From assembly GCA_017459605.1 (NCBI GenBank), contig JAFUCQ010000025.1, forward strand, positions 1-56,607: a stretch of DNA of 56,607 bases, written 5' to 3'. Positions 1 to 56,607 of this stretch are shown piece by piece. The notes beneath the pieces are model-generated. The model saw only the letters and a program-made list of their open reading frames with translations, was not told the DNA's origin and ran no database searches. How positions within the stretch are numbered: position 1 is the stretch's first letter; each line of letters opens with the position of its first letter. The DNA comes from Atopobiaceae bacterium. GTDB taxonomy: Bacteria > Actinomycetota > Coriobacteriia > Coriobacteriales > Atopobiaceae. A program made the translations under genes and the position numbers.

Positions 1-3
1 AGT

Positions 4-1443
4 CTACGCTGCATTGTCAAGCGAGACGGAAAGCTGGTAGCTACTTGGGTCATACTGCTCGCCAAGGACCTCTGAGCAATACTGCTGAACCCACTCAGGC
101 ATGACACTTCCAGCAGCCATCTGATAGGTGGTAGTCCACGCAAGGTCATCGGTGTACTCACGTAACGGATACGTGGTCATATCAGTTCCATATCCTTGGT
201 GGGTTACGATGGGCTCAAAGCCGTAGTTTGTCACGCGTGCACCTTGCCCATCTTTAACAAGACGTACCTTTGCCATACCACCAATCATGTTGCCCGGATC
301 GAGCATGGTTGACACAAAGTTGCCAACGCTCCAGTACACCGGAACCTGATGTCCGTTACCAAGGGTGATGAGCTCAACAGGCTGAATCACATGCGGGTGA
401 TTTCCAAGGATGAGGTCTGCACCCCACTCAGCCATGGCTTGGGCTAAAGCTCGTTGATCTTCTGTTGGAATGTTTGAGTTCTCTTCTCCCCAGTGCGGAC
501 AAACGATGGTGAGGTCGGCGGTGTTCTCGGCAATGGTGACGTCCTTTTGAATTTGGTCCCAGTCAATCTCACAAACGGCATCAGACGGGTCTTCATAACC
601 ATTGAGGTCGTAGGTGTAGTTGAGAACGGCGATTTTAAAGCCATCCTTCTCGTAGTAGTGAGGACCGTCTTCTGCGGCGGTTGTCTCCTCAGGCATAACG
701 GCACCAACCACCTCAATGTTGGGGTAGTTATCTCGCCAAAAGCTCAGCTCAGAGCGGATACCAGCGTTGCCCATATCCATGCTGTGGTTGGATGCGCGCA
801 AAATCATGTTAAAACCAGCAGCTGCCTCTGCAACACCAACTTCTTGAGGGCTATTAAATGAAGGATAGCCAGAAAGTCCCATCTCAGTACCACCAAGGAT
901 AGTCTCTTGGTCGAGAATCTTGAGGTCAGCCTGTGCAAGGTCGGGTGCTATATGACTAAAGAGATGGTCAAAGTTAAACGTGCCGTCTCCTTGGTCGCCA
1001 CTTGCCCATACACCTGAGTGTATGAGGATGTCACCAACCATAAATACGTTAATCTCGACGGGATTTACGTTGGCAGCACTATGCGTTGAGCTGCCAGAGC
1101 CGTCAGTCGTAGCTGAGCCGTTGGCGGAGGTGTCGCCCGCGCCAGCGTCAACACCGGCGCCAGAAGCTTCCGCCTCCGAAGTTGGTGTTGCATTGGCATC
1201 GAGTGGTTGTTCTGCTTGTGCGCTTGTCTCGCTCGTTTGATGAGCCTGTTGCTCAGTATTGGCTGGACTCGTTGTTTGGCTCGTCTCAGCTGAGGGGCGA
1301 AAACTAAAGATGCTGGCTGCCACACCAACAACCACAAAAAGACTGAGGAGGGTCAAAAGCACAATAAAGAGTGGTGAGCGACGATGCTTTTGTGGAGCCA
1401 TGTGAGCGCCTGTTGAGTTATTTCCTGAAGCATTGTGTGCCAT
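4..1443 (-). CDS. CapA-family membrane-anchored metallophosphoesterase-like protein
   Basis: The 479-residue product has a short basic cytoplasmic N-terminus, one hydrophobic anchor at about residues 25-47, a Ser/Thr/Ala/Glu-rich low-complexity linker to about residue 125, and an extracytoplasmic PGA_cap/CapA domain. Visible CapA motifs are MVGDILIH, the Gln-Glu of ILDQETILGG, RASNHSMDMG, CPHWGEE and ILGNHPHV, so the metal-site residues look intact. CapA proteins take part in poly-gamma-glutamate capsule assembly, but single CapA genes without capBC, as here, have unproven roles in envelope polymer or phosphoester metabolism. I chose the ATG at 1443 because AAAGG lies about 7 bases upstream; an in-frame GTG at 1458 has no such site. 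It is divergent from the ROK gene. Confidence 0.85.
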   Translation of the reverse strand: MAHNASGNNSTGAHMAPQKHRRSPLFIVLLTLLSLFVVVGVAASIFSFRPSAETSQTTSPANTEQQAHQTSETSAQAEQPLDANATPTSEAEASGAGVDAGAGDTSANGSATTDGSGSSTHSAANVNPVEINVFMVGDILIHSGVWASGDQGDGTFNFDHLFSHIAPDLAQADLKILDQETILGGTEMGLSGYPSFNSPQEVGVAEAAAGFNMILRASNHSMDMGNAGIRSELSFWRDNYPNIEVVGAVMPEETTAAEDGPHYYEKDGFKIAVLNYTYDLNGYEDPSDAVCEIDWDQIQKDVTIAENTADLTIVCPHWGEENSNIPTEDQRALAQAMAEWGADLILGNHPHVIQPVELITLGNGHQVPVYWSVGNFVSTMLDPGNMIGGMAKVRLVKDGQGARVTNYGFEPIVTHQGYGTDMTTYPLREYTDDLAWTTTYQMAAGSVMPEWVQQYCSEVLGEQYDPSSYQLSVSLDNAA

Positions 1444-1657
1444 GACAAAACCTTTCACTCTTGTTCACAAGCTCTTCACAGCTTTTATCCATCTACCGAT
1501 AGAACACCGCTTGCTTAGCTCATGGAAATCTGAGGTCAGTTAACGTTGTTTGCGTAGGTCTATTGTACGTGTTTAACGTATGAACACCACGTGATTTTGC
1601 ACAGATGCTCTTGGGGCAAGGAGAGTGCATCTGAGCGCAAGGAGAAGGGGTTAGGGT

Positions 1658-2578
1658 ATGGCTATTCGCAGTATTGTTGTGGGCGACATCAATGATGCAA
1701 ATATGACGACCACCATTGTGACGCTCGACGAAGAACAAGAACGGTATGAGATACGTGAGGTTATAAAAGTATCGGCGGGTTTCAACAAAGGCGCTGAATA
1801 TGCACTTCCTACTTTTGTGCGTCAGCTCAACAATGCTGTGCGCCGAGCAAAAGACCTCAACGTTGAGGGAATCGCTGTGTCGAGCGCTGGTGTGCTTGAC
1901 CACGAAACAGGGCGTGTCATCTCGGCAAACCGTCTGATGGTTGGTTGGCCTGGTATTGAACTCAAACGCGAGATTGAGCAGTGCTGCGGTCTTCCGTGTG
2001 CAGTTATTGGTGAGGTTGATGCCAGTGTGCTGGGCGAGGCACGTTGGGGAGGCAGTCGAGGTAAGAGCGAGTGCCTTGTGGTAAACGTTGGAACCGAAAT
2101 TGTCGGTGCGAGCCTTCGTGGAGGCCAGATTCAAAGCGGAGAAGCATTGGTCGAGCAGCTGGGCAAACAACGCTTAGCGCATGGTGGCAGCCTCGAAGAT
2201 GTGGCATCGGTTCCCGCAATCTTGGATTGCTATGGCGACCTTGGTGGTGACCGTATGTATCACCACGACAAGCGCAGGCCCAAGGGCTATCCCATGACGG
2301 TAGCTGAGATGGCTCGTCGGGCATCAGAAGAAGGTGACGAGCTCTCCATCGAGGCGCAGCAGCGCGGTGGTCGTGCGCTTGGCGAGCTGATTGCCTCGCT
2401 CGACCTTGGCTTTGAAAGCGTGGTTCTCACAGGTCCTGCTTGTGGCTTTGGTCAGCCTTACACTGATGCGGTGGCAGAAGGTCTGGGCGGCGCAATCTCT
2501 CTCAGCCTCGCTGAGCTGGGAGACAGAGCACAGCTCATCGGTGCAGCGGAGCATTTTATTCATCCTGCCTATGCCTAG
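1658..2578 (+). CDS. ROK-family sugar kinase-like protein, degenerate motifs
   Basis: This 306-residue protein has the overall layout of ROK kinases/regulators without an N-terminal helix-turn-helix. Recognisable blocks are VEGIAVSSAGVLDHETG, the second-domain VIGEVDASVLGEARWG and the phosphate-loop region VVNVGTEIVGASLRGG. The usual N-terminal DIGGTK motif is replaced by GDINDANM. The ROK zinc motif CxCGxxGCxE is replaced by AHGGSLEDVAS, so no zinc cysteines remain. Activity as a hexokinase is therefore doubtful; a sugar-binding or diverged kinase role is possible. The ATG follows a strong AAGGAGAAGGGG ribosome site. No sugar operon is adjacent. Confidence 0.7.
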   Translation: MAIRSIVVGDINDANMTTTIVTLDEEQERYEIREVIKVSAGFNKGAEYALPTFVRQLNNAVRRAKDLNVEGIAVSSAGVLDHETGRVISANRLMVGWPGIELKREIEQCCGLPCAVIGEVDASVLGEARWGGSRGKSECLVVNVGTEIVGASLRGGQIQSGEALVEQLGKQRLAHGGSLEDVASVPAILDCYGDLGGDRMYHHDKRRPKGYPMTVAEMARRASEEGDELSIEAQQRGGRALGELIASLDLGFESVVLTGPACGFGQPYTDAVAEGLGGAISLSLAELGDRAQLIGAAEHFIHPAYA

Positions 2579-2632
2579 AGCTCTACCTGCAACGAGTAGC
2601 TGGTCAGCGCATGCTGGGCGTGGCTCGCAATA

Positions 2633-2711
2633 TCGGCTTGTACTTATCGGCTTGCACAGTCGGCTCGCATAATCGGCTCGTACAGTCGGCTCGCACAATC
2701 GGCTTGTGCTT
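2633..2711. repeat. 13-bp tandem repeat, six units
   Basis: Six head-to-tail units of about 13 bp, with core TCGGCTYGYACA, lie between the ROK gene and nrdI. Units vary at one to three positions, which suggests an old slippage array. No gene is supported in it. It is one of many short tandem arrays in this window. Confidence 0.85.
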
Positions 2712-2825
2712 AAAAACCATACAGCGTTGCGCAGCTTATTGGAGTTATGTGATTGAGTCACATTTGGATTTTGCGCAAGCGGGTATAGTAGCTTTCAAGT
2801 TTTGGCCCCTCAAAGGAGGAGAATC

Positions 2826-3176
2826 ATGAAGGTTGCATACGCATCACGTACCGGCAATGTTGAGGCTGTTGTTGAGAAGCTCGGCATTACTGACGCAGTC
2901 AAAATTGAAGACGGCACCGAGACCATCGAGGGCGAGTACATTGTAATGTGCTACACCGATGGCAAGGGCATCGTTCCCGAGGCTGTCGAGGCATTTCTGA
3001 AGGCTAACCCTGGCGTTAAGGGTGTTGTTGCTAGTGGCAACAGCGAGCGCCACGCAGATACGTTCTGCTGGGCTGCAGACATCATCTCCAAGGAGTATGG
3101 TGTTCCCACTATCGCTAAGCTCGACAAGCAGGGCACCGACGAAGACCTCGATGCCATTCGCGCAGCTCTCGACTAG
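2826..3176 (+). CDS. nrdI: NrdI-like flavodoxin
   Basis: The 116-residue protein opens with VAYASRTGNVEAVVEKL, the flavodoxin FMN-phosphate loop in its NrdI form. It continues with GVVASGNSERHADTFCWAADIISKEYGVPTI and GTDEDLDAIRAAL, which align by eye with the NrdI C-terminal half. In the family, NrdI reduces or oxidises FMN to activate the dimanganese cofactor of class Ib ribonucleotide reductase NrdF. No nrdE, nrdF or nrdH is adjacent, so the partner must lie elsewhere or this is a related small flavodoxin. The ATG at 2826 is preceded by AGGAGGA; an upstream TTG at 2802 is less likely. A Rho-independent terminator follows. Confidence 0.72.
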   Translation: MKVAYASRTGNVEAVVEKLGITDAVKIEDGTETIEGEYIVMCYTDGKGIVPEAVEAFLKANPGVKGVVASGNSERHADTFCWAADIISKEYGVPTIAKLDKQGTDEDLDAIRAALD

Positions 3177-3263
3177 CACGTACGCTGCGTGCGTGTACGT
3201 GGATTTTCAGTAGCATAAGAGCTGAAGGCTCTACATGCTGAGCGTACACAGAGAAAACATGTA

Positions 3264-3292
3264 GGGTGTCGGCGCAGGTCGGCGCCCTTTTT
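3264..3292 (+). terminator. Rho-independent terminator after nrdI-like gene
   Basis: A ten-pair stem, GGGTGTCGGC with GTCGGCGCCC (G-U wobbles allowed), has a four-base loop and is followed by TTTTT. Confidence 0.85.
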
Positions 3293-3317
3293 GTGTCTCA
3301 CAAAGCTATAAGTTAGC

Positions 3318-3347
3318 TTGTCAGAGACTATCTGAGTGTGCTATTCT
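3318..3347 (+). promoter_or_regulatory. Probable sigma-70 type promoter of secG
   Basis: TTGTCA at 3318-3323 and TATTCT at 3342-3347 are separated by 18 bases and lie 59 bases before the secG start. This is a consensus match only. Confidence 0.45.
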
Positions 3348-3405
3348 TTATCGCTGTCTGAACGTAGAGCGAAGGCGCGCGAGGCGTCATCGAAGGAGAC
3401 ATATC

Positions 3406-3657
3406 GTGGGTGTTCTCAATACATTCTTGCTTATCTTGTGGGCAATTTCTGCAATTGCCACCATTATCTTGGTGCTCATGCACTCAGGTGAGGGTACTGG
3501 TGTAAGTGACATGATTGCGTCGTCAATGTACAACGCAAGTACCGGATCGGGTATTTGGGAGCGCAACCTCGATCGTCTCACCATGATTACCAGCATTGTT
3601 TTTGGTGTTGTGGTACTTATCATGATGATTACCTTCCCCTTGGGAAGTATCGGCTAG
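3406..3657 (+). CDS. secG: Preprotein translocase subunit SecG
   Basis: The 83-residue protein has two hydrophobic segments, about residues 3-24 and 58-78, flanking the SecG signature region LVLMHSGEGTGVSDM. SecG binds SecYE and promotes preprotein movement driven by SecA at the cytoplasmic membrane. The length fits the family. The start is GTG, set by an AAGGAGA site about 8 bases upstream. A tRNA-Leu gene follows about 86 bases downstream. Confidence 0.92.
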   Translation: MGVLNTFLLILWAISAIATIILVLMHSGEGTGVSDMIASSMYNASTGSGIWERNLDRLTMITSIVFGVVVLIMMITFPLGSIG

Positions 3658-3700
3658 ACTCCATTTACACGCAGTCTTGATTATTAAGCGAGATTGAGAC

Positions 3701-3728
3701 TTGCAGAAACAAAATGCTGTGCTAGACT
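3701..3728 (+). promoter_or_regulatory. Probable promoter of tRNA-Leu
   Basis: TTGCAG at 3701-3706 and TAGACT at 3723-3728 are spaced by 16 bases and end 15 bases before the mature tRNA 5' end. Confidence 0.4.
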
Positions 3729-3743
3729 TACTATCGCTTTAGC

Positions 3744-3833
3744 GTCGGAGTGGCGGAATTGGCAGACGCGCTAGCTTGAGGTGCTAGTGCCTCATTACAG
3801 GGCGTGCGGGTTCAAGTCCCGCCTCCGACACCA
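3744..3833 (+). tRNA. tRNA-Leu (anticodon GAG)
   Basis: Acceptor arms GTCGGAG and CTCCGAC pair perfectly. The anticodon stem CTAGC/GCTAG encloses the loop TTGAGGT, giving anticodon GAG. A long variable arm typical of class II tRNA follows, then GGTTCAAGTCC in the T arm and an encoded CCA at 3831-3833. Confidence 0.96.
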
Positions 3834-3918
3834 AAAGAACTTCAGGGACGGGCCGCACAGGCCCGTTTCTCATATCTCGAGTCAATCGCGCCATGGCTGC
3901 ACTAAAGGGGTACGGGTC

Positions 3919-6123
3919 ATGCAAACAATCGGTGGACAAAACAACGAACAGCGACGAGGTTTGGGAACTCAGACCATCCCAGGGACCCTTGCTCGCCTCT
4001 TGAGTCTTACAACCGATGCAGTGTTCGTATTTGATGAGAGTGGCTGCATCGTTTTGGCAAATGATCAAGCGGCTCGTCTTTTTCGTGCTACAGCCATTGA
4101 TTTGCAAGGAACCTATATCTGTGACTACGTGCGTCCGCTCGATGGCGAGGCGTGTTCTGATGGCGTGCTGCCCTTTCCGCTCGACGGTAGTCTCGTAGAG
4201 CGAACGGCCATCATGGCAGATGGAACAGTTGTCCTTCTGGGCATGCGCTGTGAGCTCATTAGTGCTCCAGGCGTCAACTATCTGTTTGTTGCCCATTCAC
4301 TGGATGACGACCATCAACAACAACTCGAGCACGAGCGGCTGGTAACAGAGCTCAGGCGAGCAAATCAGCGCCTGTCGGGTACGCTCAAAATCGTTATTTC
4401 AACCATCAATTCGCCTGATGTGAGCGCTCTGTTTAGTGATGTGCTCGAAGAGCTGAGCGATGCGATGGATGCGTCTGGAACGCTCATGTATATGGCAGAA
4501 GGTTCTGGTTTTCGTCTGCGGGGAAGCACCACATCTCTCAAGAATATGAATCTTCCCAAGCTCCTTCCCGCGCGTGATGGTGTTGTGGGTCAGGCGGTAC
4601 GCGCTGGCAATGCCCTGCGTATGACCGTGCTTCCACCAACGCGTGAACAGCTTCGAAAAGGCAAGCTTACCGAGCGCGAGCTTATCGACGAGAGCTCACT
4701 TGAGCGCCTAAAAATTCCGAGCAATCAGCTCCCACCTTTCGAGAGTTTTTTGTGCGCACCAATCTGGTATGGCGAGCATGTTATCGCCGTCATTGAGTTG
4801 GGTTGGATTCATGCCCATGTTACGCGCCCAGACGATGTCCGCTTGCTCGATGCAGTGGGTCAGTATCTCTCGGTTCAGCTTGCAACTGCTATATCCACTA
4901 TGCGTACGCAGCGCATGGCTCGCCTCGAGACCATGGTACGCGACATTCGCGATGTCATGAGAAGCATTACCGGGACAGATGGTCTTCGATTTGAATACGT
5001 GTTTTCTCGGCTGGCAGAGGAGCTTGGAGCACAGTCTGTTACCGTGCGTGAGTCAGATGCAAAGCACCTGTTTGTAGCGTCGCTTGACAATGGAAAAGAG
5101 TTTGAATTTGAGGCGCCAACAGACCGCGCAACTGATACGAGCGAGGCAGACGCAGGAGTTGCTCTCATACAGCTCGGACAACCAGTGAGCGAGCAGTTGC
5201 AAGAACATGGGCTACCCGGTGAAGGTGCCCTCGTTGACCTCGGTGTTACGTCAGGTCAGCGCTACTGTACCTTGCTTCTGCGAGATGAGGGCGACGGTTT
5301 TGAGCAGTACGAGGTTGATTTGATGCTGCGTGTCTGTGATGAGGTGCGTATTGCTATCGAGGGCGAGGAGGCTCGTGCGCACGACAGTCACATTTCTCAA
5401 GCTCTGCAAACAGGTATGAAAAGCGTCCTTCAGGACGTCGAGGGAATTGAAGCACGAGGTCTTTACTCATCGGCAACAGCTGCAGCGTTGGTGGGTGGCG
5501 ATTTCTACGATTTGGTACGTCTGCCCGACCACAAGGCGTGCGTCATCATAGGAGATGTTAGCGGTAAGGGAGTAGAGGCTGCGAGTGTGTCTGCGGCAGT
5601 GAGAGCGGCGCTCGAGGCTTACTCGTGGGAGGGTCTTACCCCAGCACGGATGGTGCGCTCACTCAACGACTTTTTGCTCGGCTTTGCTCGGCTCGAAACC
5701 TTTGCCACGCTGTTCGTGGGTATTTGCGACCTCAAGGCATCAAAGCTCATATACTGTTCAGCAGGGCATCCACCTGCGCTTTTGTTTCAATCACAGACGG
5801 GCGAGATTGAGATGCTTGGTGTTCAGTCTGGAGCGGTTGGTGCGTTTAAGGAGATGACCTATATCGACGGACAGGTTGACCTCCATGAGTCAGACATGTT
5901 GGTGCTCTACACCGATGGAGTTATCGAAGCACGCAATGAGCAGGGTGGCTTCTTTGGTGAGGCAGCACTGCGAGAAACGGTCTTGGCTGAGACGCAATCA
6001 GGCTTTGATGGCTTGCTTGAGCGCATCCTCGACACTATTGATATCTTTACGGGACGTAAGCTCGAGGATGATGTTGCTATGGTAGCGCTTCGTTTTGATG
6101 CGCTTGGGGATTCTCTGGACTAG
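3919..6123 (+). CDS. PAS-GAF-SpoIIE (RsbU-like) serine phosphatase
   Basis: This soluble 734-residue protein has a PAS-like domain at about residues 25-115 (DAVFVFDESGCIVLANDQAA), a coiled linker, a GAF domain at about 160-330, a second weak GAF-like region at about 345-490, and a C-terminal PPM/SpoIIE phosphatase. Phosphatase motifs are GGDFYDLV, IIGDVSGKGVEA, CSAGHPPALL and VLYTDGVIEA, so the metal-binding aspartates are present. Such enzymes dephosphorylate STAS anti-sigma antagonists in partner-switching stress circuits. The next gene encodes a STAS domain, a plausible substrate. The start is the ATG preceded by AAAGGGG; earlier in-frame codons run into the tRNA-Leu gene. Confidence 0.9.
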   Translation: MQTIGGQNNEQRRGLGTQTIPGTLARLLSLTTDAVFVFDESGCIVLANDQAARLFRATAIDLQGTYICDYVRPLDGEACSDGVLPFPLDGSLVERTAIMADGTVVLLGMRCELISAPGVNYLFVAHSLDDDHQQQLEHERLVTELRRANQRLSGTLKIVISTINSPDVSALFSDVLEELSDAMDASGTLMYMAEGSGFRLRGSTTSLKNMNLPKLLPARDGVVGQAVRAGNALRMTVLPPTREQLRKGKLTERELIDESSLERLKIPSNQLPPFESFLCAPIWYGEHVIAVIELGWIHAHVTRPDDVRLLDAVGQYLSVQLATAISTMRTQRMARLETMVRDIRDVMRSITGTDGLRFEYVFSRLAEELGAQSVTVRESDAKHLFVASLDNGKEFEFEAPTDRATDTSEADAGVALIQLGQPVSEQLQEHGLPGEGALVDLGVTSGQRYCTLLLRDEGDGFEQYEVDLMLRVCDEVRIAIEGEEARAHDSHISQALQTGMKSVLQDVEGIEARGLYSSATAAALVGGDFYDLVRLPDHKACVIIGDVSGKGVEAASVSAAVRAALEAYSWEGLTPARMVRSLNDFLLGFARLETFATLFVGICDLKASKLIYCSAGHPPALLFQSQTGEIEMLGVQSGAVGAFKEMTYIDGQVDLHESDMLVLYTDGVIEARNEQGGFFGEAALRETVLAETQSGFDGLLERILDTIDIFTGRKLEDDVAMVALRFDALGDSLD

Positions 6124-6213
6124 CTGCGTTTTGATGAGTGCCGTCTACGGATTTAATTGAGGTTAATCGCTGCTCGTCTGTTTCGTATACCCCTGTGAGG
6201 GTACGAACGCTGT

Positions 6214-6945
6214 ATGCAAACAGCACCCAACATAGTCATTGTGCCCGTTGATGGCGACCTCGACGTGTCGAATATCGATACGCTGCGTGTACAGCTTCGG
6301 CAGCTCTATCGTGCAGGTTGTCGAAGAATCATTCTCAATCTTGCCGAGACACACTACGTGGACTCATCTGGCATGGGCTTTATTGCCTCGGAGTCTCGCC
6401 GCATGAGAGAGCTTGGAGGGCTTCTTTCGCTGCTCAACGTTTCGGAAGGTGTGAGAAAAGCACTCGGGATTGTTCGTTTGCTTGATTTTGTCCCCATCTC
6501 CAAACTTGCCGATAAAAACGCGGTTCCTGCCTTGGATGCAAATGCTCGTCCAGAATGGCAGCGAAGTTTTTCCGTGAACCCCACCCAACTTGCTGCCGTA
6601 CGCGAGCGTGTGAGTCAGCTGCTCGGTAGCATGCCGCTCAGCTCTGATGAGGTTTTTGATATGACGCTTGCTGGGGGAGAAGCCCTTGGTAACGCAGTTG
6701 ATCATACCGATGGTCAGGGAATTTATGTGACCGTATCTCGCTATGCTGACCGAGCTGTTATGGAAGTGTCGGATAACGGCGAGGGCTTTGAGCCGCCCGA
6801 GGACTGCACGGCTTTGGTGGGGGAGTGTCTTGAGCGCGGGCGTGGTATCCGCTTGATGCAGCTGCTGAGTGACAGCGTAGAGTTCTTCAAAAAGAGCTCA
6901 GGAACGGGGACAGTGGTTCGGCTTGTAAAACTTCTCGACGAGTAA
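6214..6945 (+). CDS. STAS domain fused to RsbW-like HATPase
   Basis: Residues 1-105 of this 243-residue protein are a STAS (anti-sigma antagonist) domain with the phosphorylatable-serine motif VDSSGMGF. Residues about 125-243 are a GHKL ATPase/anti-sigma kinase with N-box GGEALGNAVDH, G1 box VSDNGEGFE and G2-like GRGIRLMQLL. In classical systems antagonist and kinase are separate proteins, so the fusion could make a self-contained switch controlled by the upstream phosphatase. The gap from the phosphatase stop is 90 bases and the genes are codirectional. The last codons and stop lie in a 26-bp tandem array. Confidence 0.87.
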   Translation: MQTAPNIVIVPVDGDLDVSNIDTLRVQLRQLYRAGCRRIILNLAETHYVDSSGMGFIASESRRMRELGGLLSLLNVSEGVRKALGIVRLLDFVPISKLADKNAVPALDANARPEWQRSFSVNPTQLAAVRERVSQLLGSMPLSSDEVFDMTLAGGEALGNAVDHTDGQGIYVTVSRYADRAVMEVSDNGEGFEPPEDCTALVGECLERGRGIRLMQLLSDSVEFFKKSSGTGTVVRLVKLLDE

Positions 6946-7002
6946 CAAAAGAGAAGCTTCTTGACGATGAACAAAAGAGAGGTTTCTCGACGATGGACAA
7001 AC
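6931..7002. repeat. 26-bp tandem repeat crossing the STAS-HATPase stop codon
   Basis: Unit 1 at 6931-6956 encodes the terminal Leu-Leu-Asp-Glu and the TAA stop. Diverged copies follow at 6957-6982 and, partially, 6983-7002. Confidence 0.85.
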
Positions 7003-7092
7003 ACTCCTGAGTGAGCGAAAATGTTGCTTTTTGACAAGCGGGGTTGCAAAACAAAACAAAACGGGCTAGTGACCCCAGCCCGTCGAATGCAA

Positions 7093-7166
7093 TGGAGGCG
7101 ACGCCCGGATTCGAACCGGGGGTAAAGGCTTTGCAGGCCTCTGCCTTACCGCTTGGCCACGTCGCC
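7093..7166 (-). tRNA. tRNA-Cys (anticodon GCA)
   Basis: On the minus strand the acceptor GGCGACG pairs with CGTCGCC. The anticodon loop CTGCAAA gives GCA, the T loop is GGTTCGAATCC, and CCA is encoded (plus-strand TGG at 7093-7095). Confidence 0.95.
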
Positions 7167-7208
7167 AGTTATGAAAAAGGCCGAACTTTCATCCGGCCGA
7201 AGTTACCA

Positions 7209-7284
7209 TGGAGCGGGCTACGGGGTTCGAACCCGCGACCTCAACCTTGGCAAGGTTGCGCGCTACCAACTGCGCTAAGCCCGC
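7209..7284 (-). tRNA. tRNA-Gly (anticodon GCC)
   Basis: On the minus strand the acceptor GCGGGCT pairs with AGCCCGC. The anticodon arm AACC-TTGCCAA-GGTT gives GCC, the T loop is GGTTCGAACCC, and CCA is encoded. It lies 42 bases upstream of tRNA-Cys on the same strand, so the two are probably cotranscribed. Confidence 0.95.
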
Positions 7285-7346
7285 GTGCAAGGAGATACTA
7301 TACGTGAATTGCTGACTAAGTGCAAGCATGAATTTAGAATCTCTTC

Positions 7347-7375
7347 GTGACATTCTATAAGCGCTCTGCTACAAT
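7347..7375 (+). promoter_or_regulatory. Probable promoter of tRNA-Val
   Basis: GTGACA at 7347-7352 and TACAAT at 7370-7375 are spaced by 17 bases and end 29 bases before the tRNA 5' end. Confidence 0.6.
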
Positions 7376-7404
7376 AGCATCCGCTGCACGGCAGCAAGGC
7401 ATAA

Positions 7405-7479
7405 GGGCGCTTAGCTCAGGGGGAGAGCGCTTCCCTGACACGGAAGAGGTCACAAGTTCAAATCTTGTAGCGCCCACCA
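7405..7479 (+). tRNA. tRNA-Val (anticodon GAC)
   Basis: Acceptor GGGCGCT pairs with AGCGCCC. The anticodon stem CTTCC/GGAAG encloses CTGACAC, giving GAC. The T arm has AAGTTCAAATCTT and CCA is encoded. Confidence 0.95.
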
Positions 7480-7579
7480 AATTTTCGCAGGTAGATGGCA
7501 TAAACCGTCTACCTGTTTTCGTTTAGAACACTCAGCAGAAAACCAGCCGAAAACCCATCTATCATCTTGTGTCTTACAG

Positions 7580-7600
7580 ATAATTATGTAATAATTATAT
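7580..7600 (+). promoter_or_regulatory. AT-rich direct repeat upstream of brnTA
   Basis: Two near-identical ATAATTATRT blocks lie at 7580-7589 and 7591-7600, just before the brnT ribosome site GGAGG at 7611-7615. BrnA antitoxins autorepress their own promoter, so this is a candidate operator/promoter by position only. Confidence 0.35.
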
Positions 7601-7621
7601 CATAATGAATGGAGGCTCCCG

Positions 7622-7915
7622 ATGCTTTCCTATGAATGGGACGATAACAAGGCGCAAATAAACCTTGCCAAGCATGGTGTGAGCTTCAAGGAAGCAGCGA
7701 CCGTCTTCGACGATGTCTATGCGCGCGTCATAGCCGATCCTGATCATTCGCTTGATGAGGAGCGCTTCATCATCTTGGGATTGAGCGCTCACACACGCGA
7801 GTTGGTCGTGTGCCATTGCCTTCGTGGAGTCGACGCTTCGATAGTGCGTATCATTTCTGCGCGAAAGGCAACTAAGACGGAAACGAAACAGTTTTGGAGG
7901 TATGTCGATGCGTGA
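7622..7915 (+). CDS. brnT: BrnT-family ribonuclease toxin
   Basis: The 97-residue protein is a clear BrnT/DUF497 toxin. It has the opening FEWD-type motif as YEWDDNKAQINLAKHGVSF, a central DEERFIILGLSA block and the C-terminal IRIISARKATKTET. BrnT is a RelE-like fold RNase that cuts cellular RNA and stops growth. The ATG follows GGAGGCTCCCG. The gene overlaps the antitoxin by 8 bases, giving coupled translation. Confidence 0.92.
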   Translation: MLSYEWDDNKAQINLAKHGVSFKEAATVFDDVYARVIADPDHSLDEERFIILGLSAHTRELVVCHCLRGVDASIVRIISARKATKTETKQFWRYVDA

Positions 7916-8111
7916 AGAATACGACTTCAGCAACTCGGTAGCGAACCCGTACGTGAAGAAGGCTCGCAGGCAGGTGACCATGAATCTCGACGTCGATGTC
8001 ATCGACTATTTCAAGGCTCAGGGGGCTGAGACAGGTATACCATACCAGCGGCTCATAAACCTGTATCTGTCGCAGTGTGCTGCCGAAGATAAGAAGCTGG
8101 TGTTCGTCTAG
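7908..8111 (+). CDS. brnA: BrnA-family antitoxin
   Basis: The 67-residue protein contains the BrnA ribbon-helix-helix region at about residues 20-62: RRQVTMNLDVDVIDYFKAQ followed by GIPYQRLINLYLSQCA. BrnA binds BrnT and autoregulates the operon. The ATG at 7908 is preferred over 7902 because the GGAGG site ends at 7900, leaving a 7-base spacer. Confidence 0.9.
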   Translation: MREEYDFSNSVANPYVKKARRQVTMNLDVDVIDYFKAQGAETGIPYQRLINLYLSQCAAEDKKLVFV

Positions 8112-8344
8112 CTCTCTAGCTCCGCCTATCGTCAAACTTAGGGGTACGGATTCTCTTGTTGGGCGAGAAACGCCCGCTGCTGCTCATGAGTCATCCTTGA
8201 AGGCGATGGTAACTAATACTGGGGTTTTCTGTTCGGTTTGCGTGACGTGGAGAGGCGCCTCAGACCATGGTCGAAGGCGCCCCTGCGAAGTCGTTTACGG
8301 GAGAAAGTGTGTGCATAGAAGTTCGATATGCCCAATCACATGGA

Positions 8345-8587
8345 CTACCATGTACCAGTCGCGCCAGCTGCTTTGCCCCATCGCCAGTCACGAATCTCTT
8401 TTTCATAAGCATCAGCTACGCCTCCTGCAACGACGATGACAACACCTGCAATAAAAAGCGTTGTACAAATAAGCTCGCCGCCGCTTATCTTTTCCAGTTC
8501 ATCCTCACTCAACTCTTTACCATCGGAAATCTCAACGGGAAGCGAATCGAGTTCTTCTTGGTTAAGTGAAGTTTCCGGTGAAATCAC
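8345..8587 (-). CDS. Candidate double-glycine-leader bacteriocin-like peptide
   Basis: The reading frame ends at 8345 and contains a leader-like stretch, GKELSEDELEKISGG, that closely resembles Nif11-type/class II bacteriocin leaders. After GG comes a 43-residue core with a hydrophobic GVVIVVAGGVADAY segment and an aromatic, basic tail ending in GTW. The start is uncertain. A GTG at 8587 would give an 80-residue precursor without a good ribosome site; ATGs at 8647 and 8692 would overlap the divergent VOC gene. No maturase, immunity gene or transporter is adjacent. The leader ending matches that of the RiPP precursor at 46184. The remaining plus-strand DNA from 8112 to 8344 shows nothing I can name. 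Confidence 0.5.
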   Translation of the reverse strand: MISPETSLNQEELDSLPVEISDGKELSEDELEKISGGELICTTLFIAGVVIVVAGGVADAYEKEIRDWRWGKAAGATGTW

Positions 8588-8639
8588 ATGTGCTACTGTT
8601 TGAGTTGTATAGGTTTTAGATAGAAGGAGATGTTGCCCT

Positions 8640-9011
8640 ATGACCATCACATCGTTCAATCCGCTCATTGTTTCAGCAGACCCAGAGAACACCGTAAAGC
8701 TGTTTGAGGATCTTGGTTTCGTGCAGCGTCATCACAAACAAGATATTGATGGGCGTGACGATACGTCGGGTATACGCATGAAGGATGAAAACGGTTTTTG
8801 CGTCGATATCGTTTCGGCTCCAGATGTTAAGCAGGACATGATAACGATTCGTATGAACGTTGACGATTTCGATGCAGCAAAGGAGCTGCTCGAAAGCCAC
8901 GGCTTTACGGCTTCTCCAACAGGAATGGCTAACAGCCCGTCTTCAAAGTCTGTTGGTATGTACTCTCCAACAGGTTTCTCGTTTAGCTTGGTACAGCACT
9001 TGAAGCACTAA
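8640..9011 (+). CDS. VOC-family (glyoxalase/bleomycin resistance fold) protein
   Basis: The 123-residue protein has the beta-alpha-beta-beta-beta layout of the vicinal oxygen chelate superfamily, from FNPLIVSADPENTVKLFEDLGF to YSPTGFSFSLVQHLKH. The usual His/Glu metal ligands are not evident, so a catalytic role cannot be assigned. A ribosome site GAAGGAGA precedes the ATG. The HAD gene begins 20 bases downstream, probably in the same transcript. Confidence 0.75.
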   Translation: MTITSFNPLIVSADPENTVKLFEDLGFVQRHHKQDIDGRDDTSGIRMKDENGFCVDIVSAPDVKQDMITIRMNVDDFDAAKELLESHGFTASPTGMANSPSSKSVGMYSPTGFSFSLVQHLKH

Positions 9012-9031
9012 GCATCGGGAAAAGGAACAAC

Positions 9032-9859
9032 ATGCCAACCTCTGACAGCAAGCCAATTAAACTCATCCTAACTGACATCGATGGAACCATTTTGCCCTTT
9101 GGCGAGTCGGTTTTATCACAATACGCATTAGATAGCTTTCACGCTGCACTTGATGCAGGAATTCACATAGGCCCGGCAACAGGAAGGGCAGCAAATCGAG
9201 TTGCTCCCATATTTTCTGATGACAGTGCGTGTTATCAAACCATGCTTGCCACTAACGGCATGGAAGTTCTTCTCGATGGAGAGTTGATTTGCGAGAAGCG
9301 AATCGACCTTGAGCCTCTCGGCAACACCGTGGATGTGCTGCGCCAGCTTGAAGGGGTGGGTATCTGCTATTTCGATGGCCCAACCGCCTACATTTTGCAT
9401 GGCAGTAAAGAAGACCTCACCGAGGCTTTTCCAGCGTATGGCAGAACTGCTCGTATCGCAGCGGGCCTGCCTGATGAGCCACCCGTCAAAGTGAACATTT
9501 TTGTTCGGGGGGATTTTGCACGCACCCAAGAAGTGCTCGAACTGCTTCAAAGTGAGGTCTCTGGCATTGGCTTTAACCTCCCGATGGAAGGCTTTCTCAA
9601 TGTGACGCCACCCAATTGGAGTAAGGCTTCGGGTATCGATTTGCTTTGTGAGCACTTGGGAATTGGGCTTGACCAAGTATGTGTGTTTGGAGATTCAGAT
9701 AACGATCTTGAGATGCTGGCTCATGTGCCCCTTTCTGCTGCGGTGGAAAATGCTACGAAAAATGCTAAAACTGCAGCTCATCATCTTATTGGATCGGTTG
9801 ATGAGGGGGCGGTGCCTAGGTTAATCGAACGCATTGCTCAAGGAGAAAAGCCGTTCTAA
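9032..9859 (+). CDS. HAD superfamily (Cof-like, type IIB) phosphatase
   Basis: The 275-residue protein has HAD motif I LTDIDGTILPF, motif II GPATGRA, a type IIB cap domain in the middle, a motif III lysine in NWSKASGIDLL and motif IV FGDSDNDLEMLAHV. Relatives dephosphorylate sugar phosphates or other small phosphometabolites in the cytoplasm; the substrate here is unknown. It sits closely downstream of the VOC gene. Confidence 0.88.
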   Translation: MPTSDSKPIKLILTDIDGTILPFGESVLSQYALDSFHAALDAGIHIGPATGRAANRVAPIFSDDSACYQTMLATNGMEVLLDGELICEKRIDLEPLGNTVDVLRQLEGVGICYFDGPTAYILHGSKEDLTEAFPAYGRTARIAAGLPDEPPVKVNIFVRGDFARTQEVLELLQSEVSGIGFNLPMEGFLNVTPPNWSKASGIDLLCEHLGIGLDQVCVFGDSDNDLEMLAHVPLSAAVENATKNAKTAAHHLIGSVDEGAVPRLIERIAQGEKPF

Positions 9860-10022
9860 GACCTTTTCTTTTGCATCAAATCTTTTCTAATATCACAATA
9901 AATATCATTTTTCGTCTTATGTCTTGATATTTGCGCTATTCTTACTGTTTAGCTGTTTAGGTAATATTTACGAACAGTGTGTTGGGCTCAAACGCCCGCA
10001 GGCTCTATAGACAGGACATACG

Positions 10023-10949
10023 ATGGATTCAAAGACGTTAATGTACATCTTGAAGCGAATCGTCTTGGCAGTGGTAACAATTTGGGCGGTTATCACGATT
10101 ACCTTCTTTGTTATGAAGGCGGTGCCTGGAGATCCGTTTGCCTCAGAAAAGGCAGTAACACCCGCAGCGCGTGCTGCACTTGAAGCCAAGTACGGACTCG
10201 ATAAACCCATATTCGAGCAGTACCTCAACTACCTCACAGGTGCGCTTCATTTTGACTTTGGCCCTTCGCTCAAACTGCGCGGCCGTGACGTAACGGCAAT
10301 CATTTTTGATGGTATGAAGACGTCTGCCCGTCTCGGTCTTACGGCGCTTGTTATTGCTACGGTGACGGGCATTATCCTTGGCGCTGTTGCGGCACTCAGG
10401 AGAAACAGCATCATCGATAAGATCATCATGGTCTTGACTACGGCGTTTGTGTCAATGCCGTCGTTTATCATGGGTACCTTGTTGCTGATTCTGTTTGCAA
10501 TTCACCTCAAGGTGTTGCCTGCAAATGGAGCCACCGAAGGCGGTCTTATATTGCCCGTCATCACTCTGTCGCTCTATCCCATGGCGTACATAACCCGTCT
10601 CACCCGCTCGTCGATGCTCGATGTCTTGGGTCAGGATTACATCAGGACAGCCAAGGCCAAGGGTGTCTCAGAGCGAAACATCATCATCAAACACGCACTC
10701 AAGAACTCACTCATTCCGGTTATCACGTACTTTGGACCTGAGCTTGCCTATATCGTTACCGGATCGCTCGTGGTCGAGCAGATTTTTGCCGTGCCGGGTG
10801 TTGGTCGCTATTTTGTGAGCTCCATTACCGGTCGTGACTATCCGCTCATCATGGGTACCACCATCGTTCTTGCATCGCTCATCGTGGTTATGAACCTCCT
10901 GAGCGACATTATGTATAAAATCGTCGATCCTCGAATTAACTTGGAATAG
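10023..10949 (+). CDS. oppB: Peptide ABC transporter permease OppB
   Basis: The 308-residue protein has about six membrane helices. The N-terminal LKRIVLAVVTIWAVITITFF helix is followed by the family block AVPGDPF. The EAA-like cytoplasmic loop IRTAKAKGVSERNIIIKHALKNSLIPVIT contacts the ATPases. It is the first gene of an intact oppBCDFA cluster importing oligopeptides. The OppC gene starts 13 bases downstream. Confidence 0.93.
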   Translation: MDSKTLMYILKRIVLAVVTIWAVITITFFVMKAVPGDPFASEKAVTPAARAALEAKYGLDKPIFEQYLNYLTGALHFDFGPSLKLRGRDVTAIIFDGMKTSARLGLTALVIATVTGIILGAVAALRRNSIIDKIIMVLTTAFVSMPSFIMGTLLLILFAIHLKVLPANGATEGGLILPVITLSLYPMAYITRLTRSSMLDVLGQDYIRTAKAKGVSERNIIIKHALKNSLIPVITYFGPELAYIVTGSLVVEQIFAVPGVGRYFVSSITGRDYPLIMGTTIVLASLIVVMNLLSDIMYKIVDPRINLE

Positions 10950-10962
10950 GGGAGGTGCAATC

Positions 10963-12030
10963 ATGGCAAACGCCGAAAAGTCTCCCTTCTCACTGCAAGT
11001 GGATTTGGACGACTTCCTTCCAGCTTCGAATGAAGAAAAGGAATACATGGTGCAGATGCGCCCGTCCTCGACTTTTTTCCGTGATGGTTGTAAGCGTCTG
11101 TACAAGAACAAAGTTGCCTTTATCAGCTTGATAGTCATTGTGTTCATTACGCTGGCATGTTTGATTATCCCGTCGTTTTGGCCGTACTCCTATGAGCAGC
11201 AGCTTGGTGTGCAGCCCGGCAAACCCGTTGATGCATCATTTTTGAATCTTGCTCCAATGGAGTACTCGCGCTCAGAACTCGCCCGTATCGAGGCAGGAGA
11301 AAGTGTGTTTCCCCATCTGTTTGGTACTGATGCCGCAGGTCGAGACTACTTTATTCGTATTGTTTACGGCACGCGCATTTCTCTCATGGTTGGCTTTTTT
11401 GCCTCAATCATCGTGTTGGTGGTGGGTTTGACACTCGGCTCAATAGCAGGCTTTATGGGCGGCAAAGTTGACCTTGTTATCATGAGAATTGTCGACATTA
11501 TTTACTCGCTACCCGACATGCTGATGGTCATTTTGCTCGCTGCCGTCTTGAGAGAAACGATCGGCACCTCTCTCGAAGGTACGCCGCTGGCGCGTATTGG
11601 CGCAAATATCATTTCGCTCTTTGTCATCTTTGCGCTGTTGTACTGGTGCTCGATGGCTCGTCTCATCAGAGGCCAGATTTTGTCACTCAGAGAACAAGAG
11701 TACGTGCTGGCATCTCAGGCTACAGGAGCTGGTGCTGGTTGGATTATCAAAAAGCACCTTATTCCAAACTCTATGTCGGTCATCATCATCTCAACGGCAC
11801 TTCAAATTCCGAGCGCCATCTTTACCGAGAGCTTCTTGTCATTCATTGGCTTGGGCGTTAACGCACCTATGCCGTCACTTGGTAGTCTCGCCTCTGATGC
11901 TCTCAACGGCATTACGAGCTATTCGTATCGCCTCGTAATTCCTGCCATTGTAATTTCTCTCATCGTGCTGTCGCTCAACCTCTTTGGTGACGGCCTGCGC
12001 GATGCGTTCGATCCAAAGCTCAATAAATAG
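10963..12030 (+). CDS. oppC: Peptide ABC transporter permease OppC
   Basis: This 355-residue permease has the N-terminal OppC-type cytoplasmic tail and first helix, a long external loop at about residues 75-115, FGTDAAGRDYFIRIVYGTRISL, and the EAA-like loop EYVLASQATGAGAGWIIKKHLIPN. It forms the channel with OppB. A GGAGGAGG ribosome site in the 14-base gap serves oppD. Confidence 0.93.
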   Translation: MANAEKSPFSLQVDLDDFLPASNEEKEYMVQMRPSSTFFRDGCKRLYKNKVAFISLIVIVFITLACLIIPSFWPYSYEQQLGVQPGKPVDASFLNLAPMEYSRSELARIEAGESVFPHLFGTDAAGRDYFIRIVYGTRISLMVGFFASIIVLVVGLTLGSIAGFMGGKVDLVIMRIVDIIYSLPDMLMVILLAAVLRETIGTSLEGTPLARIGANIISLFVIFALLYWCSMARLIRGQILSLREQEYVLASQATGAGAGWIIKKHLIPNSMSVIIISTALQIPSAIFTESFLSFIGLGVNAPMPSLGSLASDALNGITSYSYRLVIPAIVISLIVLSLNLFGDGLRDAFDPKLNK

Positions 12031-12044
12031 GGAGGAGGAACGAC

Positions 12045-13202
12045 ATGGCACTTTTAGAGGTAAAAGACCTGCACACGTCATTTTTCACCGACGCTGGCGA
12101 GGTAAAAGCAGTCAATGGCGTTTCCTTCAACCTCGACCGTGGTAAGGTTCTTGGAATCGTAGGCGAGTCGGGCTCCGGTAAATCGGTCACGGCTTACTCG
12201 ATAATGCAAATCTTGGCACCAGCTGGAAAGATTGTCTCGGGCTCCATTAAACTCGATGGACAAGAGCTGGTTGGTGCTGGTGAGCGTGTTATGCGAGACG
12301 TTCGAGGCAACAAGATTTCAATCATCTTCCAAGACCCCATGACCTCGCTCAATCCCACCTATACGATTGGCCGCCAACTGATGGAGGCAATCCTTCTGCA
12401 CACCAATCGCAACCGTCAAGAGGCGTGGGACCGTGCCATCGAGATGCTCAGACTTGTTAACATCAACGAGCCCGAGAAGCGCATGAAGCAGTATCCCCAT
12501 GAGCATTCGGGTGGCATGCGCCAGCGCATCATGATTGCCATGGCTTTGGCTTGCGAGCCCGACATCCTTATTGCCGATGAGCCCACAACGGCTCTCGACG
12601 TTACCATTCAGGCTCAGATTCTCGAGCTCATGCAGAAGCTGCAAAAAGAGATGGGCATGGCCATCATCATGATTACGCACGACTTGGGAGTAGTTGCCCA
12701 GATGTGCGATGAAATCGTCGTTATGTATGCGGGTTCTTACTGCGAACGAGGCACGGCAGATGAGATCTTCTACAACCCGCGCCATGAGTACACCAAGGGT
12801 CTGCTCCGCTCGATTCCCACGGTGTCTACGATGGGTCAAAAGCTCCAGCCCATTACCGGCACACCCATTGACCTGCTCAATCTTCCTGAGGGGTGTCCGT
12901 TTGCGCCGCGTTGCGATGCTGCGATGAAAATATGCATCAAAAAGGCGCCTGAGAGTATGGACATCAACGAGAATCACAAAGCATCGTGCTGGATGAACGT
13001 GGCCGACCAAGCAAAGCAGGGCGGGGCACAAAGCGCGAGTGTAGCCGCCCAGCCGTCCAGCGACTCGTCCCAGCCAGATGTTGTTCAGCCAGCCAGCGCC
13101 AGTAGCGCGGTTCAGACGGCTGACAGCCAAACTAGCGACTCGTCCGATACCTCCGATGCTTTTCCACAAACTGACTCGACCGATAAAGGCGGTGCCCAAT
13201 AA
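12045..13202 (+). CDS. oppD: Peptide ABC transporter ATPase OppD
   Basis: The 385-residue ATPase has Walker [10 protein letters not shown]-loop [11 protein letters not shown], signature [12 protein letters not shown] and Walker [13 protein letters not shown]. The C-terminal oligopeptide-family cysteine segment [14 protein letters not shown] is present. Residues from about 325 to the end form an unusual Ser/Ala/Gln/Asp-rich low-complexity tail not needed for the family fold. Its stop shares one base with the oppF ATG (TAATG), indicating coupled translation. Confidence 0.93.
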
Positions 13203-14194
13203 TGACAAGCGACAACAACGCCACGCCCCTTATTGAGGTACGCAATCTCAAAGAGTACTTTCCCATCAACACGGGTTGGTTTCGAACAACACCACTGAAG
13301 GCGGTCGACGATGTCAGTTTCGACATCATGAAGGGCGAGACGCTCGGTCTCGTAGGGGAGAGTGGTTGCGGAAAAACTACCGTTGGACGCACCATACTGT
13401 TTTTGTATGAGCCAACCTCGGGTGAGGTCATCTACGATGGTAAACCCATCAAGACCAAAGAAGACATCAAACAGTATCGGACCAAATCAACGATGGTCTT
13501 CCAAGATCCGTATTCTTCGCTCAATCCGCGCATGACGGTTTCAGACATCATCGGTGAACCTCTTGATGTTCACAAAATGTATGCAAATGCTGCAGAGCGA
13601 GAAGAGCGCATTCTCGAGCTCATGGATCACGTTGGTCTCAACTCTGAGCACGCAAGTCGCTATGCGCATGAGTTTTCTGGTGGCCAGCGTCAGCGCATCG
13701 GCATCGCACGAAGCCTTGCTATCAATCCTGAGTTTATCGTCTGCGACGAGCCCGTCTCGGCACTCGACGTGTCGATTCAAGCGCAGGTCATCAACATGTT
13801 TGATGAGCTTCAGGACAAGCTTGGATTGACCTACCTGTTTATTGCGCACGACCTGCTTGTTGTTCGTCACATCTCAGATCGCATTGCTGTTATGTATCTG
13901 GGCAAGATGGTCGAACTTGCCGACGCTGATGAGATTTACGAGCATCCGTTGCATCCGTATACCAAGTCGCTTATCTCGGCAGTTCCGATTCCCGATCCCA
14001 AGATTGCCCGATCCAACCAGCGTATTCCGCTTGTGGGAGACATTCCAAGCCCGCTCAACGCGCCTTCGGGTTGTCCTTTCCGCACGCGCTGCCAGTATGC
14101 AACCGATGCCTGTGCAGAGTCGATGCCAACCTTCGAGGAGATTTCGAGCGGGCACTTTGTTGCGTGCCATCGCGTCAACGAGATTAACGATTAG
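13202..14194 (+). CDS. oppF: Peptide ABC transporter ATPase OppF
   Basis: The 330-residue second ATPase has Walker [27 protein letters not shown], signature [16 protein letters not shown] and Walker [15 protein letters not shown]. The C-terminal motif [14 protein letters not shown] is present. It pairs with OppD to energise import. It ends before a spacer holding two palindromic hairpins. Confidence 0.93.
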
Positions 14195-14202
14195 GTAGTG
14201 CG

Positions 14203-14234
14203 AAATCGTGCCTACCTTGGGGTAAGCACGATTT
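14203..14234. repeat. Palindromic hairpin element, copy 1 (REP-like)
   Basis: AAATCGTGC-N-TACC is followed by its near-perfect inverted copy GGTA-N-GCACGATTT around a 3-base loop. It belongs to a family with related copies at 14279, 25179 and 25264. Confidence 0.75.
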
Positions 14235-14278
14235 ACTCCTCTGATAACAAAAGCGCAGGAAAGGGAATCGAGAATCCC

Positions 14279-14310
14279 AAATTGTGCCCACCTCACCGTA
14301 GGCACGATTT
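14279..14310. repeat. Palindromic hairpin element, copy 2 (REP-like)
   Basis: AAATTGTGCCCACC pairs with the inverted GTAGGCACGATTT. It lies 76 bases from copy 1, with a small GGGA/TCCC hairpin between them. The doublet sits between oppF and oppA and may attenuate or protect the oppBCDF transcript. Confidence 0.7.
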
Positions 14311-14410
14311 TGTACTCTGCGTATTGTTAATGGCCTAAGTTGAGCTTGCGAATCAGTGACCTCTTGCACTCTGTGTAAATACCGTCTTAAATGAGCATAT
14401 TCGTTGTGAG

Positions 14411-14431
14411 ATAGCATGCTGGATGCTATCA
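14411..14431 (+). promoter_or_regulatory. Perfect inverted repeat upstream of oppA
   Basis: GATAGCAT and ATGCTATC form an 8-bp dyad with a 5-base centre, 56 bases before the oppA start. It could be an operator or a leader hairpin; no regulator is known. Confidence 0.35.
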
Positions 14432-14487
14432 TCAGTTCTGTGTGTCTAGCACGCAAGTGATTTGTTGTCGAAAAAAGGAGAGAGACA

Positions 14488-16437
14488 ATGTCTGTACTGT
14501 CCGATCTGAGCCGTAGGAATTTCCTCAAAGCCTTCGGTGCCGTGTCTGCTACTGCTACGCTTGCTGCGTGTGGTGGTGCTCCCGCACAAACTGAGCCTTC
14601 TGCGAGCGAAGCAAGCGCAAGCGCGAGCGCAAGCGTCAGCGAGGCATCTGCCAGCGAGTCCAGCGCCGCCGCAGCCCCTGCTGCTGGCACCATTGCCGTC
14701 TGCCTTGCCTCCGAGCCTGACGTCATCGATCCCGCCCTCAACTCTTCCGTTGACGGCGCAACGATGATTGTCCATCTCTTCAGTGGTCTTTCCAAGTGGG
14801 AGAAGCAGGGCGAGGCTTTTGTTATCGTTCCTGACTGCGCAGAAGAGCTTCCCGAGGGTGAGACTGACGCAGACGGCAAGATCACCTATACCTACACCCT
14901 GCGTGACGGTCTCAAGTGGAGCGACGGCAAGGATCTTACCGCTAACGATTTCGTCTTCTCATGGAACCGTGCAGCCTCCGCAGAGCTCGGTGCTGACTAT
15001 GGCTACATGTTTGAGAACGTTGACGGCTATGAGGCAATCTCTGAGATGAAAGAGACTGGCCAGACTGATGAGGATGGCGAGCCCATCATGGAGCCGGCCA
15101 ACCCCGATGCCAAGCTCAACATCGAGGCAGTAGACGACAAGACTTTCAAGGTTGTCCTTTCAACCGATGTTCCGTATTGGAACGAGCTGCTGGCTTTCCC
15201 CACGTTCTTCCCTGTTCGTGAGGACGTTGTAAGTGACGAGGCATGGTGCACCGATCCTTCCACCTACATCTCAAACGGCGCTTACAAGATGACCGGCTGG
15301 GATCACAACTCCGTTATCACCGTTGAGAAGAACGAGAACTACTACGACGCCGACTCCATTACCATGGACAAGGTCGAGTTCTATCTGTCTGATGATGCCA
15401 ACAATATGCTCTCCAACTTTGAGAACGGTTCTTGGCAGCTCATCGACGACGTTCCCACCAACGAGATTGCTTCTCTCAAAGAGAAGTATCCTAATGAGTT
15501 TGTCGTTGCTGGCCAGATTGGTACCTACTACGTTGGCTGGAATGTAAACGAGGAGATTCTTCCTGCTGGTACCACCCTTGAGGGTGTCGAGGCAGAGAAT
15601 GCTCGCGCTGAGATTCGCCGCGCCATTGGCCTGCTCTATGACCGTAACTACATCGTTGAGGAGATTGGTCAGGCAGGACAGGTTCCCGCAAGCTCCTTTG
15701 CTTCCATGGGTCTGACCGAGCCCGACGGCAGCGAGTTCTATAAGAACGCTGGCGACAACGATGGCTACGATGGCTACTATGATGTCAGTGCTGAGGCAAC
15801 TGAGTCCAACTACAACGAGGCAGTTGAGACCCTCAAGAAGTACTACACCTTCGATGAGGGCACTCAGATGTTCACCGACTTCCCCACGCTTACCTATCTG
15901 TACAACACAAGCGAGAGCCACAAGGCAATCGGTGAGTATCTCGCAAGTGCAATGGCTCAGGTTGGCATCACCATGAACCTTGAGAATCAGGAGTGGAACA
16001 CCTTCCTGAACACCCGTAAGGCTGGCGACTACAGCGTTGCTCGTAATGGTTGGCTCTGCGACTACAATGACCCCATTTCCATGCTCGACATGTGGATTAC
16101 CAGCTCTGGCAACAACGACTGCCAGTTTGGTAAGGGTGCTCATGCCAGCGTTGCTGCTTACAGCTGCGACCTCACTGACCTTGGCTATGACCTCAAGGTT
16201 GAGAATGGCACGTGGGCAGAGACCTATGACCAGATCATCGCTACCATCAAGAGCGAGTCTGACAACGAGAAGCGCTTTGCTCTTATGCACAAGGCAGAGG
16301 ACCTGCTCATGAGCACCGGCGCCATTTGCCCGCTGTACTTCTACACCGACCTCTACATGATTAACGAGGGTGTCAAGGGCTTCTTCTCGATTCCTCTGGG
16401 CTACAAGTTCTTCCACTACACTACCTTTGAGGGCTAA
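14488..16437 (+). CDS. oppA: Oligopeptide-binding lipoprotein OppA
   Basis: The 649-residue extracytoplasmic solute-binding protein (SBP_bac_5 family) starts with a signal containing twin arginines, SRRNFLKAFG, and the lipobox LAAC with Cys at residue 28. A Ser/Ala/Glu-rich linker follows to about residue 70. The binding domain includes YTLRDGLKWSDGKDLTANDFVFSW and IRRAIGLLYDRNYI. The Tat-type signal suggests export of a folded lipoprotein, though RR-containing Sec lipoproteins exist. Separation from oppBCDF by a 293-base spacer suggests a second promoter and higher expression. AAAGGAGAG precedes the ATG. Confidence 0.93.
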   Translation: MSVLSDLSRRNFLKAFGAVSATATLAACGGAPAQTEPSASEASASASASVSEASASESSAAAAPAAGTIAVCLASEPDVIDPALNSSVDGATMIVHLFSGLSKWEKQGEAFVIVPDCAEELPEGETDADGKITYTYTLRDGLKWSDGKDLTANDFVFSWNRAASAELGADYGYMFENVDGYEAISEMKETGQTDEDGEPIMEPANPDAKLNIEAVDDKTFKVVLSTDVPYWNELLAFPTFFPVREDVVSDEAWCTDPSTYISNGAYKMTGWDHNSVITVEKNENYYDADSITMDKVEFYLSDDANNMLSNFENGSWQLIDDVPTNEIASLKEKYPNEFVVAGQIGTYYVGWNVNEEILPAGTTLEGVEAENARAEIRRAIGLLYDRNYIVEEIGQAGQVPASSFASMGLTEPDGSEFYKNAGDNDGYDGYYDVSAEATESNYNEAVETLKKYYTFDEGTQMFTDFPTLTYLYNTSESHKAIGEYLASAMAQVGITMNLENQEWNTFLNTRKAGDYSVARNGWLCDYNDPISMLDMWITSSGNNDCQFGKGAHASVAAYSCDLTDLGYDLKVENGTWAETYDQIIATIKSESDNEKRFALMHKAEDLLMSTGAICPLYFYTDLYMINEGVKGFFSIPLGYKFFHYTTFEG

Positions 16438-16470
16438 GATACGAGCCTTGTAGGTACTGGTACTTGCATG

Positions 16471-16512
16471 AGGCGGCCTGTTCCGGATTCTGTGGAGCAG
16501 GTCGCCTTTTTG
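16471..16512 (+). terminator. Terminator after oppA
   Basis: AGGCGGCCTG pairs with CAGGTCGCCT (one mismatch) and is followed by TTTTT. Confidence 0.8.
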
Positions 16513-16578
16513 ATACCATGCCAACAGTGACTTCTGCCAAGCAGGGTCCAACAGCATTTACACAACGGAAGAAGTCCT

Positions 16579-16674
16579 AACCAACAGAAGTTCTAACCAA
16601 CAGAAGTCCTAACCAACAGAAGTTCTAACCAACAGAAGCTCTAACCAACAGAAGTCCTAACCAACAGAAGTTCT
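16579..16674. repeat. 16-bp tandem repeat, six units
   Basis: Six exact-length units of AACCAACAGAAGTYCT run head to tail in the oppA-CDF spacer; one unit carries a CTCT variant. The last unit overlaps the following hairpin. There are no spacers between units, so it is not a CRISPR array. Confidence 0.92.
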
Positions 16675-16698
16675 AATAACACTTTCGTGTTATTAGAA
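16671..16698 (+). promoter_or_regulatory. Perfect 12-bp hairpin upstream of CDF gene
   Basis: TTCTAATAACAC and GTGTTATTAGAA pair perfectly around TTTC. No T-tract follows, and related TTATTAG text recurs at 16739-16745 near the CDF start. It is a candidate operator or leader element. The rest of the 350-base spacer holds the terminator and tandem repeat described separately. Confidence 0.45.
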
Positions 16699-16787
16699 GT
16701 CCAGTCGCATTTCTAATGACAAATTAGGGCCAAAAAAAGTTATTAGATGCTACATGCTAGTGTCACAGTATTGGTGATAGGAGATAT

Positions 16788-17819
16788 ATGAGTAGTCCAA
16801 AGGCAGCTATCCAGCCAAAGGCAGAGCAAAAAGAACAGGGGCAGGGAGGTCACGAGTCAACTGCCTCAGTGATTGCCGCGATTGTTGCCAACATCGCAGT
16901 GGGAATCGTCAAGTTCATTGCCGCTTTTGTCTCGGGTTCCTCGGCCATGATTTCTGAGGGAATCCACTCTATTGTTGACTCGGGTAATGGTTTGCTCATT
17001 CTGTTGGGGTTGAAGCGCTCTGAGCGCCCCGCAGACCGCGCTCATCCCTTGGGCTATGGCCAGGAGCTCTATTTCTGGACGCTCATTGTATCGGTCATGA
17101 TATTTGCATTGGGCGGAGGCTTCTCAATTTATGAGGGTATCTCGCATATCAGGCACTATGATCCGACAGAGCCGATGGGAAGCCCCATCATCAATTACGT
17201 GGTTCTCGTAGCCACCATGATTATCGAGGGCTCTTCGCTAACAGTGGCTTTGCGTCAATTTAATGCTGCGCGAGGAACAAAACGCCCGCTACAGTTTATC
17301 AAAGAGGCCAAAGACCCCAGTTTGTTTACCGTAGTGCTTGAAGACTCTGCTGCCATGATTGGTTTGGTTATCGCCTTGATTGGCGTGTTTATCAGCCACG
17401 CGGTGGGAGACCCCCGTATCGATGGCGTGGCATCCATTCTCATTGGCATCATACTGTGTTTAGTGGCGGTACTTTTGCTCCGCGAGACAAAAGGTCTTCT
17501 GATTGGTGAAGGCTTGCTCGCCCAAGACGTGGGCAAGATTGAGCGCATTGTGGAGGCGCATCCCCAAGTGGTGGAGTGCGGACGCATTCTGTCGCTGTTT
17601 ATGGGGCCACATGACTTGCTCCTTGCTATGGACGTGACCTTTGATAAAAGTGTGCCTGCAGACGATGTGGTGGCTTGTGTTTCAGATATCGAAGCTCAGA
17701 TTCAAGAAGAGTTTCCAGATGCAACCCGCATTTTTATTGAGACTGGTTCTCTGTCGATGACAAAAGCACAGGATAAGCGCATGAGTGAGGTCTATGGAGC
17801 TGAGCTCAAAAACGGCTAA
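16788..17819 (+). CDS. Cation diffusion facilitator (CDF) metal exporter
   Basis: The 343-residue protein has six predicted helices and a cytoplasmic C-terminal domain. CDF signatures are GSSAMISEGIHSIVDSGNG in helix 2, the HPLGYGQELYFW loop, and DSAAMIGLVIALIGV with DPRIDGVASI in helix 5-6. CDF proteins export Zn, Mn, Fe or Co by proton exchange; the helix-2 site here (E/H/D) does not identify the metal. An Asp/Gln-rich N-terminal tail of about 25 residues is cytoplasmic. Confidence 0.9.
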   Translation: MSSPKAAIQPKAEQKEQGQGGHESTASVIAAIVANIAVGIVKFIAAFVSGSSAMISEGIHSIVDSGNGLLILLGLKRSERPADRAHPLGYGQELYFWTLIVSVMIFALGGGFSIYEGISHIRHYDPTEPMGSPIINYVVLVATMIIEGSSLTVALRQFNAARGTKRPLQFIKEAKDPSLFTVVLEDSAAMIGLVIALIGVFISHAVGDPRIDGVASILIGIILCLVAVLLLRETKGLLIGEGLLAQDVGKIERIVEAHPQVVECGRILSLFMGPHDLLLAMDVTFDKSVPADDVVACVSDIEAQIQEEFPDATRIFIETGSLSMTKAQDKRMSEVYGAELKNG

Positions 17820-17873
17820 TACAGCTGCACAATAAACGACAAAGTGTCACTAATGTGGCTCTGCGATAACATG

Positions 17874-17910
17874 AAAATCCTGTCGAGACAACCGTCGGCA
17901 GGATTTTTTA
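17874..17910 (+). terminator. Terminator after CDF gene
   Basis: AATCCTGTCGA pairs with TCGGCAGGATT (wobbles allowed) and is followed by TTTTTT. Confidence 0.85.
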
Positions 17911-18041
17911 GACCCAGAGAAGATTTCGCCACTTTTTGCTCCCTCAAAGCCGGCAAGGGTGATAAGGTAGGGACGTGGGCGATAACTGACAGTTCAGCAT
18001 AACTGACAGTCTGTCGCCTATAGTTCTCGAGGGGATATCAC

Positions 18042-18737
18042 ATGTTAGAGGCTTTTGAAGAAACAGTACTGGGTTTGTCGACCTTATCAATAGTTATTCG
18101 TCTTGGGCTTGCAAGTCTTGCAGGCTGTGCCATAGGCTACGACAGAAACATCAGAAACAACAATGCAGGTGTGCGCACGCATGCGTTAGTTTGCTTAGCT
18201 TCTGCGCTAACCATGGCTGTCTCGCAGTTTATCGCTATGCGCTTTCCTGAGTATTCAATCGATGTGTCGCGCATTGGTTCTGGCGTTGTGGGTGGCGTGG
18301 GCTTTCTTGGCGCGGGAACCATCATTGTCACGCGCGGCAATCGTGTACACGGTCTTACTAACGCAGCTGGTGTATGGGCGTGCTCGTGTTTAGGTCTTGC
18401 CTTTGGCATGGGCTATATCGACGGCGGCATTGTGGCAACGCTGCTCATGCTCTTTATCATGCGTGTTTTGAGCAGACTTGATCACAAGCTGCGTCACCAT
18501 ACATCCAACTTTGATCTCTATGTTGAGTTTGAAACTCACGAGGCAATCCGTGAGTTTACCGAGTCAATGCGTGAGCAGTATGTTCGATTCTATGACCTGC
18601 GCCTTCAAAAGGGGCGGGGCGAGAATGACGGTCCCGTTGCCACAATGAGTATCGAGCTTCCCAGCTCAGATTATCGGTCGCAATTCCAGCGCAGACTTAA
18701 AGAAATCAAAGGTGTGCGCTATTTCGAGCTCATCTAA
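18042..18737 (+). CDS. MgtC/SapB-family membrane protein
   Basis: The 231-residue protein has four to five N-terminal helices with the MgtC signatures GCAIGYDRNIRNNNAGVRTHALV, SGVVGGVGFLGAGTII and GLTNAAGVWACSCLGLAFG, then a cytoplasmic C-terminal domain of about 90 residues. Family members influence Mg2+ homeostasis or modulate F-type ATPase and support survival at low magnesium. The final codons (VRYFELI) and TAA stop form the first unit of a 27-bp tandem array. Confidence 0.88.
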   Translation: MLEAFEETVLGLSTLSIVIRLGLASLAGCAIGYDRNIRNNNAGVRTHALVCLASALTMAVSQFIAMRFPEYSIDVSRIGSGVVGGVGFLGAGTIIVTRGNRVHGLTNAAGVWACSCLGLAFGMGYIDGGIVATLLMLFIMRVLSRLDHKLRHHTSNFDLYVEFETHEAIREFTESMREQYVRFYDLRLQKGRGENDGPVATMSIELPSSDYRSQFQRRLKEIKGVRYFELI

Positions 18738-18820
18738 CAGGTGCGCTATTTCGAGCTCATCTAACAGGTGCGATATTTCGAGCTCATCTAACAGGTGCGA
18801 TATTTCGAGCTCATCTAACT
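18714..18820. repeat. 27-bp tandem repeat crossing the mgtC-like stop codon
   Basis: Four units (the last lacks its final base) of GTGCGCTATTTCGAGCTCAT plus CTAACAG begin at 18714. The first unit encodes the protein's last seven residues and stop. Units differ only at C/A in position 6. The unit is nine codons long. Confidence 0.95.
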
Positions 18821-18836
18821 GTAGCTTGGGTTGGCA

Positions 18837-19475
18837 CTAAGCCTTGTTCCGTCCCAAAAAGAAACCTGCGACAGCTCCAACAATACCGCCGATTATGTGT
18901 GAGAGGTTGGACACATTATCTTGGACAAAGACCCCTTGGACAATCTGTTGACCCAAAAAAATGATGGCAACGAGCAAAAATGTCAGAGGAATCTCTCCTT
19001 CTTTGAAGCTGGTAACCGAGGACAGCAAAATGAAGGCAAAACAAATGCCCGACGCACCGCACAGCGCTTGATTCCAAAAAAAGACGTAGTTGACGAGTCC
19101 TGTTACGAGGGCTGTGATGAGCATGACAACTAGTAACGACTTTGACCCGTACTTCTCTTCAAGCAGCGGTCCTAACAACAAAATGTATGCCATATTGCCC
19201 ACAAAATGCTCCCAGCCACTGTGCCCTAAGACATGGCTGAACATGCGCAGATAGGTGAGGGGAGAGAGCAATGACGAGTGGTACGTCATAAAGAAACTGC
19301 GCGTTAGAGCTCCGTTGCTCAGCTCTCCAGCAATAAGAGCTGCTAAGCAGAGTCCCACAAAACCCAAGACAACAGGAGCATTCAACGTGATACGCCAACG
19401 ACGTGCTTTTACTGGTGCTGGCTGTTGTTCGTCTGTCTGAAGCTTGTCTTGTGTTTGAGCTGTGAGTTGGGTCAT
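18837..19475 (-). CDS. Rhomboid-family intramembrane serine protease
   Basis: The 212-residue protein has about six helices after a 45-residue polar N-terminus. The catalytic serine motif is GASG (CGASGICFAF), the catalytic His lies in SHIIGGIVGAVAGFFLG, and the conserved GWEHFVGNM loop is present. Rhomboids cut membrane proteins within their transmembrane segments. The start at 19475 follows AAGGAGCC; an upstream in-frame ATG at 19565 has no ribosome site and overlaps the divergent gene region. Confidence 0.9.
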   Translation of the reverse strand: MTQLTAQTQDKLQTDEQQPAPVKARRWRITLNAPVVLGFVGLCLAALIAGELSNGALTRSFFMTYHSSLLSPLTYLRMFSHVLGHSGWEHFVGNMAYILLLGPLLEEKYGSKSLLVVMLITALVTGLVNYVFFWNQALCGASGICFAFILLSSVTSFKEGEIPLTFLLVAIIFLGQQIVQGVFVQDNVSNLSHIIGGIVGAVAGFFLGRNKA

Positions 19476-19588
19476 GGTTGTAGGCTCCTTGGATAAGCTT
19501 TGAGTTCTTGTCACCATCCTATGATAGCGATGAGACGCAAAATATGATTGACTTGATATCCCCATGTAACGCTTTAAGGACAGGTGTG

Positions 19589-20401
19589 ATGCTCAACAGC
19601 TCAACCAATACGAGTGATAAAAAGCAGTCGCAACCCAGCTGGCCGCGAGCTGTTGTGCTTGGTGTGCTGGTTGCTGTGCTCGTTGTGGTGACAACTACGT
19701 TGCTGGTAGTGCTTGTAGCGCGGGTAGCTCCCTTCGAGCATCTCGCCGAGCCTATGATTGTGGAGCAAGCTCGCCAATGGAGTGAGTGGATTGAGGGTGA
19801 GTCTCCCAACTATTATCGCGTGGTTGGGGCAGCACAAAGAGACAGTTTTCATGAGCCGAGCGAACCCGGTATTCGTTACAGCGAGCTGGATGCTTTGGGG
19901 CGAGCAGGCAGCGCATGGGGGTGCATCACCTATGACATGATGCGAGAAGGTCTCGCGCGTGAGCGAGAGGATATGAGCTCGCTTGAACCGAGTGGCTGGG
20001 GACACAATACGAAGGTAACCATCGCAATGCCAAACGGCAACGAGTACCACGGGTACCTCTTCAACCGCTCGCATCTCATTGCAAAGTCGCTTGGCGGCGC
20101 AGATATTTTGGAAAACGTAGTGTGCGCCACAAGAACCCAAAACGTGGGAGCCAATGATGGAGAGGGTGGCATGTCCTATCCAGAAGGACTCGCTCGCTCG
20201 TGGCTTGAGCAGCACCCCCAAGGTCAGCTTTTCTACGCAGCGACTCCCCTCTATGAAGAAGGCGAGCTTGTGTGTCGCAGTGTCATGGTAGACATGCTTG
20301 CGAGCGACGGAAGCATTGATGCACGCTTTGAGGTCTATAACACTGCAAAAGGTTTTGCGCTTAACTACGCTGATGGGAGCTTTGTCGAGGATGGTCGATA
20401 A
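19589..20401 (+). CDS. Membrane-anchored DNA/RNA non-specific endonuclease
   Basis: The 270-residue protein has an N-terminal anchor (about residues 20-45) and an extracellular nuclease domain of the EndA/Streptococcus DNase type. The motif NRSHLIAKSLGG followed by ENVVCATRTQNVG matches the DRGH-like catalytic His and metal-binding Asn of the beta-beta-alpha-metal nucleases. It may degrade extracellular nucleic acid or take part in DNA uptake. AAGGA lies 8 bases before the ATG at 19589. The 3' end overlaps the convergent larB gene by 41 bases. Confidence 0.85.
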   Translation: MLNSSTNTSDKKQSQPSWPRAVVLGVLVAVLVVVTTTLLVVLVARVAPFEHLAEPMIVEQARQWSEWIEGESPNYYRVVGAAQRDSFHEPSEPGIRYSELDALGRAGSAWGCITYDMMREGLAREREDMSSLEPSGWGHNTKVTIAMPNGNEYHGYLFNRSHLIAKSLGGADILENVVCATRTQNVGANDGEGGMSYPEGLARSWLEQHPQGQLFYAATPLYEEGELVCRSVMVDMLASDGSIDARFEVYNTAKGFALNYADGSFVEDGR

Positions 20402-21233
20402 GAGCTGCCTGATAACCTGCGCCAAAGCCATTATCAATGTTGACCACAGACACCCCACTTGCGCATGAGTTGAGCATGGCGAGTAGTGCCGCAATGCCAC
20501 CAAGAGAGGCACCATAGCCAACAGAAGTTGGCACTGCAATGACAGGACAGGCAGCAAGACCTCCTACGACGCTAGCGAGCGCTCCTTCCATGCCAGCTAC
20601 TGCAACAATGGCACTCGCCATCTGGAGTTCTTCTGTGTGAGCAAGCAAACGGTGAATGCCAGAAACCCCAACATCAAACAGGCGTAGAACACGGCTCCCA
20701 AGCATCTCTGCGGTAAGTGCTGCTTCTTCGGCACAATACAAATCACTTGTTCCTGCAGCACAGACGACCACCTGACCTGTGCCGTCGGGCTCTGGAAGTC
20801 CTCCCACTATGGCTGCTTGTGGCAGTTCATGATAGATAAATTCATGAGCATCGACAGTACCATCAAGAGCGTCGGTAGTACCATCAAGAGCATCGGTAGT
20901 ACCATCAAGAGCGTCGGTAGTACCATCAAGAGCATCGGTAGTCCTCAGTAAAGATTCAAGCTCACGCGCCTTCGCTGCATCTACGCGTGTGATGAGTACC
21001 TGCTTTTGTCCTGACTCACGAAGAGCGCCGACGATTCCTGCAATTTGTTCTGGGGTCTTACCTGCACCATAAATGACTTCCGAGACACCCTGCCGCAGAC
21101 CTCGGTGCGTGTCGGGTTTGGCATAACCTAAGTCTTGAAAGGGTGCTTGTGCGAGCTGAGCCGCAGCCTGTTCGAGCGTGCACGCACCTGTTTTGACCTC
21201 CTCAAGGAGTTTGATGACCTCTTTGCGCTCCAT
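20361..21233 (-). CDS. larB: LarB-like nickel-pincer cofactor biosynthesis carboxylase
   Basis: The 290-residue protein matches LarB (PurE-related), which carboxylates and hydrolyses nicotinic acid adenine dinucleotide in nickel-pincer nucleotide synthesis. Supporting text is HRGLRQGVSEVIYGAGKTPEQI, CAAGTSDLYCAEEAALTAEMLG, VAGMEGALASVVGGL and PTSVGYGASLGG. No larA, larC or larE is nearby. A four-fold heptad repeat (TDALDGT) inserts at about residues 99-126. The ATG at 21233 follows GGAGGA. Confidence 0.85.
   Translation of the reverse strand: MERKEVIKLLEEVKTGACTLEQAAAQLAQAPFQDLGYAKPDTHRGLRQGVSEVIYGAGKTPEQIAGIVGALRESGQKQVLITRVDAAKARELESLLRTTDALDGTTDALDGTTDALDGTTDALDGTVDAHEFIYHELPQAAIVGGLPEPDGTGQVVVCAAGTSDLYCAEEAALTAEMLGSRVLRLFDVGVSGIHRLLAHTEELQMASAIVAVAGMEGALASVVGGLAACPVIAVPTSVGYGASLGGIAALLAMLNSCASGVSVVNIDNGFGAGYQAALIDHPRQSSHQRS
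20856..20939. repeat. 21-bp in-frame tandem repeat inside larB
   Basis: Four 21-bp units, alternating gcg/gca at one position, encode four copies of a seven-residue acidic peptide. The unit length keeps the frame. Confidence 0.95.
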
Positions 21234-21454
21234 GACTCCTCCGACCACACGATGAACCTCAAGATAAGGGGATATCTCCCGTCTGCATATATTGTATCGC
21301 TCTCGTTTTCGGAGTTGACAATGTATGGGCTTACTGTGTGCTGTGTGCTGTGCGATCTTCTCGTCTGCACCTCGTATTTCTGTTCGTGGCCATCAACACC
21401 CGCTTACGTTCACAATCAACACCTGATTACGTTCACAATCAACGTCTGCTCACA

Positions 21455-21575
21455 TTCATCTACTGTACAAACTTTTTCCAACGAAACAAAATGATAACAA
21501 TAAAAATCGCAGGTAGTTGGCTTGCTGATGAATTTCGGCCAGTTTTTTGACCGAGATGTTCGTACAGTAGATGAA
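21455..21575. repeat. 14-bp inverted repeat pair in larB-scrB spacer
   Basis: TTCATCTACTGTAC at 21455-21468 is inverted exactly as GTACAGTAGATGAA at 21562-21575, enclosing 93 bases. A direct repeat of TTACGTTCACAATCAAC lies just upstream (about 21410-21445). I see no gene in the 677-base spacer 21234-21910. Confidence 0.6.
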
Positions 21576-21634
21576 AGCTGAGAAAAGGTGTGAGCAGCGA
21601 GCTGAGAAAAGGAGCGAGTAGCGATCCGAGAAAT

Positions 21635-21750
21635 GCCGAGCAACACGCCAAGAAGCGAGCCGAGCTAAGCTGAGCAGCGTGCCAAGAAGCGAGCCGAGCA
21701 ACACGCCAAGAAGCGAGCCGAGCTAAGCTGAGCAGCGCGCCAAGAAGTGA
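21635..21750. repeat. 58-bp tandem duplication downstream of scrB
   Basis: Two adjacent 58-bp units starting GCCGAGCAACACGCCAAGAA differ at only a few bases. Each shows an internal half-repeat of CCAAGAAGCGAGCCGAG. Confidence 0.85.
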
Positions 21751-21910
21751 GTCGAGCAAAAAGGACGGCTCTGGTCGGCTCACGGCTGGCGATGTGTTCC
21801 CCTCGATACACACCGCCAGGCATGAGGCGACTAGAACCGTCCCCAAAACGCACCCAACAAATGAGCAGCTGCTTTGCTGAGAGCCTTGGGTGGACTCACA
21901 GCGTTCGAGA

Positions 21911-23401
21911 CTAAGCACACTGCTCGACAGGGTGTGCCCCCTGCTCTTCCGAACTACAAAGTTCCCATCCCGATGCCTGCTGACAGGGGATGTCCATGCA
22001 AATCTCAATGCGTGCATCTGAGCGAGAGAACCATCGACTCGACATAACAACAGCGCCATCATTGAGATACAGCTCAAGTGTTGAACCATCAAGGATGAGG
22101 CGGAGGCTGTTTAGACCGCAAAAGCCCGAGGAGAAATCTCCCCAACAGTCATCTTCATCAAGTTCAATGCGGCGGTTTTCTCGGCCTTGTGCCACCTGAG
22201 CGTCGAGGTACACAAGCTCGACAGTGGCCTGGCCAAGCCCGGTTGCGCCAATTCGCAGCTCAACATCATGGTTGACGAGGAGACTTCCTGCACCTGAGAT
22301 ACCCAAACACTCGATATCGACACTCGGTGAGTCAAAGCTATGCGTCGTACCAAGCTCAAGCTGACGGTGATGGGCTCGGACATCAGCCAGCTCAGAGATT
22401 GGGTTTTGACAGATTCGTCCCCGCTCATTAAGCGTGAGTTCACGAGGAAGCGTGAAACAGTGACACCAGCTCAATCCATCTGGTGTGGAGTTCAGACGCT
22501 CATCAAAACTGCCCATCCAACCAATGAGAATGGTGCGACCGTGCTCATCGATAAAGGTTTGGGGTGCATAAAAATCGTGACCCCGATCCCACTCAACGAA
22601 ACGGGTCTCGTCTATGAGTTGAGTCTCAAGCAAGTGAGTATCAAGTGCTATGTAACCCGATTGCCAGAGGTTTTTCCACTGCTGGGAAAGCCGAGGCAGA
22701 CCTTGCGGGCTTATCATAAGAAACTCTCGGCCCTCAAGTTGCACAATACCCGGGCATTCCCACATGTAACCAAAGGAATACTCAGAACGAATGGTGTGGC
22801 GATAGGTCCAGTTACGACCGTCGGTTGAGTCATATACCAAAACACAGCCAGCACCGCGTAGGCTTCTTGCGCCAAGAACCATGTGCAAGCTGCCGTCCTG
22901 CTCCCACACTTTGGGGTCTCGAACATGGCACGAAAGCTCATCGGGGTAGTCAGCTTGATGCAAGAGCACCTCTTTGTCTGAGAAGTCCATGCCATCGTCG
23001 CTTGTGACCAAAATGGTGTTTCCCTCACGCCCAGCAAACACAAAGCTCTTGTCTCGGGGATTGTGGTTAGGGGAGGGACAAATTACGTTTCCAGTGTAGT
23101 ACACCAGCATCTGCTCACCGCCATCGGCAGCGCCGTGAGAAATTACCTGCGTACAGCCAGAAAAGACACCGTGGGTATCTTCAGGGACACTCGGCGACAA
23201 AGCAACCGACTCATGATTCCAATGCAGCAAATCGGTGCTGGTAGCATGACCCCAGTGCTTGAGTGGATCTGCTGGCCAGTCGGGAGCGTATTGGTAAAAA
23301 GCGTGATAGACACCACGGAAGAAACACAGCCCATTAGGGTCGTTCATCCATGCAGTTTGTGGATGAAGGTGAAATGACGTTTCCCAGCTTTCTTTGGGCA
23401 T
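21911..23401 (-). CDS. scrB: GH32 sucrose-6-phosphate hydrolase / invertase
   Basis: The 496-residue protein has the GH32 nucleophile motif WMNDPNG, the transition-state motif RDPKVW and the acid/base motif ECPG, followed by the C-terminal beta-sandwich. It hydrolyses sucrose 6-phosphate or fructosides. No PTS or sucrose permease is adjacent, so the substrate route is unclear. The start at 23401 (AAAGG about 9 bases before) is preferred over the 45-base longer frame. A LacI-type palindrome lies 82-97 bases upstream. Confidence 0.9.
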   Translation of the reverse strand: MPKESWETSFHLHPQTAWMNDPNGLCFFRGVYHAFYQYAPDWPADPLKHWGHATSTDLLHWNHESVALSPSVPEDTHGVFSGCTQVISHGAADGGEQMLVYYTGNVICPSPNHNPRDKSFVFAGREGNTILVTSDDGMDFSDKEVLLHQADYPDELSCHVRDPKVWEQDGSLHMVLGARSLRGAGCVLVYDSTDGRNWTYRHTIRSEYSFGYMWECPGIVQLEGREFLMISPQGLPRLSQQWKNLWQSGYIALDTHLLETQLIDETRFVEWDRGHDFYAPQTFIDEHGRTILIGWMGSFDERLNSTPDGLSWCHCFTLPRELTLNERGRICQNPISELADVRAHHRQLELGTTHSFDSPSVDIECLGISGAGSLLVNHDVELRIGATGLGQATVELVYLDAQVAQGRENRRIELDEDDCWGDFSSGFCGLNSLRLILDGSTLELYLNDGAVVMSSRWFSRSDARIEICMDIPCQQASGWELCSSEEQGAHPVEQCA

Positions 23402-23482
23402 GCCCAAGACCTTTCTGCTCTCACGGTGAGAAGCAAGCAATCGCAAGCGACAAACTGAGGATAATTCAACAGTTCATCATGG

Positions 23483-23498
23483 GTGGAATCGATTCCAC
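23483..23498. promoter_or_regulatory. Perfect 16-bp LacI-type operator
   Basis: GTGGAATCGATTCCAC is a perfect palindrome with the central CG of LacI/GalR-family operators (as for ScrR and CcpA-like sites). It lies between divergent scrB and the purF-like gene. No LacI-family gene is in the window. Confidence 0.7.
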
Positions 23499-23658
23499 AT
23501 TATAACAGATTCAGCCGAAACGTATGCGGTGTCAAGGACAAGTCGTGTTAACGGCATGAAACCGACGCATCTCATCACAGAGGCTTTTGTCTTCTGTCAT
23601 TCTATAGTTGTTACGAATAGTGATTGTGTTGTTGATAGGGTGTTGTGAAAGGAATCGA

Positions 23659-25080
23659 ATGGGAGCATTTTTTGGTGCCGCCTCAAAGCGAGACGTATCG
23701 CTCGATGTGTTCTTTGGCGTTGACTATCACTCGCATTTGGGGACACGCCGTGCAGGCATGGTTATGTATGACTCCGAGATTGGCTTTCAACGAGAGATTC
23801 ACTCAATAGAAAACACACCATTTCGCACCAAGTTCGAACACGACCTCATGGGATTCAAAGGGCGCTCTGGCATTGGATGTATTTCCGACTCTGATCCGCA
23901 GCCGCTTCTTGTTCGCTCACACCTTGGTGTCTATGCAATTTCAACGGTTGGTTGCATCAATAATTGCGAAGAACTCATCAATCGCTTTACTGGACCCGGA
24001 TTTCAGTTCATGGCAATGAGCTCAGGCAAGGTGAACTCAACAGAACTCGTAGCTGCCCTCATCAATACGCAGGCCGATTTGGCAACGGGTATTCGCTACG
24101 CACAAGAACAGATTGAAGGTTCGCTCACGCTGCTCGTTATGACTGATCGCGGTGAGCTGTTGTGCGCACGCGACCGGATGGGCCGCCTGCCGGTGCTTAT
24201 TGGGCGCGACAGTGATGGCTACTGCGTGACCTTTGAGTCCTTTGCATACGGCAAGCTTGGCTATATTGATGAGCACGAGCTGGGACCGGGCGAGATTGTA
24301 AGGGTAAGCGCAGAAGGCTACGAGATAGTCTCACCAGCCCTTGAAAAAATGAGAATCTGTGCTTTTTTGTGGGTGTACTACGGCTATCCCAACTCAAATT
24401 ATGAAGGTGTCAATGTTGAGGTCATGCGCTATCGCAATGGTGAGGCCATGGCTCGAGCAGAGATTGAGCTGGGCACCTTGCCAGAGCTTGACTATGTTTC
24501 TGGTATGCCCGACTCGGGTTTGCCGCACGGCATTGGCTATAGCCACGTTGCGGGCGTTCCGCTGGCGCGTCCCTTCGTGAAGTACACACCAACATGGCCA
24601 CGCTCGTTTATGCCAGAGAGTCAAGACGTGCGCAACCGCGTAGCAAAAATGAAGCAGATTCCCGTTCCTGAGCTCATCCGAGACAAGCGCCTCTTGTTGG
24701 TAGACGACTCAATCGTGCGAGGAACCCAAATGCGCGAGACGGTGGATTTTCTCTATGATACTGGGGCTGCAGAGGTACATATGAGAAGCGCTTGTCCGCC
24801 TATCATGTATGGCTGCAAGTTCTTGATGTTCTCGCGTGGCCGCTCTGACCTCGACCTCATTGCTCGCAGGAAGGTGCGCGAGCTCGAGGGTATCGAGGGA
24901 GACGAGCATATCGAAGAATATGCAGATACGCGCTCTGAGCGTGGTCAATGTATGCTCAAGGCAATCTGTGATGAGATGGGCTTTGATACTCTTGACTTCC
25001 AGACCCTTGATTCCATGCTTGCGGCCATCGGAATTGATCCCGAGAAAATCTGTACCTACTGCTGGACAGGTAAAGACTAG
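23659..25080 (+). CDS. PurF-like amidophosphoribosyltransferase lacking the glutaminase cysteine
   Basis: The 473-residue protein has both PurF domains by length and order. The C-terminal phosphoribosyltransferase half is intact, with the PRPP loop LLLVDDSIVRGTQMRET. Cysteines corresponding to the Bacillus PurF Fe-S ligands appear in ICAFLWVYYG, PPIMYGCKF and ICTYCWTG. The N-terminal nucleophile domain starts MGAFFGAAS instead of Met-Cys-Gly-Ile. The glutamine-binding Arg block (HVRYPT in normal PurF) reads GCISDSD, and the oxyanion Asn-Gly block reads TVGCINN. It could be ammonia-dependent or non-biosynthetic. GAAAGGAATCG precedes the ATG. No other pur gene is adjacent. Confidence 0.82.
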   Translation: MGAFFGAASKRDVSLDVFFGVDYHSHLGTRRAGMVMYDSEIGFQREIHSIENTPFRTKFEHDLMGFKGRSGIGCISDSDPQPLLVRSHLGVYAISTVGCINNCEELINRFTGPGFQFMAMSSGKVNSTELVAALINTQADLATGIRYAQEQIEGSLTLLVMTDRGELLCARDRMGRLPVLIGRDSDGYCVTFESFAYGKLGYIDEHELGPGEIVRVSAEGYEIVSPALEKMRICAFLWVYYGYPNSNYEGVNVEVMRYRNGEAMARAEIELGTLPELDYVSGMPDSGLPHGIGYSHVAGVPLARPFVKYTPTWPRSFMPESQDVRNRVAKMKQIPVPELIRDKRLLLVDDSIVRGTQMRETVDFLYDTGAAEVHMRSACPPIMYGCKFLMFSRGRSDLDLIARRKVRELEGIEGDEHIEEYADTRSERGQCMLKAICDEMGFDTLDFQTLDSMLAAIGIDPEKICTYCWTGKD

Positions 25081-25178
25081 CTCTCGCGGTGGTATGGTGC
25101 ATTGCGCGCCTTGCGTAGTGCGCGCATTGTTCGCATGCGGGGAGATGGGGATGGGGTCGTAAATCGTTGCGGCTGTGG

Positions 25179-25206
25179 ATTGTGCCTACCTCGAGGGGGG
25201 CACAAT
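25179..25206. repeat. Palindromic hairpin element, copy 3 (REP-like)
   Basis: ATTGTGCCTACCTC pairs with GGGGGGCACAAT (wobbles and one bulge), with the same core as the elements in the oppF-oppA spacer. It lies in the 461-base gap between the purF-like gene and the MerR gene. Confidence 0.75.
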
Positions 25207-25263
25207 TTGCTCGGTTTGCATCACCCATCAACAAAAGACCAGATAAAATCTCAGAGACAAAAT

Positions 25264-25293
25264 ATTGTGCCTACCTCAAGGGGGGCACAATTT
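25264..25293. repeat. Palindromic hairpin element, copy 4 (REP-like)
   Basis: ATTGTGCCTACCTCAAGG followed by GGGGCACAATTT is nearly identical to copy 3, 85 bases away. The rest of the gap (25294-25541) shows no gene. Confidence 0.75.
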
Positions 25294-25541
25294 GAGTTGA
25301 GCGCCTGATTTTACAGACCACGAGTTTGAGATTCGTACACTTCATTGAGCCGCATGTTGCATAGGTGATGCAAACAAAGTGCCTTGAAGCCAGTACTGAT
25401 TCACCAAAGGTAAGGAACCCGCTCAAACCACACCCGTCCCGTTCGCTCGCCGAAAACCAAGAGCCGCAGAAAGTCGCTAGCTGCTATACCTTTGTAAAAG
25501 GATAGTTGCGCGAAGCTGTGGAGCTTTTGGTTGGAGTGGGG

Positions 25542-26369
25542 ATGGAAAAAGACCTCATCAAAATCACTGAGATGGCAACACTACATGGTATTTCTCGCCA
25601 AACGCTCATTCACTACGACAAGATCGGATTGCTCGAGCCCGCTTATGTAAGTGAATCGGGGTATCGCTACTACAGCGTGTATCAGATTCCGCGTCTCCGT
25701 GAGATTTGTTTTCTCAAAGAGACGGGTGTGCCGCTCTCAGAGATTCGCAGCTACATGGAGCATCGTTCGGTTGAAGGTATGCAAACGCTGCTCAGCACTC
25801 GTAAAGAAGAGATCGACCAACAGATGGCAGAGTTGGCTCGTCAGCGCTCTTATCTGCAGCAACGAAAAGAAATCTTCTCGCACATTGACACAAAACGTAG
25901 AAACATTGACCAGCCTATATTTGAATGGCTCCCCGAGAGAAAGGCAATCTTTTCTCCCTATCCAGACGAGGAGATGGACAAAAGCCAGCTGCATCTTTCG
26001 CTCATGGGTGCATGGGGGCGCCTTGCTAGTCACGGAATGATTCCCTCGAGTGGTTTTGGCTCGATTATTAGAACGTCATCGCTCCAGCAGAATCGTCCGC
26101 TCAAAGATGCAGGTAGTATCATCATTTTGCCCTTCTCAGAGGAGTTTGAAGACGACGAGCTCATCACCCTTCCGGCAGGCGAGTACATAACGATGTATAA
26201 GTATTCGATGCCCTATGACATCAAACCTGCAACTAAGTTGCTGGATTGGATAGCAGAGAATGGCTATGAGCCCATGGGAGATGTCATCGATCTATGTTTG
26301 CTCGATACCAACTTTCATGATGATGAACACCAAGAGGACTTTTGTCGCCTCGAGGTACGGGTGAAGTAG
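25542..26369 (+). CDS. MerR-family regulator with GyrI-like C-terminal domain
   Basis: The 275-residue protein has a MerR DNA-binding domain at residues 1-75 (ITEMATLHGISRQTLIHYDKIGLLEP and GYRYYSVYQIPRLREI), a dimerisation coiled coil at about 75-130, and a BmrR/GyrI-like effector domain at about 140-275. Such proteins activate adjacent promoters on binding small hydrophobic ligands. It is upstream of and codirectional with a UbiD decarboxylase, so an aromatic acid ligand is plausible. The ATG at 25542 follows TTGGAGTGGGG. A homologous regulator at 30944 accompanies the second UbiD. Confidence 0.87.
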   Translation: MEKDLIKITEMATLHGISRQTLIHYDKIGLLEPAYVSESGYRYYSVYQIPRLREICFLKETGVPLSEIRSYMEHRSVEGMQTLLSTRKEEIDQQMAELARQRSYLQQRKEIFSHIDTKRRNIDQPIFEWLPERKAIFSPYPDEEMDKSQLHLSLMGAWGRLASHGMIPSSGFGSIIRTSSLQQNRPLKDAGSIIILPFSEEFEDDELITLPAGEYITMYKYSMPYDIKPATKLLDWIAENGYEPMGDVIDLCLLDTNFHDDEHQEDFCRLEVRVK

Positions 26370-26460
26370 GTCTCACGGGGGTTGTGCGAGGTACGTGCGA
26401 CATCCTCTTGCCGCCCTCGAGCCAAGATGTTCTCAAATATAGGCAACTACCAGCGTAAAC

Positions 26461-26485
26461 TACCGTTCACCGATGGTGAGCGGTA
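26461..26485 (+). promoter_or_regulatory. Dyad operator candidate for MerR control of ubiD-like gene 1
   Basis: TACCGTTCACC and GGTGAGCGGTA form an 11-bp dyad (one mismatch) with a 3-base centre, 101 bases before the decarboxylase start. A TAGACT -10-like hexamer follows at 26492. Position and symmetry suit MerR-family binding. Confidence 0.5.
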
Positions 26486-26585
26486 TGACACTAGACTCGA
26501 TACCAACAACACTTTTCTACACTGATGCCATGGAAAAGCGAGCCTGTTGGAAAGGCCAACAGCCGCGCAAAGGATGGAGGAAACA

Positions 26586-28058
26586 ATGGCTATCAACGAT
26601 CTGAGAAGTGCTCTTGAGTTACTCGAGTCCATGCCTGGACAGCTCCTCACCACTGACACCGAGGTCGATCCCGAGGCTGAGGTCTCTGGTGTATATCGCC
26701 GCGTAGGTGCCGGTGGCACCGTTATGCGCCCCACCAAAGAAGGCCCTGCAATGCTCTTCAATAAGGTCAAGGGCTTTGATGATGCTCGCGTAGCTATTGG
26801 TTTGCTCGCGAGTCGCAAGCGCGTTGCTGCCCTTCTCGACATGCCCGAGAAGACCCTCGGTCTTGAGCTGGGCAAGAAGCTTCAGGAGACCATTCCTCAC
26901 GAGCTCGTAGCCGACGGCGAGCCTGTTCCTGCACAAGAAGTTGTCTACAAGGCAGACGACCCCGGATTTGACCTGCGCAAACTCATTCCTGCTCCCACCA
27001 ACACTCCTGAAGACGCTGGTCCCTACATCACCATGGGTCTTGTTTCAGGATCGAGCCCCGATGGCTCCATGAGCGACGTTACCATCCACCGTCTGTGCAT
27101 TGAGAGCGAAAACACCATCGGCATGTTTATCACGCCGGGTTCCCGCCACATTGGTGCTTTCTTTGATCAGTGGAAAGAGACGGGCAAGGACATGCCCATC
27201 ACCATCTCCATTGGTATGGATCCTGCCATCTATATCGGCGCATGCTTTGAGGCTCCCACCACACCGCTGGGCTACAACGAGCTCCAGATTGCTGGCGCCA
27301 TCCGCGGCGAGGCCGTCAAGGTTGCCAAGGGTCTCACGGTTGACGAGACCTGCATTGCTAACGCCGAGTACGTTATCGAGGGCTATCTGAGCGTAACCGA
27401 GACCATCGAAGAGGATATCAACTCTGGTACCGGCAAGGCTATGCCTGAGTTCCCCGGCTACACCGGTGGTGCCAAGCTCCTGCCTGTCATCAACGTTACC
27501 TGCGTGACTACCCGCACCAACCCCATCATGCAGTCCTGCATTGGTCCGTCACACGAGCACGTCTCCATGGCCGGCCTTCCCACCGAGGCTTCTATCTTCA
27601 AGATGGTCGACACCGCGATTCCGGGACGCCTGCTCAACGTTCACGCAGCTCCTTGCGGCGGTGGCAAGTTTGTGGCCGTGCTGCAGTTCAAGAAGGGTGC
27701 CGCTTCTGACGAGGGACGTCAGCGCAACGCCGCTATGCTTGCCTTCTCAGCCTTTGGCGAGCTCAAGCACGTCTTCTTGGTCGACGAAGACGTTGACATC
27801 TTTGATATGAACGACGTCATGTGGGCTATGACCACACGCTTCCAAGCAGATGTTGACGTTATCACCATTCCGGGCTGCCACTGCCACGTGCTCGATCCGT
27901 CCAACGACAATGCCATGTCTCCCTCCATTCGCGAGCACGGCATTGCCACCAAGGCAATCTTTGACTGCACGGTTCCGTACAGCCTCAAAGACCGCTTCCA
28001 GCGCTCCCAGTTCCTCGAGATTGATGAGGACAAGTGGGCAACTGAGCTCGAAGCTTAA
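26586..28058 (+). CDS. UbiD-family hydroxyarylate decarboxylase, LpdC-like (gene 1)
   Basis: The 490-residue protein closely resembles gallate/protocatechuate decarboxylase LpdC in remembered sequence, including VDPEAEVSGVYRRVGAGGTV, APTNTPEDAGPYITMG, VTIHRLCIESE, GKAMPEFPGYTG and VDEDVDIFDMNDVMW. UbiD enzymes use prenylated FMN, made by a UbiX/LpdB enzyme, to decarboxylate aromatic acids non-oxidatively. No ubiX-like gene is in the window. AGGAGG precedes the ATG at 26586. A MerR gene precedes it and a DASS transporter follows. The exact substrate is not readable from sequence. Confidence 0.88.
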   Translation: MAINDLRSALELLESMPGQLLTTDTEVDPEAEVSGVYRRVGAGGTVMRPTKEGPAMLFNKVKGFDDARVAIGLLASRKRVAALLDMPEKTLGLELGKKLQETIPHELVADGEPVPAQEVVYKADDPGFDLRKLIPAPTNTPEDAGPYITMGLVSGSSPDGSMSDVTIHRLCIESENTIGMFITPGSRHIGAFFDQWKETGKDMPITISIGMDPAIYIGACFEAPTTPLGYNELQIAGAIRGEAVKVAKGLTVDETCIANAEYVIEGYLSVTETIEEDINSGTGKAMPEFPGYTGGAKLLPVINVTCVTTRTNPIMQSCIGPSHEHVSMAGLPTEASIFKMVDTAIPGRLLNVHAAPCGGGKFVAVLQFKKGAASDEGRQRNAAMLAFSAFGELKHVFLVDEDVDIFDMNDVMWAMTTRFQADVDVITIPGCHCHVLDPSNDNAMSPSIREHGIATKAIFDCTVPYSLKDRFQRSQFLEIDEDKWATELEA

Positions 28059-28070
28059 TCGAATGTAGTT

Positions 28071-28104
28071 GGTGCCTGCCTGCAGATGCAGGCAGGCACC
28101 GTTT
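28071..28104 (+). terminator. Strong hairpin after ubiD-like gene 1
   Basis: GGTGCCTGCCTGCA and TGCAGGCAGGCACC pair perfectly (14 bp, 2-base loop). The T-tract is weak (GTTTG), so it may act as attenuator or processing element between the decarboxylase and transporter genes. Confidence 0.65.
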
Positions 28105-28237
28105 GATTGTCAAGCAGCCATGCTTGGTTTGAACAGCATCATCTTTGTACCAACTGAATGTTTGCGGGTTTGTGCATGCCCGCTTCGAAAGTCCTGCCAC
28201 ATACGTGGACAGGGTCACCTTTACCGAGGGGAAAACC

Positions 28238-29629
28238 ATGAAACTTGATAAAAGAGGCATTGGCCTTATTGCGGGAATCCTTGTAGGTGCACTCATTTGG
28301 TTTGCGCCACTCAACAATCTTGCTGAAATCTCTGCCCAAGGCCAGCAGTGCCTTGCACTCACACTCATGACCGTTGTTTTCTGGGCAACTGGTGTTGCTC
28401 AACCTGCGTTTATCAGTGCAATTTATCTTGCATTGCTGGTGCTTTTCCAAGTAGCTGAAACGTCGGTCATATTCCGGTCGTGGTCGACCATGAACATGTG
28501 GATGGTCATTGGTGCGTACCTGATTGCAGCTGGCGTTAAAGGGTCAGGTTTGGGCGAGCGCATAGCTTATTGGTTCTCAATCAAGTTCATTCACAACTGG
28601 CGCTCACTCGTTATTTGGATTTTTATCATCTCCATCGTTTTGTCCATTCTGATCCCGCACCCCTTCCCGCGCTGCTTCATGCTCTTGGCGGTTATGATGG
28701 TTGTTGCAGACGCAGCCAAGATGAGCGAGGCAGACAAGGTCAAGGTTGGCTTCTTGATTTTTGCAGCAGCAGCTCCTACTGGCATGTTCCTCATTACGGG
28801 TGACTCCACCCTTGGTCCGCTTGTTGCTTCTTACTGCGATGGCGGAGAGCTTTCGTACTTTGCATGGATTATCGACATGATTGTTCCTATGGCAGTTGCT
28901 ACTATCGGTACGCTCTTGCTGGGTCTGTTCCTCTTCAAGCCTGAGAAAGAGATTGTTATTGACAAGGCAGAAGTTCAGGCTAAGGCAGATGAGCTTGGTC
29001 CCGTATCCATTAAAGAAAAGCGCGTTATCGTTTGGATTGTCATTGCAGTTGCCCTTTGGCTCACGGGTTCAATGACGGGTCTATCCATTGGCTTTGTAAC
29101 CCTGCTGATTGGTGCTCTCATGGCGCTTCCCTACATTGGTGAGGTCTTGACGCCGGGTGACTGGAATACCGTTCCTATGAATACCCTCGTCTTCTTGACG
29201 GCGGCTATGGCTATTGGCACCGTTGGTGGCGAGACGGGCATGAATCAGTGGATTGCAGACGTTGTTCTTCCCAGTACGGTTCCCGACAATATCTTTGTCT
29301 TGACCCTGCTTATCACCGCTATCACCGTCGTTATTCACATGTTTATGGGATCGGTAATGGCTGTGTTGGGCATCTGTATCCCGGCATTTTTGACCTTTAC
29401 CGCAGGCACCGATATCAGCCCCACTGCTATTGCATTCATCGTCTTCTCGGCCATCAACATTCACTATATCCTGCCCTTCCATAACTTGGCAATTCTCGTT
29501 GGTGTTGGCAAAGATGGTGGCGGATACAGTGCGAGTGAGTGCATCAAGATGGGCGTGCCACTGACCGTGCTTGTGTTCATTGTCACGATGGTTGAGGCTC
29601 TGTGGTTCCATATCTTGGGTCTGATGTAA
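28238..29629 (+). CDS. DASS/SLC13-family anion transporter
   Basis: The 463-residue protein has about 11-12 helices with the DASS layout. It includes FWATGVAQPAFISAIYLALL, the hairpin region HPFPRCFMLLAVMMV, ITGDSTLGPLVASY, and the C-terminal MFMGSVMAVLGICIPAFL with NIHYILPFHNLAILVG. DASS carriers import di- and tricarboxylates or sulfate with sodium. Here the gene sits between two aromatic-acid decarboxylase units, so uptake of the decarboxylase substrate is a reasonable inference. Start chosen at 28238 after GAGGGG; the frame extends upstream to 28145 without a good ribosome site. Confidence 0.85.
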   Translation: MKLDKRGIGLIAGILVGALIWFAPLNNLAEISAQGQQCLALTLMTVVFWATGVAQPAFISAIYLALLVLFQVAETSVIFRSWSTMNMWMVIGAYLIAAGVKGSGLGERIAYWFSIKFIHNWRSLVIWIFIISIVLSILIPHPFPRCFMLLAVMMVVADAAKMSEADKVKVGFLIFAAAAPTGMFLITGDSTLGPLVASYCDGGELSYFAWIIDMIVPMAVATIGTLLLGLFLFKPEKEIVIDKAEVQAKADELGPVSIKEKRVIVWIVIAVALWLTGSMTGLSIGFVTLLIGALMALPYIGEVLTPGDWNTVPMNTLVFLTAAMAIGTVGGETGMNQWIADVVLPSTVPDNIFVLTLLITAITVVIHMFMGSVMAVLGICIPAFLTFTAGTDISPTAIAFIVFSAINIHYILPFHNLAILVGVGKDGGGYSASECIKMGVPLTVLVFIVTMVEALWFHILGLM

Positions 29630-29707
29630 GTGAGCGTACATGAAGATGGCTGCTGAGGTTTTGAGCAGGCATCGCACTGAGGGATGAATTGGATTCTTCC
29701 TCCATCC

Positions 29708-29745
29708 AGCCGGCTGGTGTATCTATGACACCAGCCGGTTTGTTT
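29708..29745 (+). terminator. Terminator after DASS transporter
   Basis: CCGGCTGGTGT and ACACCAGCCGG pair perfectly around ATCTAT, followed by TTTGTTTG. It may also serve the convergent cysK side. Confidence 0.8.
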
Positions 29746-29822
29746 GTCGAGCAAAGCGAAGTTTGTGTGTCGACCCAAGCGAACGGAGGAGCAGTGCTCA
29801 TCTTTTGCGATGGACATCTGCA

Positions 29823-29933
29823 GCTTTTAGCGGTGTGCAATCAGCCAAATAAACCTGTAGCTTTTAGCGGTGTGCAATCAGCCAAATAAACCTGTAGCTT
29901 TTAGCGGTGTGCAATCAGCCAAATAAACCTGTA
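29823..29933. repeat. 37-bp tandem repeat crossing the cysK stop codon
   Basis: Three identical 37-bp units begin GCTTTTAGCGGTGTGCAATC. The unit at 29897-29933 contains the end of cysK, with its stop at 29915-29917; the other two extend downstream of the gene. Confidence 0.97.
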
Positions 29934-30844
29934 GAGATGTAGCGCTCTCCTGTGTCAGGAAGAAGAACCACAATGGTTTTCTCGGCATAATCGTCTCGTT
30001 TGGCGAGCTGTATTGCAGCATAGACAGCAGCACCAGACGAAATACCTACCAAGATGCCCTCGTGTTTTGCTAAGAGACGAGCTGTCTCATACGCGTCATC
30101 ATTTGAAACGGGGAGTATCTCGTCGTAGACGTCTGTGTTGAGTACCTCGGGCACAAAGCCAGCTCCGATGCCCTGAATCTTGTGAGGACCAGCAGGACCC
30201 CCAGAAAGGACGGGGGAGGACTCAGGTTCTACGGCCACAACGCGAAGCTCAGGATTCTTTCCTTTGAGAAAGCTTCCTGTTCCAGTCAGGGTGCCTCCCG
30301 TGCCAACTCCCGCAACAAAGACATCGATGTGTCCTTCCGTATCTTCCCAGATTTCTGGACCCGTGCTTGCAAAATGGGCTTTGGGGTTAGCGGGATTTAC
30401 AAACTGACCTGCAAGAATGCTGTTGGGAGTTTCTGCGGCAAGCTCTTCTGCTTGAGCAATAGCGCCTTTCATTCCTGCTTTTCCATCAGTAAGAACGATG
30501 GTAGCCCCGTAGGCCGAAGCCAATGCTCGGCGCTCCACTGACATAGTTTCCGGCATGGTGAGGATGACGTGATAGCCTCGAGCTGCTGCAACTGCAGCGA
30601 GTGCAATGCCGGTGTTGCCTGAGGTGGGCTCAATGATTGTTGCGCCAGCAGTGAGACGACCAGACGCTTCTGCGTCATCGATAATGGTCTGAGCGACACG
30701 ATCTTTGACCGAACCTGCCATGTTGAAATACTCGAGTTTCGCGACAAGGCGCGCTTTGAGTTTGAACTTTTGTTCCATGTGGGTGAGTTCGAGCAAAGGG
30801 GTATGGCCAATAAGCTGGTCTGCAGATGTATAGATATGTCCCAT
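29915..30844 (-). CDS. cysK: Cysteine synthase (O-acetylserine sulfhydrylase)
   Basis: The 309-residue PLP enzyme has the lysine motif AGSVKDR, the substrate loop [11 protein letters not shown], the phosphate-binding [20 protein letters not shown] and SSGAA. It makes cysteine from O-acetylserine and sulfide. The start at 30844 follows AAGGAGA. No cysE is adjacent. Length and motifs are typical of CysK rather than cystathionine beta-synthase. Confidence 0.92.
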
Positions 30845-30943
30845 GAGAATCTCCTTTATGCACACTCGCAGCCCATAAATAATACCTAGCAGTTTACTAT
30901 GAATTAGAGATATTAAACAAGGGACTTTCTCTTTTGGAGGTCG

Positions 30944-31846
30944 TTACACCTGTGGAGGCACGGGAAGCAAAGAGTCGTCGGTTACCTCTGCTTTAATCTG
31001 AATGTTGCAAAAATCAACATGATGCTCATCATCGTAGTAGGTCTCGTCGAGCAGATTGCAGTCGTAGGCATCACCAGAAAGGGTAACACCATGTCGCGCG
31101 GCCCATGGAAGCAAGAAGTCAGCCCAGCTGGTGTCATAGGGCATGCCCCATCGGGTGTAGCAGAGATACTGACCTGCAGGAAGGACCTCAATATGAGACG
31201 ATGTGTCGCTTGTCTCGAGTATCTCGCCCTGATCAATGATGATAAATATGCCCGCGCCTACCATCGCATCAGCGCTGTTGAGTGAATCCAAACAGATGCG
31301 AGTTCCAAATCCACGGCTCGGAATACGACCCATTTCACGGAGGACCTGCCAGCAGTGTGCCAACGTAACGTGGAGTACCACGCGGTCTACCGGCCGATCT
31401 TCTGTGGGAAAGGGAGTAAACAATACACGACGTTCAGGAAACGAGCGAATGATGGGTTGCTCTAAATAGCGCTCACCCGTGTGAACCTCGGTATAAAAGT
31501 CCATGCGCAAGGAAATGTTGCGGCGCAAGCGATTGAGGTCATCAACGTGTCGGTCAACAAGGTCGCGCTGATTTCTCATGAGGTCAATCATGAGCTCGGG
31601 ACTACGACTTGCAAGCGCATCATGGATTTGATCAAGGGGTACGGCGAGGTCTTTGAGCAGGCAAATCTCTCTTAGCTTAGGAATTTGAGTCGCTGCATAG
31701 AGACGATATCCGTTGTCCTCAACATGAGCAGGTTTGAACAGGTCAATCTTGTCGTAGTAAATGAGTGTTTGGCGTGAAAGTCCATGCATGGCCGCCATCT
31801 CGCCGATTGAATAATAAGTTCGCTTATCTCGCGCGCTCTCATCCAT
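30944..31846 (-). CDS. MerR-family regulator with GyrI-like domain (second copy)
   Basis: The 300-residue homologue of the regulator at 25542 shares IGEMAAMHGLSRQTLIYYDKIDLFKPA, the coiled linker, and the effector domain with the ending CNLLDETYYDDEHHVDFCNI versus LCLLDTNFHDDEHQEDFCRL in the first copy. The shared DDEH block is a subfamily signature. The start at 31846 follows GGGGGC. It is codirectional with the UbiD gene upstream (32526-33989) but separated by a repeat-rich 679-base gap. By analogy it probably controls that decarboxylase. Confidence 0.85.
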   Translation of the reverse strand: MDESARDKRTYYSIGEMAAMHGLSRQTLIYYDKIDLFKPAHVEDNGYRLYAATQIPKLREICLLKDLAVPLDQIHDALASRSPELMIDLMRNQRDLVDRHVDDLNRLRRNISLRMDFYTEVHTGERYLEQPIIRSFPERRVLFTPFPTEDRPVDRVVLHVTLAHCWQVLREMGRIPSRGFGTRICLDSLNSADAMVGAGIFIIIDQGEILETSDTSSHIEVLPAGQYLCYTRWGMPYDTSWADFLLPWAARHGVTLSGDAYDCNLLDETYYDDEHHVDFCNIQIKAEVTDDSLLPVPPQV

Positions 31847-32069
31847 GCTTGCCCCCAATCACACCCTCTATTTCTACCACAAGAAATGAGAAGTACGAAT
31901 GGCTAAACGAGGAACGGTTTATCAGCTCAGCAAGAGAAGGCAATCAACTGAAATCAGCTCTAATTAAACTAATGAGGAATAGTGTTTCTAGGAATCAATG
32001 TAAAGATTCATGGTTAAACATCTCGGAGATGTCTACTCATTTTGTTTTTGACACAAAAATCAGCTCTGA

Positions 32070-32223
32070 GTGACACTTTTTGACGATTTTCTGGGTTTTG
32101 CAGGTGCTATTTCACTACCCGGGAAATACAACACCTGTATTGTTGCAGGTAAAGTCTGGTCCCTTAATAGAGCATACATTAACGGACTACTCTGAAACCC
32201 AGAAAATCGTCAAAAAGTGTCAC
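32070..32223. mobile_element. MITE-like element with perfect 29-bp terminal inverted repeats
   Basis: Arms at 32070-32098 and 32195-32223 are exact inverted copies starting GTGACACTTTTTGACG. The 96-base interior has smaller inverted repeats (CAGGTG/CACCTG, ATTTC/GGAAAT) and no open frame. No clear target-site duplication is visible. It could be a non-autonomous transposon or a large structured RNA element. Confidence 0.55.
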
Positions 32224-32328
32224 TACGGACGGCTTTTCCCGTCAAGGTGACGTGGCGACTTGCAAAACGAGAATCGCTTATACAATGACGATGGATTACA
32301 CAATGACGAGAGTTTGCAAAACGTTGCA

Positions 32329-32360
32329 CATTTACTTACACGCTGCACATTTACTCACAC
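32329..32360. repeat. 17-bp direct repeat near the 3' end of ubiD-like gene 2
   Basis: TGCACATTTACTYACAC occurs twice in a row in the spacer that also holds the MITE-like element. No gene is seen in 31847-32525. Confidence 0.6.
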
Positions 32361-32403
32361 AAAAAAACCAAGCATCGCTGGGTGCGTTAACAGCGATGCT
32401 TGG
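32360..32403 (-). terminator. Rho-independent terminator of ubiD-like gene 2
   Basis: CCAAGCATCGCTG and CAGCGATGCTTGG pair perfectly over a 10-base loop. Plus-strand A7 at its left end gives a U-tract in the minus-strand transcript. Confidence 0.9.
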
Positions 32404-32525
32404 CTTTAGTGCCTCAGTCGTCGCAAGACTGAGACCTCAGAGAGCTGAGCTGCCCTTCCGTGGGTTTATACCGCGTGCAATAGCAGGCGAGAAACCCCAG
32501 CTGCTCTCGGAGAAAGCACATCAAA

Positions 32526-33989
32526 CTACAGGACCTCTGCCCACTTGTCCATATCGATGTCCATGAACTTGGAACGATTGAAGCGATCCTTCTGGTCATA
32601 CGGCACGGTGCAGTCGTAGATAGTCTTGCAGGCAATGCCGTGGTCACGGATGGAGTAGGAGTTGCCCGGATCATTGGAGGGATCGAGCGGGTGGCAGCGG
32701 ACGCCCGGAATCATAATGGTGTCAACGTCTGCCTGGAAGCGCGTGTGCATTGCCCAGATAACGTCTTTCAGGTCGAACGGATCGACATCCTCATCAACCA
32801 GCCACACCTGCTTGAGCTCGGGGAATGCCGTGAAGGCAACAAGAGCTGCCTGGCGCTGACGGCCTTCGTCAGAGGGCATGGTCTTCTTGAACTGGATAAC
32901 GGCCATGTACTTGCCGCCGCCGGGGGCTGCTGCATGAACGTTGAGAACACGGCCGGGCATAGCGCGCTCGCACATGGAAAGAATCGAGGCCTCGGTGGGG
33001 ATGCCTGCCATGTTAACGTGCTCTTCCGACGGACCAATGCACGACTGCATGATGGGGTTCTTGCGGGTGGTTACAGCCTTAACCTTAATAAGCGGGAGGC
33101 TCGGGTTGGCAGCGCCCGTGTAGCCCGGGAACTCAGGCATGGCCTTGCCAGTGCCGGTGTTTTGGTCCTCAACCACGCGGACGTCGGGGAGAAGCTCGCC
33201 CTCAATAACGTACTCAGCGTTGGCAATGCACTTCTCGTCGATGGTGAGGCATTGTGCCAGTTTAACAGGCTCGCCGCGAAGAGCGCCTGCAATCTGCAGC
33301 TCGTCATAGCCCAGAGGAGTGGTGGGCGGCTCGAAGCAAGCACCAATCTCGATGGCGGGGTCAACACCAATGGAGATGGAAATAGGAAGACCCTTGCCGG
33401 CGTTCTCTGCCTTCTCACGGAAGACGGTGAGGTGACGAGCACCCGGGACAAAGTACATCGAAATGGTGTCTTCGCTCTGCAGGCACAGACGGTGGATGGT
33501 CACGTCGGTGTCGCCATTCTCGGGGTCAGTGGCATAGCACATACCCATGGTAACGTAGGGACCTGCATCCTCTTCAGTGTTGGTGGGAGCGGGAATAATC
33601 TTGCGGATGTCAAAACCGGGGTCCTCTGCCTTGTATACAACCTCTTGGCAGGGAGCTTCGTCAACAACCTCAGGCTTAACTGGATTCTGCACAGCCTTGT
33701 TGAGCAGGTGGCCGAGGTTCTCGGGCTCAGTGTCGAGCAGATATGCTACGCGCTTGCGGCTGGCGAGAAGACCAATGACAACGCGTGCATCGGGGTGACC
33801 CTTGACGTTGTTGAATACGAGAGCGGGACCCTCTTTGGTGGGACGCATAACGGTGCCGCCAGCACCAACGTGACGATAGACGCCAGAGACTTCTGCCTTG
33901 GGATCGACTTCGATGTCGGTCTCGAGATACTGCCCCTCAATACCTTTGAGTAACTCGAGTGCACTTCTGAGGTCTGTAACCTTTGCCAT
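32526..33989 (-). CDS. UbiD-family hydroxyarylate decarboxylase, LpdC-like (gene 2)
   Basis: The 487-residue paralogue of the enzyme at 26586 has the same landmarks: VDPKAEVSGVYRHVGAGGTV, APTNTEEDAGPYVTMG, VTIHRLCLQSE, GKAMPEFPGYTG, IMQSCIGPSEEH and VDEDVDPFDLKDVIW. Prenyl-FMN-dependent decarboxylation of a phenolic acid is inferred. AAAGG precedes the ATG. It lies divergent from, and about 4.5 kb away from, the first decarboxylase, each unit having its own MerR regulator. The two paralogues probably differ in substrate or inducer. Confidence 0.88.
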   Translation of the reverse strand: MAKVTDLRSALELLKGIEGQYLETDIEVDPKAEVSGVYRHVGAGGTVMRPTKEGPALVFNNVKGHPDARVVIGLLASRKRVAYLLDTEPENLGHLLNKAVQNPVKPEVVDEAPCQEVVYKAEDPGFDIRKIIPAPTNTEEDAGPYVTMGMCYATDPENGDTDVTIHRLCLQSEDTISMYFVPGARHLTVFREKAENAGKGLPISISIGVDPAIEIGACFEPPTTPLGYDELQIAGALRGEPVKLAQCLTIDEKCIANAEYVIEGELLPDVRVVEDQNTGTGKAMPEFPGYTGAANPSLPLIKVKAVTTRKNPIMQSCIGPSEEHVNMAGIPTEASILSMCERAMPGRVLNVHAAAPGGGKYMAVIQFKKTMPSDEGRQRQAALVAFTAFPELKQVWLVDEDVDPFDLKDVIWAMHTRFQADVDTIMIPGVRCHPLDPSNDPGNSYSIRDHGIACKTIYDCTVPYDQKDRFNRSKFMDIDMDKWAEVL

Positions 33990-34025
33990 GACTAACCCCT
34001 TTCCTTGCCAAACTCTACGTTCGTC

Positions 34026-34042
34026 GAACCCTCACAGGGTTC
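34026..34042 (-). promoter_or_regulatory. Inverted repeat upstream of ubiD-like gene 2
   Basis: GAACCCT and AGGGTTC form a perfect dyad with a 3-base centre, 37-53 bases upstream of the decarboxylase start. It has the same centre size as the dyad upstream of gene 1 but a different core, so it is a candidate operator for the second MerR protein. Confidence 0.4.
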
Positions 34043-34283
34043 TTCCTATGGCTGTTATGCTCAGGCGTGTTGCCCGTATAAGGTCAAGCCCAAACTCGGT
34101 AATCGGCGAGTGGCACACAGAATAAAGTTGAGATTAATTCCACTGGATTTCACGTGCGTTATGAAAACAGTGGAGTTTTGTTATGACTGATTGGAATAAC
34201 TAAACCATGACTTTTGAATAGTTTGAGGTATAGCGACTATACGGTTGTACGAGGATTTACATGCTACATGTGCGATGGTAATT

Positions 34284-34340
34284 GGCGAGCAGGTCGACAA
34301 TCGCTCAGCAGGTCGACAATCTCTGAGGAGGTCGGCAATT
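34284..34340. repeat. 19-bp tandem repeat, three units
   Basis: Three imperfect units built on GAGCAGGTCGACAATC lie in the 484-base gap 33990-34473, which otherwise shows no gene. Confidence 0.8.
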
Positions 34341-34473
34341 GGTGAGCATGGTTGTTGAGAGGCTCAAACTTCAAACCTCGAGTTGCCTATAAATGTCGGA
34401 TGCAACGTATGCTTTTTTGAGTAATAATGGTTCCTCATTTAATAAGCTACGCCGATTGAATTGAGGGATTGTT

Positions 34474-34707
34474 ATGGCGGTTGAAATACTTGGCACTGTT
34501 GCAAGCCTTTGTGTGCTCGGGTCGTTTCTTCTGAATGGCGAGATGAGCATCAGATCAGCAAATATTGTTGGTGCCCTTTTGTTTGTTATATACGGGATAA
34601 TAATCAAGTCGTTTAGCATCACCCTTTGTAATGCTGCGCTTATCGTGGTTCACCTCGTCAAGTTTGTAAAAATGCGTAAGCAACAGCAATCCCAAGCGGG
34701 CAGGTGA
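34474..34707 (+). CDS. Small three-helix membrane protein
   Basis: The 77-residue protein has hydrophobic segments at about residues 3-20, 29-45 and 47-66 and a basic Gln-rich tail. The order LGTVASLCVLGSFLL, MSIRSANIVGALLFVIYGI and CNAALIVVHLVKF resembles one repeat unit of YgjV/CBU_0592-type small membrane proteins. Function unknown. The ATG is preceded by GAGGGA. Confidence 0.65.
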   Translation: MAVEILGTVASLCVLGSFLLNGEMSIRSANIVGALLFVIYGIIIKSFSITLCNAALIVVHLVKFVKMRKQQQSQAGR

Positions 34708-34949
34708 GCGCGAGTCAAGCGGAAAGTGAGTACGAGGTCGCTCACAGATAATCGCCCAATCACAACGCACAAACTACTAAACTAATAACTAAAGCGTCAC
34801 AACTCATCAGTTTTTTCTCAACATTGTTTGAGAAAATGAGGTGAGCAATGGTGGCGCTTACGGTCAAGGTTAGAGATGCGTGATGTAGCCACGTGAGCTC
34901 ACGGTGGCTTTTGCGCATGTGAATGGCTACATATATGCAAGGAGTATGC

Positions 34950-36833
34950 ATGCAAAACTATAAGCTGCTAAATATTCTGCTCGACGATTCTGAGCAGTTC
35001 TTGAAGTCGCCAATGCTATGTTGTCGTGCAACCGCACCTTCGAGAAGAGGACCAGAAGAAGCAAGCTGGTTGCTCGAGGGGCCTGGCAGCTTTGATTTCA
35101 CGACGTACTTCAACATGTTGTCAGTTGCTAAATGGAAAAAGTACACCAATGCAGCTAATTATCATCTCCACCTTGAGTTGAAAGGTGCTGCTTGCTCTGT
35201 AGCGCAAACCCGAGCTGATAGCTTTAATTGGTATTCAGATGTTCTTGAAGAAACGCGCCATCTCATCGATGAGTCTGATGAGTGGCAGACGTATGAGTTT
35301 GAGCTTCAGCACACAGACGCCGATGTGCTCCTTGGTTTTATCATCGAGACTGAGGGAGAGCTGCAGATTCGTAACTCCTATTACTTCACGAAGATAGACG
35401 AATCGCTCATCCGACCTGTCGAGCTGGCACTTTGTACGACAACCTTCAAAAAAGAAGAGTATATCGAGAGGAACATCGCGCTCATCAAAGAACGCATTAT
35501 CAACTCCACAGAGCCTATAGCTCAGCATTTCCACATGCATGTAGTTGACAATGGTCGCACGCTTGATGCAGATAGCCTTGCCGATGCGGCGGTGCACATT
35601 CATCCCAACAATAATGTTGGTGGTGCGGGTGGCTTTGCTCGCGGCATGATTGAGGCCATGGAACAGACACCAAAAGCAACCCATGTCTTGTTGATGGACG
35701 ATGATGTGCTCATTGCTCCAGAGAGCATTATTCGCAGCTATAACTTGCTTGGCATTGTCAATGATGAGTATGTCGAGGCATTCATTAGTGGTGCCATGAT
35801 GAACATGGACGAGCCAGATCTTCGTTGGGAAGACATGGGATATGTTGCTTTTGATGGGCGATTTTTCCCCATTAAACCTGCGGCACACATGTCAAATCTG
35901 CACGACTTGGCTGAGGGCGAGGCGTTTGAGCTTCCCTCAGATAAGCCGCATTTGGCAGATACAGTCCAATGCTATGCAGCATGGTGGTACTGCATTATCC
36001 CCATGACACAAATTGAGAAGAACGGATTGCCGTTACCCATTTTTGTGCGCTGCGATGACGTTGAGTATTCCTTGAGATGTAAGCCGCGCTTTATAACAAT
36101 GGGTGGCATTTGCATTTGGCACCTCTCGTTCTTCATGCGTTATAGCGCAGCGGTTGAGCGCTATCAAATGATGAGAAATGTGTTTATTGCACAAGCATGC
36201 TCAAACATTGCTCCTATGTCGGATTTCCCCAAATGCCTCTATCACATCGTTCAGCTTGAGCTCAAGAAATTCAACTATACCAATGCGATACTTGCACTCG
36301 AAGGCTTTGAGGACTTCCTCAAAGGACCAGCCTATATTGCAGGACCGGTTGCCGAGCGTCGCTTTATGGATGCAAATGCACATGCCGAGAAACTCATTCC
36401 TATCCCAGAGCTTCGTGAGCAAGCAGACAAGATGGGAATTAATCTCAATGACATAAGTACGGTTGAGCTGAACCAAGATCCACCGCGTTCGATGGTCGAG
36501 CGCATTCAGGACTTTGCGTCGTTTAACGGGCAGAGGCTTGACTTTGGCTACATCCAAAAGGATGAGTATGCCATTGTCGATGCAGCTGGCTGGATGTATC
36601 CGGCTGGAAGAATCCGCAGGAAAGATACGCTGGTGGCCATCGATTTACAAAACCATCGGGGAGTCATCAGAAAGATGGACAAACAGCGCTTCCGTGAGGT
36701 GTGGAATCGCTATAAGCGTGACATGAAGCAGTACGAAAGTGTGAAAGACGAGCTTCATGCTGCGTATGCACAGGCACGCCCTCGACTGACATCGGTGGCG
36801 TATTGGAAAGGTTACTTAGGGATTGACGATTAA
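34950..36833 (+). CDS. GlfT2-like galactofuranosyltransferase (GT2 family)
   Basis: The 627-residue protein has an N-terminal beta-sandwich (about 1-160), a GT-A domain starting LALCTTTFKKEEYIERN, the NNNVGGAGGFARGM block, the metal motif LLMDDDVLI, acceptor motif FVRCDDVEYSLR and catalytic-region His in WHLSFFMRY, then a C-terminal helical domain. This order matches mycobacterial GlfT2, which polymerises UDP-galactofuranose into cell-wall galactan. No glf mutase is in the window. The ATG at 34950 has AAGGAG 8 bases upstream; an earlier in-frame start at 34923 is weaker. A secreted protein gene follows. Confidence 0.87.
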   Translation: MQNYKLLNILLDDSEQFLKSPMLCCRATAPSRRGPEEASWLLEGPGSFDFTTYFNMLSVAKWKKYTNAANYHLHLELKGAACSVAQTRADSFNWYSDVLEETRHLIDESDEWQTYEFELQHTDADVLLGFIIETEGELQIRNSYYFTKIDESLIRPVELALCTTTFKKEEYIERNIALIKERIINSTEPIAQHFHMHVVDNGRTLDADSLADAAVHIHPNNNVGGAGGFARGMIEAMEQTPKATHVLLMDDDVLIAPESIIRSYNLLGIVNDEYVEAFISGAMMNMDEPDLRWEDMGYVAFDGRFFPIKPAAHMSNLHDLAEGEAFELPSDKPHLADTVQCYAAWWYCIIPMTQIEKNGLPLPIFVRCDDVEYSLRCKPRFITMGGICIWHLSFFMRYSAAVERYQMMRNVFIAQACSNIAPMSDFPKCLYHIVQLELKKFNYTNAILALEGFEDFLKGPAYIAGPVAERRFMDANAHAEKLIPIPELREQADKMGINLNDISTVELNQDPPRSMVERIQDFASFNGQRLDFGYIQKDEYAIVDAAGWMYPAGRIRRKDTLVAIDLQNHRGVIRKMDKQRFREVWNRYKRDMKQYESVKDELHAAYAQARPRLTSVAYWKGYLGIDD

Positions 36834-36889
36834 TCCTGAGTATGGCGGGACGTGTTGGGTTGTTTGAGTTTGGAGTGAAAGGATTGCAG

Positions 36890-38803
36890 ATGATGAGGGA
36901 TCGACAATCGGCGAAAGACCGTACAAAAGCGAGAGGCATGCTTGTTGTTATGTTGGCACTGCTCGCAACCTTGTGCTTAGCGCTTGCACCACTGCAAGCT
37001 CGGGCTGAAGGAGACGAGCAGACGGTTGTTCCACAGGAACAACAGGCAACAGATCAGCTCGAAGGTACAGAGGCACATCAGTCAATCGTTGAAGCTGATG
37101 ACACTGCCGTAGAAGTGTCTTCTGCCGTTGAGTCTGTTGAGCTTGAGAATGTCTCACAGCAGACAGGTGACACAAACGATAGTGTTGAGCTTGTTGAGCC
37201 GAGAGCAGTTGCAAGCCCAGAGACAATCAACACTGAAGAACAAGCTCCATCATCTGAGGAAATCGTGTTCACAGATGACACTGAGGCTGTGGAGCCTGTC
37301 GTTGAGGCTGAAGCAGAGTCGATTCCCGTCATGGTTGATGAACCAATTCTTGATGAACAAGCATCGGGAGACATCATCTTGGGCATGTACTTTAACAGTA
37401 CCAAAGATTGGACTAACTCGATTTTTGCCTCGACCGACGGACAGGTATACCGGCGCATTGCCACGGCATATCGTCAGCAGCGCGCATCTGATCATGCCTA
37501 CAAAGATTCGTCTGGTAACTGGCACTATCCTCAACAAACGCCATCGATTGTCTATTACAACGGCAAATTCTGGTGTCTGTCTGGTTGGAACCGCCAGAAT
37601 GGCAAGATTTGGCCTACCATCAGCTATTCCACTGACCTTGTACATTGGACCTATCCTGAAGGCGAAGGCCTCATAACGGGCACAAGGGGCATCGCAGTGG
37701 ATTCGTTGCCCATCGTTAACGGTCAGGCGTATCGCAATTTTGATATTGTGGCTCCTGAGTGGTACATCAGTAAAAACGGTGGACTCTACATCATTGTGTC
37801 GTGTGGTTACTACGGTGACTATCATGGTCGCCCCACACAAGACCAAATGACTGCCTACATCATTAAGGTCACGGCACTTTCAGCATCGGCGGGACGTGCA
37901 GATGGCAATACGGGCTACCTGTGGCCGGTAAATCTTACATTCAAAGCTCAGACTGCCAAGAAGCTTCCCTTCACCAATACCGAAGACTTCATTGATGGGG
38001 CAGGCTACAACAATGGAGATTACGACTACTTGGTCATTAAGCGCGCAGGTCTGTATAACCAGATTTATCGCACCACCAACATTGATGACGTCAACGCATG
38101 GAGACTTGTCAATGGTCGTGCAAGCTATGGCTTTGAAGGAGCAAGCATTGCTAAGCTGGGCTCAACCTACTACATGATGACCGACAAGGTTGAGGGTGTT
38201 ACCGCAACAGGCAACAAGCTCTTCAAGAGCTCTTCCATCTCTACTGGCTCTGCATGGTCGGGACCGAGCGAAGCGGTGTTTTTAGCCGAGAACAACCAGC
38301 TGCTTGCAGCTCCTCGTCACGGCAGTCTCCTTACGCTCAAGGCTGGAACTGAAGGTTGGAAGGTCGCAAAGGCACTTCTCGACAAGAACCCCGTCAAGGG
38401 CAAGCCAATGTATCGCATGTATAACCCCAACTCGGGAGAGCACTTCTACACCGCAGCTATCGCCGAGCGAGATATGCTCATCAGCGTTGGTTGGAGATAT
38501 GAGGGAATTGGCTGGTTTGCTCCTGAGAAGAGCAACACACCTGTCTACCGTCTCTACAACGCGAATGCAGGAGACCACCACTACACCATGAATGCGGCTG
38601 AGCGTGACATGCTCAAGCGTGTTGGTTGGAAGTACGAAGGCATTGGTTGGTACTCTGACGACAAAAGAACGACCCCGTTGTATCGTCAGTACAATCCCAA
38701 CGCTCGTACGGGAACGCACAACTACACCACCAACAGGGCAGAAAACGACATGCTGGTTCGTGTTGGTTGGAAGGCCGAGGGTATTGGCTGGTACGGACTC
38801 TAA
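36890..38803 (+). CDS. Secreted propeller-like protein with three C-terminal DUF5648-type repeats
   Basis: The 637-residue protein has a signal peptide (about residues 1-38, cut after LQARA), an acidic Val/Glu/Ser-rich linker to about 165, and a domain of about 335 residues resembling a GH43/GH32-like five-bladed propeller (TPSIVYYNGKFWCLSGWN, ISYSTDLVHWTYPEGEG, FEGASIAKLGSTYYMMTD). Three tandem repeats of about 44 residues follow, of the pattern YRxYNPNSGEHFYT...AERDMLxxVGWxYEGIGWY. Such repeats occur at the ends of Gram-positive cell-wall proteins. It lies 56 bases after the galactofuranosyltransferase, so furanosyl-glycan binding or hydrolysis is inferred. AAAGGA precedes the ATG. Confidence 0.8.
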   Translation: MMRDRQSAKDRTKARGMLVVMLALLATLCLALAPLQARAEGDEQTVVPQEQQATDQLEGTEAHQSIVEADDTAVEVSSAVESVELENVSQQTGDTNDSVELVEPRAVASPETINTEEQAPSSEEIVFTDDTEAVEPVVEAEAESIPVMVDEPILDEQASGDIILGMYFNSTKDWTNSIFASTDGQVYRRIATAYRQQRASDHAYKDSSGNWHYPQQTPSIVYYNGKFWCLSGWNRQNGKIWPTISYSTDLVHWTYPEGEGLITGTRGIAVDSLPIVNGQAYRNFDIVAPEWYISKNGGLYIIVSCGYYGDYHGRPTQDQMTAYIIKVTALSASAGRADGNTGYLWPVNLTFKAQTAKKLPFTNTEDFIDGAGYNNGDYDYLVIKRAGLYNQIYRTTNIDDVNAWRLVNGRASYGFEGASIAKLGSTYYMMTDKVEGVTATGNKLFKSSSISTGSAWSGPSEAVFLAENNQLLAAPRHGSLLTLKAGTEGWKVAKALLDKNPVKGKPMYRMYNPNSGEHFYTAAIAERDMLISVGWRYEGIGWFAPEKSNTPVYRLYNANAGDHHYTMNAAERDMLKRVGWKYEGIGWYSDDKRTTPLYRQYNPNARTGTHNYTTNRAENDMLVRVGWKAEGIGWYGL

Positions 38804-38923
38804 GCGTGCATTTCTGATCTACGCGCCGTCCGCTGAACCCTGAGGTGTAGAGCCCCCAACGCGTGCTTCGTGTTGCCGCAACATTAAAAAACAGCGTCTA
38901 TGAACTCGCTTTGATTGACTTTG

Positions 38924-38962
38924 GTGAGTGGCTTGGCTAATTTTCTAGCGCAAGTCACTCAC
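38924..38962 (+). promoter_or_regulatory. Leader hairpin before argG
   Basis: GTGAGTGGCTTG and CAAGTCACTCAC form a 12-bp stem (one mismatch) 13 bases before the argG ATG. It ends next to the AAAGGGGG ribosome site, so it could modulate translation or bind a regulator. Confidence 0.4.
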
Positions 38963-38975
38963 AAAGGGGGTTTTC

Positions 38976-40181
38976 ATGGCAAGCAAAGGTAAAGTTGTTC
39001 TTGCATATTCAGGCGGACTCGATACGTCCTGTCTGATTCCATATCTCAAAAACGATGGTTACGAAGTGGTCTCTTGCATCGCTGATGTAGGACAGCCCGG
39101 CGCAAACATTGACGAGCTCGCTGAGCGCGCCAAAAGCCAAGGTGCGAGTGCTTCGTATGCTCTCGATATCGCCGATGAGTTTTGCGAGGACTTTTGCAGC
39201 CTTGCAGTTCTTGCAAACGGCTTGTACGAAAACAAGTACCCGCTTTTGTCAGCCTTGTCTCGCCCCGTGATTTCTAAGCATCTGGTTGATGTTGCGCACA
39301 AAGAAGGCGCTGTGGCTATCGCTCACGGCTGCACCGGCAAGGGCAATGATCAGGTTCGTTTTGAGCTTGAGTGCAAAGCGCTCGACCCCGAGCTTGACGT
39401 GTTGGGCCCGGTGCGCAGCTGGGAGTTTACAACCCGAAACAGCGAAATTGAATACTGTGCCCTCAATGGCATTGAGATTGAGGTCACCAAAAAGTCCCCT
39501 TATTCCATCGATGAAAATGTTTGGGGTCGTGCCATCGAGTGCGGCATTTTGGAAGATCCGTGGAACAAGCCGCCTGAGGACGCATGGACTATGACGGTAG
39601 ATCCCGAGGCTGCTCCCGATGAGCGCAGTTATGTTGAGATTGGCTTTGAGGCAGGACGTCCCGTTTCGCTCAATGGCGAGCGTATGGGTATGTATGAGCT
39701 CATCAAACGCCTCAACAAGCAGGCAGGTGAGAATGGCTTTGGCCGCATGGACATGATTGAAGACCGCGTTGTTGGTCTGAAGAGCCGTGAGTGCTATGAG
39801 CAGCCTGCAGCGCTTACCTTGATTACTGCTCATAAGGCCCTTGAAGGTTTATGCTTGCCGGGAGATTTGCTCCATGAGAAACTCTCGCTTGAGCATGTGT
39901 GGGCCAAGTCAGTCTACGGAGGACTTTGGTTCAGCCCCCTCAAAGAGGCGTGCGATGCATTCTTTGAGTATTCAAACCGCACGGTGACGGGAGATGTACG
40001 CCTGTGGTTCTACAAAGGTAACTGCATGGTTGATGGTGTACGCAGTCCATACTCGATTTATGATTACGGTCTGGCAACCTATGATGAGGGTGACACCTTT
40101 GATCGCGATGCTGCCAAGGGCTTCCTCGACCTCTATGGTCTGCCAAATCTGGTGTGGGCTCAGGTGAATCGTCGTTCGTAA
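38976..40181 (+). CDS. argG: Argininosuccinate synthase
   Basis: The 401-residue protein starts with the ATP pyrophosphatase motif LAYSGGLDTSCLIPYL and carries AHGCTGKGNDQVRFE, SPYSIDENVWGRAIECG and DRVVGLKSRECYE. It condenses citrulline and aspartate to argininosuccinate using ATP. No argH is adjacent. Length is typical. Confidence 0.95.
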   Translation: MASKGKVVLAYSGGLDTSCLIPYLKNDGYEVVSCIADVGQPGANIDELAERAKSQGASASYALDIADEFCEDFCSLAVLANGLYENKYPLLSALSRPVISKHLVDVAHKEGAVAIAHGCTGKGNDQVRFELECKALDPELDVLGPVRSWEFTTRNSEIEYCALNGIEIEVTKKSPYSIDENVWGRAIECGILEDPWNKPPEDAWTMTVDPEAAPDERSYVEIGFEAGRPVSLNGERMGMYELIKRLNKQAGENGFGRMDMIEDRVVGLKSRECYEQPAALTLITAHKALEGLCLPGDLLHEKLSLEHVWAKSVYGGLWFSPLKEACDAFFEYSNRTVTGDVRLWFYKGNCMVDGVRSPYSIYDYGLATYDEGDTFDRDAAKGFLDLYGLPNLVWAQVNRRS

Positions 40182-40351
40182 TTGAGCAGATTCATAGAGC
40201 CAACCGCAGTGTTGTTGCAGTTGCCGCGTTGATAAGAGCGACAGACTAAGGAGATTAGTACAAAAACTCAAACTCGTCACGATAGCGCTTGTTTTGAGCG
40301 ATAATGGGTATGAGTAAGTCAACGTGGCGCACGATTGAGAGAGGATAGGCC

Positions 40352-40654
40352 ATGGAGATTAAGACAGTCGTTGAGCAGACCAAGGCAACCTTTGAGGTTA
40401 TTGGAAAGCTTAATGTGCAGACAGCCCCTGAGCTTGAGGCCGCTATTGAGGCAGCTCCTGAGGATGTAAGCGATATTGCTATTGATTTGACTGAGGTTGA
40501 CTACGTTTCGTCAGCCGGCCTTCGCGTCTTTGTAGCTGCTGGTAAACTGGCTGCACGTCGCGGTGGTTCTTTTGTTTTGATGCATCCGCGTGATGACGTC
40601 ATGGAGGTCTTGGAGATGACAGGACTGTCTGACGTTCTCACGGTCGAAGCCTAA
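40352..40654 (+). CDS. STAS-domain anti-sigma factor antagonist (RsbV-like)
   Basis: The 100-residue single-domain STAS protein has the switch motif DYVSSAGLRVFVAAGK, whose serine is the expected phosphorylation site. Antagonists of this type bind an RsbW-like kinase when unphosphorylated and so release a sigma factor. It sits upstream of an RsbU/RsbW-like receptor gene pair and is its likely substrate. Confidence 0.9.
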   Translation: MEIKTVVEQTKATFEVIGKLNVQTAPELEAAIEAAPEDVSDIAIDLTEVDYVSSAGLRVFVAAGKLAARRGGSFVLMHPRDDVMEVLEMTGLSDVLTVEA

Positions 40655-40688
40655 ATATCAGTTTTTCAATTTTGAGCATTTGAGCTAA

Positions 40689-40722
40689 CCAAGCACTCAG
40701 TACAGCTGTATTGAGTGCTTGG
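40689..40722 (+). terminator. Long hairpin after STAS gene
   Basis: CCAAGCACTCA-N-TACAG pairs with CTGTA-N-TGAGTGCTTGG to form a near-perfect extended stem. No T-tract follows, so termination is uncertain. Confidence 0.5.
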
Positions 40723-40877
40723 TTGCGTGTGTATATGGAGCATGTATACAACTGCTCCATGTAGATTTGTATGCTCTGACTATAACCGCATGGGACAAAA
40801 TAGGTATGATAGGACGTATTAACAAGAAATATATGTGAGATTAGAGCATCAAATACACTGCAAGGAATGGAGCAGGT

Positions 40878-41612
40878 ATGGCTAAAGGAGCGGTAAAGAA
40901 GCTATTTACGTGGAAGGGCCTCATGGCAGATAGCCCCACGCCAATACGTCGCACAGCTATTGGGCTTCTTGCGTTGATATGTTGTGCCATGGTGGCAACG
41001 CAAACAAGCTATTTTGTTGTTTTTGATGCCCACATCATCGCGGTACTTGCCCCTATCACAGCATGTGGGCTGTTGTATGGTCCTTTGTCTGCAATGCTCG
41101 TTGGCGCTTTGACGGGCCTTGTCGAGATGGGCCATGCTTTGTATTTGCCGCTCGATGCGTATGAAGCCTATTTTGCAGCACCGAGCAATTCAATACTTTT
41201 GTTTGCCTTCATGGGGCTATTGATGGGAGTTCTCTTTGCGCTTGTAGATGGCTTTATTGCAAAAAGGCGCTCCTTTGGAATTGTTGTTCTCATCCTGTTT
41301 TGTTTGCTCGGATCGGCGGTATTTTCAATACTGTTCTCAGTGTTAGTCAATGCGATTAATTCACTCATGCACCTTGAAGTTCCTGCTCAACTGATTTCAG
41401 ATATAACAGGTAATCGTGAGCTGATTAACCAAATACTGGCTGATTTTGGACTTATGGCATTACTCGCAATTGTTGGCGGTGAAGTGGTAAGCAGACAAGG
41501 CAAGACTGAGGAAGCTACCCTCCGTGAAACCTTCCAAAGTTGGCTTGCTGTTGTCATGATCGGAGCCTATCTAATCACCGCATCGCTTGCATACACTGTT
41601 GTCACGGCATGA
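40878..41612 (+). pseudogene. N-terminal membrane half of a SpoIIE receptor, cut by in-frame TGA
   Basis: These 244 codons encode a polar start and about six membrane helices (for example TAIGLLALICCAMVATQTSYFVVF and WLAVVMIGAYLITASLAYTVVT). They end at TGA 41610-41612 directly after the last helix. The same frame continues open for 622 more codons (41613-43478) with a periplasmic-like linker, another helix, HAMP, SpoIIE and HATPase domains. One TGA therefore splits an otherwise continuous receptor, most simply a nonsense mutation of CGA or TGG. Alternatively two proteins cooperate, or the stop is read through. Confidence 0.65.
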
Positions 41613-41636
41613 TTTCGTGCCAGTGCAGAAAAGCAG

Positions 41637-43478
41637 ATGCAATCACAAATCGATTACCTCGAAGGTCAACTCAAGGAGCGCGATAGCTTATTGTCTGGCG
41701 CACAACGTCGCCTCAAGCTGACTGAGGGCGCCATTGAAGAGCTGCACTTGAGTTCTATCGGGGGTGTTGCCACGGGTCTTCCTTTGGGCGAGGGTGCTGT
41801 AGCTGCCGTGGCTGAGGATGGTACCATCGCCTCATCAAGTGAGGAAAGCTATGTGGGACAATCCTTTGAAGACATTGTTGGCTCAGGACTTGCACGCGGC
41901 TTTGATGAGTCGCTCTACCAGAATTCTCGCTCAACACAATGGTATATGGGTTCTCAAGGTTTAGGTTATCTGCGCGCGGCAGAGGTTGGTTATGTGCGCG
42001 TCTCGAGAACAGGCAAGTACCAGATCATGGCAGCGATGTCGTCAAACGCCATGTTTGCTTTGCGTCCGTGGATAATGGGTGGTCTGTCTGCTCTGTTTGC
42101 AGCACTCTTTGCACTTGTATATGCTCAGGCATCCATACTGTTGCGAGAGGTCGTTGTTCATAACATTGATGAGACCAACGAGACGCTCGCGCTTATTACG
42201 CAAGGAGACCTGAGTAAGTCGGTAAATGTGAACTCGCCTGCTGAGTTTGCACGTTTGGCATCGGGCATTAATGCGACGGTGGGCTCGCTCAAAGATGCAA
42301 TTGCCGCAGAGGCAGCACGAATCGACCGAGACTTGGCAACGGCACGCGCCATCCAAGAGGGAGCGCTTCCGCGAACCTTCCCGCCCTTCCCAGAGATTCA
42401 AGCCTTTGACGTGTACGCGAGTATGGATGCGGCGCGTGAGGTTGGTGGCGATTTCTACGATATGTTCTTAGTAGGCGAGCATACGGTCTTCTTGCTCATT
42501 GCAGACGTTTCGGGCAAGGGCATTCCTGCGTCGCTCTTCATGATGGCTGCCAAGACACAAATTTCTAATGCGGTTTCTGCTGGCATGGAGCTGTCTGAGG
42601 CCATAAAGACCGCTAACTGGCATTTGTGCCAAGGAAACGAAGCAGGCATGTTTGTTACCGTGTGGGCAGCCCTGTTTGACTATGAAACGGGCGAGCTCAC
42701 CTACGTTAATGCGGGGCACAACTTCCCGTTGCTGCGCCACAACGGAACATGGCAGTGGCTGCGTGAAAAGGGTGGTCTGTTCTTAGGCGCTTTCGATTCT
42801 GCGAAGTTCCGTTCATCAAGCATTACCCTTGAACCTGGAGACGAGCTGTTGCTCTACACCGACGGCGTAAACGAGGCGTTCTCAGCTGCAGACGAGCAGT
42901 ACGGAGACGATCGTCTCGAGGCATTCCTCAACAATCACGCCGAGCTCCACCCTCGCGCTTTGAGCGATGCTTTGCGAGCAGATTTGGCTCGCTGGGCAAA
43001 GGGAGCCGAGCAGTCTGACGACATAACCATGCTCGCCTTGGAGTACGGTGTACCACCACAGGCAACGGGCTCGTTGACCGTTCCTGCCAAGATGGAGCAT
43101 CTGGATGATGTTCTCAATCTGGTACACGGTGAGTTAGCTCAGCGCAACTGTCCCATCAGCGTACAGAGCCAGCTTGACATCGTGGTAGAGGAGCTCTTTG
43201 TCAATATCTGCAGCTACGCTTATGAGGATGCAGAAAAGGTAGGAGACTGCCGTATCGATTACGTATATAACACCAATCCGAGTTCACTCAGCTTGGCGAT
43301 AACTGATTGGGGTGTGCCTTTCGATCCACTCGAGCACCAAGATCCCGATAAGCCCCACTCTGCTGAGGATGCCGCTATTGGAGGCTTGGGCATCATGATG
43401 GTTAAGCGTATGTGCGATGACGTGAGCTACCATCGCGATGGAGATGCCAACGTGGTGTTGCTGCGCAAAGACTGGTAG
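41637..43478 (+). CDS. HAMP-SpoIIE phosphatase-HATPase regulator (C-terminal half of split receptor)
   Basis: From the first ATG after the TGA, 613 residues encode a coiled, probably extracytoplasmic segment, one helix at about 145-168, a HAMP domain at about 168-225, a SpoIIE/PPM phosphatase at about 240-470 (GGDFYDMF, LLIADVSGKGIPASLF, VNAGHNFPLL, LLLYTDGVNEAF) and an RsbW-like HATPase at about 490-613 (VVEELFVNICSYAYED, ITDWGVPFDP, GGLGIMMVKRMCDDV). Phosphatase and kinase activities on STAS targets are thus fused. The ATG has only a weak AAAAG upstream, so independent translation is uncertain. Confidence 0.82.
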   Translation: MQSQIDYLEGQLKERDSLLSGAQRRLKLTEGAIEELHLSSIGGVATGLPLGEGAVAAVAEDGTIASSSEESYVGQSFEDIVGSGLARGFDESLYQNSRSTQWYMGSQGLGYLRAAEVGYVRVSRTGKYQIMAAMSSNAMFALRPWIMGGLSALFAALFALVYAQASILLREVVVHNIDETNETLALITQGDLSKSVNVNSPAEFARLASGINATVGSLKDAIAAEAARIDRDLATARAIQEGALPRTFPPFPEIQAFDVYASMDAAREVGGDFYDMFLVGEHTVFLLIADVSGKGIPASLFMMAAKTQISNAVSAGMELSEAIKTANWHLCQGNEAGMFVTVWAALFDYETGELTYVNAGHNFPLLRHNGTWQWLREKGGLFLGAFDSAKFRSSSITLEPGDELLLYTDGVNEAFSAADEQYGDDRLEAFLNNHAELHPRALSDALRADLARWAKGAEQSDDITMLALEYGVPPQATGSLTVPAKMEHLDDVLNLVHGELAQRNCPISVQSQLDIVVEELFVNICSYAYEDAEKVGDCRIDYVYNTNPSSLSLAITDWGVPFDPLEHQDPDKPHSAEDAAIGGLGIMMVKRMCDDVSYHRDGDANVVLLRKDW

Positions 43479-43493
43479 TTGGCACATCCTCTC

Positions 43494-43565
43494 TATAGTT
43501 GACCTCCGCAGTATAGTTGACCTTCTCAGTATAGTTGACCTTCTCAGTATAGTTGACCTTCTCAG
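43494..43565. repeat. 18-bp tandem repeat crossing the stop codon of the MBL hydrolase gene
   Basis: Four units of TATAGTTGACCTTCTCAG (the first has CCGC for TCTC) run from 43494. The unit next to the minus-strand gene contains its stop at 43562-43564. Confidence 0.96.
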
Positions 43566-44206
43566 TATTTGAGGACAACCTCAATATCTGGTGCGATTTC
43601 TGCGAGTTTCTCGGCAAAGGCCGCGCCCATCTCGGGCGTGCCAACCACGCTGCCATAGTGAGTGGGAATGGCGCAGCCTGTCTTGAGCTGGCTGACAAAT
43701 GTGGCTGCTTCGGCTGTGTCCATGGTATAGGTGCCACCCACCGGCACACAGACAACATCACACGCAATGCCGTGGTTCTCGGCAAGGTCATCGCTGTCAC
43801 CAACGATGTAGTAGCGCTCGTCATCGAGCTCGATGATGTATCCTACCCAGCCGTTTGCTTGGGGATGGAAGGCCTTGTCGATGTTGTAGGCAGCTACGGC
43901 ATGGATGCTGAGCTTCTCGTTAATAGTGCAGGTCTCACCCGCGCAAATGACGTGTGTGCGATTCTCTGTCACGCCAAGGGATGCAAGTTCGCTTTCCATG
44001 CCAGCGGGAAATACAAACACTGTCTGGTCTTGTGCTACGCGTGAGATGTCGTCGGGGGAGAAGTGGTCAAAGTGGGAGTGCGTGAGGCAAATTACATCTG
44101 CATCGTGTGGAGAGGACTCAAGTTCAAAGGGGTCACAGTAGACCGTCGAGCTGCCTTCGATGCGGATGCTGGTGTGTTTGTTGATGGTGATAGCGTTGCT
44201 TCCCAT
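43562..44206 (-). CDS. Metallo-beta-lactamase-fold metal-dependent hydrolase
   Basis: The 214-residue protein has the metal motif LTHSHFDHFSPDD, a later aspartate in YYIVGDSDD and a C-terminal His in IPTHYGSVVG, fitting the UPF0173/UlaG-like branch of the MBL fold. The substrate is unknown. Start at 44206 follows GGGAGGC. It is codirectional with the TIGR04076-like gene upstream. Confidence 0.85.
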   Translation of the reverse strand: MGSNAITINKHTSIRIEGSSTVYCDPFELESSPHDADVICLTHSHFDHFSPDDISRVAQDQTVFVFPAGMESELASLGVTENRTHVICAGETCTINEKLSIHAVAAYNIDKAFHPQANGWVGYIIELDDERYYIVGDSDDLAENHGIACDVVCVPVGGTYTMDTAEAATFVSQLKTGCAIPTHYGSVVGTPEMGAAFAEKLAEIAPDIEVVLKY

Positions 44207-44301
44207 ACGTGCCTCCCTGACTCGAGTTTCACTGATGTAATTATAGGTAATTATCTGCTGCAAGCGCTGAGGCCCATATCCTTCTGTTGATGACGATAGT
44301 T

Positions 44302-44727
44302 TTATGCACCGGTATAAGCATCATGCGTATCGTGCGAAAAGTCGCGCGATTCGAGCCATGCACGCTCTTCCTCAGTCTCAGCTTCATCGAAGCGCTCGAT
44401 TTTGAACACAACAGGACGTGTTCCGTCATTGCAGCAGGCAATCATGATGCGCTCGTCGTTTGTCCATCCCTTCATGATGGCACCGCCCTGAAGGGCAGTG
44501 TAGATGTAGCGACTGATACAATCCCACGCCTCAGCACAGGGAAAGAGAGGTTCACGGTCTCGGCCAAAATGCCAAAAGTCATCCTTTCCATCGGCACGCT
44601 CAAATATAAACTCTTGACCAATCTCGAAACAGGGACATGCACCACTTGCGGGATCTGCGAGGTATTGTTGTTGCAGCTCTGGATAGACGTGTTTGTCGAG
44701 TACCGTAACCTTGCAACTATGCTTCAT
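44302..44727 (-). CDS. TIGR04076-like cysteine-containing protein
   Basis: The 141-residue protein has the pattern CKVTVLDKHVYPELQQQYL, CPCFEIGQEF and CAEAWDCISRYIYTALQGG, which fits the TIGR04076 family of small proteins with conserved cysteines and unknown role. GGGAGGAC precedes the ATG. The C-terminal 40 residues are acidic. Confidence 0.6.
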   Translation of the reverse strand: MKHSCKVTVLDKHVYPELQQQYLADPASGACPCFEIGQEFIFERADGKDDFWHFGRDREPLFPCAEAWDCISRYIYTALQGGAIMKGWTNDERIMIACCNDGTRPVVFKIERFDEAETEEERAWLESRDFSHDTHDAYTGA

Positions 44728-44872
44728 CGTGTCCTCCCTTGTTCTTTTGTGCGTATGTTGCTTATTCTACGCTTGCAGGACAATTGCGGTGTCTGCATAA
44801 ACAAAATCACTGACAGCAGAAACTGAGCAACTCACAAACGTGCAAGTTGCTGAAGGATGCGACGGTTTGAAT

Positions 44873-45100
44873 GGTCGACTCTGCATACCACTAGGTACAC
44901 AGAGTCTGGGGTTGTGGGAGCAAAACCCGGAATAATGGTCGACTCTGCATACCACTAGGTACACAGAGTTTGGGGTTACAGGGGCAGCATCCGGAATAAT
45001 GGTCGACTCTGCATACCACTAGGTACACAGAGTTTGGGGTTACAGGGGCAGCATCCGAAACAATGGCCGACTCTGTATACCGCTAGGTACACACAGTCTC
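44873..45100. repeat. 64-bp tandem repeat carrying a palindrome, four units
   Basis: Units start at 44873, 44937, 45001 and 45065, exactly 64 bases apart. Each holds the imperfect palindrome ACTCTGCATACC-N4-GGTACACAGAGT, and the last copy is diverged. No gene is present in the 560-base gap 44728-45287. Confidence 0.93.
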
Positions 45101-45168
45101 CTGTAAGATGGACACAGACTTACCCATACGAAAGTCTGTGTGGTGCAGCTTGCGAATTGTTGGTTGAG

Positions 45169-45238
45169 CGAGCAGTAACATTGCAGGTTTGGTAAGGTCA
45201 AAACGAGTAGTAACATTGCAGCTTTGGTAAGGTCGAAA
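45169..45238. repeat. 35-bp direct tandem duplication upstream of acpS
   Basis: Two 35-bp units (CGAGYAGTAACATTGCAGST onward) lie at 45169 and 45204, with a truncated third start at 45239, just upstream of acpS. Confidence 0.9.
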
Positions 45239-45287
45239 CGAGCAGCGCACTCAGCAGGATCGACATGAAAAGTAAGGATGAGACAGC

Positions 45288-45671
45288 GTGGTTAGAGGCA
45301 TCGGGGTGGATAGCACCAGCATCAGTGAGATGGAGCACATGCTTGAACAAGATACAGGGGCTTTTCTTGAACGGGTGTTCACCGGTGCGGAGCGAGCGGC
45401 AGAGCCAAACGGTTTGGGGCGGGCTCAATACTATGCCGATAGGTTTGCTGCAAAAGAAGCAGTGTTCAAAGCAGTAGCCCCCCTTGTGCCCGAGAAGACC
45501 TTTGACTTACGCATGGTCGAATCACTGCACAGAGATGACGGAAGTCCTTACATACATGTGACGCCAGAGCTTGAAGAGGTGCTCCGGCGAGCACAGGTAA
45601 CAAAGCTTCACCTTTCAATTACCAATGAGTGCGACCTCGCAACGGCTTTCGTTGTAGCTACAAACGACTGA
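45288..45671 (+). CDS. acpS: Holo-[acyl-carrier-protein] synthase
   Basis: The 127-residue phosphopantetheinyl transferase has the metal-binding motif GIGVDSTSISEME and the second motif YYADRFAAKEAVFKAV. It transfers 4'-phosphopantetheine from CoA to acyl carrier protein. The start is GTG at 45288 with AAGGA about 9 bases upstream. The length is typical for AcpS. Confidence 0.9.
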   Translation: MVRGIGVDSTSISEMEHMLEQDTGAFLERVFTGAERAAEPNGLGRAQYYADRFAAKEAVFKAVAPLVPEKTFDLRMVESLHRDDGSPYIHVTPELEEVLRRAQVTKLHLSITNECDLATAFVVATND

Positions 45672-46030
45672 ATCATGGCGCAACAAAACAGAAGAATCTT
45701 CTGCAGATAGGACGATGGCACTAAAGGGAATTGCCAGCTGCTGGCGAAGTATGAGCTCTTCTTACAGATAGGACGATGATATAAATGCTCCAATCACACA
45801 GCTATCCGCACCGTTAAGCTCCATATATGATGTGGTGATGAGCACGTCTTATCGCCTTCGGAGCAGATGGGAGTATTAAGTTCCTCACATGCTGTGGCGA
45901 TGAGAGACCATCAGAAACAAAGAGCGAATTTCATCGCTTTCACCGCTTTTACCAGTTTTCACAAAGACGTGTGCGCCTCTCGAACGTAGAATACAGGAGA
46001 GCAAAGGCAGGGCCTTTTGCAGATTGACAG

Positions 46031-46156
46031 TAATTAGTAGCAATTAGTAGTAATTAGTAGCATCGTGTTACGACACACATTAGTAGCACCGTGTTACGAC
46101 ATACATTAGTAACACCGTGTTACGACATATATTAATAGCACCGCGTTTTGACACGC
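46031..46156. repeat. 10-bp and 26-bp tandem repeats upstream of the RiPP precursor
   Basis: Three TAATTAGTAG-like units at 46031-46060 lead into four 26-bp units starting at 46053, 46079, 46105 and 46131 (core ATTAGTAGCACCGTGTTACG). The array ends about 28 bases before the RiPP precursor start, so it occupies the likely promoter/leader region. The rest of 45672-46030 shows no gene. Confidence 0.92.
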
Positions 46157-46183
46157 CATCGCACGATATAAGGGGAAAGTTCA

Positions 46184-46381
46184 ATGAATTTTGACGAATT
46201 GACAGAAGAGCAGAAGGCCAGAGCACGAGCAGCTCAGAGTCCCGAGGAGATTCTGGAGCTTGCTCGCGAAGAGGGTTACGAGCTTTCCGAGGGCGAGTTA
46301 GAAGCGGTCTCTGGCGGCTGGTGTGGCAGCGATTGTAGCAACCACTGCGCTCATGACTGCCGTATACCTTTTGGTAGGTAG
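46184..46381 (+). CDS. Nif11-leader RiPP precursor with four-cysteine core
   Basis: The 65-residue peptide has a leader (1-45) of Nif11-like type: acidic N-terminus, AQSPEEILELAREEGYELSE and the cleavage end LEAVSGG. The core (46-65) begins Trp-Cys and has cysteines at 47, 51, 55 and 59, each separated by exactly three residues (GSD, SNH, AHD), then a basic tail RIPFGR. A radical SAM/SPASM gene starts 2 bases after the stop, so thioether crosslinking of the cysteines to nearby residues (sactipeptide or ranthipeptide type) is inferred. The ATG follows AGGGGAAAG. No exporter or leader peptidase is seen. Confidence 0.88.
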   Translation: MNFDELTEEQKARARAAQSPEEILELAREEGYELSEGELEAVSGGWCGSDCSNHCAHDCRIPFGR

Positions 46382-46383
46382 TA

Positions 46384-47721
46384 GTGTTACCAGAAGAGCT
46401 TCAGGTTAGTCGCACGGCGGGCGAAGCAGGTTGGCATGTGTCTCGCTACAACCTTATGGCGACAGTTCCTGACACCAAGAACGTAGCGATTGTGAACCTG
46501 TTTAAGGGCAATTGCGCAGAGTACACACCACTTGAGATGTACCTTCTCTCGGTTGTCGAGGATCTCGATGAGCACCATCCCATTATCGAGAGATTCGCTC
46601 GGCGAGGCATCATAGCCAACTTTGATGAGCGTGCGGCGCTTGAGTCTCTGGGACGTGCAGCGTGTGCGATGGCGCATGGAATTGGACTGACAATATGTCC
46701 CACCATGGGCTGCAACTTTGATTGTCCGTATTGCTTCGAGGACCACTTTGCAGGAAAGATGAGTCAAGAGGTGCAAGACGATGTCGTAGCACTTGCAGCT
46801 CGCATGCTTGATGCATCGGGTGCTCGTGATATGTATGTCACGTGGTTTGGTGGGGAACCATTGCTTGCCCCCGAAATCATCGAGTCGCTCTCGGAACGGC
46901 TTGTGGCGTTGGTGGAGGGGCGTGGCGGGAAGTATGTTGCGACTATCATCACGAACGGATACCTGCTCACGCAGGAAATTGCCGATATGCTCGGGCGATG
47001 CAAGGTGACCAAAGCTCAGGTTACGGTCGATGGTATTGGGGCTACCCACGATGCAACACGACGACTGGCAGGTGGTGGAGCTACCTTCGAGCGCATTGTC
47101 TCCAACCTGCGCGACTTGAAGCTTCCCTTCGAAGTGGATGTTCGCCACAACGTCCATGAAGGCAACCGTTCAGAAATGGATGAGCTGGAGGCATTCATCA
47201 AACAGCTCGCTTTCGAATCTGGCAACGACCTATCCTACTATCCCGCACCAGTTACGGGTAGCTCGGTGGCAGATGAGCGCGGTGAACAAGTGGGTCTTCT
47301 GTGCGGTAGTGATACAAGTGAGGTGGGTATTCGTCAGGATGCTGGGCATTTTCGTGTAGGTCAAGGCCATTTTTGCGGCGCTCATACGATGTGGGGTCTT
47401 GGCATTGACGAGCGCGGCAACTTGCAAAAGTGCTGGGAGGCGGTTGACAAGCCCGAGATAAGCTTTGGTACAGCTCACGACTGGAACCCTGCTGACCCTC
47501 TGGCGAGTGCAAGTCGTCCGGACAACCTGACCATGTATCTGAATACTGCCTGTCCCGTACCAGACGATGAGTGCCAAGAGTGCGTGTGGCTGCCACATTG
47601 TGCTGGTGGGTGTCCACACAGGCGCCTGTTTTCAGAGCGTGCGTGCGTTGTCTTCAAGGACAATCCAGAAGCCTACGTTTTGGCGTTGCATGCACGAATC
47701 GGCCGCGAGAAAAGACCGTGA
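46384..47721 (+). CDS. Radical SAM/SPASM peptide maturase
   Basis: The 445-residue enzyme has an N-terminal region (1-100) of the kind seen in peptide-modifying enzymes, the radical SAM cluster CNFDCPYC (Cys 110, 114, 117), the SAM motif WFGGEP at 155-160 and a SPASM domain with Cys 331, 350, 390, 397, 400, 406, 410 and 421 for auxiliary Fe-S clusters. Family members form sulfur-to-carbon thioethers in RiPPs. The start is GTG at 46384, two bases after the precursor stop, consistent with coupled translation and strongly linking the two. Substrate is inferred from adjacency. Confidence 0.9.
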   Translation: MLPEELQVSRTAGEAGWHVSRYNLMATVPDTKNVAIVNLFKGNCAEYTPLEMYLLSVVEDLDEHHPIIERFARRGIIANFDERAALESLGRAACAMAHGIGLTICPTMGCNFDCPYCFEDHFAGKMSQEVQDDVVALAARMLDASGARDMYVTWFGGEPLLAPEIIESLSERLVALVEGRGGKYVATIITNGYLLTQEIADMLGRCKVTKAQVTVDGIGATHDATRRLAGGGATFERIVSNLRDLKLPFEVDVRHNVHEGNRSEMDELEAFIKQLAFESGNDLSYYPAPVTGSSVADERGEQVGLLCGSDTSEVGIRQDAGHFRVGQGHFCGAHTMWGLGIDERGNLQKCWEAVDKPEISFGTAHDWNPADPLASASRPDNLTMYLNTACPVPDDECQECVWLPHCAGGCPHRRLFSERACVVFKDNPEAYVLALHARIGREKRP

Positions 47722-47787
47722 ACTGAAGGCTGGAGCTCAAGGACTCGAGGGATGTTGGCTTTGCAGGATGATGTGGGAGGTGCTTTT

Positions 47788-47973
47788 ATGGCTCGTCGGT
47801 CGGACAAGAAACGCATGACCCTCTCGGAGCACCGAGCGCTTCGCGCTCAGGCCGCCGAGGAGACCAAGCAGTGCGAAGACGAGCACACCCGCCACAACCA
47901 GAGCCTCAAGGAGCTCAGGTTGGTAACGTGTACCTGCCCTACCTGCATGAAGCTGCGAGCGCAACGTCGCTAG
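47788..47973 (+). CDS. Small basic protein downstream of the maturase
   Basis: The 61-residue protein is rich in Arg, Lys, Glu and Gln and probably helical, ending with VTCTCPTCMKLRAQRR, whose C-x-C-x2-C could bind metal. It has a strong GGGAGGTG site before the ATG and lies 66 bases after the maturase, so cotranscription is likely. I do not recognise the family. It could be an accessory protein, an immunity factor or unrelated. Confidence 0.6.
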   Translation: MARRSDKKRMTLSEHRALRAQAAEETKQCEDEHTRHNQSLKELRLVTCTCPTCMKLRAQRR

Positions 47974-47990
47974 CTGACACAAAGGGCACT

Positions 47991-48644
47991 TCACCCTTTT
48001 GGAGAAAGATGCTCGATACTCTCGATGCTCTCAATGCCCTCAATGCCCTCGACGGCCAGCTTCACAACTTCATAGGCTCCGTTGTAGATGCCCTGAGCGT
48101 TTGCCTTCAGGATGTTGTCGCACATGTCGCAAATGATCGAGCGGTCGGCCTGCATAGACTCAGTCATGGCGAGCACCTCGGGGGTCTCATCAATCTCGTA
48201 GGTTCCGTCGCCCAGCTCGGCTGCACGGATGGCCCCCCAGGCCTCGTGGCCGCCCACGCGATGGATCATGAGCTTGGGCACGGGGTAAAACGAGAGCTCG
48301 CCGGGTTTAGTAACCAGCACGTCGGAGCAGCGCATGAGCACGTTGGTGGCATAGACAGCCGAGAAAATATCGGTATCGCAGAAGGCGTGGACGCCGCTGA
48401 TGGGCTCGGTTAGGGCGGCACTGGCAAGTGAGGCGACCTCGGCGAAGTTGTTGAAGTGCGTGGTCGCGAGACTTCCGAGGTTCTTCACCTTCTTGCAGAG
48501 GTTCTTCCAGACTTTCTCGTGGTCGCCCACGTTGATGAAGAGCGTGGCCTCGCCGCGCACCACATAGGGGATAAGCTTCTGCACGATGGCCGCGAAGAGC
48601 TCGGCCTGGGCTCCCGCGCCGCCTACAGTAAGCAGCCAGCGCAC
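47991..48644 (-). pseudogene. Probable N-terminally truncated glycosyltransferase-like gene
   Basis: The frame encodes 217 residues from a GTG at 48644 with a plausible GGAGGAC site. The product begins abruptly in LLTVGGAGAQAELFAAIV and contains LVTKPGELSFYPVPKLMIHRVGGHEAWGAIRAAELGDGT, which looks like the nucleotide-binding C-terminal half of a MurG-like GT-B protein. Upstream, the frame hits a stop within about eight codons and no N-terminal half is present. The C-terminus carries Ile-Glu-Gly/Ser microrepeats. It may be a remnant or a short family I cannot name. Confidence 0.5.
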
Positions 48645-48699
48645 AGGCCGTCCTCCAATCCTTTACCCTGACACCATATCAGGAATCGATATGTCAACG

Positions 48700-48970
48700 A
48701 AACGGGGGGTGTGATTCACGTGCTGACAACGCATTCAGAACCGTTCGATTTAGGACATGGGATGACGTTAGCGGACAAATTATCCGTGATTTAGGACAAT
48801 GTCTGCTAATGTCCGGAATTGTCCGCAGGTGTCCGGAACCTGGCTTCTGATATACACCATACAATGTAATATCATGTTACATAGAATGGATTGCATTGAA
48901 GCATATAGCTTGATAATATGATATATAACAATACTTTAATGGAGTATTATATTACATATGGGAGGTTGTT
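48700..48970. other. Intergenic region with GTCCGG-type repeats then very AT-rich promoter region
   Basis: 48760-48840 contains several TGTCCGSAA-like motifs in both orientations. 48845-48960 is strikingly AT-rich and leads to the GGAGG ribosome site at 48960 of the ATPase gene. TTGATA at 48909 and TACTTT at 48931 could be a promoter. This base composition break marks the island boundary. Confidence 0.45.
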
Positions 48971-50281
48971 ATGAAATTGCTGAGCTTGACGGTTGGAGGG
49001 TTTCGCAATGTTGCAGAGACCACAATTGAGCTTGGTGGCATTACAGCTTTCGTGTCGCCCAATAACTATGGAAAGTCTAATCTGCTTAAGGCAATTGAAT
49101 TCGCAACAATCTTCATCAATGAAAGCCCAAAGATTCGCAGCGTGATGATGGGATATGCAGGTGGTATTCCTCTCGTTCCAGAGCTCGCAAAAGAGGATTT
49201 CCGGTTTCAGGTTGAATTCGAGGACCCAGACCTTGGTGAATACCGCTTTGTACGGTATGGGTTTTCGTTTTCCTGGCGCCGTGATGATGGAACCGGTCAG
49301 GTTATAACCGACGAGACGATCGAGATAAATCCACAGCGAGGTGGCAGATGGACCAACTACTTGCGTAGAGACAAGGGTAAATACAAGAAGAGCCATGACA
49401 CCCGATCGTTTCGTACGATTCAGCTTGACAGCAACCAGCTTGCTATTGACGTGCTAACCGCCATCGAGGACATTGATATCAACCCCGCTATCAAGATAAT
49501 CAAAGAAATAGGGTTTATGCTTTGCGCCTCCATCGACGCATCTTCGAGGTTCCGCCCAACGCCGCTTGAGATAAAGGACGACGCTGAGGGCGAGAAAATG
49601 GTCGCATTCGATGACGAAGATCTCCCCAGGGCAATGTATCGCCTGAAGGTTAACCATAAAGAACGTTATGACGACCTCCTTTCCGCACTCTTCACCCTAT
49701 TTCCAGAGTTCGAGGACATATCCGTCAATCCATATGAGCTCAAGAAAGAAGAGTATGATGTCCTCGAAAAGACGCTGAAGACTCCTGACGGAGAAGAAGA
49801 TGTGCCGTTTAGAATTCGTGACGAGCTTTATCGCATGACAGTTCGCAGCTCTAACCTCAATCAGACCGTCAACATAAACATGATGTCGATGGGCACACAG
49901 CGCATTGTTTGGCTTCTCACCAATGTCATTATTGCCGAGGCATACGACGCCCAATGCATAGGAATCGAGGAAGTTGAGACCAGCATCCATCCCAAGATGC
50001 TCGGAGAGCTGTTAGAGCTACTAGACGAGAATATCGGCGAAACCTCGCTGCTCATCACGAGCCACTCACCCTTCCTCATCCAGTACCTTAAGCCCCAGCA
50101 GATTTACATCGGCGAGCCGAGCGAGAATGGCATCGCAAGGTTCAAGAGGATACGCGAAGACGAGGTGGAGAAGGTCAACTCGTTTGCGCACGACAGGGGT
50201 CTCGGTTTTGGCGAGTATCTGTTCGAACTAATGTCCTCCGACGACGGCTCCGCAATACTGGCAAGCGTCCTTGAGGGGTAG
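48971..50281 (+). CDS. AAA/ABC-like ATPase of a putative two-gene defence module
   Basis: The 436-residue protein starts LTVGGFRNVAETTIELGGITAFVSPNNYGKSNLLKAI, with a Walker A of the OLD/AAA_15 type. A long insert follows, then MSMGTQRIVWLLT, Walker B-like CIGIEEVETSIHP and the H-motif LITSHSPFLIQYL. Such ATPases occur in AbiL/RloA, PARIS AriA and OLD/Gabija-like defence systems. The partner gene starts 1 base after the stop. Ligand and function are inferred. GGAGG precedes the ATG. Confidence 0.8.
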   Translation: MKLLSLTVGGFRNVAETTIELGGITAFVSPNNYGKSNLLKAIEFATIFINESPKIRSVMMGYAGGIPLVPELAKEDFRFQVEFEDPDLGEYRFVRYGFSFSWRRDDGTGQVITDETIEINPQRGGRWTNYLRRDKGKYKKSHDTRSFRTIQLDSNQLAIDVLTAIEDIDINPAIKIIKEIGFMLCASIDASSRFRPTPLEIKDDAEGEKMVAFDDEDLPRAMYRLKVNHKERYDDLLSALFTLFPEFEDISVNPYELKKEEYDVLEKTLKTPDGEEDVPFRIRDELYRMTVRSSNLNQTVNINMMSMGTQRIVWLLTNVIIAEAYDAQCIGIEEVETSIHPKMLGELLELLDENIGETSLLITSHSPFLIQYLKPQQIYIGEPSENGIARFKRIREDEVEKVNSFAHDRGLGFGEYLFELMSSDDGSAILASVLEG

Positions 50282-50282
50282 C

Positions 50283-50963
50283 ATGGCCGAAGAGAAAACG
50301 TACGATATCGGCGAGGCCCTGATAGTCGAGGGTAGCACGGAGAAAGTCTTCTATTCGGAGTTCATCGAGAACCGTGCACTCGCAAACGGTGTTTCGATTG
50401 CCAAGGTGGCAGACGGTGACGGTACCAACTACGTAGCGACAAGACACGATGGTACCTCAGTTCTTGTCAAGCTCAACAACGTCGGCACTATCACCCAGAT
50501 GACCAACTCCGCTGAGTGGTTTCATCGATCGTGTGCCTCTAGGTATGCTGACATCCCCTGGACCGTCTTCCTTGGCTACGATACCGACGCATACAATAGT
50601 AACATCACTAAGTTCCATGAGGGAGATTGGGCTCGCTTGAGGAATGACATCGAGCCGAAGGCCGTAGCAATCATTGACTTGGCTGCCAAGGCTGACATCG
50701 AAGACATTATGCTATGCAACTACACAGGTGTCCTCAGCTTTCTCGGCTTGCCAAGCAACACAGAAATGCCCTACGGGCGCAAGGGCAAGGCAAGGATGAA
50801 GAAGCTCCACAAGATGGTTGCCCTCAACAAGCCATACCATGAAGGAGATAAGGCTCGTCCTCTTGTGAGGGCACTCGATATGGATGAGATTCTGCGTACG
50901 GCACCTATCCCTCTAGGCATGTTGGAAGCAACAATCGTTGGGTCCTCAGAGAATCGAATGTAA
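50283..50963 (+). CDS. TOPRIM-like partner protein of the ATPase
   Basis: The 226-residue protein has a TOPRIM-like glutamate motif ALIVEGSTEKVFYSEFI near the N-terminus and an aspartate motif FLGYDTDAYN at about residues 97-106. The C-terminal region resembles RloB/DUF4435-like or OLD nuclease halves (DIEDIMLCNYTGVL). With the adjoining ATPase it would form an ATP-gated nuclease or sensor-effector pair, as in PARIS or AbiL. The start at 50283 is set by TTGAGGGG within the end of the ATPase gene. The class cannot be assigned by eye. Confidence 0.7.
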   Translation: MAEEKTYDIGEALIVEGSTEKVFYSEFIENRALANGVSIAKVADGDGTNYVATRHDGTSVLVKLNNVGTITQMTNSAEWFHRSCASRYADIPWTVFLGYDTDAYNSNITKFHEGDWARLRNDIEPKAVAIIDLAAKADIEDIMLCNYTGVLSFLGLPSNTEMPYGRKGKARMKKLHKMVALNKPYHEGDKARPLVRALDMDEILRTAPIPLGMLEATIVGSSENRM

Positions 50964-50999
50964 AAAACGAGGCCCCAAAAGTTACACTCGTTTGCACGC

Positions 51000-51019
51000 A
51001 GGGAACAATTTCCCTGCAA
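51000..51019 (+). terminator. Hairpin downstream of the TOPRIM gene
   Basis: GCAGGGAA and TTCCCTGC pair around CAAT. Only AAAAG follows on the plus strand, so termination on this strand is uncertain. TCGAATGTAAA occurs at both 50955 and 51043, flanking the hairpin. Confidence 0.35.
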
Positions 51020-51151
51020 AAGATGCCTTATCGGCATATCGAATGTAAATTTGGTAGTACATTCGGTTTCTTGACAAAGGATCGTCAAGTGCTTGCTTCA
51101 GTTCCGCGAACTCAGTCGCATCCACAATTCGTATGCTGTGCCCATTGAGCT

Positions 51152-51268
51152 CTATTCATAAGAAACCGTGTATACGAACTTGTGGAGATAGACGAGCCTT
51201 TTGGCGGCAAGTAGGGCGAGCACGAACATCAACGTAGAAAAAAGTCCGAGCGAAATCGTCTCGTTCAT
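51152..51268 (-). CDS. Candidate 38-residue small membrane peptide
   Basis: This short frame has one hydrophobic segment, ISLGLFSTLMFVLALLAA, followed by KRLVYLHKF. AAGG lies about 5 bases before the ATG. The form resembles type I toxin/holin-like peptides, but no antisense RNA or family is demonstrated. Confidence 0.35.
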   Translation of the reverse strand: MNETISLGLFSTLMFVLALLAAKRLVYLHKFVYTVSYE

Positions 51269-51437
51269 TCAACCTTCTGTAGGATTGCCACCATTGGATT
51301 CGGTTCTTTTTGCTGTCACACGATGAAGCCGCTCGTATTGCACCGCCTTTGCGTAACGTGATACAAGTGCTCACAATGGATTGAGAATCGTGTAAAACTC
51401 TGGCAATAATGGATTGCATATCGTGAAAGAGGACCTC

Positions 51438-51725
51438 ATGCTCAGACGCAAGGCGTATGACAGGATGCTCGAGTGGAAGCGGGAATCCAACGGTTCGACC
51501 GCACTTCTCGTAGAGGGGGCGAAACGCGTGGGCAAGAGCACCCTCGTGGAGGAGTTCGGTCGTAGGGAGTATCGCTCGTGTCTCGTCGTCGATCTCTTCC
51601 AGGCGCCGGCGGAGGTAAGGCAGTACTTCGAGGACAACCGCAACGATTTCGATACCCGCCATGGGGCCACCGGGAAAGAGCCGTGCCGTCACGTCGGCGA
51701 CACGGCCCGTGTCATCGCTCTCTAG
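51438..51725 (+). pseudogene. Truncated DUF4143/AAA_14-type ATPase fragment
   Basis: The first 72 or so residues match the N-terminus of DUF4143 ATPases: RRKAYDRMLEWKRE, Walker A LVEGAKRVGKSTLVEEFG and VVDLFQAPAEVRQYFEDNRNDFD. After that the frame runs into unrelated sequence and stops, so at least 300 residues are missing. A complete relative lies at 54996-56297. Two copies of ATGGATTGNNNATCGTG (51377 and 51409) lie upstream and may be its promoter repeats. Confidence 0.75.
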
Positions 51726-51739
51726 CTGGGGTTTTGCCG

Positions 51740-52456
51740 CTACCTTCGCCTGAGCCTCACCGCGATGGTGTTGAGGTAGGTTAGCGCCCCGGCCTCGACG
51801 GCGGCACGGTCGCCTGCGGCGTACTCGTTGTCGCACTCGAGCCAGTCGGCCCACGTCTCGCGCGTGCAGGCCATCTCGCGCATGTCGAGGATCTCGGCGT
51901 CCCCGGTCTGCTCGAGGTTGGCGCGCCACCAGTTGATGTCGTGCATGTAGTCGAGCTGCTCGGGCGTCCAGGACCGAAGCAGGCACGCGGGCAGGTCGTC
52001 GTGGCAGTCGCGCGCCATGCCGGGTATGGCGAAGAGCAGCTCGCCGCCGCGCTTGACGAGCGGCAGCAGGTGCTCGCCGAGGTAGCGTGGGTCGCGACCG
52101 AAGTAGTTGTACGAGTCAACGCTCACCACCGCGTCGAAGAACCCGTGTGCGAATGGAAGCGCTGTCGCGTCCGCCTTGAGCGGGACGGCCTGCCGGTTGG
52201 TGAGCCCGCATTCCTCGAAGAAGTGCATGTTGTCGGAGGGGTCGCTCCAGAGGTCGGCGGCGTAGACGACGTAGCCGCACTCGCGCGCCATGAGGGCGCT
52301 CGTGAGCCCGGCTCCGCTGCCGAGGTCGAGCACGACGGAGCCCGCGGGGATGTCGGCGTAGCCTAGGAGCTCCTCGCATAACTTGAGCGGGTTGGGTCCC
52401 ATGCTGCGCTCGCGCATGACGGATTGGGGGAAGGTTTCTGACTTCGGGAAGCTCAT
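51740..52456 (-). CDS. SAM-dependent class I methyltransferase
   Basis: The 238-residue protein has motif I VLDLGSGAGLTSALMA, the acidic end of strand 2 in VYAADLWSD, ADATALPF and FDAVVSVDSYNYFG. It is a small-molecule-type Methyltransf_11/25 protein of unknown substrate. The coding DNA is visibly more GC-rich than the core genes to the left, suggesting import from a high-GC relative. AGGACAAGA precedes the ATG. Confidence 0.85.
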   Translation of the reverse strand: MSFPKSETFPQSVMRERSMGPNPLKLCEELLGYADIPAGSVVLDLGSGAGLTSALMARECGYVVYAADLWSDPSDNMHFFEECGLTNRQAVPLKADATALPFAHGFFDAVVSVDSYNYFGRDPRYLGEHLLPLVKRGGELLFAIPGMARDCHDDLPACLLRSWTPEQLDYMHDINWWRANLEQTGDAEILDMREMACTRETWADWLECDNEYAAGDRAAVEAGALTYLNTIAVRLRRR

Positions 52457-52678
52457 GGTCTTGTCCTGTTCTGTGAGAATCCGTTGCCTGAGGGTAGATT
52501 CGGAACGCAGCGAACCAAGGGCAGCTACGTGCCCCTCTCGAATCGTTAGGTTCTAGCGCTCCCTACAGAACAATGACCAAAAAGACATCCCCTTGGATGG
52601 CCGTTGCCGCGAAGCCCCATGCCCCGCGTATCGCAAGCATCATATCATGCCGAATACGGTTGTGGAACGCCGTGGGCT

Positions 52679-53104
52679 TCACTTGCCGCGGTGCTTCGCC
52701 TTGCGTTTCTCCTGCCTCTGTTCGAACCGCTGGCGCTTTTCGTCTTCTCGCCTGTCGCGGGCGTCGGCTTTCCTCTGTTGGGCGGACGCCTCGCGCTCCT
52801 CTTGCAGTGCCTGCTGCGCCTTGGTGGATGGGCCGCGCTGCCTCATCTCTCGGGACGCCTCGCGCTGGCGTCGCTTGGGGTTCGCGGCCCGCTTCGGCGT
52901 TTCCAAGTGGGCCGTTGGCTTCGTGAATCGAAGCTCGTTGTACCTGCTGCAGACGAGGTCCAGGACCTCCTCGTTCGACGGCTCCGCGCCGAACACGACG
53001 CGGCATGCGCTGTAGCGGTCGTCCTCGACACGCTCGAACACCCCCACCCAAAACTGGCCGTCGTGATAGACGGTCAGGGTGGAGGATACCCTGATCTTCC
53101 GCAT
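52679..53104 (-). CDS. YjdF-like (DUF2992) protein
   Basis: The 141-residue protein begins RVSSTLTVYHDGQFWVGVFERVEDDRYSACRVVFGAEPSNEEV and LRFTKP, the YjdF/DUF2992 pattern, then a highly charged Arg/Glu/Gln-rich C-terminal helix of about 70 residues. YjdF genes in Firmicutes are often controlled by an azaaromatic-sensing riboswitch, but I could not recognise that RNA in the 53105-53280 leader. AAAGGAGG lies before the ATG at 53104. The DNA is GC-rich. Confidence 0.8.
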   Translation of the reverse strand: MRKIRVSSTLTVYHDGQFWVGVFERVEDDRYSACRVVFGAEPSNEEVLDLVCSRYNELRFTKPTAHLETPKRAANPKRRQREASREMRQRGPSTKAQQALQEEREASAQQRKADARDRREDEKRQRFEQRQEKRKAKHRGK

Positions 53105-53182
53105 GGCGATTTCCTCCTTTATGTAAGTCACCACGCGGAGAAGGGACAACCAAGGAGGCAGGTTACTGACGCCCGCAGGCGC

Positions 53183-53212
53183 ACCCCGACTACCCGACGG
53201 GGTCGTGTTTTT
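53183..53212 (+). terminator. Terminator-like hairpin on the plus strand
   Basis: CCCCG and CGGGG pair around ACTACCCGA, with TGTTTTTAT following at 53206-53212. No plus-strand gene is intact upstream, so it may be phage-derived. Confidence 0.4.
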
Positions 53213-53329
53213 ATCTCCGATACGCAAAGCATACCACGGCGCACCCGCTTCCCAAAGAGGGCCACATTGTGACGCCATAGGACGATGCCTCCCGAGGACG
53301 GACAACGAGATCTCGGGAGGCAGTTCTTT

Positions 53330-53548
53330 ATGGAGTCAATCATCGTCGCATGCATCACGGGGGTGGTGACCCTCGTCGGGGTGATCCTCTCCAACTCGAA
53401 GAGCAGGGCCGTCATGGAGGTCAAGCTGGACGCCCTGACGGCAAAGGTCGAGAAGCACAACCAGGTCCTGGAGCGCACCTACCGGCTCGAGCAGGACATG
53501 GCGGTGGCGAAGCACGACATCGAGGAGATCAGGGGGAAGGTGGCATGA
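53330..53548 (+). CDS. Phage-type small membrane/coiled-coil protein
   Basis: The 72-residue protein has one helix, SIIVACITGVVTLVGVILSNS, and a C-terminal coiled coil (AKVEKHNQVLERTYRLEQDMAVAKHDIEEI), as in XhlA-like/holin-associated phage proteins next to holin genes. GGAGGCAG precedes the ATG. A broken holin-like gene begins 1 base after its stop. This is a lysis cassette remnant without an endolysin. Confidence 0.7.
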   Translation: MESIIVACITGVVTLVGVILSNSKSRAVMEVKLDALTAKVEKHNQVLERTYRLEQDMAVAKHDIEEIRGKVA

Positions 53549-53549
53549 G

Positions 53550-53760
53550 ATGAGCGAGTTCCTGGCAAGCAACGACTGGCAGTGGTGACTCCTGCGCACG
53601 ATCGTGCAGGGCGTGTTGGGCGTGGTAATCGCCAACCTCGATTTGATCATGGGCTGGTGCGTGATGGACCCCAGCGTTCGCGCCTTGGTCGTGGCGCTGC
53701 TGATGGCGGTGCTGAGCCCCATCATGGCCGCGCTCGGCGGCGGCGACGGCCTGGGTGAGT
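53550..53760 (+). pseudogene. Holin-like gene with in-frame TGA
   Basis: The frame starts ATGAGCGAGTTC and encodes SEFLASNDWQW, then TGA at 53586-53588. It continues in the same frame as LLRTIVQGVLGVVIANLDLIMG and VRALVVALLMAVLSPIMAALGGG, the two-helix form of r1t-type holins. One nonsense codon therefore breaks it. The end is not clear; 53760-54158 holds nothing I can assign. Confidence 0.65.
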
Positions 53761-54158
53761 TCGGTCATCTTCGCTTCGTTCATCTTTTTATCTCCTTCCT
53801 CGTGCCGCAGACGCTCCGATGGCGGTCCTGGGGCGCTACAAATTCCGCTACAAATAATCCGGAAAGGAGCGTTTTCTTGTGAAGTAAAGATGTGCGCCGA
53901 TTTCTCGGACACACCACTTCTGAACTGCGATTTTGTTGTCTTTCGGGGCGGAGTGCGGAAAAGTGTTTTGCCTATCCTTCTATTCCCACTCAGTAGGGCT
54001 TTGGAGTTAGGGCAACTTTTCACGTCGTTGTTTCCGCAGGTCAAAAGCTTGATATTTCAACGCGACATGGAAGAGGCGGCCTGCATGGAAGAATCTTGGA
54101 AGAAACATGCTCGAGAACCGATGGAAAGGGTCGAGCGCAAGTAAGAATCCAGCAGTGT

Positions 54159-54977
54159 TTAAAGCGCCTTGCGCGGACAGCTCCTCACGCACTCGAGGCA
54201 AAGGATGCACTCGGTCCCGTTTTGCCTTTTGCGCGAGTCGTCGAGCATGTCCACGTCCATGGGGCATCTGCGGCGGCACGTCCCACATTCGACGCACCTG
54301 TCGTGATCGCACGTGATGCGCAGCAGCGAGTAGTAGCTCATCGGCTTCAAGAAGACCGTCACAGGACACACGTACTTGCAGAAAGCCCGATTGTCCTTGA
54401 ACGCATAAGCGAGGGCTATGCCGATGGCGTAGTAGGCAACATTGCCAATGATGAAAGCCCAGAACATGATGCGCTCGATATTGCCGACGTGTGCAAGAAA
54501 GAGCGCCGCCACGAACACGACGGAGACGACGAAGGCGACATAGCGGATCCAGCCTATCTTCTTTCTCGGCCGAGCGGGAACCTTGTGCGGGAGGAAATCC
54601 AGCACCATGGCCGTCCAGCATGCATACCCACACCAGCCTCGGCCGAACAGCAGCGGACCGAATATCTTGGCAACGGCATAATGGATAGTAGCCGCCTCGA
54701 AGACTCCGGTGAACAGGTAGTACCAGAAACCCTCTATCTGCATGTTCTCCCCGCGTATGAGGCCCAGATACACCAGCATGTAAAGGCCCACCAAAAGCTG
54801 TGTTATACGACGCGCGTTTTTGTTTCCGCTGATGAACAAGAAGACGCCCAGCGCAACCGATGCGCCGATGTAGCTGAAGTTGAACAGGTAGAAGGCGTTG
54901 TCCATCATGAGCCACAATGCGACGGCAATGACCTCGAATACTGCGAGCAGCACGATAGGCAGGAGATACTTCCGCAT
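54159..54977 (-). CDS. NapH-like membrane ferredoxin protein
   Basis: The 272-residue protein has about five to six helices, the membrane-loop motif FGRGWCGYACWTAMVLDFLP, the KYVCPV motif, and two C-terminal [4Fe-4S] motifs, CVECGTCRRRCP and CILCLECVRSCP. NapH/NosR/YccM-type proteins pass electrons from quinol or ferredoxin-like donors across the membrane. No partner reductase is present. It starts 18 bases after the DUF4143 ATPase gene on the same strand, GAGGGC preceding the ATG. Confidence 0.85.
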   Translation of the reverse strand: MRKYLLPIVLLAVFEVIAVALWLMMDNAFYLFNFSYIGASVALGVFLFISGNKNARRITQLLVGLYMLVYLGLIRGENMQIEGFWYYLFTGVFEAATIHYAVAKIFGPLLFGRGWCGYACWTAMVLDFLPHKVPARPRKKIGWIRYVAFVVSVVFVAALFLAHVGNIERIMFWAFIIGNVAYYAIGIALAYAFKDNRAFCKYVCPVTVFLKPMSYYSLLRITCDHDRCVECGTCRRRCPMDVDMLDDSRKRQNGTECILCLECVRSCPRKAL

Positions 54978-54995
54978 GTTGATGCCCTCGATTGC

Positions 54996-56297
54996 CTAAG
55001 CCGACGAGCCGAGCGATGCAATCGCCCAAAGCGGGATGTTGGCAAGCCATCCCTCGTCACGATATCCGGAAAGCGAAGCTCGCACGCATCGCTTGAGCTC
55101 GAAACGATCCCGCGCCACTTTAAGACTCTTGGACTGGAGATTTTCCGCTGCCTTCACCTCGATGGGCACCGGCTCGCCGTCAAGCTCCACCGCGAAATCG
55201 ACTTCCGCACGCCCCGTATCGGAGGACCAATACGCCGGCTGCATTCCGCACGCCACAAGCTGCTGGCAGACGTATTGCTCGGTAAGGGCACCTCTAAACT
55301 CCGTGAAAAGGCGCGAGCCTTCCAGAAGCACCGAAGGCTGCAGATGCGAAAGCGCACCAAGCAACCCAACGTCTACGCAGAAGAGCTTGAAGGCACCCTC
55401 ATCTCGGTATGCCAGCAGCGGGACACGCAACGCTGAAACGCGGGAGACGCGGCGTACCGCACCGTAGTCGGCAAGCCACTGTATCGATTCCTTGAAATCT
55501 CGCGCACGTCCGCCAGGTCTCACGGCTCCGTACACGAACTTCTTGCTTTCCTTGGCAAGCTGAGCGGGGAGTCCTTCCCACACAAGCCTCATGCGCTCAA
55601 GGATGCGCGCGGGTGCGTGTTTCGAGAAGTCGAGGTCGTACGCATCGAGGATTTCGTTGTGCACTTCGCGCACAGCAGAGTAATCCCGTTCGGCGACGAA
55701 GGAGCCAACGGCCTCGGGCATGCCGCCGACGAAGAGGTACTCCCTCAGGAGTTGCTCCATCTTCCCGAAAAGCGCGGGGTCGATTCCCGCGGCACCTCTC
55801 TCGCGCAAAGCCTCTGCGGCAGCGCCCTCTTCTGTTGCGTCGAGGAATTCCAGAAAGCTCATGGGCTCGAGGGAAAGCATGTTTACTTTCCCGACTGGAA
55901 AAGAGACGCCCTCGTGCTTTGCGATACCCAGATATGATCCTGCAGCTGCCACGTGATAGTCGGGGGCGTCTTGGCAGAAGTACTTCAACGCTGTGAGCGC
56001 ACGCGGCGCCTCCTGGATCTCATCTAGCACGATCAGCGTTTTTCCCGCTTCGATCTTGGTGCCAGACTCCACGGAGAGCGCAGAGACTATTCGCGGTATG
56101 TCGAAGTCGCGATTGAAAACTTCGCGTGCTCGCGAGCTTGCCAGCAGGTCCACATATGCCAATGAGTCGAATTCCGATCGACCGAACTCTTTGAGGAGCC
56201 AGGTTTTCCCCGTTTGCCTCGCGCCTCTCAAGAGCAAAGGCTTTCGCTGGCCCTTATCCTTCCATGCTTTGAGATCTGTCATTGCATCCCTCAGCAT
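54996..56297 (-). CDS. DUF4143-type ATP-binding protein (AAA_14)
   Basis: The 433-residue protein has Walker A LLLRGARQTGKTWLLKEFG, Walker B TLIVLDEIQEAP, sensor-like AAGSYLG, the middle LSLEPMSFLEFL, and a C-terminal DUF4143 nuclease-like domain (RAEVDFAVELDGEPVPIEVKAAE) with a PD-(D/E)xK-like D-ExK. Such proteins are common in accessory regions with unsettled role. The ATG at 56297 follows GGAGGCC. It is a full-length relative of the fragment at 51438. Confidence 0.85.
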   Translation of the reverse strand: MLRDAMTDLKAWKDKGQRKPLLLRGARQTGKTWLLKEFGRSEFDSLAYVDLLASSRAREVFNRDFDIPRIVSALSVESGTKIEAGKTLIVLDEIQEAPRALTALKYFCQDAPDYHVAAAGSYLGIAKHEGVSFPVGKVNMLSLEPMSFLEFLDATEEGAAAEALRERGAAGIDPALFGKMEQLLREYLFVGGMPEAVGSFVAERDYSAVREVHNEILDAYDLDFSKHAPARILERMRLVWEGLPAQLAKESKKFVYGAVRPGGRARDFKESIQWLADYGAVRRVSRVSALRVPLLAYRDEGAFKLFCVDVGLLGALSHLQPSVLLEGSRLFTEFRGALTEQYVCQQLVACGMQPAYWSSDTGRAEVDFAVELDGEPVPIEVKAAENLQSKSLKVARDRFELKRCVRASLSGYRDEGWLANIPLWAIASLGSSA

Positions 56298-56495
56298 ATT
56301 CGGCCTCCAATGCACAAAAGTCCTACGTGTTTTGTGCAATTATCGCACATATGTGGTGCTTATGCGAACTAAACCCATATGAGGAGCGGCTGTAAATTAG
56401 GCTGGTTTGGAAGAATCCATGGAAGAGTTACGTCTCGTGCATGGTGAGTATTTACATTCTAGACCAGTTGTTGGAACTCGCTTGGAACTCAGCAG

Positions 56496-56519
56496 GGTGA
56501 GTTCCAGTTGGAACTCACC
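56496..56519. repeat. Perfect 10-bp inverted repeat among GGAACTC motifs
   Basis: GGTGAGTTCC and GGAACTCACC flank AGTT. More GGAACTC copies occur at 56473 and 56484, and GAGTTCC at 56595. ATATGGGGAGTATT-like repeats follow at 56519 and 56539. No gene is supported in 56298-56607. Confidence 0.6.
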
Positions 56520-56607
56520 TATGGGGAGTATTTTGCCAGATATGGGGAGTATTGCCCCTGACCTGCGGTTTTGCCGCTCCATCGTGATGGAGTGAGTTCC
56601 AGCCCGA

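Follow-up and report, generated by a model that had tools for sequence, protein, structure and literature searches.

The window analysed here, a 56,607-nt stretch of DNA from an Atopobiaceae bacterium, carries a two-gene module in which a Nif11-leader RiPP precursor is followed by a radical SAM/SPASM peptide maturase (Table 1). We favor, by a modest balance of the evidence, the reading that this Nif11/radical SAM module makes a peptide with tandem Cys-X2-Asp/Glu thioether rings that leaves the cell through an NHLM-type exporter.

Table 1. Positions of the precursor, the maturase and neighboring features in the window
Feature	Position	Strand	Details
26-bp tandem repeat, 3.9 copies	46053..46154	.	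ends ~30 bp before precursor start
Precursor ORF	46184-46381	+	65 aa, ATG start, AAGGGGAAAG upstream
Nif11-type leader of precursor	46184..46318	+	45 aa, end ...EAVSGG; PF07862 28.3 bits
Precursor core WCGSDCSNHCAHDCRIPFGR and stop codon	46319..46381	+	ladder homologues L001, L025
Radical SAM/SPASM peptide maturase	46384-47721	+	445 aa, GTG start; profiles, predicted fold
Small CxCxxC ORF	47752-47973		downstream of maturase; ORF present

By domain test, the first gene is a Nif11-leader RiPP precursor, as an earlier note on this DNA had claimed: its score exceeds the PF07862 (Nif11) cut-off of 23.8 bits, and the NCBIfam model TIGR03798 gives 24.4 bits, below its cut-off of 32.3. A double-Gly site precedes a 20-aa core, here and in relatives, and the core consists of C-x-x-[D/H] units at C47, C51 and C55 and a C-x-x-P-F-x-R tail from C59. 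The same note described an exact CX3CX3CX3C core, which we confirm. Four cysteines in a 20-residue core would fall into this pattern by chance in 8/4845 placements (0.17%); a six-frame count over the whole window yields two such stretches, the second at 28393 in a frame without a recognised gene, and the pattern is absent in 19/20 mononucleotide shuffles of the window. Searching for homologues that keep CX3CX3CX3C next to the maturase, the check that the note had proposed, found two, L001 (WCVNDCPNDCRSDCRVPFGR) and L025 (WCATDCPNDCKSECGVPYMR), in two other gut genomes. The spacing is nonetheless not the defining feature that it was taken for: it is one among many core layouts served by the enzyme family, a minority type, and we dropped CX3C periodicity as a family signature on finding the four-Cys ladder kept in only three precursors. 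A phage origin of the precursor was set aside on the absence of a match in phage records.

The second gene is a radical SAM/SPASM maturase by domain and motif, and here too the earlier claim stands. PF04055 (Radical_SAM) matches at 65.7 bits and TIGR04085 (SPASM) at 41.5 bits (cut-off 27), the CX3CX2C cluster cysteines (C110, C114 and C117) are invariant in relatives, and the SPASM cysteines (C331, C350, C397, C400, C406, C410 and C421) are invariant or nearly so. The AlphaFold2 model (44-sequence alignment, pLDDT 90) predicts a beta3-alpha3, RRE-like N-terminus at approximately residues 23-95. Its closest solved fold is the SCIFF thioether maturase CteB (5wgg), which it matches over nearly its full length with a TM of 0.64, yet at only 16% identity. 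SCIFF precursors are not known to carry a Nif11 leader. The enzyme scores against the Clo7bot, PapB, QhpD-type and SCIFF maturase models, and none of the curated maturase models run on it reaches its cut-off. The best-scoring named models, both aligned nearly full length, are TIGR04463 (maturases of Cys-rich RiPPs; 202.7 of 525 bits) and Clo7bot (TIGR04334; 171.3 of 600), far under their cut-offs. Lower scores come from CefB (NF038107; 137.7 of 600), PapB (NF047865; 99.7 of 340) and the CXXX-repeat maturase model TIGR04115 (34.6 of 350). Because no such model is matched at its cut-off, the chemistry cannot be read by homology.

The earlier note regarded acceptor residues as scarce, and this does not hold: the ladder is laid out as C-x-x-[D/E/H] repeats, with Asp or Glu at i+3 of most of its cysteines. 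Each of the first three cysteines of L001 and of L025 has D/E at +3 (three times each), whereas in the window core the second unit has His instead of Asp and the fourth Cys lacks an acidic residue after it. When we fixed the Cys positions in 109 non-redundant Nif11 cores and shuffled the remaining residues, D/E proved enriched at +2 from Cys (62 versus 39.8 expected, p<0.001) and at +3 (52 versus 39.0, p=0.0095), with no enrichment at +1 or +4; leaving out cores with window-like tails weakens the +3 signal (45 versus 36.0, p=0.05). The cores have recurring features: an early Trp, units of the form C-x-x-[D/E], and C-x-x-P-[FY]-x-R as the tail. Acidic residues are known beta/gamma-carbon acceptors. 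PapB, whose products are Cys-Asp thioethers at the beta-carbon, tolerates spacings of n=0-6 in Cys-Xn-Asp (PMC9413430), and this tolerance, taken with the +2/+3 enrichment, favors short Cys-to-acid thioether rings. Judged from residue patterns, Cys-to-Asp/Glu (ranthipeptide) links would fit the enrichment better than hairpin sactipeptides do, and the crosslinks probably fall within the ladder, as the earlier note had suggested. Acceptors probably vary across the family, because some of its cores (MMWGDVCVGVACKVCRGYKGCKVY) lack any acid following Cys.

In the mechanism that we propose, the RRE-like domain of the adjacent enzyme would bind the Nif11 leader, core residues would be oxidised by a 5'-deoxyadenosyl radical and the cysteines would close short thioether rings onto a side-chain carbon of the acidic residue at +3. 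The candidate pairs are C47-D50 and C55-D58, and C51 might be joined to N53/H54 or stay free. Such PapB-like (ranthipeptide) Cys-X2-Asp/Glu chemistry would produce a chain of tandem small rings, not a sactipeptide hairpin, and the leader would then be cleaved after GG and the peptide would leave through an NHLM-type C39 peptidase/ABC transporter. We infer that the system works like a ranthipeptide system and that its secreted product most likely has an antibacterial or signalling role.

The exporter gene lies on another contig of the same genome, whose one C39 peptidase falls within the TIGR03796 equivalog (920.9 bits, cut-off 853.3) and adjoins a TIGR03794-like protein and an ECF sigma factor. 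By its profile match, it is an NHLM-type C39 peptidase/ABC exporter, completing the proposed pathway. The ECF sigma factor (L241, 4055-4600, on contig C115) lies directly beside the exporter and is a possible regulator. Elsewhere in the family, ABC1-like and ABC2-like genes immediately precede the precursor-maturase pair in L047, and some other family maturases have transporter or HlyD-like genes nearby.

The first alternative to tandem Cys-to-acid rings is a sactipeptide, in which the same enzyme would link Cys sulfur to alpha-carbons within the ladder or in the RIPFGR tail. Sactipeptide maturases share the radical SAM/SPASM superfamily, the structure search for the maturase also returned SkfB (6efn), and Cys stands three residues before Pro in 7/8 cores ending in P-[FY]-x-R, which makes the tail a possible acceptor for the last Cys. 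We nevertheless consider this outcome unlikely, as the best-fitting models and fold (Clo7bot, PapB and CteB) are not classical sactipeptide maturases, the RumMC-type sactipeptide maturase model gives merely 41.8 of 720 bits, and D/E is enriched downstream of Cys. Somewhat less likely again is modification of the conserved Trp near the core start, as a cyclophane or a Trp-Cys link, with the cysteines free, in disulfides or binding metal. Trp does fall in the first seven residues of 114/138 short cores and is enriched at -2 from Cys (30 versus 15.9), and zinc-ribbon-like cores stand behind some leaders; but the cyclophane maturase models score low on the enzyme (YhhB 58.6 of 445, FxsB 40.8 of 370), the Trp may be a mere recognition or cleavage-site residue, and the ladder cysteines have stayed invariant through saturated synonymous change.

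The pairing of the two genes, which the earlier note called firm, is borne out by their 2-bp gap and by comparison across relatives. A genome scan recovered 76 related loci, mainly from Atopobiaceae and Eggerthellaceae of ruminant guts, with a few from Clostridia and others. In the maturase tree, the window, L001, L025, L032, L047 and L004 form one clade (SH-aLRT 90), in which a Nif11 precursor adjoins the enzyme in 6/6 members, following it closely in L004 and preceding it in the other five; L001, L025, L032 and L047 keep the order seen in the window. The L032 and L047 cores are shortened ladders (WCGDCSSDGQLCGTPYLR, WCNDCSSDGQCGAPYWR and WCAMVCNDDTGRVPFGR), so the CX3C spacing is not fixed. 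An apparent maturase-precursor translational fusion in L047 was rejected, since it sits in another reading frame than the maturase. Between the window and L001, the core has a pS of 0.95 and a pN of 0.22, the leader a dN/dS of 0.09 and the maturase a pN of 0.12 with saturated synonymous sites, from which we conclude that precursor and maturase are both coding and under purifying selection.

It is quite improbable, in light of the 2-bp gap and of an order and core type common to four related loci, that the adjacency is incidental and that the neighboring maturase mainly serves other precursors of the genome, even though most family maturases lack an adjacent precursor and this genome holds other Nif11 peptides (contigs C35 and C73) and further family enzymes (C73 and C104). 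An unmodified Cys-rich metal-binding or disulfide peptide beside a dead or unrelated enzyme is very improbable: the Cys and His of the core could bind metal, but the radical SAM and SPASM cysteines are all intact and the enzyme is under strong purifying selection.

Beyond the window, the enzyme family is widespread among Coriobacteriia of ruminant guts, where the two components occur together. Of the 397 genomes surveyed in the order, 54 contain a close maturase (E<=1e-80), 74 contain precursors (E<=1e-4) and 53 contain both (Fisher 2e-47, in a test that ignores shared ancestry). A named isolate, Olsenella intestinalis KCTC 25379 (L038), also carries a family maturase. For most maturases in the tree, the same strand holds no Nif11 precursor within 600 bp, and one genome (G004, 84% complete) has 42 precursor matches with one family maturase and one C39 peptidase, which together suggest action in trans. 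A lanthipeptide route for this precursor-rich genome was set aside, as no LanC-like protein was found in it. In a second genome (G194, 98% complete), at least 21 precursors accompany one family maturase and one LanC-like protein; the window's genome has few Nif11 peptides, with three precursor-profile matches. The pattern suggests one enzyme with many substrates, as in prochlorosins, a picture that incomplete genomes and other radical SAM enzymes could alter. We therefore offer only tentatively the broader view that the window belongs to a large prochlorosin-like system of ruminant-gut Coriobacteriia, in which one radical SAM/SPASM enzyme of broad substrate range would work in trans, together with an NHLM exporter, on tens of Nif11 precursors with differing cores scattered over the genome. 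The outcome would be a combinatorial library of peptides with Cys-X1-2-Asp/Glu crosslinks, tandem small-ring ladders among them. In the literature searched, we found no described counterpart of such ladders.

Two side observations come from these genomes. Six loci of G004 (L201, L204, L208, L211, L218 and L221) have Nif11 leaders followed by zinc-ribbon-like cores (CPxCG...CxxCG), of which 14 distinct examples occur among the loci examined. A second maturase of the family in the window's genome (L243; G000:C73, 21189-23828) contains a TGA in frame; it adjoins a more distant radical SAM gene of the family and a Nif11-like peptide with a Cys-free core, VVPEIGGPGW.

Several known systems resemble this one in part. 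PapB/freyrasin-type ranthipeptides share tandem cysteines with a downstream acid and a radical SAM/SPASM maturase, whereas the window system has a Nif11 leader, places the acid at +3 (C-x-x-D) rather than at +4 (CX3D) and has a maturase that falls short of the PapB cut-off. Going by their names, the Cys-every-fifth (CefB) and CXXX-repeat (TIGR04115 and TIGR04118) families also combine radical SAM enzymes with regularly spaced cysteines; NCBIfam thus already has radical-SAM RiPP families named for CXXX repeats, and the window is not a member, its core giving no score with TIGR04118 and the L001 core 13.2 against a cut-off of 35. Prochlorosins, made by one ProcM, have in common with it the Nif11 leader, the GG site, highly varied cores and many precursors per enzyme (PMC10783134, PMC2887384), but the window system uses a radical SAM/SPASM enzyme in place of a lanthipeptide synthetase. 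Haft et al. 2010 (PMC2887384) described how Nif11 precursors had expanded by paralogy in cyanobacteria, and noted Nif11 peptides next to exporters in Eggerthella lenta. For rumen isolates, a rule-based survey that relied on the SCIFF model TIGR03973 reported that Actinomycetota had no ranthipeptides (PMC13289728), a result in keeping with current rules overlooking this group. Our search of the open literature found no relevant papers on TIGR04463, Clo7bot, geopeptides, Cys-every-fifth or CXXX-repeat peptides.

If the proposed chemistry is correct, a Nif11-leader branch would join the thioether-forming radical SAM RiPPs, bringing C-x-x-D as a new ring spacing and an architecture of rings in tandem, and prochlorosin-scale substrate promiscuity would be achieved via radical chemistry in gut bacteria. 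The natural cores of closely related enzymes could then serve as a ready-made substrate-scope set.

Around the pair, the small CxCxxC ORF had been counted as part of the system, and we dropped it as a partner because a homologue is absent from all 240 related loci (0/240); profile searches gave it no family match either. The 26-bp tandem repeat is a possible regulatory region; a search allowing up to 3 mismatches found no other copy of its unit in the genome, and scans around the pair for sigma-70-type promoters and terminators gave nothing above chance. Further tandem repeats, of 64 bp (3.6 copies, 44870-45097) and 35 bp (2.2 copies, 45169-45245), precede an acpS-like gene, and at 48971-50963 an AAA_15/OLD-like ATPase is followed by a weakly TOPRIM-like protein, in resemblance to defence ATPases (HEC-01A, AbiLi and AriA models). 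At L025, a 36-nt CRISPR-like repeat (GTTTTGGAGCAGTGACATCCTGACTGGTAATCAAAC) occurs three times over 174-209 and 1471-1572, and two of the copies, with 30 nt between them, lie shortly before the precursor.
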